The position numbers and the translations under genes are program-made. A stretch of 57,530 nt of DNA from Candidatus Poribacteria bacterium (GTDB taxonomy: Bacteria > Poribacteria > WGA-4E > WGA-3G), in contig JAPOQK010000044.1 in assembly GCA_026710795.1 (NCBI GenBank), forward strand, positions 1 to 57,530, given 5' to 3'. Below are positions 1 through 57,530 of this stretch, piece by piece; position 1 is the stretch's first letter, and each line of letters opens with the position of its first letter. The notes beneath the pieces were generated by a model. That model was not told the DNA's origin. It ran no database searches and was given only the letters and a program-made list of their open reading frames with translations.

Positions 1-33
1 CCATACGGTAACCTTTTAAGGAGGAATATTCCG

Positions 34-123
34 ATGAAATTCAATGACATACACAAACAATTCGCCGTCAAATCCTTCATAAAAATGATGACACGATCAG
101 AAATCCAAGGTAGGTCAAGATAA
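34..123 (+). CDS. Small ORF running into a repeat, possibly a truncated gene
   Basis: A 29-codon ORF begins with ATG nine bases after a strong AAGGAGG ribosome site (positions 18-24). Its last codons and stop lie inside the dispersed repeat that starts at about 107. The strong ribosome site with such a short frame suggests the 5' end of a gene cut off by the repeat, or a genuine small peptide. I recognise no family. Translation is uncertain. Confidence 0.3.
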   Translation: MKFNDIHKQFAVKSFIKMMTRSEIQGRSR

Positions 124-360
124 GAAAAAGACCAAAAAAGAGCAAATTAAAAAAAGCGAAATTCGCGTCACATTCCTTGTCCTGACTGGATGCAAAACGT
201 CACAGTGACGTGCAAAAGGTCACAATATTTAGCACATACTGATAAACAATGTAACAGTAAAATAACAGATATAAGTTTCGCTTCTCTCTACCCGACCTAC
301 AAGAGATTATATTGAATTATGAAAAATATATCCGATAAAACCGAAAACAAAATAACCCTG
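107..360 (-). repeat. Dispersed repeat R1, copy A (about 250 bp)
   Basis: This segment matches, in inverted orientation and at roughly 85-90 percent by eye, the segment at 40180-40423. A shorter third copy lies at 20742-20857. The core 110-300 is bounded by GTAGGTC and GACCTAC. It contains an inner AGCGAAA/TTTCGCT pair and a central palindrome ACGTCAC-A-GTGACGT. The homology continues past the core on one side to about 360, ending near AATAACCCTG. It contains no gene. It supplies the first codons of the long open frame preceding the 442 start, which argues against those codons being translated. Confidence 0.85.
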
Positions 361-441
361 GTAACTCAACCTTCGTGCTTGACCATATATCGTATTTTTG
401 ATACCATATATTCATTCATCATCGTTGAAAGGTCGAATGTA

Positions 442-1863
442 ATGTCCCCCGATAATATTGTTGCAAAAATATGTGCCGCAGTTGATTGTATCATTCAAAC
501 TGGTAAGGATTACAACGGTCTATTTCCCTCTATTTTGCATCCGAAGAATGGAAAAATGCTAATGGAGAAACCTGCTAAAATACCGGGTCAACGAAATGGT
601 GATCGTGCTCATCTGGGTAGTAACCTTATACACGATGAACCGTTACTTGCTACGATGAATACACTCGCTGAAACTGAATCAAAACCAGCATATACTGAAG
701 CAGTAGATCAATATCTGAACCATTTTGCACAGAATTGCACAATTACAGAATCGGGTTTATTTCCTTGGGGTGAACATTCGTATTGGCATCTTACTGAAGA
801 ACGTGTAGGATGTTCTCGTAACCCCGCTGGTGGTGCAGCCATACACGATCATCTTCGTCAAATTCCGTTATGGATCTGGCAAAAACTGGAATCTTTTAAT
901 CCTATCTGCATACAAAGTTTTGCTGACGGGTTGGATTATCATTGGACTGAAGGTGAAGGATTAGAGTATATCAGGCATGCCAACATAGACACTAAGGAAC
1001 ATCTCGTTCGCGGGGGTCGTTCCTGTGATTTCCCACGCCATTCTGGTTTCTATATCAGCGATTTGGTGTTTGCCTATACCAAAGACCAACGACCAGAAAC
1101 CCTACAACAGATCAAGAATTATACTAATTATTGGTGGGAAAAACGGGATGAACGTGGACTATTACGTATTGAGAGTCGTTCACCGAAAGATGCTGAAAGT
1201 TTTTTTGAGAAAAATGCTCCGACGCAAACACTTTCTTTAGGAATTAGTCTGCTTGAATCTGCAACGTTGTTAGAATCGTTGCAACCAGAATATGCAGACC
1301 AGATGCGTCAATACGGGATGGTCTACATTGACGGGTTTCTCGCTGCGCCACACAACCTTGAAACTCGCGAATTCGTCAGTATGTGCGAATGTAGAACCAA
1401 CCGACCGTATGGGAGTATGTCAGCTTGGGGAAGTGTTTATGGTTCAGGAACAGTGGGTAGCACCGGTGTACTTTGTCTTGGTGGGTGGAAACAGACAAAG
1501 AATGAAAGGTTGATGGAATGTGCTCGCGCCATTGGTAGTATCTATCTTGATGAGAAATTTCCAGTCGACCGTGTTCACACTGAAGGATTTAAGATTCCTG
1601 CTTCGGATGCAGGATTAGTGCTTGAACTATTTGCAGATCTATATGACATTACCAGCGAAACGAAATGGTTGGATGGTGGAATGGAACTTGCTAAGACAGT
1701 CATGGATGTCTATTTTTCAGAAACATTACCCTACGGTGCATCTGCAATTGACTGGTATGAATCACAAATGGGACCTGCATTTCTGATCCACGGTTTAGCA
1801 CGAGTGGCACTGATGAAACTTCACGGAACCTGTGCTCTTGTACCAAATTACACAGCACGTTAA
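442..1863 (+). CDS. Putative alpha/alpha-toroid protein, glycosidase- or lyase-like
   Basis: A 473-residue soluble protein without signal peptide or membrane segment. It is rich in Trp, Tyr and His and shows repeated helical pairs, as in alpha/alpha-toroid carbohydrate enzymes. Conspicuous stretches are GSNLIHDEPLL, WTEGEGLEYI and GSMSAWGSVYGSG. I cannot name the family or assign catalytic residues. The open frame extends upstream to 319, but those codons come from repeat R1 and lack a ribosome site. ATG 442 follows GAAAGG at suitable spacing. Two TIM-barrel isomerase-like genes follow on the same strand, which suggests carbohydrate breakdown (inference). Confidence 0.55.
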   Translation: MSPDNIVAKICAAVDCIIQTGKDYNGLFPSILHPKNGKMLMEKPAKIPGQRNGDRAHLGSNLIHDEPLLATMNTLAETESKPAYTEAVDQYLNHFAQNCTITESGLFPWGEHSYWHLTEERVGCSRNPAGGAAIHDHLRQIPLWIWQKLESFNPICIQSFADGLDYHWTEGEGLEYIRHANIDTKEHLVRGGRSCDFPRHSGFYISDLVFAYTKDQRPETLQQIKNYTNYWWEKRDERGLLRIESRSPKDAESFFEKNAPTQTLSLGISLLESATLLESLQPEYADQMRQYGMVYIDGFLAAPHNLETREFVSMCECRTNRPYGSMSAWGSVYGSGTVGSTGVLCLGGWKQTKNERLMECARAIGSIYLDEKFPVDRVHTEGFKIPASDAGLVLELFADLYDITSETKWLDGGMELAKTVMDVYFSETLPYGASAIDWYESQMGPAFLIHGLARVALMKLHGTCALVPNYTAR

Positions 1864-1961
1864 TAGAATATAGTAATGATTAATATGTCCTATCAAATTT
1901 TAACCACTTAACCCTTATATATATTGATTCTATAAATTCAACATAAAATGAAAGGAAAATT

Positions 1962-2738
1962 ATGGCACGAGTACCGATTGGATTAGAGTTGTTTTCAGTC
2001 CGAAACGAGTTAGCAGAGGATGCTCGCGGCACTATAAAGGCTGTCGCAGAGATGGGATATGAAGGTGTGGAATTCGCTGGTCCTCCACAACATTCCGCAG
2101 AGGAATTGAAAGGATACCTTGACGAATTCGGAATTGTCTGTTGTGGATGGCATACACCATTTAATCTTGTTCAAGAAGACAAACTCGCTGAAACAATTGA
2201 GTTTAACAAAATCCTTGAGAATAAATATATTATTGTTCCTGGTATACCAGGTGAACTTCGTCAATCAAGAGCAGATTGGTTGAAATTAGCAGATTATTTC
2301 AACGACCTTGCAGATAAACTTGCCCCACACGGCATGGTCACAGGCTATCATAACCATCACGTTGAGTTTTCACCGATGGATGGTGAAATTCAGTGGGACA
2401 CATTCTTCGGAAATACAAACGAAGGTGTTGTCATGCAACTGGATATGGGTAATGCTCTCAATGGTGGTGCAGATCTTGTTGCCATTTTGGAGAAATATCC
2501 CGGTAGATCAGGAACGGTGCATCTCAAGCCTTATACGCTATCAGATGATGAGTCTGATGGACATGCTGGATTTCGTCCTATTATAGGGGAAGATAGCGTG
2601 CCGTGGATGGAAATATTCCGAGTCTGTGAAACTACAGGCGGTACAAAATGGTATATCGTTGAATATGAAAGCGATGCATTCCCACCATTAGAGGCAGTTG
2701 AACGCTGCTTGAAAGCACTGAAATCAATGGGTAAATAA
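1962..2738 (+). CDS. Sugar phosphate isomerase/epimerase family protein
   Basis: A 258-residue TIM barrel of the xylose-isomerase-like (AP endonuclease 2) superfamily. Expected metal-site segments are all visible: YHNHHVEF, QLDMGN, VHLKPY and the C-terminal IVEYE. Members isomerise or epimerise sugars, keto-acids or inositol derivatives in the cytoplasm, and the substrate cannot be told here. GAAAGGA precedes ATG by six bases. It lies 98 bases after the toroid protein and 24 bases before another TIM barrel, so the three probably form one unit. Confidence 0.85.
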   Translation: MARVPIGLELFSVRNELAEDARGTIKAVAEMGYEGVEFAGPPQHSAEELKGYLDEFGIVCCGWHTPFNLVQEDKLAETIEFNKILENKYIIVPGIPGELRQSRADWLKLADYFNDLADKLAPHGMVTGYHNHHVEFSPMDGEIQWDTFFGNTNEGVVMQLDMGNALNGGADLVAILEKYPGRSGTVHLKPYTLSDDESDGHAGFRPIIGEDSVPWMEIFRVCETTGGTKWYIVEYESDAFPPLEAVERCLKALKSMGK

Positions 2739-2762
2739 AAGGATTGTAGTAGTAATACATTT

Positions 2763-3524
2763 ATGAATACCTATTGCGTAAGCACACTTCCATTTTCCAA
2801 TTTCAACTTGAAAGAGTTTGTTGGTGAGTTCTCACAAGCAGGAGTCTCTGCGGTGGAACTTGCCCAAACTCATTATTCAAATACAGACCCCAAAACTATC
2901 AATGAACTTCGTGCAGAATACGGACTCAATTTCAAATCTTTACTAAGCACAGTACGGGTTGACGCGCCAGGTGGACTCGAAGAGTTAATCTCGATTCTTG
3001 ACACTGCAGAAAGATTATCTATTTCAACGGTGAGTATCGCAAGTGGTGGAAATGAATCTGCTACCACTCGTGAGGTAGACAGGATAATTAGTCTTCTCAG
3101 AACGATTACTAAAGAAGCATATACTCGCAATTTGAATCTCGCTCTCTATGCACACGAAGGAAGTCTTGCATATAACCTTGAACATACACAAAAACTCTTT
3201 GATGCGATCACATATGAAAACTTTGGGTTTTATTATAGTCCATATCATTTTCATCGCGCAGGAGACGATCCGGTTGTTGCTTTACGCACCTTGTCAGAGC
3301 GACTGTTTAGTGTTTATTTCAACTGTGGAGTTGATTCACAGACAGGCAGCGAACCGTTTTGGGGACCAGAGATGGATTTTCGCGCCATCTGTAAAGAGAT
3401 AGAACGTGTCGGTTACACGAGTGAAATCATGCTTATCTATCTGGGATTGAATACAGAATCCCCACAACCGATTATTGATGGTATTTTGAACGCGCGTACA
3501 AAGTTAGACACCTATTTTAGTTGA
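2763..3524 (+). CDS. TIM-barrel isomerase/epimerase-like protein, divergent
   Basis: A 253-residue protein of the same fold as its neighbour. It has the N-terminal STLPF strand, a VSAVELA turn, LALYAHEGS and a YYSPYHFHRAG metal-site segment. The C-terminal position usually occupied by a ligand Glu reads IMLIYLG, and the third segment is VYFNCG, so the metal site appears altered. It may have another activity or be a degenerate partner. The ribosome site is weak (GGATTG about 20 bases upstream), so expression could depend on translation of the gene before it. Confidence 0.7.
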   Translation: MNTYCVSTLPFSNFNLKEFVGEFSQAGVSAVELAQTHYSNTDPKTINELRAEYGLNFKSLLSTVRVDAPGGLEELISILDTAERLSISTVSIASGGNESATTREVDRIISLLRTITKEAYTRNLNLALYAHEGSLAYNLEHTQKLFDAITYENFGFYYSPYHFHRAGDDPVVALRTLSERLFSVYFNCGVDSQTGSEPFWGPEMDFRAICKEIERVGYTSEIMLIYLGLNTESPQPIIDGILNARTKLDTYFS

Positions 3525-3926
3525 GGATTCTTCATTATACTTTTATCTTGTGGTGTGTAAATAGAATAATAACATACTATATTTCATTATAATCTAAAAT
3601 CAATAACACGCTTTTGTAAATCTCTATCCCTCCAAACAGCCAAGTGATCTTTACGATTGCTCTACAGTATCCGTTTAATTCCTGATATATCTTGAGTTAA
3701 ACAATTGTCAGAACTCTAGTTTGATATCACAGTTATCAGACATTACCAAATCTATCAAAACGGTAAATGAATAAAAATCAGTTTTATTTCAATTTTTTTT
3801 CACATTTTGCACGTTTTCCATTCCAAGATAACGTCTATAGAATATCAATCAAATGGAAATACAAACAATCGTCTCAAATTTATGATTTTCGTTCAATGAC
3901 GGAAAACCTTATATTTGGAGGATAAA
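3525..3926. other. Noncoding stretch between the isomerase and M16 genes
   Basis: About 400 AT-rich bases with no convincing ORF, tRNA or strong hairpin. No clear sigma-70 pair precedes the M16 gene. If the sigma factor encoded downstream controls its own locus, its promoter should lie here, but I could not identify a -35/-10 pair by eye. Confidence 0.4.
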
Positions 3927-5231
3927 ATGATCAACAGAATTAAACACACCATAATGATATTCTTCTTTTTTGGTAATCTTTATCTTGTATCCGCTGCACC
4001 ACCGCAAGTGTCTCGCTTTACATTAAGTAATGGTATCAAGGTTGTCAATCTCTACGTTGAGGATTCCACAGATGTTGTTATCATGAGTTATTTACCACTT
4101 GGACTGGTTAGTGATGGGAAAGCAAAGGCACAATGGAGCCATCTTATTGAACACTTGACAATCCGAACTACCGGTCCAATAGATTACCCAACAAGTAGCG
4201 CAGAAACTATGTTTGATAACATGCGCTTGGAATTTCTGGGTTCCACCGATAATTGGACGCATGGATTGGAACTTCATACAAAGTGGCTTTCTGGATTACC
4301 GTTTTCTGAGGAAAGTTTAGCAGAGGAATTACCAAATGCCTTATCCGAAATTGACATTACTGAGCAGAGATTGGCAACTCATAAGTGGGCATCCGCTGCA
4401 TGGAACCAAGTGATACGACACGATGAAACCCACATTGCAATGCGCGGAGATATTCAATCAGCAAAATTGGGTCATTTAGAAGAATACCGTGATCTTCATT
4501 TAGTTCAAGAAGATAGAGTTCTTTTGTGTGTCATCGGTGGACTGGCTACTGAAACTTTGCAGCCAGCAATGGAAGAGAAAATCGGTGCAATCAACATATC
4601 AGCAAAATCACTTCCTCCGGCAACAGTAAGTACTGTGATAAAAAAAGACCGAATTGCTACCTGGGATGTCAATGTAACACACTACATAGAAACTTACGCG
4701 ATACCCAACGCAAAAAATAATGACTATCCAATATTGTATATAGCAAACGCGCTCTTAAACGTTGGACTCAACCAAGATACCCAACTGAAGGAACATACAG
4801 GAGGGATTGTCAGTAGTGTGGATATTGTAACACCTGAACAGACTTATCTACAGATTAGTGCTTCGCTCAAACAAGATGGAGATATAAACGAGGTCAAGGA
4901 GAGAATTCGAATTCAGATAGACCGTACAATGAAACCCAAGAATAACTTTCAGGTAGTGATGGCTGCCCCATCGCTTTCCAAGCAATTCAGTTCACCAATG
5001 GATATAGATATGATGAAGCAATATAAGCAGCAAGGTGTGTCAGAGACTATGATGCTTGGCAACATCGGTCTATGGTGGGGTATGCTTGAATTTCGGTATG
5101 GTGATAATTTACCACACCTCGCAAAAGCGTTAAATAATGTCTCTGCTGTAGATGTTGCAGATGTCACCAACCGATATCTGTCTGAAGATCATCGTATGAC
5201 GTTAATTCTCACACCATTAACTTCTGAATGA
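3927..5231 (+). CDS. Secreted M16-family zinc metallopeptidase-like protein
   Basis: A 434-residue protein beginning with an export signal (basic start, hydrophobic run, cleavage probably near SAAPP). The M16 start FTLSNGIKVV follows. Zinc motif HLIEH is at residues 72-76 and a candidate third ligand Glu at 141 (ALSEIDI). The length fits a full M16B-type subunit with two related halves. M16B enzymes often pair an active with an inactive subunit. The start is ATG 3927, six bases after GGAGG; the longer TTG frame lies on the ribosome site itself. The next gene carries an inactive paralogue fused to a sigma factor and starts 56 bases later. Confidence 0.85.
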   Translation: MINRIKHTIMIFFFFGNLYLVSAAPPQVSRFTLSNGIKVVNLYVEDSTDVVIMSYLPLGLVSDGKAKAQWSHLIEHLTIRTTGPIDYPTSSAETMFDNMRLEFLGSTDNWTHGLELHTKWLSGLPFSEESLAEELPNALSEIDITEQRLATHKWASAAWNQVIRHDETHIAMRGDIQSAKLGHLEEYRDLHLVQEDRVLLCVIGGLATETLQPAMEEKIGAINISAKSLPPATVSTVIKKDRIATWDVNVTHYIETYAIPNAKNNDYPILYIANALLNVGLNQDTQLKEHTGGIVSSVDIVTPEQTYLQISASLKQDGDINEVKERIRIQIDRTMKPKNNFQVVMAAPSLSKQFSSPMDIDMMKQYKQQGVSETMMLGNIGLWWGMLEFRYGDNLPHLAKALNNVSAVDVADVTNRYLSEDHRMTLILTPLTSE

Positions 5232-5287
5232 TATTGTATATTGGCAGGAATCTGGTCGTAAGTGCAACCTGAATATGGAGGTGCCAG

Positions 5288-7480
5288 ATGGAACAAGACG
5301 ATGTTCAGTTGATTCATAGAGTCTTATCTGGTAACGATGAGGCATTCAGTACCTTAGTGAAAAAATACCAAAAGACCGTTCATGCACTTGCGTGGAGAAA
5401 GATTGGTGATTTTCACTATGCTGAGGAAATTACCCAAGACACCTTCATTCAAGCATATAAGAAACTCTCAACCCTCAAAGATCGGAAGCAATTTGCTGGA
5501 TGGCTGTATGTCATTGCAAATCGAATTTGCTATGATTGGATGCGAAAACAGAAACCTGTACAGCAATCACTGGGAGACGCTGCAATGCAAGCAGTAGATA
5601 AGCTAACTTATGAACATTATGTATTGGAACAGCGCGAGACTGAAGCGAAAGACCGTAGACATCAGATTGTTAAGCAGCTGTTGGAAAGACTACCAGAGAG
5701 TGAACGCACTGTGGTAACTTTATACTATCTCGGAGAAATGACAGCGAAGGAGATCGGTAAATTCTTGGGTGTATCGGTGAATACAATCACAAGTAGACTC
5801 CAACGCGCTCGAGAACGTTTAAGATCATCTGAAGAGATCTTGATTAATGATACACTTGGCGGTATACCCTTGTCCAACAGCGTAATTGAGAACATCATGC
5901 GGGAAGTTGCTGACATAAAACCGGTACCAAACCCAACTACAAAACCGTATCTTCCATGGACGGCTTTCGGTACAGCAATGGTTTTGGCTATATTAATGCT
6001 AAGTATAAGCAACCAATTTCTTGCAAGATTTCAGGAACCGTATAGTTTCGAAGCAAATTCTCAACCAACTATTGAATTAGTTGATTCATTAGCTTTTGTT
6101 GATATTGATGCAAAACCATCTGTGCGAAATCAAATCGGTAAAACTGACTCTCAGGATGAAAACAGCAGCACCGGATCACAGGTTTCTGGTGAAGCATTAG
6201 CAACTAATACATCAACGAATTTTCCAATGCTTTCTGCATCTAATACCGCACCTAAAGTTGCACGATTTACTTTAAGTAATGGCATCCGTGTTGTCAATCT
6301 TTATGTAGAGAACTCAGCGCAGGTGGGTATTTTCAGTTATTTGCCACTTGGACTCGTTGCAGACGGGAAAGCAAAGGCGCAATGGAGCCAACTCATTAAT
6401 CACTTGACAGTACGTTCCACAGGACCTATTGATATCAATACAAGTGGTGCAGAAACTATGACTGATAATATGCGCTTAGACTACCTTGGAAATTCGGATA
6501 ATTGGTTACAAGGTGTGGAACGACATGCAAATTGGCTTTCAGGATTGCCTTTTACGGAAGAAAGTCTCGCTGAGGAGATCCCAAACGTACTGACCCAAAT
6601 TGACATCGTAGAGAAAAACTTAGCAACGCATAAGTATGCAAATACTGCATGGAACCAAGTCATTAGGCATGGCGAGACCGATATTGCAATACGCGAGAGT
6701 ATTCAATCAGCGCGGTTGAATGAACTTCAAGAATATCGTGATCGACATTTGGTCCAAGCAGATAGCGTTCTTTTGTGTGTAATTGGTGGTGTTGATACCG
6801 AAATACTGAAGCAGACAATGGAACAACATCTGGGATCTATCAACTTGCCAGAAAAAAGATCTCCAAAACCGACAGAGTCAATAGAAACAATGAATGACCT
6901 TAATGCTACTTGGGATATCAACGTAACGCATTATTTGGTAACATACCCGATTCCTCGTCCTGATGACACGGACTATCCAGCACTATTTGTGGCGAGTGTA
7001 CTTCTGAGGTTAGCATGCATACAAGATACTCAGTTGAAAGACCTTGCTGGTTATGTATACAGTGGTGTTGACCTTGTTACACCCGAACAGATATACTTCT
7101 ATATTAGTGCATCACTCAAACCCAATTCAGATATAGAGAAGGTTAAGGAACGGGTTAGTTATCTAATGAACGAGATAAGACAACCTGAAAACAACACGCA
7201 GATTGATATGGTTACATATTGGCTTTCACTGGAACTCGGTGCACCACCAGATATGAAAACACTGATGCAAAATAAACCAGAAAATGTGACAGAGGATATG
7301 TGGCTGCTCCAATTTGGTGTTAGTTGGGGGATGTTGGAATACCAATATGGTGAAACCATGTCACAACTTGCAGCAGCTTTTGCTAATGTCTCTGCAGATG
7401 ATGTTGGCAGTGTTGCCAACCGGTACCTAACTGAAGATCGGAGGATGACGTTACTTCTTACACCACGAGCATCGGAATAA
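5288..7480 (+). CDS. ECF sigma factor fused via a TM segment to a pseudo-M16 domain
   Basis: A 730-residue three-part protein. Residues 15-88 are sigma region 2 (AEEITQDTFIQAYKKL, then FAGWLYVIANR). Residues 125-180 are region 4 (LPESERTVVTLYYLGEM, then the helix-turn-helix ending in RLQRARERLR). Residues 224-246 form one membrane helix, followed by a Ser/Thr/Asn-rich linker. From about 323 onward it is a full-length paralogue of the upstream M16 protein. The zinc site is lost: HLIEH reads QLINH (368-372) and the third ligand Glu reads Gln 437. The sigma part should be cytoplasmic and the M16-like part outside the membrane. GGAGG lies six bases before ATG. No anti-sigma gene is adjacent, so the fused domain may sense (inference). 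Confidence 0.9.
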   Translation: MEQDDVQLIHRVLSGNDEAFSTLVKKYQKTVHALAWRKIGDFHYAEEITQDTFIQAYKKLSTLKDRKQFAGWLYVIANRICYDWMRKQKPVQQSLGDAAMQAVDKLTYEHYVLEQRETEAKDRRHQIVKQLLERLPESERTVVTLYYLGEMTAKEIGKFLGVSVNTITSRLQRARERLRSSEEILINDTLGGIPLSNSVIENIMREVADIKPVPNPTTKPYLPWTAFGTAMVLAILMLSISNQFLARFQEPYSFEANSQPTIELVDSLAFVDIDAKPSVRNQIGKTDSQDENSSTGSQVSGEALATNTSTNFPMLSASNTAPKVARFTLSNGIRVVNLYVENSAQVGIFSYLPLGLVADGKAKAQWSQLINHLTVRSTGPIDINTSGAETMTDNMRLDYLGNSDNWLQGVERHANWLSGLPFTEESLAEEIPNVLTQIDIVEKNLATHKYANTAWNQVIRHGETDIAIRESIQSARLNELQEYRDRHLVQADSVLLCVIGGVDTEILKQTMEQHLGSINLPEKRSPKPTESIETMNDLNATWDINVTHYLVTYPIPRPDDTDYPALFVASVLLRLACIQDTQLKDLAGYVYSGVDLVTPEQIYFYISASLKPNSDIEKVKERVSYLMNEIRQPENNTQIDMVTYWLSLELGAPPDMKTLMQNKPENVTEDMWLLQFGVSWGMLEYQYGETMSQLAAAFANVSADDVGSVANRYLTEDRRMTLLLTPRASE

Positions 7481-7531
7481 TAAATCCATTAATTGCGAAC
7501 AAGTGTGATACAATTTACAGCAATTGTAAAT

Positions 7532-8590
7532 CTAAGTCAGATCTGTCAGTTGCGGCATTACTTCATTCTTAAGCAATTCCATTGAATGTAGCCACTGCTC
7601 CTTAGGATCCCACTCATGTCCCATCGCCAGCAGGACACCGAACCCACCAACATCTGCATAAAGTTTCCGTAAACGATTCGCAACGGTGTCAGGACTACCT
7701 ACGATCCACAACGTATCCAATAATGCATTTAAACATGTTTCTACATCAGGAATGTCCGGCTGCATCTTGAATTTCTCCCATCCAAATAGTCTAAACCAAT
7801 AATCCCGAAAATCCCTTCCGAGTGTACCTTCAATAGCCTCTTTGCGTGCTTGTTCATCGGTATCAGCAACATAAACTTCACGTGCAATACGCCATGTTGA
7901 CCGAGATGGAGATAGTCCAGTCTTCTCTGCCCCCTCTTCCACAGCATCCCAATGCGTCTTTATCACAGAGACGGGAGCAAGATTAATACTCATTGGTATC
8001 CAGCCTCGTTCACCAGCAAAAATAAGTGTATCCGATTTCGTTGATGAACCTGCCAATGCAATTGGTGGATGTGGTTTCTGATACGGTTTCATGTGGATAC
8101 TTACGATGTCTGGGTGACCTTCAGGTATTTTAAATTCCCAAGAATCGCTTTTATAATGACCAGGTTCAGGGTCAGTCCATATTTTTAGCACAGCATCGAT
8201 TCCATCACGAGTTGCTTTTCTTCTATCAGTAGAAGCCATAAACATCTCCGCATCACTCGGGGTGGAACTTGAACCAACACCCCAATGGAAACGACCGTGA
8301 GCAAGATGATCCAACTGAGCAATACGATGTGCTACAACTGCAGGATTGTGGATTGGCATACAAGTAATACCAGTACCGAAGACTATGTTCTCTGTCAATG
8401 CAATTGCTTTTGCAATAAAAAGATCTGGTGAGGGTATATTTTCCCAAGTAAACGTAAAATGTTCACCTATATATGCTTCCTTATATCCCAACCTATCCAA
8501 CGTCACCATCTGTTCCATGTCATCGTCTAAGGTTTTGGTCGTATCGCTACCGGGTGGATGTAATGGCATTGTGAAAAAACCGAGTTCCAT
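7532..8590 (-). CDS. LLM-class flavin-dependent oxidoreductase
   Basis: A 352-residue luciferase-like monooxygenase. It has the N-terminal MELGFFTMPLHPP strand, the YIGEHFTF segment, a barrel segment with HGRFHWGVGSSS and a C-terminal IVGSPDTVANRLRKL, all typical of the bacterial luciferase superfamily. These enzymes oxidise organic substrates with reduced flavin. The substrate is not predictable. AAAGGAG lies seven bases before ATG. The gene is convergent with the sigma-M16 gene and divergent from the substrate-binding lipoprotein gene. Confidence 0.88.
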   Translation of the reverse strand: MELGFFTMPLHPPGSDTTKTLDDDMEQMVTLDRLGYKEAYIGEHFTFTWENIPSPDLFIAKAIALTENIVFGTGITCMPIHNPAVVAHRIAQLDHLAHGRFHWGVGSSSTPSDAEMFMASTDRRKATRDGIDAVLKIWTDPEPGHYKSDSWEFKIPEGHPDIVSIHMKPYQKPHPPIALAGSSTKSDTLIFAGERGWIPMSINLAPVSVIKTHWDAVEEGAEKTGLSPSRSTWRIAREVYVADTDEQARKEAIEGTLGRDFRDYWFRLFGWEKFKMQPDIPDVETCLNALLDTLWIVGSPDTVANRLRKLYADVGGFGVLLAMGHEWDPKEQWLHSMELLKNEVMPQLTDLT

Positions 8591-8715
8591 CTTAAAACTC
8601 CTTTGTAAAAAAGCGGAGAAAGTATCAGATTCTTATCTATGTTGTTATACGTTGTTGTGTATGTCCACTGACACGCTGTTTATTATGTGTAGATGTTTAA
8701 GGATGCGTTTGAAAC

Positions 8716-8744
8716 TTGACAGGATCAAAGAAATCTGTTATTGT
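8716..8744 (+). promoter_or_regulatory. Sigma-70-like promoter for the substrate-binding lipoprotein
   Basis: TTGACA at 8716-8721, a 17-base spacer, then TATTGT at 8739-8744. It lies in the divergent gap about 85 bases before the ATG at 8828. A longer open frame starts inside the -10 box and so is unlikely to be translated. Confidence 0.55.
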
Positions 8745-8827
8745 TTTTATGCAATAGTGTATGTCTGAAGGTTACCAAAAAGTCAGATATTTATCAAGTG
8801 TTTTACAAAGAAAGGAAACATCTCTTT

Positions 8828-10009
8828 ATGTATATGAAACAATATTTTTCAACTATAGCTGTCCTATTGGTAGCATTAAGTTTATCCATAATAGGATGTG
8901 AACGGATTGATCCTGAAACACCACCCGATACAACCGTTCCAACGCTGAAAATTGGGATCATTCAACCTTCCCATAGTTATACGACTTTCAGTCAAGGGGC
9001 AGAAACTGCTCGTGTACAAATTAATGGTAATGACGGAATACTTGGAATGCAGGTAGAATTTATCAGCCGAAATAACCAATTTATGGCTGATGCACCTCCA
9101 ACGGCACAAGCAAGCATTGATGCTGCGAAAGATTTGATTGAGATGGACGGTGTTTTTGCTCTACTCGGTCCAGTTCGTTCCACAATGGCTATTGAGGTAG
9201 GACCGATTGCTCAGGAAGCAAAACGGCTTATGCTCCCCGGTTCCAGCGGCTCAAATGTACCAGCAGTAGGAGATTACATCTTTTTAATCACGGTACCGAA
9301 CCCATTCCAAGGGAAAGTTATGGCAACATTTGCGATGGATCCAGAAGAACTTGGTGCTAACACGGCTGCAACCATCTATGAGGAGGGTGATGCATACTCA
9401 ACAGATCTTGTCCAAGCCTTTGAAACAGCATTTAAGGAACTCAATGGAGAAATCGTACACAGTGGTTCTTATGCTCCAGGTGAGATGTCCTTCACTACAC
9501 TTCTTTCTGATATTCAAAATGCTACTCCCGACGTTATCTTTTGTCCAGGTCATCAACCAGAAGTGCCGTTGTTGATAAATGAAGTGCGGCAACTTGGTAT
9601 CAATACGACCTTTCTCGGTGGTAGTGCATGGGATGATAGGGCACGATTCCTGGGTGTCTTAGAGGATAGTGCTGTATTAGACGGCAGTTATTATCCGACC
9701 AATTTTTCTGTAGCAACGCAGGACGCTGATGTTCAAGAGTTTGTTAAGGGATATATGGAGTTGTATGATAGTCCACCGGACGGTATAGCCGCGTCCGGTT
9801 ATGATGCGATGAGACTCTTAGCACGAGCAATTGAAACTGCTGGTTCACTTGATCAAGCGGCTGTTCGCAATGCATTTGCAGAAATCAAGGACTATAAAGG
9901 TGCTACGTCCATATCACATTATGACGCAAATCGGCATCCCGTCAAAAGCCTTGCAATTCAGACAATCCAAAATGGAGAAGTAGAACATTACAAAGTTGTA
10001 GAACCGTAG
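8828..10009 (+). CDS. ABC-type substrate-binding lipoprotein, branched-chain amino-acid type
   Basis: A 393-residue lipoprotein whose signal ends in the lipobox SIIGC. The mature part has the LKIGIIQPSHSY start, the hinge segment FALLGPVRSTMA, GSSGSNVPAVGDYIF and a late SGYDAMRLLARAIE, as in type I periplasmic binding proteins (Leu/Ile/Val, amide and urea binders). It would be tethered outside the membrane and capture a small ligand. No permease or ATPase gene is adjacent, so it works with a distant transporter or as a sensor. Start 8828 follows AAAGGA; ATG 8834 is an alternative. Confidence 0.88.
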   Translation: MYMKQYFSTIAVLLVALSLSIIGCERIDPETPPDTTVPTLKIGIIQPSHSYTTFSQGAETARVQINGNDGILGMQVEFISRNNQFMADAPPTAQASIDAAKDLIEMDGVFALLGPVRSTMAIEVGPIAQEAKRLMLPGSSGSNVPAVGDYIFLITVPNPFQGKVMATFAMDPEELGANTAATIYEEGDAYSTDLVQAFETAFKELNGEIVHSGSYAPGEMSFTTLLSDIQNATPDVIFCPGHQPEVPLLINEVRQLGINTTFLGGSAWDDRARFLGVLEDSAVLDGSYYPTNFSVATQDADVQEFVKGYMELYDSPPDGIAASGYDAMRLLARAIETAGSLDQAAVRNAFAEIKDYKGATSISHYDANRHPVKSLAIQTIQNGEVEHYKVVEP

Positions 10010-10056
10010 GACAGATTCTATAATACATATTTGTAGTTTTGTAGTAAGGAGTACAA

Positions 10057-11091
10057 ATGGCGAAGGAATTGATTCGACTTGGTGTCGTTGGATGTGGATG
10101 GGCAGGTTGCCGTGCTATTGAATCTGCTAATGCCACCCTTCGACTCAAGGTTATTGCAATTGCTGAGCGCGACACATCCCGTCGTGAACAGACCGCTAAT
10201 GATAATGCAGTACACCACCGTTACAACGACTATCGTGAACTCCTTGACAATCCTGCTGTTGATGCAGTCTATCTTGCAACATCTCCAGATGGTAGACTAC
10301 AACAAGTCTTAGATACGCTTAATGCTGGAAAACACGTTCTGGTGCAAAAGCCGCATGCCATCCGTGCTCACGAGATATTAGAAATAGAGACCGCAGCACA
10401 AAAATCAGGAAAAACAATTCAGTTCTGTTATTTTATGCGGCACTTTCCTCACAACCGTCAAATCCGAAACGCAATACAGAACGGAGCAATTGGTGACCCC
10501 TTTCACGCACGAGTATTCGGTAAATATAACTTCATTCCAACCTTAGATGATAACAGTCGTTGGCTTCATGTATATGGACAGAAAGGAGGTTCATTAGGTC
10601 AACACTATTCCCATGAACTCAACCTTACTTGGTGGTGGATGGGATGTCCTAAACCTGAGTGGACATTCGCATCAAAACACGTGCTTTACCCGCAATACGA
10701 TGGACCAGAAGGTGCTGCGGAAGATTATTTCACAGGTCTCGTTGGGTGTGAGGGTGGAAAGACTATACAGATTGACTGCTCACGTATGAGCCATTCGGAT
10801 TCCAGTAGTGTTGTGGAACTTTACGGTACGACAGGAGCAATTACAAACGGTGGGATATCTCGTTTCAAGGATGGTGAATTTATCCGAGAAACTATTGAAG
10901 AACCATCTGAAATCGACCATGGGGAACTCCCTGAAGATGTGCCAGTATTCTATTATGAACTCAATCACTTCGGTATGGCAATAGCTGGTGAAGTTGCCCC
11001 TGATGTCGACGTATCCAACGCATACATTTTCATGCAAATACTGGATGCACTCTACGACAGTGCGAAGAGCGGAGAGAAAGTTTATATTTGA
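10057..11091 (+). CDS. Gfo/Idh/MocA family oxidoreductase
   Basis: A 344-residue NAD(P)-dependent dehydrogenase. The Rossmann motif GVVGCGWAG is at the N terminus, and the sheet domain follows with GGSLGQHYSHELNL. The usual EKP catalytic/cofactor motif reads QKP (VLVQKPHAI), a substitution seen in some members. The likely substrate is a sugar, sugar acid or inositol. AAGGAG lies five bases before ATG. The gene sits 47 bases after the lipoprotein and 63 bases before the four-gene array, whose promoter overlaps its stop codon. It is distant in sequence from those four. Confidence 0.88.
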   Translation: MAKELIRLGVVGCGWAGCRAIESANATLRLKVIAIAERDTSRREQTANDNAVHHRYNDYRELLDNPAVDAVYLATSPDGRLQQVLDTLNAGKHVLVQKPHAIRAHEILEIETAAQKSGKTIQFCYFMRHFPHNRQIRNAIQNGAIGDPFHARVFGKYNFIPTLDDNSRWLHVYGQKGGSLGQHYSHELNLTWWWMGCPKPEWTFASKHVLYPQYDGPEGAAEDYFTGLVGCEGGKTIQIDCSRMSHSDSSSVVELYGTTGAITNGGISRFKDGEFIRETIEEPSEIDHGELPEDVPVFYYELNHFGMAIAGEVAPDVDVSNAYIFMQILDALYDSAKSGEKVYI

Positions 11092-11116
11092 CAAAAACAG
11101 ACCTTTCTGGTAATCT
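11088..11116 (+). promoter_or_regulatory. Sigma-70-like promoter for the four-gene dehydrogenase array
   Basis: TTGACA at 11088-11093, overlapping the stop codon of the preceding gene, a 17-base spacer, then TAATCT at 11111-11116. The first array gene starts at 11155, leaving a leader of about 30 bases. Confidence 0.55.
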
Positions 11117-11154
11117 AATACCATCATTCATCTATCCTGACATGGGAGCATTAT

Positions 11155-12192
11155 ATGTATAAAAGTGCGATATTAGGGTGCGGAGGACGTGCCCGAGGAC
11201 ATGCAAGTGCCTATCGCCATGTTACTGGTGGAAAACTCGCAGCAATCTGTGATATGAATGAAGAACGTCTCAACGACTTCGGTGATAAATTCGATATTTC
11301 TACACGATACACAGATTTAGATAAGATGCTTGAAAAAGAGAAACCGGATCTCTTACACATTGTAACTGCCCCTACATTGCGCGGTTCTAATGAACGTATT
11401 CGGTATTCACTTATGAAGCAGGTATCTGACCACGGTGTGCCAGCGACAATTGTTGAAAAACCGATTGCTATTGATAGTGATGACTGGAAACAGATTGCTG
11501 GGTTAGCAGAAGAAACGGAGACGAAGTTCATCGTCAACACACAACTCAACTTCCATCCAAAAAACATTGAATTGAAGCGAGATGTAGCTGAAGGTAAAAT
11601 CGGTGAGATAAAGTTTATTGATGCGAGTGCCAGAAGCACTCCAGTCAATCAGGGACCTCATGTGCTTCAGTTAGTTTCGTCGTATATAGACAATTCTCGA
11701 CCGGTACGGGTATTAGGACAAATATCTGGTAGAGACCGTTTGGATTCAGCAGAACCTTCTCCGATGCATGCTGCCGCGCACGTGATGTACGAAAATGGAC
11801 TTCACGTTTCTGTAGCATTTGGTCCTGGTGTTGGGGCAAATGTATCTCCACATAAAGCCCTTTTCCGACACAAACGCGTTTTTGTTGTTGGAACAGAAGG
11901 ATTTGTTCATTGGCGTTTTAATGGTTGGGAACGTTCTACTCAGAAAGGTGGCTTCGAAAGCGGTCATCTTAACTACGGAGATCAGGATGTTCAAGCACAA
12001 GGAAATCTAACAGAAGCAGTTTTTGATTGGCTTGATGATGAAAACAAGGTGCATCCAACACATCTCAAGCAATCCCTTGCAGAATTCAATTTACTATTAG
12101 GAATATATTACAGTGGTATAACGAATCAGATTATTGAGCTTCCATTTGATCCACCAGATGGATTAATCAATTCTTTGAAAGAGATATTATAG
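11155..12192 (+). CDS. Gfo/Idh/MocA oxidoreductase, array copy 1
   Basis: 345 residues. The Rossmann start is ILGCGGRARGHASAY, and the EKP motif is at 101-103. The substrate domain carries DASARSTPV and PSPMHAAAHVMYENGLHVSV. It is the first of four adjacent genes of identical length, each roughly 80-90 percent alike by eye. Differences concentrate at residues 223-239 and 256-281. In this copy the first variable loop includes GANVSPHKALFR. Expected activity is NAD(P)-linked oxidation or reduction of a sugar-like substrate in the cytoplasm. A GGGAG ribosome site precedes ATG. Confidence 0.9.
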   Translation: MYKSAILGCGGRARGHASAYRHVTGGKLAAICDMNEERLNDFGDKFDISTRYTDLDKMLEKEKPDLLHIVTAPTLRGSNERIRYSLMKQVSDHGVPATIVEKPIAIDSDDWKQIAGLAEETETKFIVNTQLNFHPKNIELKRDVAEGKIGEIKFIDASARSTPVNQGPHVLQLVSSYIDNSRPVRVLGQISGRDRLDSAEPSPMHAAAHVMYENGLHVSVAFGPGVGANVSPHKALFRHKRVFVVGTEGFVHWRFNGWERSTQKGGFESGHLNYGDQDVQAQGNLTEAVFDWLDDENKVHPTHLKQSLAEFNLLLGIYYSGITNQIIELPFDPPDGLINSLKEIL

Positions 12193-12203
12193 GAGAAATA
12201 TAA

Positions 12204-13241
12204 ATGTTTAAAAGTGCTATATTAGGGTGCGGAGGACGTGCAGGTGGTCACGCAAGTGCCTATCGCTTCGTGAAAAGTGGAAAACTCGCAGCAATCTGCG
12301 ATATGAATGAGGAACATCTTAACAATTTCGGTGATAGATTTGAAATCTCTTCACGCTACACAGATTTAGATGAAATGCTTGAAAAAGAGAAACCGGATCT
12401 TCTACATATTGTTACCGCACCAGTATTACGCGGTTCCAACGAACGTATTCGGTATTCACTGATGAAGCAAGCTTCTGACCATGGAGTACCGGCTGCAATT
12501 ATAGAGAAACCGATTACTGTTGATAGTAAAGAATGGAAACAGATCGCTGGTTTAGCAGAGGAAACAAAAACCAAGTTTATTGTCAATACACAACTAAACT
12601 TCCATCCAAAGAATCTTGAATTGAAGCGTGACGTTGCTGAAGGTAAGATTGGAGAGTTAAAGTTTATTGATGCAAGTGCGAGAAGCACGCCAGTAGACCA
12701 AGGACCACATGTGCTTCAGTTAGTTTCGTCCTATATTGATAATTCTCGTCCGGTCCGGGTTTTAGGTCAAATTTCAGGAAGAGATCATTTAGAATCCGCT
12801 CAACCATCACCGATGCATGCAGCTGCACACGTTATGTATGAAAATGGACTCCACGTTTCTGTGGCATTTGGTCAGGGAGTAGGTACAATGGCATCTGATG
12901 ATCAAGGTATTTATTGCCACAAACGTGTATTTGTAGTCGGAACAGAAGGATTTGTGCATTGGCGTTTTAGTAGCTGGGAACGTGCAACACGTGAGGGCGG
13001 ATACGAAGGTGGTCCACTCAGCTATGGTGAGCAGGATGTTGAAGCACAAGGTAACCTTACAGAAGCTGCCTTTGCATGGCTTGATGATGAAAAAAATCAA
13101 CATCCGACGCATTTAAAGCAATCACTTGCTGAGTTTAATCTACTATTAGGCATTTATCATAGCGGAATCACGAACAAGATAATTGATCTTCCATTTGACC
13201 CTCCGGATGGATTAATGGACTCTCTCAGGGAAAACCTATAG
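12204..13241 (+). CDS. Gfo/Idh/MocA oxidoreductase, array copy 2
   Basis: 345 residues, the same architecture as copy 1 with EKP at 101-103 and the same HAAAHVMYENG segment. Its first variable loop reads GTMASDDQGIYC and the second includes ATREGGYEGG. It starts 11 bases after copy 1, and the TAG stop of copy 1 is part of the TAGGAG ribosome site of this gene, so expression is probably coupled. It is closest to copy 3 in the C-terminal third, including EKNQHPTHLKQSLAEF. Confidence 0.9.
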   Translation: MFKSAILGCGGRAGGHASAYRFVKSGKLAAICDMNEEHLNNFGDRFEISSRYTDLDEMLEKEKPDLLHIVTAPVLRGSNERIRYSLMKQASDHGVPAAIIEKPITVDSKEWKQIAGLAEETKTKFIVNTQLNFHPKNLELKRDVAEGKIGELKFIDASARSTPVDQGPHVLQLVSSYIDNSRPVRVLGQISGRDHLESAQPSPMHAAAHVMYENGLHVSVAFGQGVGTMASDDQGIYCHKRVFVVGTEGFVHWRFSSWERATREGGYEGGPLSYGEQDVEAQGNLTEAAFAWLDDEKNQHPTHLKQSLAEFNLLLGIYHSGITNKIIDLPFDPPDGLMDSLRENL

Positions 13242-13252
13242 GAGATATTTAT

Positions 13253-14290
13253 ATGTATAAAAGTGCATTTTTAGGTTGTGGTGGTCGTGCGCGCGCACAT
13301 GCAAGTGCATATCGTTTTGTAAAAAGTGGCAAAATAGCTGCCATCTGCGACATGAATGAAGAACAACTCAATCGGTTCGGAGACGATTTTGATGTATCCT
13401 CTCGTTATACAGATTTAGACGAGATGCTTGAAAAAGAGAAGCCAGACCTTCTTCATATTGTCACAGCACCAGTATTACGTGGAACGAATCAACGTATCCG
13501 TTACCCGTTGATGAAGCAAGCATCAGACCATGGCGTACCTGCTGCGATAATTGAAAAACCGATCGCTGTTGAGAGTGAAGACTGGAAGCAGATTGCTGGA
13601 TTGGCGGAAGAGACAAAGACAAAGTTTATTGTCAATACGCAGCTAAACTTCCATCCCAAAAACCTTGAATTAAAGCAGGATGTATCGGAAGGAAAAATCG
13701 GAGAGATAAAGTTTATTGATGCCAGTGCCAGAAGCACGCCTGTTGATCAAGCACCGCACGTCTTACAATTAGTATCGTCTTACATTGACAATTCCCGTCC
13801 TACCCGTGTGTTAGGTCAAATATCTGGCAAAGAGCAGTTAGATTCTGCACAACCATCTCCGATGCATGCAGCTGGACAGGTGATATATGATAACGGTCTA
13901 CATGTATCAGTCGCATTTGGGACAGGTGTAGGTACGATGGCATCTGACAATCAAGGTGTACACTGTCACAAACGGGTCTTTGTCGTTGGAACTGAAGGAT
14001 TTGTGCACTGGCGTTTTAGTAGTTGGGAACGCGCTACACGTGCGAATGGCTACGAGGGTGGACCACTCAATTATGGCGAACAAGATATTGAGGCACAAGG
14101 AAACCTTACAGAAGCAGCCTTTGCATGGCTTGATGATGAGAAAAATCAACATCCGACCCATCTCAAACAGTCTCTTGCTGAGTTCAATCTGCTTTTAGGT
14201 ATTTACTACAGTGGGATAACTAATAAGATAATTGATCTACCGTTTGAACCACCAGACGGTTTAATGGATTCACTTAGAGAGAAGTTGTAA
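13253..14290 (+). CDS. Gfo/Idh/MocA oxidoreductase, array copy 3
   Basis: 345 residues, again starting 11 bases after its predecessor with the stop codon inside the ribosome site. It shares FLGCGGRARAHASAY, ISGKEQLDSAQ and DQAPHVLQ with copy 4, but the loop GTMASDNQGVHC and the C-terminal EKNQHPTHLKQ with copy 2. The pattern fits stepwise tandem duplication, possibly with recombination among copies. EKP is intact. Confidence 0.9.
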   Translation: MYKSAFLGCGGRARAHASAYRFVKSGKIAAICDMNEEQLNRFGDDFDVSSRYTDLDEMLEKEKPDLLHIVTAPVLRGTNQRIRYPLMKQASDHGVPAAIIEKPIAVESEDWKQIAGLAEETKTKFIVNTQLNFHPKNLELKQDVSEGKIGEIKFIDASARSTPVDQAPHVLQLVSSYIDNSRPTRVLGQISGKEQLDSAQPSPMHAAGQVIYDNGLHVSVAFGTGVGTMASDNQGVHCHKRVFVVGTEGFVHWRFSSWERATRANGYEGGPLNYGEQDIEAQGNLTEAAFAWLDDEKNQHPTHLKQSLAEFNLLLGIYYSGITNKIIDLPFEPPDGLMDSLREKL

Positions 14291-14341
14291 TTAATAGATA
14301 AAATTTCCACACGGTATAACAAAGTTTATGGAGGAATAAAC

Positions 14342-15379
14342 ATGTATAAAAGTGCATTTTTAGGTTGTGGTGGACGTGCGCGCGCACATGCCAGCGCATA
14401 TAGATTTGTAAAAGGTGGTAAAATAGCTGCGATCTGTGATATGAACGAAGATTTACTCAAAAAGTTTGGCGATGACTTTGATGTATCATCGCGTTACACA
14501 GATTTAGATGAAATGCTTGAAAAAGAGAAACCGGATCTTCTCCACATTGTTACTGCTCCAGTGTTACGTGGAACCAACCAGCGTATCCGTTATTCGTTGA
14601 TGAAACAAGCATCAGACCATGGTGTTCCAGCGGCGATTGTTGAAAAACCGATTGCTGTGGAAAGTGAAGACTGGAAGCAAATTGCTGGATTGGCGGAAGA
14701 GACAAAGACGAAATTTATTGTCAATACACAACTAAACTTCCATCCCAAAAACCTTGAACTGAAACAGGATGTAGCAGATGGTAAAATTGGAGAGATCAAA
14801 TTTATAGATGCAAGTGCTCGTAGTACACCAGTAGACCAAGCACCACATGTATTGCAGCTGGTATCGTCTTATATTGATAACTCTCGTCCTACCCGTGTGA
14901 TGGGTCAAATATCTGGTAAGGAACAATTAGATTCCGCTCAGCCATCACCAATGCATGCTGCTGCGCAAGCAATATATGATAATGGACTACATGTTTCACT
15001 TGCTTTTGGAACAGGTATGGGTACATTGGCATCTGAGACAGGTGGAACAGTAACACACAAACGTGTTTTTGTAGTTGGTACAAAAGGCTTTGTACATTGG
15101 CGGTTTAGCAGTTGGGAGCGTTCCACACATGATGGTGGTTATGAGGGCGGTCCCCTAAACTATGGTGAACAGGATACCCAAGCACAAGGCAACCTTACTG
15201 AAGCAGCCTTTGATTGGCTTGATGATGAAAAAAATGTACATCCAACACACCTTAAGCAATCTCTTGCTGAGTTTAACCTGCTGTTAGGAATATACTATAG
15301 CGGCATAACCAATCAGATCATTGACCTACCTTTTGACCCTCCTGATGGGTTAATGGATTCTCTCAGAGAGAAATTGTAG
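14342..15379 (+). CDS. Gfo/Idh/MocA oxidoreductase, array copy 4
   Basis: 345 residues and the last array member, separated from copy 3 by 51 bases instead of 11 and carrying its own strong TGGAGG ribosome site. The first variable loop, GTLASETGGTVT, differs from all others. One change of a conserved residue is VVGTKGF instead of VVGTEGF. EKP is intact. The array is followed by two small hairpins and a convergent lipoprotein gene. Confidence 0.9.
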   Translation: MYKSAFLGCGGRARAHASAYRFVKGGKIAAICDMNEDLLKKFGDDFDVSSRYTDLDEMLEKEKPDLLHIVTAPVLRGTNQRIRYSLMKQASDHGVPAAIVEKPIAVESEDWKQIAGLAEETKTKFIVNTQLNFHPKNLELKQDVADGKIGEIKFIDASARSTPVDQAPHVLQLVSSYIDNSRPTRVMGQISGKEQLDSAQPSPMHAAAQAIYDNGLHVSLAFGTGMGTLASETGGTVTHKRVFVVGTKGFVHWRFSSWERSTHDGGYEGGPLNYGEQDTQAQGNLTEAAFDWLDDEKNVHPTHLKQSLAEFNLLLGIYYSGITNQIIDLPFDPPDGLMDSLREKL

Positions 15380-15391
15380 ACAAATGATTGA

Positions 15392-15422
15392 TGTGGGGAT
15401 GGACATTTGGTCTATCTCCACA
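15392..15422. other. Hairpin downstream of the dehydrogenase array
   Basis: The inverted repeat TGTGGGGAT/ATCTCCACA (one mismatch, 13-base loop) lies 12 bases after the last array gene. No T-run follows, so it is not a standard intrinsic terminator. It could stabilise the 3' end of the array transcript. Confidence 0.4.
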
Positions 15423-15533
15423 ATATCTGTTACTCTATACTGTATCAATCAAATATCAGGTTCTCCGAAATATAAAATAGACAGACAACAGCATGCAGAT
15501 TGTCTCATGTGCGGTTGTTAGGATAGTAATACT

Positions 15534-15562
15534 GTAGGACACAAACTAACAGTTTGTGCTAC
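15534..15562 (+). repeat. GTAG-headed palindrome
   Basis: GTAG and CTAC bracket the inverted arms CACAAACT and AGTTTGTG around a 3-base loop. It lies between convergent transcription units and belongs to the REP-like group found across the window. Confidence 0.6.
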
Positions 15563-15649
15563 AATTTATCCCGTATTATGGACCTTTCTTCAGTAAGAAT
15601 ACCATCTATAGTTAGACCTTGAAAATATCAATTTGAGTTATAATGGCAA

Positions 15650-16567
15650 TTAGTTCTCATTATGTTTAGAATATGTTGCTCTTAGCTGTTTTATTTTATG
15701 GGCTTCTTCTCTGATTGGTTGTTCGGGTCTGATTTCTACATCTTGTCCGATATCAATTGGTGTGAAAATGGCAATACTATCAACTCTTTCGTTCTCATTA
15801 ATTGTAAATTCAATACCAAGTTTCCAAAACCAATATCTTAATCCACCGAAATTGTCGTTGTCAATTTCGTCTGGTTTCCCTAATTCATCTTCAAGCATCT
15901 CAACTTTTGTTCCAATACCATTCCTTCCTGCAGTTCTTGCTTTATTTGGACGATCTAAAAATAAGAATCGAACAAGATCTTCATTATCTATAAAACCAGC
16001 GAATCCAAGATCCGGATTCCAGAATGTAAAAAGTCCATTCACACCGGGTCGATCATCCGGATCACCATGTATTTCCTTTACTTTTTTAAACGGGTCTTCT
16101 AAACTAATACCAAATGCACCCTTCCCAGGCACAATAAGGTTTAAGGGTGGGTCAGGTATATTATCAATAACCTCTTTTGGTGGTTCTGGTAAAATGAATT
16201 CTGTATTGGCAATCCTCTTCACTCGTTTAGTTGTTTTACTCACACCATCATCCACATAGACAGTGACTCTAACGGATTCGATATCATCTTCCGGTGCCGT
16301 CCATTCCACTTTTGTACCTGTTGTTGCACTCAGTTTTCCTGCTTCCACTTCCCACGTATAACTCAACGTGTCACCATCTTTGTCAGAAGCAACTACACTA
16401 AATTCAAGAACATCTCCTGGATCGTATTCAGTTGGAACAACAAAACTTTCAACTGTAGGTGAGTAGTTGTCCGGTTCAGCGTCTTCATCGTCCGATCCAC
16501 AACCCAAAATAGATAAGGTAAGTATGCACACCACTACGATGTAAAAATGATCAAATCGGTTTTTCAT
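15650..16567 (-). CDS. Lipoprotein with PKD/Ig-like domain
   Basis: A 305-residue protein with a lipoprotein signal ending SILGC at about residue 23. An Asp/Glu-rich linker follows, then a PKD or cadherin-like beta-sandwich (about 32-118; SPTVESFVVP, GDTLSYTWEVEAG, VRVTVYVDDG). The C-terminal 170 residues are a domain I do not recognise, with GKGAFGISLEDPFKKVKEIHG and LGFAGFIDNEDLVRF. It should be anchored outside the cytoplasmic membrane. It begins 10 bases after rsgA ends and is the last gene of the uppS unit. Confidence 0.7.
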   Translation of the reverse strand: MKNRFDHFYIVVVCILTLSILGCGSDDEDAEPDNYSPTVESFVVPTEYDPGDVLEFSVVASDKDGDTLSYTWEVEAGKLSATTGTKVEWTAPEDDIESVRVTVYVDDGVSKTTKRVKRIANTEFILPEPPKEVIDNIPDPPLNLIVPGKGAFGISLEDPFKKVKEIHGDPDDRPGVNGLFTFWNPDLGFAGFIDNEDLVRFLFLDRPNKARTAGRNGIGTKVEMLEDELGKPDEIDNDNFGGLRYWFWKLGIEFTINENERVDSIAIFTPIDIGQDVEIRPEQPIREEAHKIKQLRATYSKHNEN

Positions 16568-16577
16568 TTGTTTCTCC

Positions 16578-17534
16578 TTAATAATCAGGTGTATCTTTTG
16601 TTTTTAAAACTACATAACTACGATAACGTTCGGGATGAATATCTCCGGATTCCACTGCCATTTGAATACCGCAGTCAGTTTCTTTTACATGTGCACAGTC
16701 TTTGTATTTACATGATTCAAGGAAAGGTTCCATTTCTGGGAAGTAGAGTTCAAGATTTTCTGTATCAACTCCCCATAATCCGATTTCTCGGATACCTGGA
16801 GTATCTGCAACCTCTCCCCCAATATCAAGTTTAAATAATTCTACAAGAGTAGTTGTATGTCTACCTTTTTGTGTTTTTTCACCGACTTCACCTATCCTTA
16901 ATTCAAGGTTTGGTTGAATAGCATTCAAAACACTTGATTTTCCAACACCGGATGGTCCCACAATAACACTGAATTTATCTATTAACACATTCTTTAACGT
17001 TTCTATGCTCTTAGGATAATTGATGCTCGTGAACAGAACACCATATCCGAGTTTCTCATAGGTTTCAAAAGTAGCAATGAGTTGACGGCGTTGTTCTGCA
17101 TCCACTAAATCCATTTTATTCAAGCAGATAACAGCATCCATTTCACCGGCTTCAGCTAAGATTAGAAATCGATCTAAAGTCCGAAAATTGAGTGAAGGCA
17201 TCTGAGTTGAAACCACTGCTACGACTTGATGTGCATTAGCAACTATTATTTGCTCAATATCCTCATGTTTTCCAGCGTATTTCCGAGAGAATTTGGTTTG
17301 ACGTGGAAGTATTTCCTCAATAACCCCTTCATCTTCGTCTATCTGAGAAAACACGACTTTATCACCAACAGCGACAGGGTCAGCATATAGTCTACGACCG
17401 GTTCTGGATTGTCGTTTTCTTTTTAAAGTGCCTCGTAATGTGCATCGCAAAACAAGTTCACCGAACTCAACGTCATAAAAGCCGGTACGTGCTCGGATGA
17501 CTCTGCCTTGTTCACGTGTAAGAATATACCCCAC
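16578..17534 (-). CDS. rsgA: Small ribosomal subunit biogenesis GTPase RsgA
   Basis: A 318-residue circularly permuted GTPase that tests maturation of the 30S subunit. After the N-terminal OB fold the motifs come in permuted order: G4 NKMD (139-142), G1 GPSGVGKS (193-200), G3 DTPG (244-247). The C-terminal zinc knuckle is C275, C280, H282, C288. The start is GTG at 17534, with GGGAG directly touching it, unusually close, and no better in-frame start. Its expression may therefore be weak or coupled. Confidence 0.93.
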   Translation of the reverse strand: MGYILTREQGRVIRARTGFYDVEFGELVLRCTLRGTLKRKRQSRTGRRLYADPVAVGDKVVFSQIDEDEGVIEEILPRQTKFSRKYAGKHEDIEQIIVANAHQVVAVVSTQMPSLNFRTLDRFLILAEAGEMDAVICLNKMDLVDAEQRRQLIATFETYEKLGYGVLFTSINYPKSIETLKNVLIDKFSVIVGPSGVGKSSVLNAIQPNLELRIGEVGEKTQKGRHTTTLVELFKLDIGGEVADTPGIREIGLWGVDTENLELYFPEMEPFLESCKYKDCAHVKETDCGIQMAVESGDIHPERYRSYVVLKTKDTPDY

Positions 17535-17564
17535 CTCCCAATATTGTGTCTACAAAGATGATTC

Positions 17565-17593
17565 TCCACAATAGAGATATATGATATTGTGGA
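17565..17593. other. Inverted repeat upstream of rsgA
   Basis: A perfect 9-base stem TCCACAATA/TATTGTGGA with an 11-base loop, in the 87-base gap between the isomerase stop and rsgA. It could attenuate or process the transcript. It has no T-run. Confidence 0.4.
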
Positions 17594-17621
17594 TTGTATG
17601 TTTCATACATCATTAGACTAC

Positions 17622-18389
17622 TTAAATATAACCTTTTAATGTCTTGTAAGCAGTTTCAGCGTCTATATGGAAGTTGTCAAATTTACATTCACAAGAGATA
17701 CGACCCTCGTACCCAGCATTCTTTAATGCAATAAAGAAATCAGTGAAATCAAAGTCGTCATTCCCAGGATATGACCGTTTGACCGGTTCTGCAATATGGA
17801 CATGTGCTAACCAGTCAGCGGCATCAACAATGTTTTGCAATGGCTCATTCTCCTGCCAAATATGATATAGGTCAGCCAACGCCTTTATACCTTTTCTGTT
17901 AACGCGTTTTGCCATCGCGAGTCCATCGGCAACAGTGCGTATTATGTTTCCTTCTTTTTTACAAATTGGTTCAACAACAATTATAATTCCGTATGTTTCT
18001 GCATGGTCTGCAGCCATATCAAGAAATTCAGCGATCTGTGTTAATGCGCGCTCCTCTGAATATCCTTCCTCCAGATTCCGAGAACCACTGCTACCATAAA
18101 CAATAATTTCTCCACCAATTTCGCTTGCCCGACGACATGCCGTTTCCACATAGCGTGACAAACGTGATGAATCAACCGTAGTTCCAACAACTCGCAAGTC
18201 ACCAGGTATAAATCCTGCATAAGCTTCGGGTTTAAGAGGTGCCTCTGCTACGCGTTCTTTAATTTTTTGAAAATCATCTTCAGTTTGCTCGGGTATGAGT
18301 GCGCTTCTCACACCTAACTCAATATAGTCGTATCCTACCTCTGCAAGCCGATTTACATTATCTAAACTGGTGCATATTCCGAACCGCAT
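17622..18389 (-). CDS. Sugar phosphate isomerase/epimerase family protein
   Basis: A 255-residue TIM barrel of the xylose-isomerase-like superfamily. It has the MRFGICTS start, YDYIELGVRSAL, a metal-site IIVVEPI, then ALADLYHIW, LAHVHIAEP and ISCECKF. The metal ligands (Glu, Asp, His, Glu) appear complete. AAGGAG precedes ATG. It lies inside a unit of unrelated housekeeping genes (uppS, protease, rsgA), which gives no clue to the substrate. Confidence 0.85.
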   Translation of the reverse strand: MRFGICTSLDNVNRLAEVGYDYIELGVRSALIPEQTEDDFQKIKERVAEAPLKPEAYAGFIPGDLRVVGTTVDSSRLSRYVETACRRASEIGGEIIVYGSSGSRNLEEGYSEERALTQIAEFLDMAADHAETYGIIIVVEPICKKEGNIIRTVADGLAMAKRVNRKGIKALADLYHIWQENEPLQNIVDAADWLAHVHIAEPVKRSYPGNDDFDFTDFFIALKNAGYEGRISCECKFDNFHIDAETAYKTLKGYI

Positions 18390-18408
18390 GTATAACTCCT
18401 TTGTATAA

Positions 18409-19527
18409 CTATGTGCCTACAAAAAGCAAACGTAATAAATATTCACACATAACGATTAATAGTGCGACAAAGAAAGTCTTGAAAAAGCCGTTGAGTTCAA
18501 CTTTCTTTATCGCTACATTGGTAATTCCAAGCAAGAAAGCTAAAAAGACTATATATGCGGGAAATTTGACAGCATAAGATAAAAGATCCAAAATACATTT
18601 CTCACATCCCAAAGCATGCCCAATACCTTTAGGTGGAGTGGATGCAAGAATTGACTTTATTCCTAACGGAAAAGAATCAGTCCTGACGATTGCTGTAGAA
18701 ATCGTTTTAACTGACCCGAATCCAATTGCAACTCCTATTGCTGTTGACCAATTCTCAATTTTTACCATTGGTAAAAACCAAATGACAGCAAATGTCGCGA
18801 TACTCAATGTTAGCAAAATAGTGGCATATCCCAGTTCTCTTTTATTTTTTGAAGACGCATTATTGGGAAACGGATTCACAGGACCAATTTGATTCAATAG
18901 AGTTCTCAGAAAGTTAACAGGAATAGCAAAGTTTAGATTTTGTCCGTCGTCTCTTGTTTCAGATACAATACCAATTACTTCACCAAAACGATTAACAACT
19001 GCCCCACCACTGCTTCCACGCGATATTGCGGCGGTAAACTGAAGGACTTCATCTTGTATACGGGCAGTACCACGTGCTTGGATATTACTTATCTCTCCAG
19101 ATGAAAATGTGCCTTCAAAACCACGAGGATTACCAACAGCATATACAATTTCACCTACTCTCACATTGTCGCTATTTCCAATTGGAAGTGTTGGTGCATT
19201 TAGGTTTCTTACCTTCACAATTGCAAGATCATGTTTATTATCTATTGCTACTGTTCCTTCTATTTCATGTCGTGCTTCCGTTCCCACTAACTTTGCGGTT
19301 CCACTCTTGACACCATCAATAACATGAAAGTTTGTTACCACGAGTCCATTCCCCACAAAGAATCCGCTCCCTTGTGATGTCCTACCATTCATATCCATTA
19401 ATTCTAATAAAACGGATGATTCCTTCGTCTTTTGTGCAATCACTTCAGGTGTTTGTGCATCTACCAATGAAACGACGATTAGAAACAGCATTACCACAAA
19501 AGGAAAACAGATTGATGTTTTATTCAT
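18409..19527 (-). CDS. HtrA-like S1C serine protease with C-terminal membrane segments, no PDZ
   Basis: A 372-residue protein with a signal or anchor helix (residues 8-24) and a trypsin-like domain. The catalytic triad is complete: H68 (TNFHVID), D100 (NKHDLAIVKV) and S173 (ISRGSSGGAVV). Instead of the PDZ domains of DegP/HtrA, the C-terminal third has about three hydrophobic helices (ILLTLSIATFAVIWFLPM and two near the end). Start 19527 follows GGTGG. A longer frame to 19692 would overlap uppS by almost 150 bases and lacks a ribosome site. It probably cleaves envelope proteins. Confidence 0.8.
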   Translation of the reverse strand: MNKTSICFPFVVMLFLIVVSLVDAQTPEVIAQKTKESSVLLELMDMNGRTSQGSGFFVGNGLVVTNFHVIDGVKSGTAKLVGTEARHEIEGTVAIDNKHDLAIVKVRNLNAPTLPIGNSDNVRVGEIVYAVGNPRGFEGTFSSGEISNIQARGTARIQDEVLQFTAAISRGSSGGAVVNRFGEVIGIVSETRDDGQNLNFAIPVNFLRTLLNQIGPVNPFPNNASSKNKRELGYATILLTLSIATFAVIWFLPMVKIENWSTAIGVAIGFGSVKTISTAIVRTDSFPLGIKSILASTPPKGIGHALGCEKCILDLLSYAVKFPAYIVFLAFLLGITNVAIKKVELNGFFKTFFVALLIVMCEYLLRLLFVGT

Positions 19528-19543
19528 ATCATCTTCACCACCT

Positions 19544-20356
19544 TTATTTCCCAAAACGTCGTTTTCGATGACTATAGTCCCGTATTGCACGTAAAAAATC
19601 AATCTTTCTAAATGAGGGCCAATATGTATCACAAAAATAAAATTCTGAGTAAACACTCTGCCATAGGAGGAAACCGGATAGACGCACCTCACCGCTTGTC
19701 CTAATAATTAACTCTGGATCAGGAAGATTTGAAGTATATAGATATGGACTAATTTTATCAACACTTAATTCTTCAACGATCTGTTTTGTATCTTTTCCAC
19801 TCTCAATTTCTGCTTTTAAATGTCCTCTGAAAGCTTCAATTATTTCCTCGCGTCCACCATAAGCCACAGCCACGTTTAATATAAATTTGTCATAGTTTTT
19901 GGTTGCTTCCTCCGCTTGCCGTATAGCCTCCTGAAGACTTTTCGGTAAACGTTCAATCTGTCCCATTGCCCGTACCTTTATCTGATTTGCGTGCAGTCCC
20001 TTGATAGTGACTAATTCGCGCATTTTTCTTTCAATTAAACCCAATATACCTTCCACTTCATCGTCTGCACGCTTAAAGTTATCAAGAGAAAAGATCCAAA
20101 TAGAGAAGATTTCTACACCGAGTTCATCGCACCAATGTAGAACTTCCTCAAGTTTATCAGCCCCTTCGTAGTGTCCTTTAATTATATTATCTAACCCACT
20201 TGCCTTGGCATAGCGTCGGTTTCCATCAAGAATCACACCTATATGGCGCGGAATCTTCCACGTACCTGCTTCTGCTTCAAGTCGTTTTTGATACGCTCTA
20301 TAAAACTTTTTTTCAGCTTGGTGTTTGAGAAATCTAAAAGGATTCATGCGATTCAC
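19544..20356 (-). CDS. uppS: Isoprenyl (undecaprenyl) diphosphate synthase
   Basis: A 270-residue cis-prenyltransferase making the polyprenyl carrier for peptidoglycan and other glycans. Visible motifs are HIGVILDGNRRYAK with the catalytic Asp, FSLDNFKRADDEVEGI, and RTSGEVRLSGFLLWQ followed by YSEFYF. Most bacterial enzymes read DGNGRWA; DGNRRYAK resembles the archaeal and eukaryotic type. About 30 extra residues precede the motif. It is the first gene of a five-gene minus-strand unit, 16 bases before the protease start. Confidence 0.92.
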   Translation of the reverse strand: MNRMNPFRFLKHQAEKKFYRAYQKRLEAEAGTWKIPRHIGVILDGNRRYAKASGLDNIIKGHYEGADKLEEVLHWCDELGVEIFSIWIFSLDNFKRADDEVEGILGLIERKMRELVTIKGLHANQIKVRAMGQIERLPKSLQEAIRQAEEATKNYDKFILNVAVAYGGREEIIEAFRGHLKAEIESGKDTKQIVEELSVDKISPYLYTSNLPDPELIIRTSGEVRLSGFLLWQSVYSEFYFCDTYWPSFRKIDFLRAIRDYSHRKRRFGK

Positions 20357-20404
20357 TTTATAGGTAGATCAGAATAGTCAACGTCAATATAGAACATCAA
20401 TTGA

Positions 20405-20433
20405 ATTATACCATAAATAGTATGTAAAGAAAA
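20405..20433 (-). promoter_or_regulatory. Extended -10 promoter for the uppS unit
   Basis: On the minus strand a perfect TATAAT is preceded by TGG (extended -10) and, 17 bases further, by a weak TTTTCT. It lies about 50 bases before the uppS start. Confidence 0.5.
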
Positions 20434-20741
20434 AGAGAAACTAAGGGTATGTAAAGATTTTGGCAAAAGGGTGAAAATCTGCTATTTGCTATACACCTGT
20501 CGCCCGCTTGGACTACCATAAAGCATTGAAAACAGATAACATGAATGAAATAGGTGCAATAAATTACGTGATTACAAACGCTCCAACTCAAAGAAAATGT
20601 TTACTATTCTGATTTCAAACCAAAGCTTTATATTCCTTAGTTTAATTCAAAGGTTGACTCGTATTATATGTTAACACTATCAGCAATGTATCTCTTAGTC
20701 GGTAACATCTGAAATTTGAAGTCTCTAATTCTTTGTTCCTG

Positions 20742-20857
20742 AATTGTGAGGTTTTGCCACGTCACAGTGACGTGTTGAATCCAGTCAGGACAAGGAATGT
20801 GACGCGAATTTCGTATTTTTTTTTTGCTCCTTTTTGGTTTTGTTTTTTTCGACCTAT
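20742..20857 (+). repeat. Dispersed repeat R1, copy B (partial)
   Basis: This copy carries the right half of R1: the perfect palindrome CACGTCAC-A-GTGACGTG (20759-20775), AATCCAGTCAGGACAAGG, AATGTGACGCGAATTTCG, a T-rich run and a terminal GACCTA. It has the same orientation as the copy at 40180. The left half is not recognisable, so this is a truncated or decayed copy. Confidence 0.75.
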
Positions 20858-20971
20858 CGCTGTCATTATTAGGAGAAATTCTTTGTCTTCAGCGACTCTG
20901 ATAAGTTTACATAGGTGGAGGCGATCACAGTGTTATCCGACATTGTAAACCTAATGAAAACATACATATTG

Positions 20972-20998
20972 GAGGTCGCTTTGCTCTCTCTGACCTAC
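20972..20998 (-). repeat. GTAG-headed palindrome
   Basis: Read on the minus strand: GTAGGTCAGAGAGAGC then AAAGCGACCTC, a variant of the unit tandemly repeated at 56993-57161. Confidence 0.6.
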
Positions 20999-21150
20999 GA
21001 TCCCCGCTGAATCAACACCGAATGGGAATTTAGTGTTCGGTGGACTAAAACATGCCCAGGACAATTTTTCATTATGCTAAGATTATATACCTCTGGTGTC
21101 TTAAGTTTGTGTTCCTGTGTTGTTGCTTCACCAGAAACATCATCCCTGTT

Positions 21151-21320
21151 AAAGTATCATAATTCGTGATGACGATATGGGATCACATTCTAAACACATG
21201 TTAATTATATAGTGCTTTTTTGTGTATGTCAAGTAAAAAAGTGGAATTTTATATTGGTTATGTATTGGTTGGGTGTTTTTTGTCTGGACCAGAATTTACC
21301 AAATCCACGGTATGAATGCC
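21151..21320 (+). repeat. Dispersed repeat R2, copy 1
   Basis: Shares with 40525-40735 the blocks AATTCGTG, ATTCTAAACACA, GTTAATTATATAGT, a GTATGT/AAAAAGTG segment, TTTGTCTG and CGGTATGAA. No ORF is supported. It lies about 300 bases downstream of R1 copy B, close to the spacing seen at 40 kb (about 100 bases after R1 copy C). Confidence 0.7.
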
Positions 21321-21510
21321 TTCTGTGCTTCTTACTGTTATATTATCAGAATCGCAGAAGGCACAGAGAACACAGAAAGGGACAGTGGTGTATGAATGTT
21401 ATATTCATAGAATTAGCGTTTATGTAGGATAGTATAATTCTGGGTCTTCCTCGTTCTCCATGAATGCCATAAACTTTACACATTTGTGGTATATATGAAA
21501 CCAATCTATT

Positions 21511-23334
21511 CTACTCAGAAACTTCCTTATACCCTTTTGGTAATGGTTTTCCTGCTACGAGAGATGATTTTAAAGGACGTACATGCCTACAACTCCCGCG
21601 GTGTGTAAACCCCGGACAGTCGCATGTTATATCAGCACCAATTACTTCTAATGTGTAATACTTGCCCTTTTGTGAAGAACTTTCTGCATGATAGACAGTT
21701 CGTTTGGGACCTGAGAGAACATTTGCTAAAACACGTATGGCTTCTTCTGAATACGGACGGAGTTGTTTCCGAGTTACCTCTTCAAGATGCGATGCGTTTT
21801 CTTCAAGGTAAGCATTCCCCGCATTCTGAAGTACCTCCTGTATATTGTCCTCCTTAAGTTCAGTTGTTTTAACAGAAAGGACGTTCATCATACGTTTGAG
21901 TTCACTGAGAACATCTAATTTAATTGCTGCTTCACCACCTGGTACCAATATTGAACCTTCAACGATAGAATCCATCAATGCTGCCTTCGTTTCCAAAACT
22001 GTTTTGACAAATGAATCTATTGTACCATTGGCAATCATGTATGTAACATTGACAGTGCCAGTTTGTCCTATCCGATATGCCCGATCCTCAGCTTGCCAGT
22101 GATTTGCTGGAACCCAATCCAAGTCGTTAAACACAACCTGTCGTGCCGCAGTCAGATTAATCCCAACTCCAGCAATGTGCATATTAGCTACAAAAACTCG
22201 TATGTTCTCATCGTTCTGGAACCTATCAACCATGTCCTGTCTCTTATCTGCGGGTATACCACCAAAAACATAAACAGCTCTATCTTTGAAATACTGTCGG
22301 AAACGAGAAATTGTGTTGAGAAACGATGTGAAGATGATAACTTTTTCTCCCTGTTCAAGGGCATTTTCTACGAATTTTAGGGTGTATTTACATTTTGAGA
22401 ATGCAATTGCGCGACGGACCTGGGTGATTCTCCCCATTCCGCCTCCTAAATCAGTTGGATCAATTGACTCATAATAATCTGCGCGTTCTTCCGCATTTAG
22501 TCGTAAAGATTCTGGTAAACCTGCAATCGCCTCTGGTGAATCATATTTTGAAAAGACTTCTTGAACAAATTGATTGTAACGTTGAATAATAAATGGGTGT
22601 AATTCAACATCCATCCATGTTCGGACTTTAGGTGGTAGGTCTAACACTTCATCTTTTGTGCGGCGTAACATTACCCCGTGTAGTTGCACAGTTAATTCTT
22701 CTATATTGCTTGCACCATCTGCCACTAATCCGAAATCTCCCTGATATGCTTCACAGTAACGCTTTGCAAAACTTAGAAAACTCTTTCCAAGTGGATGGTT
22801 TAAAAGTTGTAGAAGTGGAAATAGGTCACGTGGACGATTCGTCATCGGAGTGCCTGTTAGTGCATGTACTACAGGTTCTTCAGTGATCTCTTTGACTAAT
22901 TTTGATGCGTTTTTACTTCGCTGACTTTGGTAGTTTTTTAGGAAATGTGCTTCGTCAAAAACAACACCTTTCCAGTCAAACTCAAGAAGTTGTTCAAGGT
23001 TTTTTCCAAGGATTTCATAGTTGATAACAACCCAATCTTGGAAATCTTTTGAGGGGAGGGGAGTGGGTCCAACGATAGCAGTCTCAGCATTCGGAAGGAC
23101 GATTTCAATTTCGCGTACCCAGTTACGTTTGATTGAGGCAGGACATATTACAAGGTAAGGACCTTCTGGTTCTGCTTCAACCATTGCGAGGATTGATTGA
23201 CGAGTTTTACCTAAGCCCATATCGTCTGCAAGGAGTGCTCTACGACGACCCAATAGGAAAGCAACACCCTCTACTTGGTGTGGAAATAAACGCTGTGCGA
23301 TTTCTTCAGCACGTTCTATCCCTGAGTGCTGCAT
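21511..23334 (-). CDS. SNF2-family ATPase/helicase with C-terminal SWIM zinc finger
   Basis: A 607-residue DNA-dependent ATPase of the SNF2/RapA superfamily. Walker A DMGLGKT is at 38-44, Walker B DEAH at 127-130, motif III ALTGTPMTNR, then the second RecA-like domain with VIIFTSFLNTI and AYRIGQTGTV. The end carries a SWIM zinc-binding motif CDCPGFTHRGSCRH. It is a compact version, as in SMARCAL1-like annealing helicases and bacterial chromatin-remodeller-like proteins. It follows the VWA gene by 34 bases and is last in a long minus-strand unit. Likely role: DNA repair or remodelling. Confidence 0.9.
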   Translation of the reverse strand: MQHSGIERAEEIAQRLFPHQVEGVAFLLGRRRALLADDMGLGKTRQSILAMVEAEPEGPYLVICPASIKRNWVREIEIVLPNAETAIVGPTPLPSKDFQDWVVINYEILGKNLEQLLEFDWKGVVFDEAHFLKNYQSQRSKNASKLVKEITEEPVVHALTGTPMTNRPRDLFPLLQLLNHPLGKSFLSFAKRYCEAYQGDFGLVADGASNIEELTVQLHGVMLRRTKDEVLDLPPKVRTWMDVELHPFIIQRYNQFVQEVFSKYDSPEAIAGLPESLRLNAEERADYYESIDPTDLGGGMGRITQVRRAIAFSKCKYTLKFVENALEQGEKVIIFTSFLNTISRFRQYFKDRAVYVFGGIPADKRQDMVDRFQNDENIRVFVANMHIAGVGINLTAARQVVFNDLDWVPANHWQAEDRAYRIGQTGTVNVTYMIANGTIDSFVKTVLETKAALMDSIVEGSILVPGGEAAIKLDVLSELKRMMNVLSVKTTELKEDNIQEVLQNAGNAYLEENASHLEEVTRKQLRPYSEEAIRVLANVLSGPKRTVYHAESSSQKGKYYTLEVIGADITCDCPGFTHRGSCRHVRPLKSSLVAGKPLPKGYKEVSE

Positions 23335-23368
23335 GGAATGTCCCTTATTTCATTTTTACCCAGATACT

Positions 23369-24337
23369 TTACCTATCAACCAACCAGAAATCACCCTTAC
23401 TGACAATACTGAGTTGTTTTAACATCACTGCCCCTGGAAAATTCGGTGCCATACCAATGCCCATAGCAAAGATATGACCGTTTCCTTTTGCATGTTCACC
23501 TACGAGTTTTAGGTCTGGAGCAGTAATACTCGTGGGTATTCCATCACTAAATAGGACAACAATTGTCGGAGATAACTTTACCATTTCTGTCAACGCTGTT
23601 AGCATGTCATGTTCATTAACATCTGAATGGATTTGTGATTTTATGTTGGTTAAATATGTAGAGGAATCTTCTACTGTCTTTTCTGTAACAAGTATATATT
23701 CCTCTTGATATACTACCAGTTCTCCACTAAATGCGATGATGTTAAAACTATCGTGTGGTTCCAGGAAAGTTAGCGAATCCCGCATGAGGTCTATTATCTT
23801 TTTCAGTTTATAATCAGGCAAATCCTGTAGACTGGAAGATAAGTCGATGCAGTAGACAATGCGTTGTGGACCCTCCTGTGATTCAATAAACTTAACTAAT
23901 CGACTTTTAAAACGTTCTGGTGTCTTAGGTTTTTTCTTTATGGGTTGTTCAACACCTCTACGTATAGGTGCGGGTCCTTTAAATTCAATATTAGTCGGAC
24001 CGGGTGTAACACTCTCATTCAGATTTACTTTCTCAAAAGGTCTAAATTCAGTCGGTTCAGCAGCAGAAACAACACCTTGTCGCGATGTAGGTTGATTACT
24101 TGTTAATATTTTCAATTGGGGTTGATTCGTGCTGTGTGTGGTTTCTTTACGGATTTCAACGCGTTTTGGGGGTGTTATTCTTTTGGTTTTCGGTTCTTCG
24201 ACAGTAGTGAAGATTGCATCCATACTATCTGCACGGTGGCTTGGAATAACGTTAAACCAGTAAAAGAAACCGATTATGCCTATTATAAGATGTAACGCAA
24301 CTGAAATGAGTAAAGAACCACTTGATCTATATTTCAT
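23369..24337 (-). CDS. Membrane-anchored VWA-domain protein
   Basis: A 322-residue protein with one N-terminal membrane helix (about 9-29) and a basic, Pro-rich linker (30-135). The C-terminal von Willebrand A domain has the MIDAS segment YCIDLSSSLQD (DxSxS) and VVLFSDGIPT. The last two residues are DR. VWA domains bind metal-dependent protein ligands, often at the envelope. It starts 14 bases after mmsA, without a clear ribosome site, so it may be coupled. The linker resembles TonB/TolA-type Pro-Lys linkers. Confidence 0.8.
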   Translation of the reverse strand: MKYRSSGSLLISVALHLIIGIIGFFYWFNVIPSHRADSMDAIFTTVEEPKTKRITPPKRVEIRKETTHSTNQPQLKILTSNQPTSRQGVVSAAEPTEFRPFEKVNLNESVTPGPTNIEFKGPAPIRRGVEQPIKKKPKTPERFKSRLVKFIESQEGPQRIVYCIDLSSSLQDLPDYKLKKIIDLMRDSLTFLEPHDSFNIIAFSGELVVYQEEYILVTEKTVEDSSTYLTNIKSQIHSDVNEHDMLTALTEMVKLSPTIVVLFSDGIPTSITAPDLKLVGEHAKGNGHIFAMGIGMAPNFPGAVMLKQLSIVSKGDFWLVDR

Positions 24338-24351
24338 TATACATCGTTATC

Positions 24352-25809
24352 CTAATTCCATCTCTCCACAACAACCTTCTTCTGGGTAAAGAAATCAACT
24401 GCATCCCAACTCTGACCGTGTAAATCACCGAAAAAGCTATCTTTCCAACCGCTAAACGGGAAAAATGCCATAGGTGCAGCAACACCGATGTTTATTCCGA
24501 TATTCCCAATCTGTGCTTCATAACGAAATTTACGTGCAGATGCACCGCTGCTGGTAAAAAGACATGCCATATTTCCGTAACTACCACTATTAATCAGGTT
24601 AATTGCGTCGTCTATTGTTTGAACATGGATAAGTCCTAATACCGGACCAAAGATTTCTGTTTTGGCAATTTCCCCTTCTGGGTCTATATTACCAAGGACA
24701 GTTGGTCGTATGTAATTTCCGTTTTCACACCCGCTTATTTTCGGATAACGTCCATCAACAAGGACACGTGCCCCTTCTTCTATACCAGACTGGATAACAC
24801 TCTCAATTCGTTTACGACTTTCCTGAGTAATGACAGGACCCATTTGGACACCATCATCTAAACCATTACCCACAACCCTGTCTGTGGCTGTATCGCTGAT
24901 TGCTTGTGTGAACCAGTTTTGTGCCCCTCCGACAGTAAAGGCAAGTGAAGCAGCAAGACATCGCTGACCAGCACATCCAAATGCACTATCTGCAGTTGCA
25001 TTGACAGTGAATTGTGGATCGGCATCTGGTAGGACAATCAGTGGATTTTTCGCACCACCTTGGCACTGAACTCTTTTGCCATGTGCAGCAGCTTTTGCAT
25101 AAATTGCTTTTGCAGTATCAGTCGAACCGACAAAACTGATAGCACGGATTTCAGGATGTTCTAAGATAGCATTCACGGTCTCCTGTCCACCGTTAACGAG
25201 ATTGACAACACCTTCCGGCAAACCAGTTTGTTCCAGTAGTTGGAATATCTTCTGCATGGTAAGTGGCACTTTTTCTGATGGTTTGACGATGTATGTATTC
25301 CCACAAGCGATTGCATACGGTAGAAACCAGAAAGTAATCATCCCTGGAAAATTGAACGGAGCGATAACTGCACAAACCCCGACAGGTTGTCGAATCATAA
25401 ACTCGTCAATGCCGGAAGCAATATCTTCTAAATTAGTGCCTTGCATGAGCGTAGGTATGCCACATGCCACCTCAACGTTTTCTATAGCACGCCGCATTTC
25501 GCCTTTTGCTTCAGAGACAGTTTTACCACACTCCATCGTAATTGTCTGTGCTATATCGTCTATATTTTCCTCAAGTAGATTTTTCAATTTAAAGAGATAT
25601 TGCACACGTTGGACTGGAGGGGTTCGTCTCCATTCATCAAAAGCGTTTGATGCTGCAGTTGCAGCTTGATTCACCTCTTCTACAGGTGATAGAGGCACTT
25701 GTGCTAAGACTTCACCGGTAGCGGGATTGGTTACATTCAACTGATCTGATGCTTCAGATTGCATCCATGTGTTGTTAATATAGTTCGGAATCTGTGCTTG
25801 TTGATTCAT
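24352..25809 (-). CDS. mmsA: CoA-acylating methylmalonate-semialdehyde dehydrogenase
   Basis: A 485-residue aldehyde dehydrogenase of the MmsA/IolA type. It oxidises methylmalonate or malonate semialdehyde to propionyl- or acetyl-CoA at the end of valine or myo-inositol breakdown. It has NYINNTW at the start, [16 protein letters not shown], the catalytic Cys in [19 protein letters not shown] and the diagnostic end [16 protein letters not shown]. Inositol breakdown would fit the many sugar isomerases and Gfo/Idh enzymes in the window, but no other inositol gene is certain. Confidence 0.92.
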
Positions 25810-25872
25810 TAAAATACCTTATTTGGTCAGTTTCCTGAAAGGAAATAAGAAGCAGAAATAGTCTTTAACATA

Positions 25873-27288
25873 TTAGTTTTTCTTTGCAAAGAGCTCAAGT
25901 ACTTTCAGTTGTTCTATAGCAGCCGTGACCTGAGGATCATGTATAATTTCATCTTTGATATTTTTAGTTTCCAAGGCAATAGCGTATTTTATGCCAATAT
26001 CGCTAAGAATAATCTGTTCCTCAGTAAGTGCATCTGTCAATCGTCTGTAGGACCGTAGTATTTTTGCAGCTTGACGGTCTTCACGGGGTGCGTGTTCAGC
26101 AGCAAAAAGTTTTTCTAAAACATCATCACCGTTTTCCTCAATAAAGGTTTTTACTTTTTGATGATTCCTCAATTTTATCTGCATTCGCTGTTCTGCCTGA
26201 CTAAAATACGCAGTTTCAACATCCGGTATTATACCGACTTTGTGAATGTCCACACCATTAGGTGTAAAATAATGTGCAACAGTTAATTTTACAGCAGCTT
26301 TTGAATCACTCAGTGAAAACACCTTCTGTACAGAAGCTTTTCCGAATGTTTGACTTCCCATGACAAGCCCTCTACGGTGATCTCTTATTGCTCCTGCGAC
26401 AATTTCAGAAGCACTTGCACTTCCATTATTGACCAATACAATCAGAGGGAGTTTATCTCTTACAGTGCCGTCCGTGTAGAAAGGATTTCGATCCTCAGCA
26501 TTTTTGCCTTGACTGTATACTACCAGTTGTTCAGGTTCAAGGAAATCGCTTGAAACACTCACAGCAGAACTAAGTAGACCACCAGGGTTAAAACGTAAGT
26601 CAAGGATGATACCACGTATATTGTTTTGTTTGAATTCCTCCAAAGCGTTGTCTACATCGTTTGCAGTTGTTTGCAGAAATGTATTGATTTTGATATATCC
26701 GATTTTATCACCAATCATTTCTTTTTCTACACTTGGTATACGAATGACTTCACGTGTGATGGTAACTTCTATAGGACTACTGACCTTTGGACGAATTAAG
26801 GTTACTGAGACAGATGTTCCAGGTTCCCCGCGTAGTATATCAACTGCATCGTCAAGCGACATGACAGCAGTTGATTCACCGTCAATTTGGCTGATAATAT
26901 CACCGCTTTGCACACCAGCGAGTGCTGCAGGATTACCCTTGAATGGTGTGATAACTGTAATTATGTCATCACGCATACCAACGGTCATGCCGACACCACC
27001 ATAATTGCCTTGGTTCTGTGTGCGAAATGCAATATAATCTGGTATAAATTGACTATAAGGATCCAAAGTACGAAGCATTCCTTTGATTGCCCCTTCCATC
27101 TGTTCTTTTTTATCAGGGTTCTCAAGGTATTGCTGTTCAATAATCGCTAATATTTCAGAAAAAAGTGCAATGTTTTCGAGTAATACATTATTATCGGTAT
27201 CCGCTTCATCAGCAAAGATACTATCCATCGGAAGAATAACAAAGGTGAGAATTGTAATCACCATGCTAAGTACCAAATATTTTTTCAT
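25873..27288 (-). CDS. C-terminal processing peptidase, S41 family
   Basis: A 471-residue CtpA/Prc-type protease. It has a signal peptide (2-26), then a PDZ domain (about 95-180; GGVGMTVG, AALAGVQSGDIISQIDG). The S41 catalytic core contains LDLRFNPGGLL, the Ser in NNGSASASEIVAG (Ser 292) and the Lys in TFGKASVQ (Lys 317). It acts outside the cytoplasmic membrane, trimming C termini of envelope proteins. Start 27288 is six bases after GGAG; an ATG four codons earlier sits on that ribosome site. Confidence 0.92.
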   Translation of the reverse strand: MKKYLVLSMVITILTFVILPMDSIFADEADTDNNVLLENIALFSEILAIIEQQYLENPDKKEQMEGAIKGMLRTLDPYSQFIPDYIAFRTQNQGNYGGVGMTVGMRDDIITVITPFKGNPAALAGVQSGDIISQIDGESTAVMSLDDAVDILRGEPGTSVSVTLIRPKVSSPIEVTITREVIRIPSVEKEMIGDKIGYIKINTFLQTTANDVDNALEEFKQNNIRGIILDLRFNPGGLLSSAVSVSSDFLEPEQLVVYSQGKNAEDRNPFYTDGTVRDKLPLIVLVNNGSASASEIVAGAIRDHRRGLVMGSQTFGKASVQKVFSLSDSKAAVKLTVAHYFTPNGVDIHKVGIIPDVETAYFSQAEQRMQIKLRNHQKVKTFIEENGDDVLEKLFAAEHAPREDRQAAKILRSYRRLTDALTEEQIILSDIGIKYAIALETKNIKDEIIHDPQVTAAIEQLKVLELFAKKN

Positions 27289-27331
27289 TTTTGACTCCAT
27301 TCAAATGTATAGTAGAGATATATTCCCAATT

Positions 27332-27823
27332 TCAATCAATTTGAGCAAATATTGTTCGTAACCTTTTGTTTAATGTGATGTAAAATGCTGCGAAAACAGC
27401 AATAGCAGTAAAGACAAGATCAAACCAATGCATTCTGGCTTTCATGAGTTCCCACTTTGAACTTCCAGAATATTGAGTTTCTGCTATAGATGTGGCTGCT
27501 TCCTCCGATAAGAGCGGTTCTTCTACGATTATTTGTTCTGCCATTTGTGTAACTGCATTCCACCTGACATCAAGATATTTACCAACAAAGATCCCCAAGA
27601 TTGCAAACAGCGCAGCCCCGACAGAAACCATCATCCAATGTCTTATTTCATCTGGTTCAATTGCACGCGAACAAGTCAGTAGCATTCCTATGCCTGCAAG
27701 CACACCAATTCCTATAGCGACAAAACCCCAATTACTTCCTGTCCACTGTGTTATTTTTGCCCAAAGAATGCCACCTAAGACAGCACCAATGAGTCCACCA
27801 AAAGGTGCAATTATTACTTTCAT
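27332..27823 (-). CDS. Small polytopic membrane protein, unknown
   Basis: 163 residues with about four hydrophobic helices (2-24, 33-50, 65-84, 137-152). A polar loop with Glu-rich stretches lies between helices three and four. I recognise no family. Its ATG overlaps the gatA stop (ATGA, 27823-27820), indicating translational coupling. The S41 protease follows 43 bases downstream. Confidence 0.7.
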
Positions 27824-29298
27824 TTGTCATCACTGTTAGATATTACGGGTTTCTGTAAATGATACTCGGTATTTTGCTGATAAGTATATGCTACACGCAG
27901 TATTGATTCTTCTGCAAATGGTGCTGCGAGTAATTGCAATCCGACAGGCAATCCATTCTCTACAAATCCACATGGAACAGAAATCCCAGGTAAACCAGCC
28001 TGACTCGCAGGTGTCGTCATCACATCACAGAGATACATCTGTAATGGATCCGCAGTGCGTTCACCGATCTTAAATGCAGGTGTCGGCGAGGTAGGTGTAG
28101 CAATCACATCAACCTGTTCGAATGCAGCATCAAAATCTGATTTAATTAGTGTTCGAACTTTCTGCGCTTTCTTGTAATATGCATCTTGATATCCTGTACT
28201 CAGTGCAAAAGTTCCAAGCATAATTCGTCGTTTTACTTCTTCACCAAAACCTTTGCTACGTGTTTTTTTATACATACCAATTAAGTCGACAGGATCTTCC
28301 GTTCGGTATCCATAGCGTACACCATCGAATCTTGCCAGGTTTGCACTTGCTTCCGCAGGAGCGATGATATAATATGTCGCTATAGCATATTCAGTATGTG
28401 GCAACGATATATTTATGATAGATGCTCCCAGAGATTCCAATTTAGAGATGGCTTCTTGCACTTTGTCTGCTACCTCTGTGTCCAAACCTTCAGTAAAGTA
28501 TTCTTCTGGAACACCTATTTTCAATCCCTGTATGTCATTAATCAGACTCTGAGTAAAATCTGGTACCGGTACATTGACCGATGTGGAGTCCATCTCATCT
28601 TTTCCACAAAGTGCATTAAGAACTATTGCACAATCGGTAACATCTTTCGTGAACGGACCGATCTGGTCAAGTGAAGATGCGAATGCAATAAGTCCATATC
28701 GAGAAATCCTTCCGTAAGTCGGTTTCATTCCGACTACACCGCAAAGTGCCGCTGGTTGACGTATTGAACCACCAGTATCTGATCCTAACGAACAGATTGC
28801 AGTATCTGCTGCCACCACTGCTGCAGAACCTCCACTGGATCCACCGGGAATGGTATCCAGATCCCATGGATTGTGTGTTATCTGGTATGCAGAATTCTCG
28901 GTTGATGACCCCATGGCAAATTCGTCCATATTTGTTTTGCCGATCATGACAACACCTTGTTGGTGTAGTTTCGTCATGACAGTTGCATCATAAGGTGGCA
29001 CGAAGTTATTGAGGATTTTTGAGGCACAAGTTGTCCGCACGTCTTTGGTGCATATCACATCTTTTATTGCGATAGGAATCCCAGCAAGAGGAGACATCTC
29101 ATCTCCATTTTGAAATCCGATATCTGCGGCGTTAGCTTGTTGTAATGCTATCTCTTTCGTCAAAGTCAAATATCCTTTGACTTGTGGTTCTACCTCCTCA
29201 ATCCTTTCAAATACCGATTCAGTTAATTCAACTGCAGTGATCTCGCGTGCTTTGAGTTTATCGTGTAGTTCGTGTGCCGTGAATTGGTATAGCGACAT
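27820..29298 (-). CDS. gatA: Asp-tRNA(Asn)/Glu-tRNA(Gln) amidotransferase subunit A
   Basis: A 492-residue amidase-signature enzyme that frees ammonia from Gln or Asn for transamidation of misacylated tRNA in the GatCAB complex. The Ser-cisSer-Lys triad is visible: Lys in AIKDVICT, cis-Ser in [10 protein letters not shown], and the nucleophile in [18 protein letters not shown] precedes ATG. gatC lies 13 bases upstream; gatB is not in the window. Confidence 0.95.
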
Positions 29299-29311
29299 TC
29301 AATACTGCTCC

Positions 29312-29608
29312 TTAATCGACATCAATTACTCTGGGGACTCCGAAAAACCCTTCTTCTGCCTCTGGAGCGTTTGCGAGAACTGCATCACGAGGTAACGATG
29401 TTTTTACGACATCGGGTTTGGTAATGTTGTGAAGTGGATGGATATGTGATGTTGGTGGAACGTCATCGGTTTCCAATTCATTCAACTTCCCTATGTAATC
29501 CAAAATTCGAGCAAGTTGTTCTGTAAAATCCTTCGTCTCTTCGTCGTTAAATTCAAGACGTGCTAAGTTTGCGACGTGGCTAACGCCTTCTGTAGTAATA
29601 GTTGCCAT
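29312..29608 (-). CDS. gatC: Asp-tRNA(Asn)/Glu-tRNA(Gln) amidotransferase subunit C
   Basis: 98 residues with the GatC signature VSHVANLARLEFNDEE, the LARILDYIGKLNELET helix and the DDVPPTSHI wrap segment. It stabilises the GatA-GatB interface. It begins 49 bases after pcrA ends and may share its transcript. Confidence 0.95.
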   Translation of the reverse strand: MATITTEGVSHVANLARLEFNDEETKDFTEQLARILDYIGKLNELETDDVPPTSHIHPLHNITKPDVVKTSLPRDAVLANAPEAEEGFFGVPRVIDVD

Positions 29609-29657
29609 ATAGTATTAGAACCTTTATTATACCTATCGTCCTTATGGAGAATAGTAA

Positions 29658-31811
29658 TCATACTGTTTGTAGAGGTGCAATCGCAGCAGCAAATTGTTTT
29701 GAACCTGCTCGGTCGAACCGAACGGTGACAAATGTATTCAATCCAGATCCGCTGAGTTTCGTCACCTTCCCTCGTCCAAAACTTGGATGGTGTACAATCT
29801 GATTTATTTTATATAGTTCAATTTCTTCCTCTTGTACGTAATTTACATCTGACTGTGAAAATGCTGAGTTATAACGATCCACGTGCTTGATAAGATGTGG
29901 GTCAATTTCCTCAATAAACCGAGAGGGAACTCTATACTCAGTACCACCCCAAGTTCTCCGTGAACGCGCATGCAGAAGAAAAAGTTGTTCTTCAGCGCGT
30001 GTTATGCCAACATAACACAACCTACGTTCCTCTTCCACATCGTCTTCAGCATTGATTGAACGTTGGTGGGGCATATATCCTTCCTCCATACCAACTATGA
30101 AAACGAATGGAAATTCCAAACCTTTCGCACTATGTATGGTCATCATTGTAACGATATTAGTTTTATCCGTTTCGTCTGTTTCCATCATGTCAATATCCGC
30201 AATAAGTGCAACATTCTCTAAATAATCAGATAGAGTTGGTTCCTCAGCAACCAGTTCATATTCGTAGACAGCATTCATAAGTTCTTCTATATTCTCAACC
30301 CGATTTTGTGCTTCTATTGTACGTTGTGCTTTGAAGTTTTCAAGATAACTTGTCGTCTCTAATACATGGTCAAGAGCATCAGCAGGTAGGTCATTTCCGT
30401 CATATTTGTCAAAGATTTTAGCGAAACGACGTATTTTCCCTTTGATACCTTTGTTGATCGTGTCAATTTCGTCAACGCGATCAATAGCTTCAATTAATGG
30501 TATTTCTTCACTCTCAGCAAAATTCATCAGTCGCTCAAGTGATGTTGCCCCAATACCTCGCGTAGGAACATTGATGATTCGTCTAAGACTCAGTGAATCA
30601 AATGGATTGCACATGACACGTAGATATGCCAATAGATCTTTTATCTCCATCCGGTCATAAAAGCCGAGTCCTCCGACAATCTGATAGGGTATATTTGCAG
30701 AACGTAGTGCTTCCTCAAAAATACGGGATTGTGCATTTGTCCGATAAAAGATTGCAAAGTCCTTAAATTCAACGCCTTCTGCGTGCCAATCCTCTATCTT
30801 TGTCCCCACAAAACCTGCTTCATCACGTTCATCAATTGCTTCATAACAGGTTATTAGTTCACCCGCATCATTTTCTGTCCAGAGTTTTTTCTCTTTGCGT
30901 TTCTTATTGTTTTTGACAACACTCCATGCGGCATCAAGGATATTTTGTGTTGAACGGTAGTTCTGTTCTAAACGGAGGACATGGGTATTAGGATAGTTGT
31001 GTTCAAAATCTATAATATTATGGATGTCTGCTCCTCGAAACCCGTAGATAGACTGATCATCATCTCCTACGACACACACATTCTTTTTTTCTCCAGCTAA
31101 AAACCTGACTAAATTATATTGACAGCGGTTCGTGTCCTGATATTCATCCACAAGAATATGTTCGAATTTCTCCTGGTAGTGCTGAAGTATATCAGGATAT
31201 TTTCCAAAGAGTTGAACTGTAAAGTTTAATAAATCATCAAAATCTAAAGCATTGTTTTTACGAAGGGCATCCCTATATTCGGGATACACCTTTGACACAA
31301 TCTTTTCATAGTAACCGTCTGCGGTGTCTGCGTAATTTTCAGGTGTGATACCGTTGTTTTTAGCTTTACTAATCAGATCGTGAATAGAACGAGGATTATA
31401 CTGTTTGTCATCTAACCCAAAATTTCTGAGAATGTCTTTTACAACTGTCAACTGTTCACTTTTATCGAATATCGTAAAATTGCGAGTAAAGCCGTCTAAT
31501 TGCTCAATATCTCTGCGCAGGACCCGGGCACACGTTGCGTGGAAAGTTGCAACCCATAAGTTCCTACTTGTTCCTTCTCCAACAAGTAAATCTAACCTCT
31601 CCTTCATTTCATTTGCTGCTTTGTTTGTGAATGTCACCGCAAGGATACGGAAGGGAGAAACACGGTGGTGTTTGATGAGATATGCAATGCGATGTGTGAT
31701 GACGCGCGTTTTGCCGCTACCCGCACCGGATAGGATAAGGAGTGGTCCTTCGGTGTGTTGAACAGCTTCTCGCTGTACATTATTTAAGGGCTTTAATAAA
31801 TTATCTGACAA
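29658..31811 (-). CDS. pcrA: ATP-dependent DNA helicase, UvrD/PcrA type
   Basis: A 717-residue superfamily 1A helicase for repair and replication restart. It has the Q-motif LNNVQREAV, Walker A SGAGSGKT, VDEYQDTN, GDDDQSIYGFRGA, LEQNYRST, and the 2B/2A motifs TIHSAKGLEF and YVGITRAEE. A C-terminal Tudor-like tail (VHHPSFGRGKV) is typical of PcrA. Translation starts at TTG 31811, six bases after CGGAGG. It heads the gatC-gatA-S41-mmsA-VWA-SNF2 series. Confidence 0.94.
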   Translation of the reverse strand: MSDNLLKPLNNVQREAVQHTEGPLLILSGAGSGKTRVITHRIAYLIKHHRVSPFRILAVTFTNKAANEMKERLDLLVGEGTSRNLWVATFHATCARVLRRDIEQLDGFTRNFTIFDKSEQLTVVKDILRNFGLDDKQYNPRSIHDLISKAKNNGITPENYADTADGYYEKIVSKVYPEYRDALRKNNALDFDDLLNFTVQLFGKYPDILQHYQEKFEHILVDEYQDTNRCQYNLVRFLAGEKKNVCVVGDDDQSIYGFRGADIHNIIDFEHNYPNTHVLRLEQNYRSTQNILDAAWSVVKNNKKRKEKKLWTENDAGELITCYEAIDERDEAGFVGTKIEDWHAEGVEFKDFAIFYRTNAQSRIFEEALRSANIPYQIVGGLGFYDRMEIKDLLAYLRVMCNPFDSLSLRRIINVPTRGIGATSLERLMNFAESEEIPLIEAIDRVDEIDTINKGIKGKIRRFAKIFDKYDGNDLPADALDHVLETTSYLENFKAQRTIEAQNRVENIEELMNAVYEYELVAEEPTLSDYLENVALIADIDMMETDETDKTNIVTMMTIHSAKGLEFPFVFIVGMEEGYMPHQRSINAEDDVEEERRLCYVGITRAEEQLFLLHARSRRTWGGTEYRVPSRFIEEIDPHLIKHVDRYNSAFSQSDVNYVQEEEIELYKINQIVHHPSFGRGKVTKLSGSGLNTFVTVRFDRAGSKQFAAAIAPLQTV

Positions 31812-31850
31812 GAAACGCCTCCGTAGATGTGGATTGACAATAATGTATAA

Positions 31851-31879
31851 AGTATAAGCAATTTGGGTTTTGTTTGCAA
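31851..31879 (-). promoter_or_regulatory. Sigma-70-like promoter for pcrA
   Basis: Minus strand TTGCAA (31879-31874), 17-base spacer, TATACT (31856-31851), about 40 bases before the TTG start. Confidence 0.55.
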
Positions 31880-31893
31880 GGAAATTGTTGAGG

Positions 31894-31922
31894 TTGCTTT
31901 TTGAGAAATATAACGTTATAAT
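31894..31922 (+). promoter_or_regulatory. Sigma-70-like promoter for the membrane-protein gene
   Basis: TTGCTT at 31894-31899, 17-base spacer, perfect TATAAT at 31917-31922. It is back to back with the pcrA promoter, 14 bases apart. The ATG at 32144 leaves a leader of about 215 bases in which I see no recognisable structure. Confidence 0.5.
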
Positions 31923-32143
31923 TTACTTGTACTTATAGTATATAAACTGATTCACAAGACATGTGTTGTGTGCGAAAAAGCGTTTTATATATTGGATGAG
32001 GTGTTGAGTCAGCTAAGATTGAATGATACACAGGTTGGATACAGTTTGCGAAACCTAAAATGATATAGCGAATTTTTTGGATTTGATTTCTGTTCATTTC
32101 CAATTTGTTCCAAATTTAGAAAACTCTTATGAAATAATAAATC

Positions 32144-34705
32144 ATGATTACTACACTGTTTCGTTTTCTTGCTCAAAATAAGACGTTCTTGAAGGCCAAA
32201 TCCATATTTTCGCATATCAGATTTGACATTTATCGAAGGTTGTTTAAGTTAAGATACAATACAGCAGAAAGGATTACAACAACAAAGTCTTTGTTGTTTC
32301 TTCTATGGGGCATAAAAGGGCAATTTGTCTTAGCAATCCTAATTCCCATTGTACTTGAATTCACTAACCCATTTTTTGTCTCTTCGTTGTCTTCTACCTG
32401 GTTTAAAAAATTTGGTGTTACCGTTCCCGATGGAAGCGATTATATAACCTTTCTTGCATCTGTCATCGGTGTCGGAGGTGTGTTTATTGGTCTTTACTAC
32501 GCTGCTATAATTTCGGTATGTGGTGCTAACTATGCAAAAGTGCCCAATAACATCAGAGAGTTGCTTGCTAAGGAGCAGGAAGGAAACGCGTATATGCGCA
32601 ATCTTGCTCTACTTACCTTTTTCAGCGTATGTTTGCTTGCTATTCACATTGTAGGTCGTAAACCGCTCATATTAGCAATACCATTAGTTCTGGTAGGTGT
32701 GGGATATATGATTCTTGGTTTTGTTCGATTGTGTGCCAGGACATTTAGGCTTTTTGATCCTACAATTCTTTCCGGTACTATTATCAAACGCTTGCAACAA
32801 TCACTCAGACAGATTCAAGTTGGCGGTTATCAATGGATTGACCCAACGTTTCAAGCTCACTTCCATAAGGTTGCTCAAGATGACATAGACAGACTAATCG
32901 CTGTGTCTAATCTTGCGGCGGATGAAGAAATGCATTTGAGTGGGAAACCATTTGCTAATTTGTGCAAAAATCTTCTTATATTTCTTCGTCGCTATGAAAA
33001 AGTAAAGAAATCAATTCCAACCAATAGTTTATGGTACGAACAGCGAAACGTGCATCCTGATTGGTATCGGACAAGTGACACGGAAACATCTGTTGCATAC
33101 GAAACTGCTTCAGGGCTGCGTCCCAAATTAGAAAGCGATCCAAAATGGGTTGAATCAGCGATATTACCGATTGTGAAACTTTGCTTGGAAATCAGTATTA
33201 AAGAAAAACGTTATGCCATAGTTAAAGAACTTCTCATTTATCTTGATATTTACGTACAAAGGCTTGCCGAAGAACATCAAGTTGAATATGCATTTAGCCA
33301 AATAGGTGAAATATTTTCATGGTGTGAGAAAATCATTTTTGTTAAAGAGGAAAATCTTGTTGCAAAAGAACCCTTAGAACACATGCAAATTTGTGAGTTG
33401 TTAGCAATGATGCCGAGTAACGCGTTGCTTGCATATATGCTTAGCATTGAACACTATGGACAGGAAGCGATACGTCTGCGTATAAGTCATATCAAATGGA
33501 AATCAGAGAAGTCAATCTACAAAGCAGGATTTGCGTTACATATTTTGCCGCAGCTTGAATGGATGCGTCCAATACTTGAGTTTGAGGAAAAAGTAGAGGG
33601 AGGTTTGGTAAGTCCGCCTTGGTATCTTCAAGAACTAATAACACAACAAGAGGTGGAAAATTTCCGTACTGCTATGATCTGTTTTTGTGAGAAAGTAAGC
33701 GACATCTATAAACAGATTATAGACGCTGAATCGTCTACACATCATCCGTGGTTAAAGGCAGTAATTATATCTACAGAGTCAGAGTACTGGAATAAGTTCA
33801 ATTACCACATAAATACTCTGAACAAAATTTGGGACGATTTAAATTCCGATCAGCGAGTAGAAGGTTTACCTTGGCCAAGTTTGGACATTGATGAATTGAT
33901 GAAAAAATGCAGGCAGCGAGATAAAGAACTGTTAGAACTTATGTCTGAAGAAAAAGCTATACTTTCGTTGATTTCAAGACCTGAGTCTTTTCCAGATTTT
34001 GCAGGACAATTTCTACACACGGTTGGTGAAGCATTATTTTTTGCTATGTGTGATAATGAATTTGAGATGGTTGAGACGCTTTTTCAACGTTACTTAGGTT
34101 GCAGCCTATTGCAGTTTGAAAAACTGCGTTCTAAAGACTTAGGGACAGACTGGCAAAATCTAAACAATTTAAAAATTGCTGCTGCTCCCCTTTTAGACCT
34201 TATGGATATTAGCGGGTACGTCTATCTACTTTCTGATTATCATGACGCTCCCCTTTTGAAAGAACCTATAGTGAAGGCATGGGATACGTATCTTAGTGAA
34301 GCTTTGGGAAGCCAGCGTCTTCAGTATATAGCAGGGATTGTCTCGCTCAGTGAATCTGGTATTGAGATAGAACACAGAAGCACACTCAGACACAGGTGGA
34401 AGCGAATCATACAAGAACAACTCAGAGATGTAAAACGTGAAGAAGTTGACTATGGTACCAGAGTTTCCTATATCCTGTCTGAACCCAAGACTGTGCCGGT
34501 TCATGATAGCCCATTGGTCCGATTATTCGCAAGGAATCTTGATTTCTTATTTTACGATGGAATCGACATATTTATCGCAAAATACATTCGTCAGCGGGAA
34601 GATGGAGAAAACCTGGATTTTGGTTCGAAACGCCGTAGAGAATTTGAGGAACAAATTAAGAGAGAAGAAAATCGAGGTGCCACGGATGAAGAATCACAAA
34701 TATGA
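32144..34705 (+). CDS. Large four-TM membrane protein with soluble C-terminal domain, unknown
   Basis: 853 residues. Four hydrophobic helices lie at about 48-74, 101-126, 152-170 and 173-195. The remaining 650 residues are mostly helical with many Trp, Glu and Lys and no nucleotide-binding or metal motif I can identify. The tail from about 800 is highly charged (RKR-type and EEQIKREENRG). I recognise no family. The next gene starts inside this one (20-base overlap), so the two are probably translated together and may act as a pair. Confidence 0.75.
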   Translation: MITTLFRFLAQNKTFLKAKSIFSHIRFDIYRRLFKLRYNTAERITTTKSLLFLLWGIKGQFVLAILIPIVLEFTNPFFVSSLSSTWFKKFGVTVPDGSDYITFLASVIGVGGVFIGLYYAAIISVCGANYAKVPNNIRELLAKEQEGNAYMRNLALLTFFSVCLLAIHIVGRKPLILAIPLVLVGVGYMILGFVRLCARTFRLFDPTILSGTIIKRLQQSLRQIQVGGYQWIDPTFQAHFHKVAQDDIDRLIAVSNLAADEEMHLSGKPFANLCKNLLIFLRRYEKVKKSIPTNSLWYEQRNVHPDWYRTSDTETSVAYETASGLRPKLESDPKWVESAILPIVKLCLEISIKEKRYAIVKELLIYLDIYVQRLAEEHQVEYAFSQIGEIFSWCEKIIFVKEENLVAKEPLEHMQICELLAMMPSNALLAYMLSIEHYGQEAIRLRISHIKWKSEKSIYKAGFALHILPQLEWMRPILEFEEKVEGGLVSPPWYLQELITQQEVENFRTAMICFCEKVSDIYKQIIDAESSTHHPWLKAVIISTESEYWNKFNYHINTLNKIWDDLNSDQRVEGLPWPSLDIDELMKKCRQRDKELLELMSEEKAILSLISRPESFPDFAGQFLHTVGEALFFAMCDNEFEMVETLFQRYLGCSLLQFEKLRSKDLGTDWQNLNNLKIAAAPLLDLMDISGYVYLLSDYHDAPLLKEPIVKAWDTYLSEALGSQRLQYIAGIVSLSESGIEIEHRSTLRHRWKRIIQEQLRDVKREEVDYGTRVSYILSEPKTVPVHDSPLVRLFARNLDFLFYDGIDIFIAKYIRQREDGENLDFGSKRRREFEEQIKREENRGATDEESQI

Positions 34706-35654
34706 ATCCCCTAACCCCTTAAAAAATCCACGTGTTGCCAGGCATTTCAGAAGTCTAAGTAGAGAAATCGATACAAACCTAAGTGCACACATGTTTTTTC
34801 AAGATGTTCACATTGCAGTAATGCCGATCGGTGGTAGATTTAGTCAGGAACAGGATTTTTCTGTTGAAATACAAGTAAGCTCTGAACATGAATCTCAAGT
34901 GATAGCAATCCTTCAATCACTTACCGATAGTGATTTGTTTGGTAAATCCGACTTCAAACAATTGTTAAGTGATGTAGTTAATAAAATTGCGCTTTATTTA
35001 GCATCTGGAGGACGATCAATATATGAGATCATTAGGGACAAAGAAAATGAGAATGCATGGCGATTGTACAGTTTTACAGATAAGCGATTGTTCCGTGCTT
35101 TTGGAAAATGTATCCAGATAATTCCTAAGGCAGACCGGCACCTATGGGAAAAATCTTACGTTATTATACCAAAAGAAGATATCTGGGAAATCGCAATGCC
35201 AGAAGTGTTAGGTGGTTTTCGAGGTTACAGGTCAATTTTCAAGAAACTTTCAAGGTTTTCACAAATTGTACCATCTTTTTTGATGGATGAAATGAGTCAG
35301 CAAAAGTGGCCTACATACTTTAATGTCAAAAACTATGAAAAAGAGAAGAATTTATTCGTTGCAAAGACTACAGCACGCTGGGGATGGCATATGCGAAGTT
35401 CGGGACTTAGAATTTGGACAGAGTTCTACGGGATGTATAGATTCATAACATTTGATTGGGCGAAGGCATGTTTGCGCGAACACATTATAAAGGAACTGAA
35501 TCAATTGTTTCGCCGCTTACAAATTGACGCGGAAATTGTGGTTAAAGGACTGCCTACAGCGAGAGAAATATTGAAAACCCGGCAGCAAATGTGTGAAGGT
35601 AAAATTACGTTTAACGAAGCGTCCAAGAGATGTTCTATGTCACGGGTTGAATAG
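34686..35654 (+). CDS. Unknown protein coupled to the upstream membrane protein
   Basis: 322 residues, soluble, basic, with no signal or TM helix. A first part (about 30-80) looks like alternating beta strands (FQDVHIAVMPIGGRF, FSVEIQVSS). The middle includes FKKLSRFSQIVPSFLMDEM. A C-terminal aromatic-rich region has TARWGWHMRSSGLRIWTEF. No family recognised. Start 34686 follows GAGGTG and overlaps the preceding gene by 20 bases. Earlier in-frame ATGs would lie deep inside that gene. Confidence 0.65.
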   Translation: MKNHKYESPNPLKNPRVARHFRSLSREIDTNLSAHMFFQDVHIAVMPIGGRFSQEQDFSVEIQVSSEHESQVIAILQSLTDSDLFGKSDFKQLLSDVVNKIALYLASGGRSIYEIIRDKENENAWRLYSFTDKRLFRAFGKCIQIIPKADRHLWEKSYVIIPKEDIWEIAMPEVLGGFRGYRSIFKKLSRFSQIVPSFLMDEMSQQKWPTYFNVKNYEKEKNLFVAKTTARWGWHMRSSGLRIWTEFYGMYRFITFDWAKACLREHIIKELNQLFRRLQIDAEIVVKGLPTAREILKTRQQMCEGKITFNEASKRCSMSRVE

Positions 35655-35758
35655 AATACATCAAAACCTAACTCTCAATAGGTTGAAACTCTATAGAGTG
35701 AAGGAAATGTGTACTTTCGCAATTTCTTTAGGCATGCCTATGCTTATATCCAGATAGG

Positions 35759-36601
35759 TCAAGTCGTTCCATTTTCGCGATTAGCAATTTGCTTCCGGAG
35801 TCGTTCTATCTCATCCTCTAACTCGCGTCGTCGTTCCGTTTCCTGTTTAGCGAGTGTCTCCGCTGCTTGCCGACGTTCAGTTTCTTCTGCTGCCTTCGCT
35901 TCAGCATCCTCTCGCAGTTGTTTTTCTTGCTTTCTGAGTTGTTGCTCCTCCATAGATGTTGTTATAGGTGTGCCATCAGGAAGATATGGTCGCAACAGTC
36001 TCACATGGGTCGTTAGGTCATCTTTCCATCGAAACCAAAGATTTAACGCATTACTGAACAATCCCCCTTCTGCATCAGGCACAATCTCAGTATAATTCCC
36101 AGAAGTACTACGCTGCCAACCGCGAAAATCCGCTGGTTTCTCCATTTCTGGTTGGTGGATAAAGTATTCTTGAACTCCTATCTCTGTCATATACAAGTCC
36201 ACTTTTTTCTCGCGATCCAGATGTGCAGTTGAGTCAGAAAGAAACTCAAAAACAGCAACGGGTACCGCACCTTCTGCCCACGTATAGAAACTTCGTCGTA
36301 GCGGATATTTCTCAACACCAAACACGATATAGATATCAGGAGCAACACATTTTCTGATGTCACCTTCGCTATAATAAATAAAACTGTCAACGGCGATGTG
36401 TATCAGATCGTTGACTGCAAAATATCGCTTGAATTGGTCAGATAACGTAGTTATCTGTTCAGCGTGAAAGTCAGTTTCAGCCATAGGTTCGTCGTCCTCA
36501 CACGGATAACCTTCAATATAAATAGTCGGTTTCCCGCTCGCTTTAGGAAAGGTCGGTATATATTTATTTTGTTTTATTCTGAAATCATTTATAGTGTCCA
36601 T
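35759..36601 (-). CDS. Uma2-family (DUF820) protein with C-terminal coiled coil
   Basis: 280 residues of the PD-(D/E)XK nuclease-like Uma2 family. Signature segments are VAPDIYIVFGV, PVAVFEFLSDSTAHLDREKKVDLY and IGVQEYFIHQPE. The last 70 residues form a charged coiled coil (EEQQLRKQEKQLRED...). These proteins are numerous in cyanobacteria and Poribacteria-like genomes, and their role is unsettled. Start 36601 follows CGGAGAAAACC. The frame continues to 36646, where MDTI is duplicated but no ribosome site is present. Confidence 0.82.
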   Translation of the reverse strand: MDTINDFRIKQNKYIPTFPKASGKPTIYIEGYPCEDDEPMAETDFHAEQITTLSDQFKRYFAVNDLIHIAVDSFIYYSEGDIRKCVAPDIYIVFGVEKYPLRRSFYTWAEGAVPVAVFEFLSDSTAHLDREKKVDLYMTEIGVQEYFIHQPEMEKPADFRGWQRSTSGNYTEIVPDAEGGLFSNALNLWFRWKDDLTTHVRLLRPYLPDGTPITTSMEEQQLRKQEKQLREDAEAKAAEETERRQAAETLAKQETERRRELEDEIERLRKQIANRENGTT

Positions 36602-36703
36602 GGTTTTCTCCGTTAGGTTTTTTATTGTATCCATGGTATTCTTCATTAGATGTTATTGATAATTCTATCAGAATATACTTCATTTTTCAATCAAAAGGTG
36701 CAC

Positions 36704-36731
36704 AAAAAAAGCGAGGTAGAGATACCCCGCC
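36704..36731 (-). terminator. Intrinsic terminator of uvrA
   Basis: Minus strand stem GCGGGGTA/TACCTCGC (one G-T pair) with loop TCTC, immediately followed by seven T. It lies 34 bases after the uvrA stop. Confidence 0.85.
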
Positions 36732-36764
36732 TATCAATTCTACAAATGTTTTGACTGTAATAAT

Positions 36765-39635
36765 CTACGCAAGATGTTCCTTCAAAAACCGACCCGTGAA
36801 AGATTTACGTACCTTCGCGATTTCCTCTGGAGTGCCTTGTGCTAAAACCTGACCGCCCTTATGTCCACCCTCAGGACCAAGATCTATCACATAATCAGCA
36901 GTCTTAATCACATCCAGATGATGTTCAATCACAATCACCGTGTGTCCCGAATCCACAAGTCGTCCGATACTATCTAAGAGTTTTTGGATATCGGCAAGAT
37001 GTAGACCTGTCGTCGGTTCATCAAGGATATAGAGTTTATGTTTCCCGCGCTTGATTTTGCTTAGTTCGTTTGCAAGTTTAATCCGCTGTGCTTCTCCACC
37101 TGAAAGAATAGGTGCTGGATGTCCAATTTTGAGATAACCGAGACCAAGTTCGTTTAGAACACCTAATTTATGGCAAATCAGCCGTTGGTCAACAAAGAAT
37201 TCAACGCCATCCTCAATTGACATCTCAAGGATTTCGGATATATTCTTGTCGTTATAGGTTACTTCAAGTGTATCTTCGTTATAGCGCGCGCCTTTACAAG
37301 TTGGACATGTAACTTCAACATCAGGCATAAAGTGCAGTTGTGTGGTTATTGTTCCTTCACCATGACATTCCTCACATCGTCCACCTTTCACATTAAAACT
37401 GAACCGAGAGGCAGTATATCCACGGACTTCTGCTGCAGGGGTGCTCGCAAAGAGTTTACGGATATTATCGTAGAAACCGATATAGGTAGCAGGATTTGAA
37501 CGGGGGGAACGTCCAATCGGGGATTGGTCAATGTTAATCACATTGCTGATGTGTTCGTGTCCCTCAAGTTCATCGTGCTCACCAAAAAGGGTTCGACTAT
37601 CATGAAAAATAGAATAGAGTTTCTTGTAAATAATCTCGTTGAGAAGTGTGCTTTTACCAGATCCAGATGCACCAGTAATACAGATAAACGCCCCTAACGG
37701 TATATCAACACTGATATTTTGCAGATTATTTTCCCTTGCACCAGTAACGCTGAGAAATTTGCCGTTCAATTCACGACGTTCAACAGGCATCGGAATCTCG
37801 CGCTTCCCGCTCATATACAGACCAGTCAAGGATTCGTCACTCTTGATAATCTTTTCAAATGGACCTTGAACGACAACATGTCCACCGTGCACTCCTGGAC
37901 CTGGTCCCATCTCAATGATATGATCCGCAGCACGGATTGTGCTTTCATCGTGCTCAACGACAATCACAGTATTGCCGATATCACGTAGTTTGCGTAAGGT
38001 TTCAATCATTTTCTCATTATCTTTTGGATGCAAGCCGATGCTCGGTTCATCAAGCACATAAAGCATTCCCATAAGTCCTGAACCGATTTGTGTTGAAAGA
38101 CGGATACGTTGTGATTCACCCCCAGATAGTGTCGCGGAACGCCGATTAAGGTTCAGATAGTCCAAACCAATGCCGAGTAGCAATTCAATGCGGGTCACCA
38201 ATTCTCTGGTAACACGTTCGCCTGCCTCGCGCTGTTTTTCGGACATATCCGTAATTTCAGATATGAAATCACGTAACTGTTCGAGGTGTAATTCTCCAAC
38301 ATCGTGGATAGTCATACCTTCAATGGTAACAAGCAGCCGCTGGCGTTTTAATTTAGCACCGTGGCAGTCTGGACAGGTATGTTCCACCATCACTTTTCGG
38401 AGATATTCTTCCATACCTGAATGTGCTTCTCCCTTTTTTCTGTAGTGACGATAACGTCTGTCAATCCGAGTAATAATTCCATCAAATCTGACCGGCATTC
38501 CAAGATGTCTTTTATGCATCGGTTTTGCATCTTCCGCTTGACAGAGCGGGAATTCTTCGCCGCGTGTGCCGTAAAACACAATATCAACGATTTCATCAGA
38601 TAGGTCAGCAAAAGGTGCATTCAGGTCAATATTGTAGTGCTGCGCCAAACTATACATCATCCGACCATCCCACCTGTCTGGTTCATAGTTGAATGCTTGT
38701 TTGACAAATGCCCCATCAGCTATGCTTCTTGTCTTATCTGGAACAAGTAAGTTCGGATGAACCTGCAAGTAAGTCCCGAGACCGGAACAGGTGACGCAAG
38801 CACCTGTTGGTTCATTAAAAGTAAAATGGTGTGGTCCCAATTGACACATCAATACACCGTGTTCTGCACAACCGAAATCTGTCAGTAATTCGTCAAGGTC
38901 TACATCTTCATCGTCAGGAAGCACCACTTGAAAACGCATAAAACCTTCACCAACGATCATTGCATGATCTAAGGCAGCAAGAACTTGCTTGTCTACATCC
39001 TTTTTGATGAAGAATTTATCAACAATAACTTGTATATCGTATATTTTATCCTGATCTAATTCTATCTCTTCACTGATATCGTGCTCAACACCGTCAATTC
39101 TGACATGTCTACAGCCTTTTGTCCTAATATCATCAAAAAGGTATTCATAATCTTCACCATATATTTTAAATACCGGCGCATGGATTTCTACTTCAGTGTC
39201 GTCTGGGAAAGAAAGTAAACGTTCAAGAATCTGATGGTGGGTTCGTATCGGAATTTCCGTTTCACAGTAAGGACAATGTGAGACACCGATAGTCGCGAAA
39301 AGCATTCTCAGATAATCCTGCAAGTCTGTCATTGTTCCAACAGTTGAACGGGGGTTAGCAGTAACCGTTTTTTGTTCAATTGAAACAACAGGTGACAAAC
39401 CGTCGATAAAATCCACATCCGGTTTTTTCAGTTGAGTAATAAACCGTTTTGCATAGGTAGACATAGATTCCAGAAACCTGCGTTGTCCTTCAGCATAGAC
39501 TGTATCAAATGCTAATGAGGATTTACCAGATCCACTAATGCCAGTTACAACGACGAGTTGATCGCGTGGTATTTCTAATTCTATATTTTGTAGGTTATTT
39601 TCTCGCGCTCCTTTAACTGAGACTGATTGTCTCAT
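36765..39635 (-). CDS. uvrA: Excinuclease ABC subunit A
   Basis: A 956-residue damage-recognition ATPase of nucleotide excision repair. Two ABC modules are present: Walker [11 protein letters not shown] and [10 protein letters not shown], signatures [11 protein letters not shown] and [11 protein letters not shown]. Zinc-finger cysteines occur in CPYCETEIP and in CEECHGEGT with CPTCKG. The segment [12 protein letters not shown]...[15 protein letters not shown] differs from the common SAYARQFLGQ...ISIDQKT version and marks a divergent UvrA branch. Start 39635 has AGGAGG six bases upstream; the ATG at 39665 does not. Confidence 0.94.
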
Positions 39636-39661
39636 GCGTTTCCTCCTTACTTGCAATATTT

Positions 39662-39882
39662 TCATTTTCCTTGGGATAGGTTACCATCTACGATTATTGA
39701 TTGGGAATTATCTTTATTTTCATACAAAATTACGATAAAATAACTCGTATAGTTACGTGGGAGTTTGTAAGAAATCAATGCTAAATGTGCACTTAAAAGT
39801 AGTAGGTACGCTCCGCGTGCCGTCAACTTGTTCAACAAAGCGTAATAAATTATGCTAATGCTCTCAACCAACGATCTTTCAT
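39662..39882 (-). pseudogene. Remnant of a PIN-domain toxin, internally collapsed
   Basis: Across this stretch the minus-strand frames show YYALL, like the THALLW start of PIN toxins. Then comes a GTAG-headed palindrome, then SAHLALISYKLP and FIVILYENKDNSQSIIVDG. The last two match the C-terminal pattern of PIN toxins (EIALLSYKLP...ADRIIVATALENNATLVTxD). The ATG at 39882 overlaps a TGA that would end the antitoxin in its undamaged frame (ATGA). The central part with the acidic active site is missing and stops interrupt the start. It is non-functional. Confidence 0.5.
39802..39822 (+). repeat. GTAG-headed palindrome inside the toxin remnant
   Basis: GTAG followed by GGTACGC-TCC-GCGTGCC, a 7-base stem with one G-T pair. 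It sits where the middle of the toxin is lost. Confidence 0.5.
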
Positions 39883-39907
39883 CTGTGACCTTCGTTTTTC
39901 CATTCCA

Positions 39908-40120
39908 TTATCTCTTCAACCGTGCCAACGGGATTTTGGTTATCAATCCAATAAATCTTGAGTATGCTTCATTCGCATCTTTTTTCATTATATCAAGGGG
40001 TGGCATCGTGACCGCAACCACTTTTCTTTTATTCGTAATTGAAATACTTTCACTATTTTCAACCCGATTTAGAAGACTTGATAAATGGGTCTTTGCTTCA
40101 TTAACGCCTATTTCAGTCAT
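39908..40120 (-). CDS. Phd/YefM-family antitoxin, frameshifted at its C terminus
   Basis: A 70-residue prevent-host-death type antitoxin. MTEIGVNEAKTHLSSLLNRV, then ISITNKRKVVAVTMPP is the conserved DNA-binding half. The C-terminal toxin-neutralising half is out of frame. Shifting frame near 39945 gives a sequence ending WKNEGHR, like the EEGRR end of the family, with a stop at 39881-39879 overlapping the toxin start. It probably no longer neutralises anything but may still bind DNA. It begins 60 bases downstream of repeat R1. Confidence 0.65.
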   Translation of the reverse strand: MTEIGVNEAKTHLSSLLNRVENSESISITNKRKVVAVTMPPLDIMKKDANEAYSRFIGLITKIPLARLKR

Positions 40121-40179
40121 TTTAAACTTTTTATTTTAACAGATATGGAAATTATTCAACATCCAATTCTCGTATTATA

Positions 40180-40423
40180 CAGGGTTATTTAGTTTTCGGT
40201 TTTTTCGGATATATTTTCACAATTCAATATAATTTCTTGTAGGTCGGATAGAGAAAAGCGAAATCTATATCTGTTAATTTAGCGTTACATTGTTCATCAG
40301 TATGTGCTAAAAATTGTGACGTTTTGCACGTCACTGTGACGTTTTGAATCCAGTCAGGATAAGGAATGTGACGCGAATTTCGCTTTTTTTATTTTTGCTC
40401 TTTTTCTTCTCTTGACCTACCTT
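40180..40423 (+). repeat. Dispersed repeat R1, copy C (full)
   Basis: Inverted match of 107-360. Core GTAGGTC...GACCTAC spans 40239-40420 (182 bases), with AGCGAAAT/ATTTCGCT inside and ACGTCAC-T-GTGACGT at the centre. The homologous flank extends left to about 40180 (CAGGGTTATTTAG, then CGGTTTTTTCGG). There is no coding capacity. It lies upstream of the antitoxin gene. Confidence 0.85.
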
Positions 40424-40524
40424 CACAATTTGTAAGACATGAAACTTAGAAAACCCATATACAGTCCCTTAGTCACAAAAACCAAGCATTACACACTTGG
40501 TGAATTTGTGTTTATACCTCCTTC

Positions 40525-40735
40525 TAACGTATCTCAATTCGTGTCACCGATATAATCCAATATTCTAAACACACGTTAATTATATAGTATCTTTTTGTAT
40601 GTGCCAAATTAAAAAGTGAAATGTTCTATTGGATATATTGGTATTTTATTCGTATATTAGATTGTATTTGTCTGAACCAGGATTTACAGGATAAGAAGTC
40701 GCGACCGGGAAATCAAGAAATCAACGGTATGAACG
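40525..40735 (+). repeat. Dispersed repeat R2, copy 2
   Basis: Second copy of the repeat at 21151-21320, with an additional internal stretch TGAACCAGGATTTACAGGAT and about 40 following bases. It leads directly into three palindromes at 40731-40810. Confidence 0.7.
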
Positions 40736-40810
40736 CCTGTAGGCGTTCCCCCAAATCAACACCAAATGCGCGTATGGCATTTGTCGGGTATGAATGCCTT
40801 TTTGGCATTC
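40731..40810. repeat. Cluster of three short palindromes
   Basis: GAACGCC-TGTA-GGCGTTC (40731-40748), AAATGC-7-GCATTT (40764-40782) and GAATGCC-TTTTT-GGCATTC (40792-40810), each preceded or followed by similar linkers (GGTATGAA, TCCCC). They can form three adjacent hairpins. The short open frame across them is not credible as a gene. Confidence 0.65.
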
Positions 40811-40838
40811 CCCGAGTCACTCCTACAGAATATAAGAT

Positions 40839-40869
40839 GTCGGACTTCGCTGTGCTCACTCCAACCTAC
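40839..40869 (-). repeat. GTAG-headed palindrome
   Basis: Minus strand GTAGGTTGGAGTGAGCACAG then CGAAGTCCGAC, a diverged unit of the type arrayed at 56993-57161. Confidence 0.6.
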
Positions 40870-41011
40870 GAAGACTGGTTCAGAGAATAAAAGGTGAATC
40901 CATTAAACATCTATCCATTCCAATTCAAAGTATTAACATTAAGTAAACTTCAATAACATAAAATTCTTAAAACTATAGTGAACTTTAGAATTAACAGGAC
41001 ATTTTGAGTTG

Positions 41012-41075
41012 TAGGAGGGAACTCCGATTCCCGACTATCAGTGAGTTTTGTCGCGATTCGGAGATCGCTCCTACA
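41012..41075. repeat. Long GTAG-headed inverted repeat
   Basis: GTAGGAGGGAACTCCG with its continuation ATTCCCGAC pairs with GTCGCGATTC and GGAGATCGCTCCTAC at about 20 of 25 positions, with a 14-base loop. The GTAGGAGCGA theme resembles REP elements known from other bacteria. It lies just beyond the end of the first WD40 gene. Confidence 0.65.
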
Positions 41076-41094
41076 GAAATGTGTCTCCTTAATT

Positions 41095-43380
41095 TCAATG
41101 TTTACTATAAATAACCCTACGTATTATAGATGTTAGATCCCATAAAAGCATTGTATCATCAAAACTACTACTGGCGAGTATTTTTCCATCATTACTAAAA
41201 GATAAACCTGTAATTTTTCTTGAATGTCCAGGAAGTGTTTTTATAATTTCTCCAGTACGTAAATCCCATAGGTTTATAATTTCGGTATCGTATCTTGAAT
41301 TCATCCCAGGGACTTCAGTTACCAATGGTAAACCGTTAGGATAAAACATAACATGCCAGATCATATTTCTATCACCAGAAATTGATTGTATTTGTAGACC
41401 GGTATCTATATCCCATAAACGGACAGTTCCGTCTTCTCCCGTACTTGCTATTGAACGTCCATCAGGACTAAAATCTATACTGGTAATAGCATCTGCATGA
41501 CCATCCAATGTCAGTACCTCTTTCCATGTAGAAGAATCCCATAGATAGATAATTCCTTTCTTATCACCGGTAGCAAGTCTACTTCCATCTGAATTGAACA
41601 TTAAGACCATTAACGAATTATAATGTGTGTTACGTTCGGTATCTACCCCCTGATCCGTGAGAGTCTTATTTTTTCCTGTGTTTACATCCCATATTAGGAT
41701 CGTACCGTCTTGTCCACCACTGATAAGTGTCTTTCCATCAGGACTAAATGTTACACTATCTATTAGATATTTATGACCAGTCAGTGTTTGTGTGTGTCTA
41801 CCGGTATCAACATTCCACAGACGAATCCTCTTATCTTCGAGTGCAAAACTCCAACTTGCGAGTAGACTACCATCCCTATTAAACTCCACACCTCTAATCG
41901 GTCTTATATGGTCTTTTATTGTTCGCTTGTGTTCACCTGTGATGGCATTCCAAAACCGAATTAACCCATCCTTACTTGCATTCCAACTCGCTATTGTTTC
42001 TCCATTTGGACTAACCAGAATCTTACTTGACCATGAACCTTCAGAACTATTCTTCCCTAAGAGTGTATGCAACTTTTTCGTAACAGTATCCCACAGATAG
42101 ATAGCACCATTATATTCAGTAGTGATGAATTTCTTTCCATTCGCAGCGAAGGTCATATAATTATAATCATCTATATGATGAGAATTATCTCTTGGACTTA
42201 GATTTGAAATAGTTCTCTTAAGTTTCCCAGACGCAATATCCCATATACGAATTACCCCTGGATAACCTACAGTTGCCAGCGTCTTTCCATCAGGACTAAA
42301 AGATGCATTCGTAAGGTAACCAGTATTTCCCGTGAAACGTCTACGTTTCCCTGATGCAATATCCCACATTCGAATTTGGTAATCTTTCACCAAACTAATA
42401 ATCGATTTTCCATCAGGACTAAACAGAATATTATCTACTTCCCTAACATAACTTTTCTCCTTGTTGTCTTCATTTTTATCAAAAAAAGTGTGTTTAAGTT
42501 TACCGGTCGTAGTATCCCACAAATGTATCGTTCTGGATTCACCAGCGGTAACGAGTATGCTTTTATCCGGACTGAAAAACGTCCTTTTTATCTTTTCTCT
42601 TGGAAAACTCTTATCGGAAATAACACCTTGATTTGCCAATGGCAGTTTTAGTTCCCTTAAAGCCATATCCCAAAAATTAATCGTCATATCACTGCTTATG
42701 CTAATTAGTGTGTTTCCATCCGGACTGAATGATAAGAAATTGATATTACTCTGGTGTCCTGTTAGCGTTCGTATGTGTTTCCCTGTTTTAACATCCCACA
42801 AACGTATTGTCTGATCGTTACTCCCACTTGCTATGATTTTGCTATTTGGACTATATAACAAACAGCCTATATAGTCTTCATGTCCTTTGAGTATATGTTT
42901 GACAGCATTTGTCTTAGAATCCCGTATATGAATTTCCTTAAAACTTTTAGTTGCAAAAGTGTTTCCGTCTGAACTGTATGTTGCAGTATGAGAGAAATCA
43001 TGCTTCTTTTTTAACGATTGTTCTATTTCCGGCAAAGCAATTTCCCAATGGGTGATTTTATGGCTGAACCTCTCCATACCTGTAAGAACTGTCCCATCAT
43101 GATTAAAATACACTATCTCCATTTCCTGATGACTTCGAGTAAACAGTTTCCGTTCCTGATATGTTTCAGTATCATATACCCAAATACCAATGGTAGTCGC
43201 AACTGCAAGTAGAGATCCATCTGGGGAATATTCCATATCATTGATTCGTCCCTTGCTAAGACGCGCGATGGCATCATCAGGTAACTCCCATTGTGTATAG
43301 TCTTGGGCATGTAAATTGAGTAAGCTGAATTGAAGAATTAGAATTAACAAACTAATTACAGGAAGCACTGTTTTTCTCAT
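41095..43380 (-). CDS. Exported WD40-repeat protein
   Basis: 761 residues with a signal peptide (about 1-25, ending LHAQ). About 16 WD40 blades follow, recognised by recurring SPDGKTLAS and IRLWDV motifs (HWEIA, RLWDVK, HLWDTT, RIWDIA, LLWDLT and others). There is no enzymatic domain. It opens with WELPDDAIARLSKGRINDMEYSPDG, a form shared with the next gene. It probably forms two stacked beta-propellers outside the cytoplasm and serves as a binding scaffold. It is 73 bases downstream of its paralogue. Confidence 0.85.
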   Translation of the reverse strand: MRKTVLPVISLLILILQFSLLNLHAQDYTQWELPDDAIARLSKGRINDMEYSPDGSLLAVATTIGIWVYDTETYQERKLFTRSHQEMEIVYFNHDGTVLTGMERFSHKITHWEIALPEIEQSLKKKHDFSHTATYSSDGNTFATKSFKEIHIRDSKTNAVKHILKGHEDYIGCLLYSPNSKIIASGSNDQTIRLWDVKTGKHIRTLTGHQSNINFLSFSPDGNTLISISSDMTINFWDMALRELKLPLANQGVISDKSFPREKIKRTFFSPDKSILVTAGESRTIHLWDTTTGKLKHTFFDKNEDNKEKSYVREVDNILFSPDGKSIISLVKDYQIRMWDIASGKRRRFTGNTGYLTNASFSPDGKTLATVGYPGVIRIWDIASGKLKRTISNLSPRDNSHHIDDYNYMTFAANGKKFITTEYNGAIYLWDTVTKKLHTLLGKNSSEGSWSSKILVSPNGETIASWNASKDGLIRFWNAITGEHKRTIKDHIRPIRGVEFNRDGSLLASWSFALEDKRIRLWNVDTGRHTQTLTGHKYLIDSVTFSPDGKTLISGGQDGTILIWDVNTGKNKTLTDQGVDTERNTHYNSLMVLMFNSDGSRLATGDKKGIIYLWDSSTWKEVLTLDGHADAITSIDFSPDGRSIASTGEDGTVRLWDIDTGLQIQSISGDRNMIWHVMFYPNGLPLVTEVPGMNSRYDTEIINLWDLRTGEIIKTLPGHSRKITGLSFSNDGKILASSSFDDTMLLWDLTSIIRRVIYSKH

Positions 43381-43453
43381 TTGTAATACCCTCTTAAATC
43401 TTCACTATTACGATAATTCCTTTAGAACAACTATCCATCCCTACTATATTATT

Positions 43454-45556
43454 TTAGTTGACCCTCTGTTTGTACTCGTCATTGTTCCTCTGAGGCAACT
43501 CTGTCATATCCCATAAGAGTGTTGTGCCATCAGCACCAGCACTCACAAGTGTTTGTCCATCAGGACTGAATTTTAGGTAAGTAACATAACCTATATGTCC
43601 ATTAAAAGTCATAATACGTTTCCCTGTAGTAATATCCCATACATTGATCGCACCATCAACACGTCCGCCTACAAGGATAGTACCATCAGGACTAAACGAC
43701 AACTGAACGATCTGCCTTATGTTGTCTTTACCATATCCACCAATTATATACTGATTGTTAAGGATACTTATTTCCTCTCCAGTATCAACATTCCACAAAT
43801 AGACACTTCCATCTATATCTGCCTTCACCAACATTTTATTTTCTGAATTTAAAACTAAAAAACTAAACATACTTGGTTTTTCAGGAATTATCTTTTTCTG
43901 TTGTCTTGTAGTAACATCCCACACAACAATTTCTGAATCAGTACAATATACAAGCATACTCCCATCAGAACTGATTGGTATATTAGCAGGAAATTTAATT
44001 GTATATTTAACCTGTTTGGGTAATGTTGTATATGATCCTGTCTCTATATCCCATAGATAATGGGAGTGTGGTTGATCTTTATTAGACTTCCTTGAAAATG
44101 CGAAATTACCATCTGGACTGAACCCTATATCCTGACTATATACACCTACTACAAAACTATACTTCTGGCTACCCTTTATAACATCCCATAGGCGAACCAT
44201 CTTGTCATTTCCATAACTAATAAGTGTTTCATCATCTTTGAACATCACATGTGAAACTTGATCAGTATGTCCCCTTAGTGTCTTTTTATGTTCACCTGTG
44301 GTAACTGTCCATAGCCGAATAGTCTTATCAATACTTCCACTTGCCAGCGTCTTTCCATCTGAACTGAAGGATAGACTATTCACCCGCTTCTTATGACCCG
44401 TGAGTATAGTCTGAACTTCCTGTGTGTTTACATCATAGAGAATTATGTTATTGCTTCCATAAGTGGTTGCAGCTGTAATTTTATCTTTACTGAACACTAT
44501 ATTCTTTGAAGCAAATCCACCACCATGTCCAACAATAGTCGTCTTATGTTTACCTTTGTTTAAATCCCACTGATAGATAATTCCATCTCTACTCGCGCTT
44601 GCCAAAGTTTCTCCGTTTGGACTGAAGGAGATTCTATGCAGATATTTAGAATTTGTCTTGAAAGTGTGCTTACGTCTTCCCGTGGCAACATGCCATACAC
44701 GTATTGTTTTGTCTTCACTCATACTGGCAATACGACTACCATCACGACTGAAGGTTAAACTCAAGATAGGTTTCCTATGTCCTTTTAAGGTCTTATGTAA
44801 TGTTTCTGTTTCAGCATTCCACAGACGTACCGTCTTATCCCTACTTCCAGATGCAATCATTGTCCCGTCAGGACTGAATGAGACACATGTGATACTCTCC
44901 TTATGTGCATCAGTTATTTTCTTCTCTTTTTTAGTTTCTAAATCCACGAATCGAATTGTCTTGTGATTTCCATTAACCATCAATATTCTATCTTTGTGAA
45001 ATGTTATATCAGCTTGGCGTCCTAAATGCATATTCAAATCCTGTTTATACACTCTTTTTTCTATATCCCAAATATGCATACCATAATCACCCCAACAAGT
45101 TAATGTTGTCCCATCCGGACTGAAATTTACACCTATTATATCTCTCCTATGCCCCATAAATGTATGCATGAGTTCTTGGGTTTCAACATTCCATAACCGA
45201 ACCAATTTATTTCCACATGCTGTTGCAAGTATTTTTCCGTCATGACTGAATCCAACAGAATTCGTGCATTCTCTGTTTTTAGTTAGGAGTGCAAGTTCAT
45301 TTCCACTATCTGTTTCATACAGCCAAGTTCCTGTAGAACTGGCAACAGCGAGTATAGTACTGTCTGGAGAATAAACTAAGTCTCTTACAGTACCCTTTCC
45401 GATACGTGCTTTCACTCCATCTGGCAAGTGCCATTGCGGTGTATTTAATTGTGCCGTATTCACATCAAGCAAATCCGGTGTTGAAGGATAACGAAATAGC
45501 CAAATAGTTACAACTATGACGATAACCAAAAATATGATAACTAATGTATTTTTCAT
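43454..45556 (-). CDS. WD40-repeat protein with N-terminal membrane anchor
   Basis: 700 residues with an N-terminal hydrophobic helix (about 4-22). WHLPDGVKARIGKGTVRD follows, then about 15 WD40 blades (RLWNVE, HIWDIE, RVWHVA, LYDVN, RLWTVT, LLWDMT). Several blades carry degenerate WD ends. It is a paralogue of the preceding entry. Start 45556 follows AAAGGATG; the earlier ATG at 45580 has no ribosome site. Function as a protein-binding scaffold is inferred from the fold only. Confidence 0.85.
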   Translation of the reverse strand: MKNTLVIIFLVIVIVVTIWLFRYPSTPDLLDVNTAQLNTPQWHLPDGVKARIGKGTVRDLVYSPDSTILAVASSTGTWLYETDSGNELALLTKNRECTNSVGFSHDGKILATACGNKLVRLWNVETQELMHTFMGHRRDIIGVNFSPDGTTLTCWGDYGMHIWDIEKRVYKQDLNMHLGRQADITFHKDRILMVNGNHKTIRFVDLETKKEKKITDAHKESITCVSFSPDGTMIASGSRDKTVRLWNAETETLHKTLKGHRKPILSLTFSRDGSRIASMSEDKTIRVWHVATGRRKHTFKTNSKYLHRISFSPNGETLASASRDGIIYQWDLNKGKHKTTIVGHGGGFASKNIVFSKDKITAATTYGSNNIILYDVNTQEVQTILTGHKKRVNSLSFSSDGKTLASGSIDKTIRLWTVTTGEHKKTLRGHTDQVSHVMFKDDETLISYGNDKMVRLWDVIKGSQKYSFVVGVYSQDIGFSPDGNFAFSRKSNKDQPHSHYLWDIETGSYTTLPKQVKYTIKFPANIPISSDGSMLVYCTDSEIVVWDVTTRQQKKIIPEKPSMFSFLVLNSENKMLVKADIDGSVYLWNVDTGEEISILNNQYIIGGYGKDNIRQIVQLSFSPDGTILVGGRVDGAINVWDITTGKRIMTFNGHIGYVTYLKFSPDGQTLVSAGADGTTLLWDMTELPQRNNDEYKQRVN

Positions 45557-45631
45557 CTCATTACATCCTTTACGAACCATACTTTTTAATTCAATTATCT
45601 TGATACTTTAGTACGGTGAGTATGTCAATAC

Positions 45632-47506
45632 TTACAAAAAAGGATTTTCAATATCGTAAAAATACGCTGGTTCTTCTACAGATACCTTACTGTCCTTAGT
45701 TAAACGAATTGGTGAAGAAAATTGCTCCAAGATCTCCTTCTGTGCCAGCCATTCACATGCCATATTAATCCACAATTGTCGACTATCGAAGTGATCATGG
45801 ATGTCGGATAAGGAACGTTCTCCTCCCGATTCCTCTAAAAAATCGAGTAACGGTTTAAAAAACGACTGCACGTTATCTTCTAAATAAGCGTCAATCTGCT
45901 CTAATACCTTGCCAAGAGCCTCCTCGTCTTTAGGAATATCAAGAATATCGGTGAAAACGGCATTGAAGAATTTCGGATTATGCTCAAGGGCTTGATAGAT
46001 GACCTTCCGTTTTGGTGTTTCACCCTGCATAATCGTTTCAATACGTGCTAACTCTCTCACAGCGTACATCAAATAGTAAAAGGTATAATCGTAATCCTTC
46101 TTAATATAAAACCACTTTTCTGTTTTTGCAAGTATCGTAGTAACGCTGCTGGCAATGTTAAATAGTTGAGATTGTTTATCACGTTCTCCAATAACATCAA
46201 TATCTTTAAATAAATCAGAAAGTGTAGGATCTTTAGTGAACAGTATTTTACTATCAGAAAAGATAGAATGAAGTCTACTTCCTCGTAAATTCCTTTCAAA
46301 TAATTTTTTGAACGCACTACGAGTATAATGGTCGACTCGGATCGGAATCCCATCTTCAATTAATTGACACTCTTTTTGACGATATTTTGAGCCATCTCTA
46401 ATAATTAGCGTAATATGAACATTTGTTTTTTCCCATACATTATCATCTGAAAGGTTACTGGTGAGTATAGCAGCAACTATATAGCGATCATCCTTTATGG
46501 TATCGGTAAATCTATCTACTGCATCCTCAATAACGGCATGAATGTCCGATTTCAAACGAGGAACATTTTCATCATGCTCTATTTCGTCAATATAGTACTC
46601 AGGTTCTTCTACTGCGACTTGACTTTTGACAGTAAGTTTTATAGGAGCAGAAACCTGCTGGATAATCCCTTTCCATGTCATCCATTGGCATATTATATCA
46701 ACTGATGCCTCACGAAATTTAGACTGAAAATAATCGTTAAGCTCAGAGTTTGTCCGAGCACCTTTCTGTTCTTCAAGATAATCCAGAATCGGTTGAAAGA
46801 TAAACTGACGTTCATCAATATAGGCATTAATTGCATTCAGAGCATCTTGAATTACATTCTCATCTTTTTTACAGTTAATCAGATCGGTATAAACATGTTT
46901 GAAGAAATCAGGGTTATAATTGAGGGCAGGTTGTATTACCTCGCGGGCAGGAATTTCATTATTCAAAAGCATCTCTATCCGTGCTAATCCTTCCACAACA
47001 GATAGAAGTGTTAGAAAACAGGTAACAATATCCTTGTTGACATAAAACTGCTTTTCCGCATAGATAAGCTCTGGCAAAACGTCAGCAATAACATTCAGTA
47101 CTTGCAGCTGCTTATCACGTTCACCGATACTATCACGGCTCGCGTTCTTGTCATACCATTCCTTAATTGAATCATCTCTGGAGAATAAGAGAGTACTATG
47201 AGAAAAATAGGAATGCATGAAGGAACCTTGCTGCGCGCCCTCTATAGAACGCTTAAAGGAACTACGTGGTGAGATATTCGCATGTATGTTTACTCCATTT
47301 TCCACTAAGGAGAAGAATGACTGTGTCGGACGAATGTCATCCTTCCCAATTATTTCAACGTCAAGGTCAGACTTTTCCCATACCTGTGCATAAGAGAAAC
47401 TACCCGCAACTATCGCAGCGAGGATATACGGATCCTCCTGTACCTTTTCAACAAGCGAATCGACTGCCTCATAGTACTGTTGTTCAACAACGTCTTGTGA
47501 CTTCAT
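45632..47506 (-). CDS. Internally duplicated nucleotidyltransferase-like protein
   Basis: 624 residues made of two homologous halves of about 310, each an N-terminal nucleotidyltransferase fold plus a long helical domain ending VxVEEPxYxxD. The first half has an intact motif GSFSYAQVWEKSDLDVEI (Gly35-Ser36, Asp47, Asp49). In the second half the same place reads SNLSDDNVWEKTNVHITL, so both metal-binding Asp are Asn and His and the GS is gone. Similar folds transfer nucleotides to antibiotics or proteins; the target is unknown. ATG 47506 is better spaced from AGGAG than ATG 47512. Confidence 0.75.
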   Translation of the reverse strand: MKSQDVVEQQYYEAVDSLVEKVQEDPYILAAIVAGSFSYAQVWEKSDLDVEIIGKDDIRPTQSFFSLVENGVNIHANISPRSSFKRSIEGAQQGSFMHSYFSHSTLLFSRDDSIKEWYDKNASRDSIGERDKQLQVLNVIADVLPELIYAEKQFYVNKDIVTCFLTLLSVVEGLARIEMLLNNEIPAREVIQPALNYNPDFFKHVYTDLINCKKDENVIQDALNAINAYIDERQFIFQPILDYLEEQKGARTNSELNDYFQSKFREASVDIICQWMTWKGIIQQVSAPIKLTVKSQVAVEEPEYYIDEIEHDENVPRLKSDIHAVIEDAVDRFTDTIKDDRYIVAAILTSNLSDDNVWEKTNVHITLIIRDGSKYRQKECQLIEDGIPIRVDHYTRSAFKKLFERNLRGSRLHSIFSDSKILFTKDPTLSDLFKDIDVIGERDKQSQLFNIASSVTTILAKTEKWFYIKKDYDYTFYYLMYAVRELARIETIMQGETPKRKVIYQALEHNPKFFNAVFTDILDIPKDEEALGKVLEQIDAYLEDNVQSFFKPLLDFLEESGGERSLSDIHDHFDSRQLWINMACEWLAQKEILEQFSSPIRLTKDSKVSVEEPAYFYDIENPFL

Positions 47507-47598
47507 CAGCATGTTCTCCTACCTACATAATATCTATGTTCTATTAATGAATTTAGATTATATGGCAGTATCTGTTTACGTATTTTCTATATCACCCT

Positions 47599-48750
47599 TT
47601 AGTTCTCATTATGTCTCTGTCTGTATACCTTTCCACCTTTTATAACAACGATAGGTTCAAGTTTCTGTCTACTGGTTTTGACTTGACCACCTGCATCTAC
47701 CAATTGAAATTCACCTTCGCGCATTTCAAATATAACGGCATCACCCCAGGCTCCTGCAGATAATGTTCCAACCTGACCAGACAATAATATAGTTTCAGCA
47801 GGAATACTTGTGACTTTTGCAAGTGCATCGTCAAGAGACATACCGAGATATAGGAATTTATTGACAACATTGACAAGATCGTATACTGGACCGTCTATAT
47901 TATAGACATGCAAATCAGAGGAGATAGTCGTTGGTTCAACCCCTTGTGCCATAGCCTTTTCAACAATATCCCAACTGAAAGAACCAGCACCGTGTCCAAC
48001 ATCAAATATGACTCCACGCTCTATTGCAGCATACACAGAATCCCGTATTTTACCATTTTCATCTAATATACCACATGCCATGTCATGGAAGCAGTGAGTA
48101 AGAATATCCCGCTTACCCATTACTGCTAATATATCATCTATGGATTCACACCATGCATCTTGAGGATGCACCATCATCGGAAGTCCAGCAGCATCTGCTG
48201 CCTCGCGTGCTTTATGCAGCGGTTGCATACCAGCCCGTTTTCCAACGATTGATTCTCGTGTCAATCGCACCTTAACACCAAGGATAATGTCACGATGCTG
48301 TTCTATCATTCTGCATGCTTTGTCAACATCAGCATAGTCAGGGTTCTCTAATTCTCCAATTTCACGGGTAAGCATACCTTGTGAGGATATGTTCAACTGT
48401 GCGAGAATGCGGGTATCACTGACATTTATGACATATTTACGAAACCCAGGAAAAGTATCTGCTCCTGCAGATCCCGCATCAACGACTGTTGTTGCGCCAC
48501 GTGCTAAACAGGTCGGATCAGGTTCAATCCCAAAGTGACTAACACCGTGAAATACATGCACATGTAGATCAATTAGACCGGGGGTAACAAAACTTCCATT
48601 TGCGTTCAACACTTCTCTGGCTTCAGACGATGGAATATCATCGTTGACAGTTGAAACATAACCATCAACGAATGCTATATCTTTTTGCGCATGAATACCT
48701 TGTGCCGGATCAATCAAAGTTCCATTCTTTATTATAATATCATACTTCAT
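47599..48750 (-). CDS. Amidohydrolase/deacetylase family metallohydrolase
   Basis: A 383-residue TIM-barrel amidohydrolase of the dihydroorotase-like group. It has IIKNGTLIDPAQGI at the start, metal pair DLHVHVF, the bridging Lys in LGVKVRL, then MMVHPQ, LTHCFHD and the Asp in ISSDLHVY, all expected ligands. Related enzymes deacetylate N-acyl amino acids or open cyclic amides. Its start overlaps the stop of the MNT-HEPN gene by four bases (ATGA). Confidence 0.9.
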   Translation of the reverse strand: MKYDIIIKNGTLIDPAQGIHAQKDIAFVDGYVSTVNDDIPSSEAREVLNANGSFVTPGLIDLHVHVFHGVSHFGIEPDPTCLARGATTVVDAGSAGADTFPGFRKYVINVSDTRILAQLNISSQGMLTREIGELENPDYADVDKACRMIEQHRDIILGVKVRLTRESIVGKRAGMQPLHKAREAADAAGLPMMVHPQDAWCESIDDILAVMGKRDILTHCFHDMACGILDENGKIRDSVYAAIERGVIFDVGHGAGSFSWDIVEKAMAQGVEPTTISSDLHVYNIDGPVYDLVNVVNKFLYLGMSLDDALAKVTSIPAETILLSGQVGTLSAGAWGDAVIFEMREGEFQLVDAGGQVKTSRQKLEPIVVIKGGKVYRQRHNEN

Positions 48751-49508
48751 TTGATTTCATTCTCATCATTTTCATCAGGAAGTTTCAAATGTTCACGAAC
48801 TGCAAGGCGAACCATTTCACAGGTTTGCATCGCATGCACAACATCACTTTCAGATGGAGTTTGTGCGGGATATCTTGTATCCACAGCAAAATCTGATAGT
48901 TTTGACAAATCAGCTTGCCAAACTTTCCAATCTGGAATAGCAGGTAATATTAGGTCCAACAGTTGCGATAAATTGTGTGTTCTTATAATCGGTATATTCA
49001 TCTCTTGAAGACATGCTTTTAAATATTTTTCAGCACACTGTTGTGCAAGAAAGCAGATAACGTGATGGACTGGATTTGGTCCTTGCTGATTTTCCTTTGC
49101 AACACTATAATCACCTTCTGCTTTCTCTACCCATTCTATTGTTAAAGGGTTCATTTCCATATTCTCTTTTTTAAATGGTTTTATATAATTATTTTCAGAT
49201 TCATAAAGTACTTCCCCTCTTTCAGTTACCTCTTTTAGAAACCAATCGTTGTGTGAAATACGATATGCTATCTCTTCTGGTGAACGCACAATAATGTCCA
49301 TACTGAAACGACTTGGAATCTGTTCCCGAATTGCCAACGCTTGGCGACGGTTTTCAGATTTTGGTATAGGCATAACGACCAATAGATCTACATCCGAATG
49401 TTCAGTAGGAACCCCGTATGCATAAGAACCAAATAGTATAATTTGTAACGGAGAGAACTCACGCACAATATCTGCACAAGTAGCTTCAATATCTCTACGG
49501 GTAACCAT
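48747..49508 (-). CDS. Fused minimal nucleotidyltransferase-HEPN protein
   Basis: 253 residues. An N-terminal MNT domain has an intact active site: FGSYAYGVPTEHSDVDLLV (Gly27-Ser28, Asp39, Asp41) and a third Asp at 71 (MDIIV). A C-terminal HEPN domain (about 120-245) has WVEKAEGDYSVAK, AQQCAEKYLKA and RTHNLSQLLDL. These domains are usually separate genes of a toxin-antitoxin pair in which MNT modifies HEPN. I do not see the RX4-6H ribonuclease motif, so toxicity is doubtful. It is translationally coupled to the amidohydrolase. Confidence 0.85.
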   Translation of the reverse strand: MVTRRDIEATCADIVREFSPLQIILFGSYAYGVPTEHSDVDLLVVMPIPKSENRRQALAIREQIPSRFSMDIIVRSPEEIAYRISHNDWFLKEVTERGEVLYESENNYIKPFKKENMEMNPLTIEWVEKAEGDYSVAKENQQGPNPVHHVICFLAQQCAEKYLKACLQEMNIPIIRTHNLSQLLDLILPAIPDWKVWQADLSKLSDFAVDTRYPAQTPSESDVVHAMQTCEMVRLAVREHLKLPDENDENEIK

Positions 49509-49695
49509 GTTTCAATCCATCGGTAGGGTCTGTAAGAAGGTAAATTGTTGGTTTTTTATTTAGTAGTGCGTTTAAGGTCAGTATACTGTAATTATGCTAT
49601 ATATCATCTTTACTTTCAAGACAATTTTACAAACATTACCTTATATAAAGATAGGTTAAGCTGACATTCATTATCTTGAAACTGTTACAAGAAAG

Positions 49696-49741
49696 CAAAA
49701 AAGGATGATCCAAAGTATTGAATCTACATTTGGTCATCCTT
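49696..49741 (-). terminator. Intrinsic terminator of the coiled-coil gene
   Basis: Minus strand stem AAGGATGACCAAA pairing with TTTGGATCATCCTT (one bulged base) around a 14-base loop, followed by a run of T. It lies 32 bases after the stop at 49773. Confidence 0.85.
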
Positions 49742-49772
49742 GATGAATATGCAATCGAAGGTCGATTAGAAC

Positions 49773-50726
49773 TTATGGATGTGGTGCCTTGGTGGGATCT
49801 ACTAATTGATTTATATAAGCTTCCTGATATGTTTCCCAATTTTCAGTCGGAGGAATACCAAAAAGTTCTGAGGTCCAAACATCTGGTTTCTTTTGAATGC
49901 GTATCAACATATCACGTGCATTAAGATATCGGCAATAATCGTGAAGATTATCTATTGATATATTCTTATTTATCAGAGTTTGCAACCACTCATTGCGCGG
50001 ATAATGTTCATCCAATTCGTTTAACGGAAGTAATTTTCCACTATATTTCAATATTTCAACACCATTTAGTACATAAGTATTGCTGATCGTGGAACCAGCA
50101 TGTCTTTCGTTGTAATCTGTATTAAAGCGTTTTATCAGTGACCGTGTTTTATCAGTGATGGGATGTTCTTCAGCCCTTGTATTCGTTTCAATATGTGAGT
50201 TTACAGAGTGGTGGCTCTCTGTTTTATTTCTATGTTCATCCATCTGTTCACGAAGTCTATCCACACGTTCTTCGGAATTTTCTCTGTATTCCTCTGTTTG
50301 TTCACGTAATCTCTCAATTTGTTCTTCCGCTGTTTCCATATTCTGTTCAATTTGTTCACGGATACGCTCAATCTGTTCTTCGGCATTTTCTCTGCTCTGT
50401 TCAATTCGGTTCTGAATTCTTTCTACATCTTCCTCAATTTTGTGACTATATTCTTCTGACTCATCATGCAGTTTCTGTACCTGTTCTTCAACTTTTCTAT
50501 GGAATTCTTCTAATCCACTTTGCAACCTACGTACCTCTTCATCAGAAGATTCAACCTGTCTGTGAATATCATCGTTTATCCGCTCAATTTGTTCCTCCGC
50601 AGTATTTTTTTGCTTCTCTAATTCATCGTGTATTCTTTCAACTGACTCTTCATTAGATCGCTCGTATTCTTCCAATCGATTTTGAATTTCATTAATAAGT
50701 TCCTCAGCATGTTCTAATAAATTCAT
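49773..50726 (-). CDS. Coiled-coil protein with eight 18-residue repeats
   Basis: 317 residues. Residues 24-167 are eight consecutive 18-residue units, the best being TAEEQIERLREQTEEYRE. Each unit has hydrophobics at positions 6, 9 and 13. Eighteen residues equal five turns of an ideal alpha helix, so the rod should be nearly straight. The C-terminal 120 residues (from TDKTRSLIKRFNTDYNERHAG) form a separate domain I do not recognise, rich in aromatic residues. Start 50726 follows AGGAG with an 11-base gap. No signal peptide is seen. A structural or scaffolding role is inferred. Confidence 0.75.
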   Translation of the reverse strand: MNLLEHAEELINEIQNRLEEYERSNEESVERIHDELEKQKNTAEEQIERINDDIHRQVESSDEEVRRLQSGLEEFHRKVEEQVQKLHDESEEYSHKIEEDVERIQNRIEQSRENAEEQIERIREQIEQNMETAEEQIERLREQTEEYRENSEERVDRLREQMDEHRNKTESHHSVNSHIETNTRAEEHPITDKTRSLIKRFNTDYNERHAGSTISNTYVLNGVEILKYSGKLLPLNELDEHYPRNEWLQTLINKNISIDNLHDYCRYLNARDMLIRIQKKPDVWTSELFGIPPTENWETYQEAYINQLVDPTKAPHP

Positions 50727-50757
50727 TATAATAGTACTCCTAAAATTGTGTAAAAAT

Positions 50758-50784
50758 GTAGGCGCACTACCATAGTGCACCTAC
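50758..50784. repeat. GTAG-headed palindrome
   Basis: GTAGGCGCACTA-CCA-TAGTGCACCTAC, 11 of 12 paired bases, between the dioxygenase stop and the coiled-coil start on the same strand. Confidence 0.7.
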
Positions 50785-50815
50785 TATTTTTCTAACGTAT
50801 AACTACTCAACTGCT

Positions 50816-52366
50816 TTAATGTGTGCTTTTGTTATTGGTGATAGCACACCAGCGAGTCGTAATCAAGTAATCTAAAAGTGTGGTTTCAGCTTCTGGAGTA
50901 CCAATCCGTTTAAGTGCGTGAATAGAATTGTCACGGACATAACGATTTTTATCAAAAAGCGACTCCTTCAAAACCGGAATCGCATCGCTGGATGCAGGAC
51001 CAATCTGTCCTAACGCCAATGCAGATTCAAATCTGACTTGTACGTCCTCATCTTTAGCCAACATATCAATTAACTTGGAGACAGCAGGTGCTGCCGGTGC
51101 ACCAATTGCACCGAAGGCCTCTGGAATATATCTACGCACTTCAACTTTGCTGTCTTTTGTTAACTCCATAAGTGCGGGTACTGCTGGTTCCGCTGCACTA
51201 CCAATCTGTGCTAAAGCATAGGTTGCTTGATGTCGCACCTCGTCATTATCGTTTTCCAATGCATCGCAAAGAGCTGACACAGCAGGCGCGCCAACCGCTG
51301 CCAATCCATACGCTGCCATTCTACGGGCAGAACCATTTTCATCTTCAAGTTTCTCAATTAATGCTGATACTGCAGGTTCACCAATTGCCCCCAATGCATA
51401 AGCAGCATTCAGACAGACAGGTTCATAGTCATCACGTAAGGCATCGCTCAACATCGGAATCGCATCAGTAGCAGATTCACCCAATAATCCCAACGCATCT
51501 GCTGCTTCTGAGCGTACGATAGGATCCTCATCGCTCAATGCTTCTATATGTGTTGACAAATTCCCATTGTCTACCTGTGTTGTATGTCCATTAGATCCAC
51601 CAACCATCCAATTCCAGACGTGTCGCCATGTGGTTTCATGCTGTTGTGCTGCAGGGTTAACATATTCATCAAAGTCCTCAGTTTTCCATGTTGGATCTTC
51701 TGAATTCCATTCAGGTTCTTGTGGTTCATCCATCCTGATAAACTGAAACTTCATCATATAACGAGTCTTATCTGTCTGGTTTGCCATAGCACGATGCCAC
51801 AAGTCAAAATGGATAAGTGTTACCGTGCCAGCTTCACCACTGAGTGATACTTCTCCATCGTTTTCCTCAGTTATCCTATGACTGTAATATTGCGTTCCTG
51901 ATAGAACTGATGAAGGTCCTATTTCGAGAGGAGTATCCTGTGGATAATAAAATGCCATTGCCCAACGGGGTCGGTGGTGACGAACTTTCTGATGTCCCCA
52001 ATAACTGTCCTTGTGGAATCCTTGTCCACCGCTATGAGGTCCATTCCGATGCGGATGCCTATGTGAGTGCATCACATAATTTTGTCCTAAAATACTTGTA
52101 AAGGCACCACGCACTGTAGGATCATCAAAAACAGCCTGCAACTCTGGTACTCGTGGTAGGACGTTATTACCTAAGTTTCCTTCATTTTCTGAATATTCCT
52201 GGGTTTTACGGTAAATCGTCTCGTGAACACTGCGCGGCAAATCTGTTTTTATTGTAACGTAACCGTTTACAATAAAGTCTCGCATCTGTTTATCACTGAA
52301 AAGTGATGTAGATGGAGGTTTTTGTCTGTGGTCAGATTCAAGTAGGTTTGAATGTGTTTGCATCAT
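50816..52366 (-). CDS. Phytanoyl-CoA dioxygenase-like enzyme fused to HEAT repeats
   Basis: 516 residues. Residues 20-260 are an Fe(II)/2-oxoglutarate oxygenase of the PhyH family. The iron triad is complete: H118-x-D120 (GFHKDSYWG) and H191 (LWHRAMANQT), with R202 suited to bind 2-oxoglutarate. Residues 290-505 are about six PBS/HEAT repeats (AADALGLLGESATDAIP, AAYALGAIGEPAVSALI and so on). The enzyme would hydroxylate a small molecule or peptide, with the HEAT part holding a partner. Start 52366 follows GGAG; the frame continues to 52441 without a ribosome site. Confidence 0.88.
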   Translation of the reverse strand: MMQTHSNLLESDHRQKPPSTSLFSDKQMRDFIVNGYVTIKTDLPRSVHETIYRKTQEYSENEGNLGNNVLPRVPELQAVFDDPTVRGAFTSILGQNYVMHSHRHPHRNGPHSGGQGFHKDSYWGHQKVRHHRPRWAMAFYYPQDTPLEIGPSSVLSGTQYYSHRITEENDGEVSLSGEAGTVTLIHFDLWHRAMANQTDKTRYMMKFQFIRMDEPQEPEWNSEDPTWKTEDFDEYVNPAAQQHETTWRHVWNWMVGGSNGHTTQVDNGNLSTHIEALSDEDPIVRSEAADALGLLGESATDAIPMLSDALRDDYEPVCLNAAYALGAIGEPAVSALIEKLEDENGSARRMAAYGLAAVGAPAVSALCDALENDNDEVRHQATYALAQIGSAAEPAVPALMELTKDSKVEVRRYIPEAFGAIGAPAAPAVSKLIDMLAKDEDVQVRFESALALGQIGPASSDAIPVLKESLFDKNRYVRDNSIHALKRIGTPEAETTLLDYLITTRWCAITNNKSTH

Positions 52367-52744
52367 CAAATCTCCGTTTAATTTATAATATAAGACAATT
52401 AAATAACAATTATCATAAGTTTCGGTCGAGTGCTTTAACATTCTATTGTTATTATTTTACTCTACTTTTTAATTTTTGTCATTTATTTTTCAAATATAGA
52501 CCGGAATAAATCTCGAATGTAGCAAAACAGTTTACAGAATAGTATATATTGTGTATGATTAATTTAGATATAGTCTACAGATTCCGATCTACACAATATT
52601 GATTGTGTAACTTATAACGCGGATAGGTAGATATATTGGGTTTAACTATTGTATTGATGATGTACCCCTATGTTATATTATCAATGCAATGGTGCTGAAA
52701 TAAACATAAAAACGAACATTCTCTGAAGATGAAGTGAGTATATA
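52367..52744. other. Divergent noncoding region before the 638-residue membrane protein gene
   Basis: About 380 AT-rich bases between divergent genes. A perfect 10-base inverted repeat, ATATTGTGTA (52546-52555) and TACACAATAT (52590-52599), could form a stem in the leader or an operator. No clear promoter pair is identified. Confidence 0.4.
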
Positions 52745-54661
52745 TTGATACAACAACGGACACGGACAAGTCTATCTTTGCGGGCAGTGATAATCGGATT
52801 GGTGTGTGCAACAATTGAATGTCTCCTCGCACCCTATAACGATTATGTGATCCGGAACATTTTTCTTGCAGGTGGACATTTTCCTGTTGGTCCGTTTTTT
52901 GTACTCACAATGTTTGTATTAGGTGTCAATGTTGTTTTAAAACAAATTCATCCCAATTCTGCCTTCTCACCTGGTGAACTCATCACTATCTGGTGCATTA
53001 TGCTTGCACCCGCAGGCATACCATCATCTGGCATGATGCGATACGCGCTTAGTCCAATGATCGCATACAAATATTTTGCCACACCTGAAAATGACTGGGA
53101 GTCATTGTTCTACCACTATATTCCGCACTGGCGTGTAGTACAGGACGAATCTGCAATCAGCTCATTCTTCGAAGGTCTTTTCGCAGGAGAAGCAGTACCG
53201 TGGGGCGCGTGGCTGACACCATTATTCATCTGGAGTGTTTATGTCCTTGTGGTCTATTTCGTGATGATATGTCTTTCAGTATTACTACGTAAGCAGTGGG
53301 TAGAATATGAACGTTGTGCATTTCCGCTTGTAAAACTACCTGTTGAGATGTCAGTGCAAGGCAGTGGACGACTTGGACCGCTCTTTAAAAATAGCTTATT
53401 TTGGTTCGGTTTCGCATTCCCAGTGTTTCTCCATACAATGAACGGATTGCATACATTTTTCCCTACAATTCCGCATATACCACGCGACTTTTGGCTCAAT
53501 TCATATCTCACAGAAAGACCGTGGAGCGCATTACGTCCATTTCAGGTAGTCATCTTCTGGTCAATGGTAGGATTTAGTTATCTCCTTACCTTAGAGGTAT
53601 CATTTAGCATCTGGTTTTTCTTTATATTCTACAAGCTCCAATGCCTTATAGGTGTCCTACTCGGTTTTCAACTGACATCTGGACCGGGTGTACAATGGAC
53701 AGGAAAATCTTTCAGTGCATCCCAAGAGGCGGGTGCGTGTCTGGTGTTTGTTGCAATTGCCTTATGGAAAACAAGACATCACATTAAAAACATGTTTCAG
53801 TCTGGCTCTTCAGATGAGGCATTACCTTATGGTGTTACGGTCTTTGGATTAATTGGTGGAATCTGTGTTCTTGTCTTTTTCAATCACATGATGGGTATGT
53901 CTATCCTATTCGCATTAGGATTTGTGCTGTTCTTGCTTGCGATGTATGTTGTCCTAACGTGGCAGGTAATAAACGGTGGTATTCCATTCATCAATCCATC
54001 ATTTTCCCCACAAAGCTTCTTTCTCACGACACTCGGCACTTCCAAAATACATCCTTCATCGTTGACATCCTTAATGATGCATCCGGTGTGTCTCACGCTT
54101 GACCTTCGAGAATTTATGATGCCGAACATTATGAACGGATTAAAAGCTGCGGACGAAGCACGCGTCAAGCGACGACAACTCTTGATGGCAATGGCTGCTG
54201 CAATGGTGATAGGTCTTGCAGTTTCCTACTACTCCGCAATCAAAGTTGGCTATGCACACGGTGCACCATATATGGGGGGTAGTTGGTTTATGCGACAACT
54301 GGAAGGATTGCTGGTAAGTCCGAAAACCAGTACAAATTGGACTAATACCGGCTTTATTCTATTCGGTGGAGGGTTCACAGGTTGGTTGATGTGGATGCGA
54401 CAGACATTCGTTTGGTGGCCCCTACATCCAATCGGTTATACCATGTTGAGTTCATGGGCAACATTCAAACTCTGGTTCTCAATCTTTTTGGGTTGGGGCA
54501 TGAAATTTGCAATCGTGAAATACGGTGGACTTAAAGCGTATCGTCAAGCACGACCGATATTTCTTGGTTTGGTAATCGGAGAGATGTTATGTGCGGGTCT
54601 ATGGGCAATTGTCGGAATGACTACTGGAATTAGCAGCGGATATAGGATATTACCTGATTAA
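52745..54661 (+). CDS. Large polytopic membrane protein (DUF6785-like)
   Basis: 638 residues with roughly 12-14 hydrophobic helices spread along the whole length. Conserved-looking loops include GELITIWCIMLAPAGIPSSG, ERCAFPLVKLPVEM, NGGIPFINPSFSPQSFF, and WWPLHPIGYTM. The layout resembles large membrane proteins common in Planctomycetes and Poribacteria and grouped as DUF6785, related in outline to oligopeptide-transporter-like proteins. The family assignment is from memory and the function is unknown. The start appears to be TTG 52745 with a weak GTGAG upstream. ATG codons further in lie after the first helix begins. Confidence 0.7.
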   Translation: MIQQRTRTSLSLRAVIIGLVCATIECLLAPYNDYVIRNIFLAGGHFPVGPFFVLTMFVLGVNVVLKQIHPNSAFSPGELITIWCIMLAPAGIPSSGMMRYALSPMIAYKYFATPENDWESLFYHYIPHWRVVQDESAISSFFEGLFAGEAVPWGAWLTPLFIWSVYVLVVYFVMICLSVLLRKQWVEYERCAFPLVKLPVEMSVQGSGRLGPLFKNSLFWFGFAFPVFLHTMNGLHTFFPTIPHIPRDFWLNSYLTERPWSALRPFQVVIFWSMVGFSYLLTLEVSFSIWFFFIFYKLQCLIGVLLGFQLTSGPGVQWTGKSFSASQEAGACLVFVAIALWKTRHHIKNMFQSGSSDEALPYGVTVFGLIGGICVLVFFNHMMGMSILFALGFVLFLLAMYVVLTWQVINGGIPFINPSFSPQSFFLTTLGTSKIHPSSLTSLMMHPVCLTLDLREFMMPNIMNGLKAADEARVKRRQLLMAMAAAMVIGLAVSYYSAIKVGYAHGAPYMGGSWFMRQLEGLLVSPKTSTNWTNTGFILFGGGFTGWLMWMRQTFVWWPLHPIGYTMLSSWATFKLWFSIFLGWGMKFAIVKYGGLKAYRQARPIFLGLVIGEMLCAGLWAIVGMTTGISSGYRILPD

Positions 54662-54993
54662 GCATGCTAATTATAGACGTGGTTTGATTATGATTCAGTT
54701 ATAAATTCGGGAGTATCGCGTATTTGTATGATTGTAGAATAGTTGTGTTGACTATTTTCATTGTCTGAACTTGGATTTACATAATAATAGGATTTTCAAG
54801 TTTACACCAATTAGTATGTCTTACTCGGTATATGTGTTATCGATTTATAAACATTTATATACACTTTGACAACAATATTATACTGAGGGAAATCCTGAAA
54901 ATCCTATAATCCTGAAAATCCTGGTTCAGACAAAATAAAATAGGTGCGATTAGGAAACCGCACCTACAAGAGATATATAGTCTATCTGTGAGA
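54662..54993. other. Noncoding gap between convergent genes with inverted sequence blocks
   Basis: A block around 54767-54800 (TTGTCTGAACTTGGATTTAC and following) recurs inverted at 54886-54935 (AAATCCTGAAAATCC, then CTGGTTCAGACAAAA). The same block occurs in repeat R2. No gene is seen. Confidence 0.5.
54941..54967 (-). repeat. GTAG-headed palindrome
   Basis: Minus strand GTAGGTGCGGTTTCC then TAATCGCACCTA, a 9-base stem (TAGGTGCGg arms) just after the first LamG gene. It could also limit read-through from the convergent gene. Confidence 0.65.
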
Positions 54994-55758
54994 TTACTTA
55001 GACTTAAGCGCGCCCCACTGAGTAGCAAGTTTACTCTTAGGTTCAACAGGTGTGAGTCCACCTTCGTGTAAACTCCTGACTTCATCTGCAGTCAGAGCAA
55101 CGTTGTATATCCGGGATTCCTCAATATGTGCACTGAGATTACCAGGACCGCTAAGTCCATTTACATGTCGTCTACCCCAAATGGCTTCGGAATCGTCAGC
55201 TTCCCATGTTCTGAGATCACCCTTTCTGAAACTTCCCATACTATCTCCGTTTCGGTATCCGGTGATTTCATACTGGTTGTCGTCATTTCTATATGTGATT
55301 GCAACCATGTGCAATACACCTGTTTCAGATTCAGTGACGACATTTGGAAAATCATCTGTACGGCGGAAATGGCTGCTCCCGGGCATCCACTGTCTGTCAA
55401 CCCGTTCCGCCCAAACGATACCACAAAATTGATCTGTTGACAACTCATCCAATGTAAGCGCAGAGCCGCTTGTTCTTGCGAGGTCATCCAAACTCAGCCA
55501 AGACACCAAGGTCAGTTCCGTAATATCTGGACCTATGTATTCCAAAGAGTGTGCCCAATTATCAGTGGAAACAACGAGTTGTCCATCTTCTATAGTAGCA
55601 CCATGAAGGACAACATTTCCGAAGTTACCAGTTTCTTCTTCTGCACTATCAAAACGCCACCAACCAACAAGGTTGTCTTCTTGCACTTGTGCAAGGACTA
55701 ACATCGGCATACCAAGCATTAATATCACTGCACACAAGCAGTAAACCTTTAATTTCAT
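54994..55758 (-). CDS. Secreted LamG-domain protein, copy 1
   Basis: 254 residues with a signal peptide (1-23, ending VLAQ) and a concanavalin A-like LamG sandwich: NLVGWWRFDSAEEETGN, GATIEDGQLVV, LTLVSWLSLDDL, YNVALTADEVRSLHEGG. A short tail, PKSKLATQWGALKSK, is shared with copy 2. Such domains bind carbohydrates or proteins outside the cell. AAAGGAG precedes ATG. It is 142 bases downstream of copy 2, with a palindrome between. Confidence 0.85.
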   Translation of the reverse strand: MKLKVYCLCAVILMLGMPMLVLAQVQEDNLVGWWRFDSAEEETGNFGNVVLHGATIEDGQLVVSTDNWAHSLEYIGPDITELTLVSWLSLDDLARTSGSALTLDELSTDQFCGIVWAERVDRQWMPGSSHFRRTDDFPNVVTESETGVLHMVAITYRNDDNQYEITGYRNGDSMGSFRKGDLRTWEADDSEAIWGRRHVNGLSGPGNLSAHIEESRIYNVALTADEVRSLHEGGLTPVEPKSKLATQWGALKSK

Positions 55759-55842
55759 GGATTCAACTCCTTTTGTATTCGGATATTATGGTTTACTATG
55801 AAAACCTAATTCCTTATGTTTAGATGTAAATAGTTTACATTG

Positions 55843-55877
55843 TAGGTCGGGTATCGCTAAAACTCTATCCGACCTAC
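55843..55877. repeat. GTAG-headed palindrome between LamG genes
   Basis: GTAGGTCGGGTA and TATCCGACCTAC form the arms (one mismatch) around about 11 bases. It has the same head sequence as the R1 ends. Confidence 0.7.
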
Positions 55878-55899
55878 GAGACTGTTTTAATTAAAATGA

Positions 55900-56670
55900 T
55901 TATTGCCTTTTAATCTTTGCCCAACGGGTAGCGAGTTTGCTACGTGCTTCAACAGGTAAGTCTCCCTTGTACATCTGTTTAACCTCGTCCTCTGACAACG
56001 CTACATTGTATAAACGAGATTCTTCAATGTCTGCAGTTATAGAACTGCTAACAGGATTAGCAACACCACCTGTATGTCTTGCTCCCCAGATCGTCTCAGC
56101 ATTTTCACTTGTCCAGGTTCTTGCATCTCCCTTTTTGAAACTACCCATGCTTTTGTCATTACGGTAGCCTGTAATTGTGTAAACACCTCCTTCAAGTTGA
56201 TAGGTGATGGCAATTAATACATTCTCACCCACTTTGTCTTCATTTACTACATTTGGGAAATCCTCGGTACGTCGAAAATGGCTGCTTCCGGACATCCATT
56301 GTCTTGGTTGTCTTTCTGCATAAACTATGGCAACAAACTGATCAACATCGGTTCTATCCAATGAAAGGGCAGCACCGTGTGTATGTCCAAGATCATTTAA
56401 AGTTACCCAACTTGCTAATGTCACATCAGTAATATCCGGACCTGTATATTTAACTGAATTTGCCCATTTGTTTCTTTCAAGAACCAGTTTTCCATCTTGA
56501 ATTGTGGCACCACGGAGAGTAATATCCTCCCAATTACCTGTTTCGTCTGTTCCATCATCAAAAAGCCACCAACCAACAAGGTTTTTTTCTTGCACTACTG
56601 CAAAGGCTGACATTGATACTGTCAACATCAGTAATACAATTATTATCGCACTGACATTATAGACTTTCAT
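55900..56670 (-). CDS. Secreted LamG-domain protein, copy 2
   Basis: 256 residues, a paralogue of the preceding LamG protein. It has a signal peptide (about 1-26, ending AFAV), NLVGWWLFDDGTDETGNW, GATIQDGKLVL, VTLASWVTLNDLGHTHG, SRLYNVALSEDEVKQMYKG and the tail ARSKLATRWAKIKRQ. Start 56670 has GGAG eight bases upstream; the longer frame to 56703 has none. Extracellular binding role inferred. Confidence 0.85.
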   Translation of the reverse strand: MKVYNVSAIIIVLLMLTVSMSAFAVVQEKNLVGWWLFDDGTDETGNWEDITLRGATIQDGKLVLERNKWANSVKYTGPDITDVTLASWVTLNDLGHTHGAALSLDRTDVDQFVAIVYAERQPRQWMSGSSHFRRTEDFPNVVNEDKVGENVLIAITYQLEGGVYTITGYRNDKSMGSFKKGDARTWTSENAETIWGARHTGGVANPVSSSITADIEESRLYNVALSEDEVKQMYKGDLPVEARSKLATRWAKIKRQ

Positions 56671-56992
56671 CTCGAATTCTCCTTTTTCAATCAGGATTGG
56701 CATTGCATTCCTGCAAAGGTTAATGAAACAATCAATTCCTACATATTGTAAGGTTATCTAAATTATTGCAAATATACAATTTTAAGTCAATTCATTTTTT
56801 TCACACTATCAAGGCATCTGCTGAATATCCCAAATTCTCACAAAAATTACGCTCTTACACCAATAACATACCAAATATACATGAAACATATTGTTCCAAA
56901 CACCATAAAGTCTTCCAACCACCCTAAACCCATGTTATAATACTATTACTATGAAAAATACAACCACATACAAATCCAACATAACCGTATTC
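56671..56992. other. Noncoding AT-rich stretch
   Basis: About 320 bases upstream of the second LamG gene with no supported gene. It should contain that gene's promoter, but none is unambiguous by eye. Confidence 0.4.
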
Positions 56993-57161
56993 GTAGGTCG
57001 GAGCGAGCAAAGCGACCTCCGACTTCTTACATTCTGTAGAACCGTCCTACGACATCTTCTCATGTCTCTTGTAGGTCGGAGCGAGCAAAGCGACCTCCGA
57101 CTTCTTACATTCTGTAGAACCGACCTACGACATCTTACATTCTGTAGAAGCGACCTCCGAC
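56993..57161 (+). repeat. Tandem array of GTAG-headed palindromes
   Basis: Unit GTAGGTCGGAGCGAGC then AAAGCGACCTCCGAC, followed by TTCTTACATTCTGTAGAACC. It occurs at 56993 and again at 57071 (78-base period), with a third shortened unit GTAGAAGCGACCTCCGAC ending near 57161. Each unit has a 7-base GTCGGAG/CTCCGAC stem. The open frames across it on both strands are repeat artefacts. Confidence 0.85.
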
Positions 57162-57175
57162 AAATAGCCAAAAAC

Positions 57176-57313
57176 AAAAGATACAGTTTTTTAAGTTTTT
57201 TTTTATACAGTAAACCGGTGAAAATAACCCATAAACCCAGACAGAAACCACAACCAGACCACAACACAGTAATGATACAGTTATGTAAAAAAAGGCACAA
57301 AACTGTATCTTTT
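57176..57313. repeat. 138-bp segment with perfect 15-bp terminal inverted repeats
   Basis: AAAAGATACAGTTTT (57176-57190) and AAAACTGTATCTTTT (57299-57313) bound a noncoding segment. GATACAGTT recurs internally near 57274. It could be a very small non-autonomous element. No target duplication is evident. Confidence 0.5.
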
Positions 57314-57338
57314 TAAAACGGCAAAAATAACACAATTC

Positions 57339-57366
57339 GTAGGTCAGAGCAAACGAAGCGACCTAC
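57339..57366. repeat. GTAG-headed palindrome
   Basis: GTAGGTCAGAGC then AAACGAAGCGACCTAC, with GTAGGTC/GACCTAC ends, related to the nearby tandem units. Confidence 0.65.
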
Positions 57367-57483
57367 GACAAGTATATTAACCCAAGTTGCTACATAATGT
57401 AGCACAATCTGTATGAAGATTAATTTATTAAATCGGTAATTTTTATTTTTGTGTTATACTGTTGTGTAAGGAGGTATTTTATC

Positions 57484-57530
57484 ATGGCAAAACACCATAA
57501 ACTTGAACTGAGTGCAACTGAGCGTCAAGA
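57484..57530 (+). CDS. Start of a gene cut by the window end, possibly a transposase
   Basis: ATG follows AAGGAGG with a suitable gap. The first 15 codons read MAKHHKLELSATERQ. This resembles the helix-turn-helix start of IS630-type transposases (LSxEERxxL), but so short a stretch cannot decide. The nearby palindromes and the terminal-repeat segment upstream would suit a mobile element. Confidence 0.4.
   Translation, partial: MAKHHKLELSATERQ

Follow-up and report, generated by a model that had tools for sequence, protein, structure and literature searches.

How can one protein combine an ECF-type sigma factor with a membrane helix and a domain that resembles a protease but lacks the catalytic residue, and what would such a protein do? 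The gene that raises this question lies in a stretch of 57,530 nt from a Candidatus Poribacteria bacterium (contig JAPOQK010000044.1 of assembly GCA_026710795.1, positions 1 to 57,530, forward strand), the whole of which we call the window. It occupies positions 5288–7480 on the forward strand, as do all features of the window given below, and encodes 730 amino acids in one uninterrupted ORF, with an ATG start preceded by GGAGG. Sigma region 2 is found at residues 23–89 (5354–5554; PF04542, Sigma70_r2, E = 2e-14) and sigma region 4 at residues 126–178 (5663–5821; PF08281, Sigma70_r4_2, E = 8e-16), and the fusion scores above the cut-off of the NCBIfam superfamily model sigma70-ECF. The layout is of the ECF type, with regions 2 and 4 present and the region 3 family absent from the 13 Pfam families listed. 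Both databases thus agree with the sequence-only reading, which had seen the two ECF regions in one chain. We take the -35 recognition helix to be residues 163–172 of region 4 (5774–5803), which include Thr168.

The sigma regions are followed by a cytoplasmic linker (residues 181–221, 5828–5950) that resembles those of paralogs, with a mean commonest-residue frequency of 0.56 over 43 sequences (the window's own and 42 others from the stretches examined, each a fused sigma ORF no shorter than 400 aa). The linker contains no Cys or His, and zf-HC2 is not among the fusion's Pfam matches; a zinc finger of the ECF52 style between sigma factor and membrane was thus not encountered. Many anti-sigma factors carry zf-HC2 domains, of which we found six matches in the genome and none in the window. 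A single transmembrane helix is predicted at about residues 222–243 (5951–6016) from a hydropathy scan and the alignment of paralogs. The 19-residue Kyte-Doolittle scan shows one hydrophobic stretch, at 222–240, so that the single helix proposed earlier stands, with limits somewhat different from the 224–246 first given. Outside the helix lie a juxtamembrane segment (244–290, 6017–6157) with the pattern FQxPYSxxAxSExTxE, common to membrane paralogs with differing ectodomains, and a fast-evolving stalk (291–322, 6158–6253; dN/dS 0.15–1.24 in 7 ortholog pairs).

The ectodomain (residues 323–730, 6254–7477) belongs to the M16 fold family. Peptidase_M16_C (PF05193) is matched at residues 477–631 (E = 1.4e-10), and a profile of the family (alignment A2, 37 sequences) aligns through its positions 25–339 with the H. 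pylori protease 5euf (E = 3e-8); 5euf is the sole solved structure at E ≤ 1, and the HxxEH motifs are in register. The best solved-structure matches (Foldseek) of an AlphaFold model of the upstream gene product, an M16-type twin, are also M16B proteins; the model has a mean pLDDT of 58 and served for fold family only. The full-length M16 domain of the sequence-only reading is therefore backed by Pfam at its C-terminal part and by the profile match, while its N-domain has no Pfam match of its own. The AlphaFold model of the fusion itself is poor (mean pLDDT 47), and consequently its ectodomain fold and topology rest on sequence. The predicted orientation, with the sigma factor inside and the M16 domain outside, is supported indirectly, by the N-terminus of the twin, which looks like a signal peptide by eye and where the hydropathy scan stayed below threshold.

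In place of HxxEH, the fusion reads QLINH (368–372, 6389–6403), and its Gln437 (6596–6598) aligns with Glu145 of the twin (numbered in a 438-aa ORF), which we take to be the third zinc ligand; the HMMER alignment with 5euf puts that Glu about one column off. Both departures had been noticed from the sequence and were confirmed, and the fusion lacks the combination of HxxEH and third-ligand Glu by which we recognized active M16 proteins. A protein search with residues 320–730 returned 271 matches at E ≤ 1e-3, and we tallied motifs in the 120 matches listed together with the window's two proteins. These comprise 96 sigma-fused and 26 unfused sequences, after five sigma-bearing sequences, of which three are truncated in their sigma part, were moved by hand from a scripted sorting of 91 and 31. 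Among the matches listed, none of the 96 sigma-fused proteins retains the HxxEH Glu, which Asn, Met or Thr replaces; these 96 are not independent, because four listed sequences are near-identical to the window's. HLIEH and the third Glu are kept in 26 of 26 unfused relatives. By hand count, the sigma-fused proteins retain the first His in 72 of 96 cases, the second in 60 and the third Glu in 16. The motif loss first described in the window therefore extends, for the catalytic Glu, to all of these listed sigma-fused proteins, but their third ligand varies (Gln in 80, Glu in 16), and the first His lost in QLINH is mostly present elsewhere. That the fusion's M16 motif is catalytically incompetent is a supported prediction.

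An error of assembly or a frameshift could also have joined two genes near residues 210–320. In a scan of one genome per species (84,980 genomes), 125 places were confirmed, and the best 80, every one titled Poribacteria, were retained. Eight of the best 80 loci cover the whole query, and each reads as one frame, on contigs of 4.3 kb to 5.3 Mb. The same domain order, which the sequence-only reading had proposed to seek elsewhere, thus recurs at full length in other Poribacteria MAGs, and an artefact is excluded.

The twin lies directly upstream of the fusion gene (3927–5231) and is 58% identical to the fused ectodomain. It starts at ATG 3927 and has 434 aa, as in its orthologs; the ORF list begins it at TTG 3915. 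With HLIEH and the third Glu, the twin is motif-intact and predicted to be secreted. Both twin and ectodomain belong to the family of the M16B peptidases, which includes 5euf, PA0371-PA0372 and the mitochondrial processing peptidase; the fusion differs from these in lacking the catalytic Glu and in being joined to a sigma factor.

We searched 84 genomes of the phylum with the twin and found matches in 38, which were labelled by hand. Twin and fusion are adjacent on the same strand, twin first, in 23 of the 84 genomes (24 pairs, one genome having two). Five genomes gave a twin but no detected fusion, the twin of G049 lying at a contig end, and four have a fusion without a twin, two at contig ends (G031 and G050) and two in one-contig genomes (G082 and G083). 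Four further genomes have fragments only (G053, G056, G060 and G076), and one has a distant partial match, apart from which all matches are confined to one family of the phylum. Because G082 and G083 have the fusion without the twin, and five genomes the twin without a detected fusion, the pairing is common, not obligatory. In one more genome, G039, twin and fusion lie near contig ends that carry a similar ORF (L140:7449-7845 and L141:7481-7939), with nearly the same start, MIMG.PIMLTFYDTNILMKLEKIYE; an insertion may have interrupted the assembly here. Exchange by gene conversion between the two genes is not supported, the nearest relative of the fused domain being its own twin in only 0 or 1 of 13 genomes per domain quarter.

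The surroundings of these genes vary in other ways. In G049, the gene after the M16 twin encodes a fused sigma factor that has LRR and GHL15-like domains instead of M16, with an LRR protein adjoining (L142:2527-5199). Three twins are long, at 684–689 aa (L038:2880-4934, L149:3651-5720 and L151:3720-5774); the C-terminal extension of the L038 twin weakly matches LolA_like (E = 0.003), and the L149 copy is without that match. We found no relatives of the G083 fusion on viral contigs. Elsewhere in the window, positions 11155–15379 hold four successive 345-aa ORFs, the first three closely similar by translation.

The fusion is one of many in its genome. The whole protein has 61 matches there, twin included, and by hand count, 45 of the matches bear a sigma factor and belong to open frames no shorter than 400 aa. 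Membrane paralogs have the linker, the helix and the outer juxtamembrane segment in common despite differing ectodomains. This 110-aa module (residues 181–290) has 34 matches in the genome and occurs in 67 of the 84 phylum genomes: in every one of the 58 that belong to the same family, with 1 to 56 matches each, in 9 of 14 of other families in the order and in 0 of 12 more distant ones. A Pfam survey of fused proteins, 19 from this genome and three from elsewhere, identified ectodomains of the BNR/sortilin, WD40 and C-type lectin kinds, an LRR with a glycosyl-hydrolase-like domain, and an S9 peptidase, the last in a protein without a membrane helix; three of the 19 have no ectodomain Pfam family. 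Fused sigma factors without a membrane helix are found in the same genome at L115:588-8480, L129:2185-4977 and L130:524-8131, the S9 peptidase domain being at L130:5294-8131. A lectin-type gene stands beside lectin-bearing sigma factors at L119 and L113, and the twin arrangement may thus recur with other ectodomains. Among 41 fusions examined, 16 have a non-sigma relative, and the best one adjoins in 5 of these; the 88 genes compared are biased towards neighbours.

ECF sigma factors direct RNA polymerase to promoters of the AAC/CGTC type. Fitting a two-block model to the 200-bp upstream regions of 40 fusion genes of this genome gave a -35 block TTATGCA[AC]CC and a -10 block [CT]GCGTCA[CT]T. 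The spacer is 14 or 15 in all but two of the 38 used (36 of 38). Established ECF consensus patterns (GGAAC and similar) showed no enrichment. A promoter-like site resembling the AAC/CGTC type, at a score of at least 14.5, precedes 35 of the 40 fusion genes compared to 4 of 122 other genes, counted in-sample. The exact pattern occurs 17 times in the genome, compared to 2 for the reversed pattern, and 13 of the 17 are directly before fusion genes. The four exact matches away from fusion genes (G000:C31:19430, C31:68316, C79:11373 and C110:31245) are further targets or chance. In other genomes the contrast is weaker, a score of at least 14 being reached by 33 of 76 fusion genes and 24 of 360 controls.

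A site of this type also precedes the M16 pair, in line with the shared promoter motif that the sequence-only reading had suggested looking for. It lies at 3805–3838, with a -35 block TTTTGCACGT (3805–3814), a 15-bp spacer and a -10 block AACGTCTAT (3830–3838), and is the best site for the paralog PWM in 3525–3920, with a score of 9.8 that 5 of 300 dinucleotide shuffles reach. As a PWM match it is weak, since the window (57.5 kb) has at least 12 further sites that score 13.2–18.1 (spacers 12–19), and its weight therefore comes from recurrence in relatives and not from its score. Scanning 32 stretches of this locus, duplicates included, gave the same type of site in 22. The stretch of the fusion-only genome G083 (L135) has a variant, a paralog-type site directly before the fusion. 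Nine of the 32 are without the site, and in five of these the contig stops at or before the upstream part, or that part is on a different contig. In the twin-only genomes, it is absent from L136 and L137 and present in L138 and L139. Across 18 aligned locus sites (three in fragment-only loci), identity is 0.91, compared to 0.74 and 0.68 in the flanks, although these sites were picked by the pattern, a choice that favours site over flanks. Directly before the window's fusion gene, the promoter is absent (score -3.0). In some relatives, the promoter-like site is separated from the M16 genes or remnants by an ORF of 187–201 aa (L134:7149-7754, L145:4910-5515, L146:4054-4659 and L149:2877-3440), whose L149 copy has no Pfam match.

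Does each sigma factor read its own promoter? In 35 genes of this genome, -35 bases covary with residues 163–172 more than with other sigma residues (median z 2.5 vs 0.1; p = 1.4e-8, the pairs not being independent). The same covariation in 36 genes of other genomes is not significant (p = 0.28), and region 2 shows no enriched covariation with the -10 in either gene set. We then compared residue 168 with the base following TGCA[AC] in 115 fusion genes, 48 of which have a recognizable -35 and 67 no match to the pattern. With Lys or Arg at residue 168 the base is C in 35 of 35 cases; among the 13 genes with Thr, Asn or Asp, 11 have G there. The p-values (1.3e-4 for Thr/Asn/Ser vs the rest and 3e-9 for basic vs non-basic residues, across clades that are not independent) are post hoc, because the final pattern was written after the sequences were inspected; earlier forms of it, too strict or wrong, gave no signal. 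In the M16 clade, Thr168 is found in 15 of 16 loci, and the sites aligned at this locus carry G. The sixteenth locus, that of G083, has a different sigma factor with Arg168, and a C-type site directly upstream of the fusion. A promoter and the 5' end of its gene, if inherited together, can mimic recognition. Since the pattern was set after the data and promoter and gene may travel together, the evidence that the sigma factor would regulate itself through its own promoter is good but not conclusive.

Among known systems, the nearest are other sigma factors and anti-sigma factors with outer domains. ECF52 SCO4117 of Streptomyces coelicolor, like the fusion, joins an ECF sigma factor, a transmembrane region and a C-terminal binding domain in one chain, and positive autoregulation has been suggested for it; in the available part of that source, ECF52 is confined to Actinobacteria and has a zinc finger, a proline-rich stretch and a carbohydrate-binding domain of its own (PMC5826349). 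The fusion shows no zinc finger and carries a pseudo-M16 as its outer domain. IutY of Pseudomonas putida (ECF243) is likewise a sigma factor joined to a membrane-bound regulator and freed by proteolysis, its partner being an iron-starvation anti-sigma factor, unlike the fusion's M16 domain. The accessible text of PMC8999054 presents IutY as the one membrane-fused ECF with an experimentally characterized activation, and counts IutY and ECF52 among the groups with extensions that are activated by proteolysis. The WD40-bearing ECF57 is similar to the fusion in its long repeat-domain extension; regulation through protein interaction is proposed for it, and a membrane-tethered pseudoprotease goes unmentioned in that portion of the source (PMC8999054). 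In Clostridium thermocellum, parallel SigI/RsgI circuits each have their own outer sensor, including glycosidase and S1C peptidase-like domains, on a separate anti-sigma protein, according to the part of PMC12203970 available; here, sigma factor and sensor are one ORF.

The literature searched contained no ECF description of a sigma factor fused to peptidase M16, nothing on WD40 or C-terminally extended ECF sigma factors of Planctomycetes, and no description of poribacterial ECF sigma factors, although an ECF group for the family could exist beyond it. A paper on poribacterial repeat proteins (PMC3909097) mentions neither sigma nor ECF in a term search. On membrane sigma factors the searches gave only methanobactin work, and of the pseudoprotease papers listed, none by title concerns a sigma-fused protease domain. 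The novelty first supposed for this gene is therefore narrower: a pseudo-M16 domain on a sigma factor was not met in the literature searched, but chains of sigma factor, membrane helix and ectodomain are known, and a peptidase-like sensor has already been described on the anti-sigma side. The fusion is a variation on these known designs, from which its pseudo-M16 outer domain on the sigma factor itself differs.

Our preferred reading, to which we give a probability of about 0.55, is that a single chain acts as a membrane sigma factor that regulates itself and whose sensor can be exchanged; in this case the sensor would be a pseudoprotease whose gene stands with that of an active-looking twin. 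The outer domain would bind a ligand, and the freed sigma factor would transcribe the pair. Such a chain may do without a separate anti-sigma factor, as the sequence-only reading proposed. The M16 domain likely senses something outside the membrane. It would lie in the periplasm and recognize the twin's kind of peptide, or the twin itself, without cutting it, and the sigma factor inside would be held back by the tether or the linker until ligand arrives. Binding would alter the conserved juxtamembrane segment and release the sigma factor, most likely by regulated intramembrane proteolysis. A site-2 type Peptidase_M50 has a full-length match in the genome (PF02163 at C60, E = 2e-65), and we identified no site-1 cleavage site in the fusion. 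The freed sigma factor would then read the promoter of its own pair, as the promoter evidence suggests, and so produce more protease and more sensor. With other ectodomains, the same chassis would run parallel circuits within one cell.

Alternatively, the sigma-bound dead domain could be the inactive subunit of the secreted twin, in which case the sigma factor would sense assembly of the enzyme and not its substrate. M16B proteases can act as an active and an inactive subunit, and motif-intact and motif-dead genes are neighbours in the 23 genomes counted above. PA0372, from the heterodimeric protease PA0371-PA0372, ranks third among the solved structures that match the twin's model (mean pLDDT 58), with an rmsd above 10. 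Twin and ectodomain, however, are close paralogs (58%), and each occurs without the other, the fusion in G082 and G083 and the twin in five genomes without a detected fusion. We consider such a tether unlikely.

Another possibility is that no proteolytic release takes place, and that the sigma factor acts from the membrane or through a conformational change passed along the linker. The linker and the juxtamembrane segment are conserved across the aligned membrane members, and the relatives at L115, L129 and L130 are without a membrane helix, so that the tether is not required for every member. IutY, in contrast, is cleaved by Prc and RseP, as stated in the available part of PMC8999054, and we hold this alternative to be as doubtful as the preceding one.

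Selection on the gene bears on whether the preferred reading, in which the dead domain is a sensor, should be replaced by one in which it has no role. Nei-Gojobori dN/dS over 7 ortholog pairs is 0.08–0.16 for the sigma part, 0.15–0.52 for the linker, helix and juxtamembrane segment together, and 0.14–0.25 for the dead M16 domain; the twin has 0.20–0.28 over 5 pairs. Based on these values, the predicted dead domain is maintained by purifying selection. That the ectodomain is a relic, left on the sigma factor by an accident of domain shuffling, is very improbable: the fragment-only loci of G053, G056, G060 and G076 indicate that the locus can decay, but the dN/dS of the domain and the catalytic Glu, absent from all sigma-fused and kept in all unfused proteins among the matches listed, argue against it.

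The self-regulating membrane sigma factor may be one instance of a system of swappable receptors, a generalization that we place a little short of even odds. Tens of transmembrane sigma factors per genome would each have their own ectodomain (pseudoprotease, lectin, beta-propeller or LRR-hydrolase) and a co-tuned promoter, and the dead copy of a protease would sense the substrate of the protease that it controls. Sigma-based signalling from outside to inside usually employs a sigma factor and an anti-sigma factor, whereas here the sigma factor itself appears to span the membrane. One lineage has multiplied this sigma-membrane module, with exchangeable outer domains and between 1 and 56 matches in each genome of the window's family. 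Within it, the M16 case places a pseudoenzyme domain beside a motif-intact twin, with a defined promoter and a predicted rule that links a sigma residue to a promoter base.
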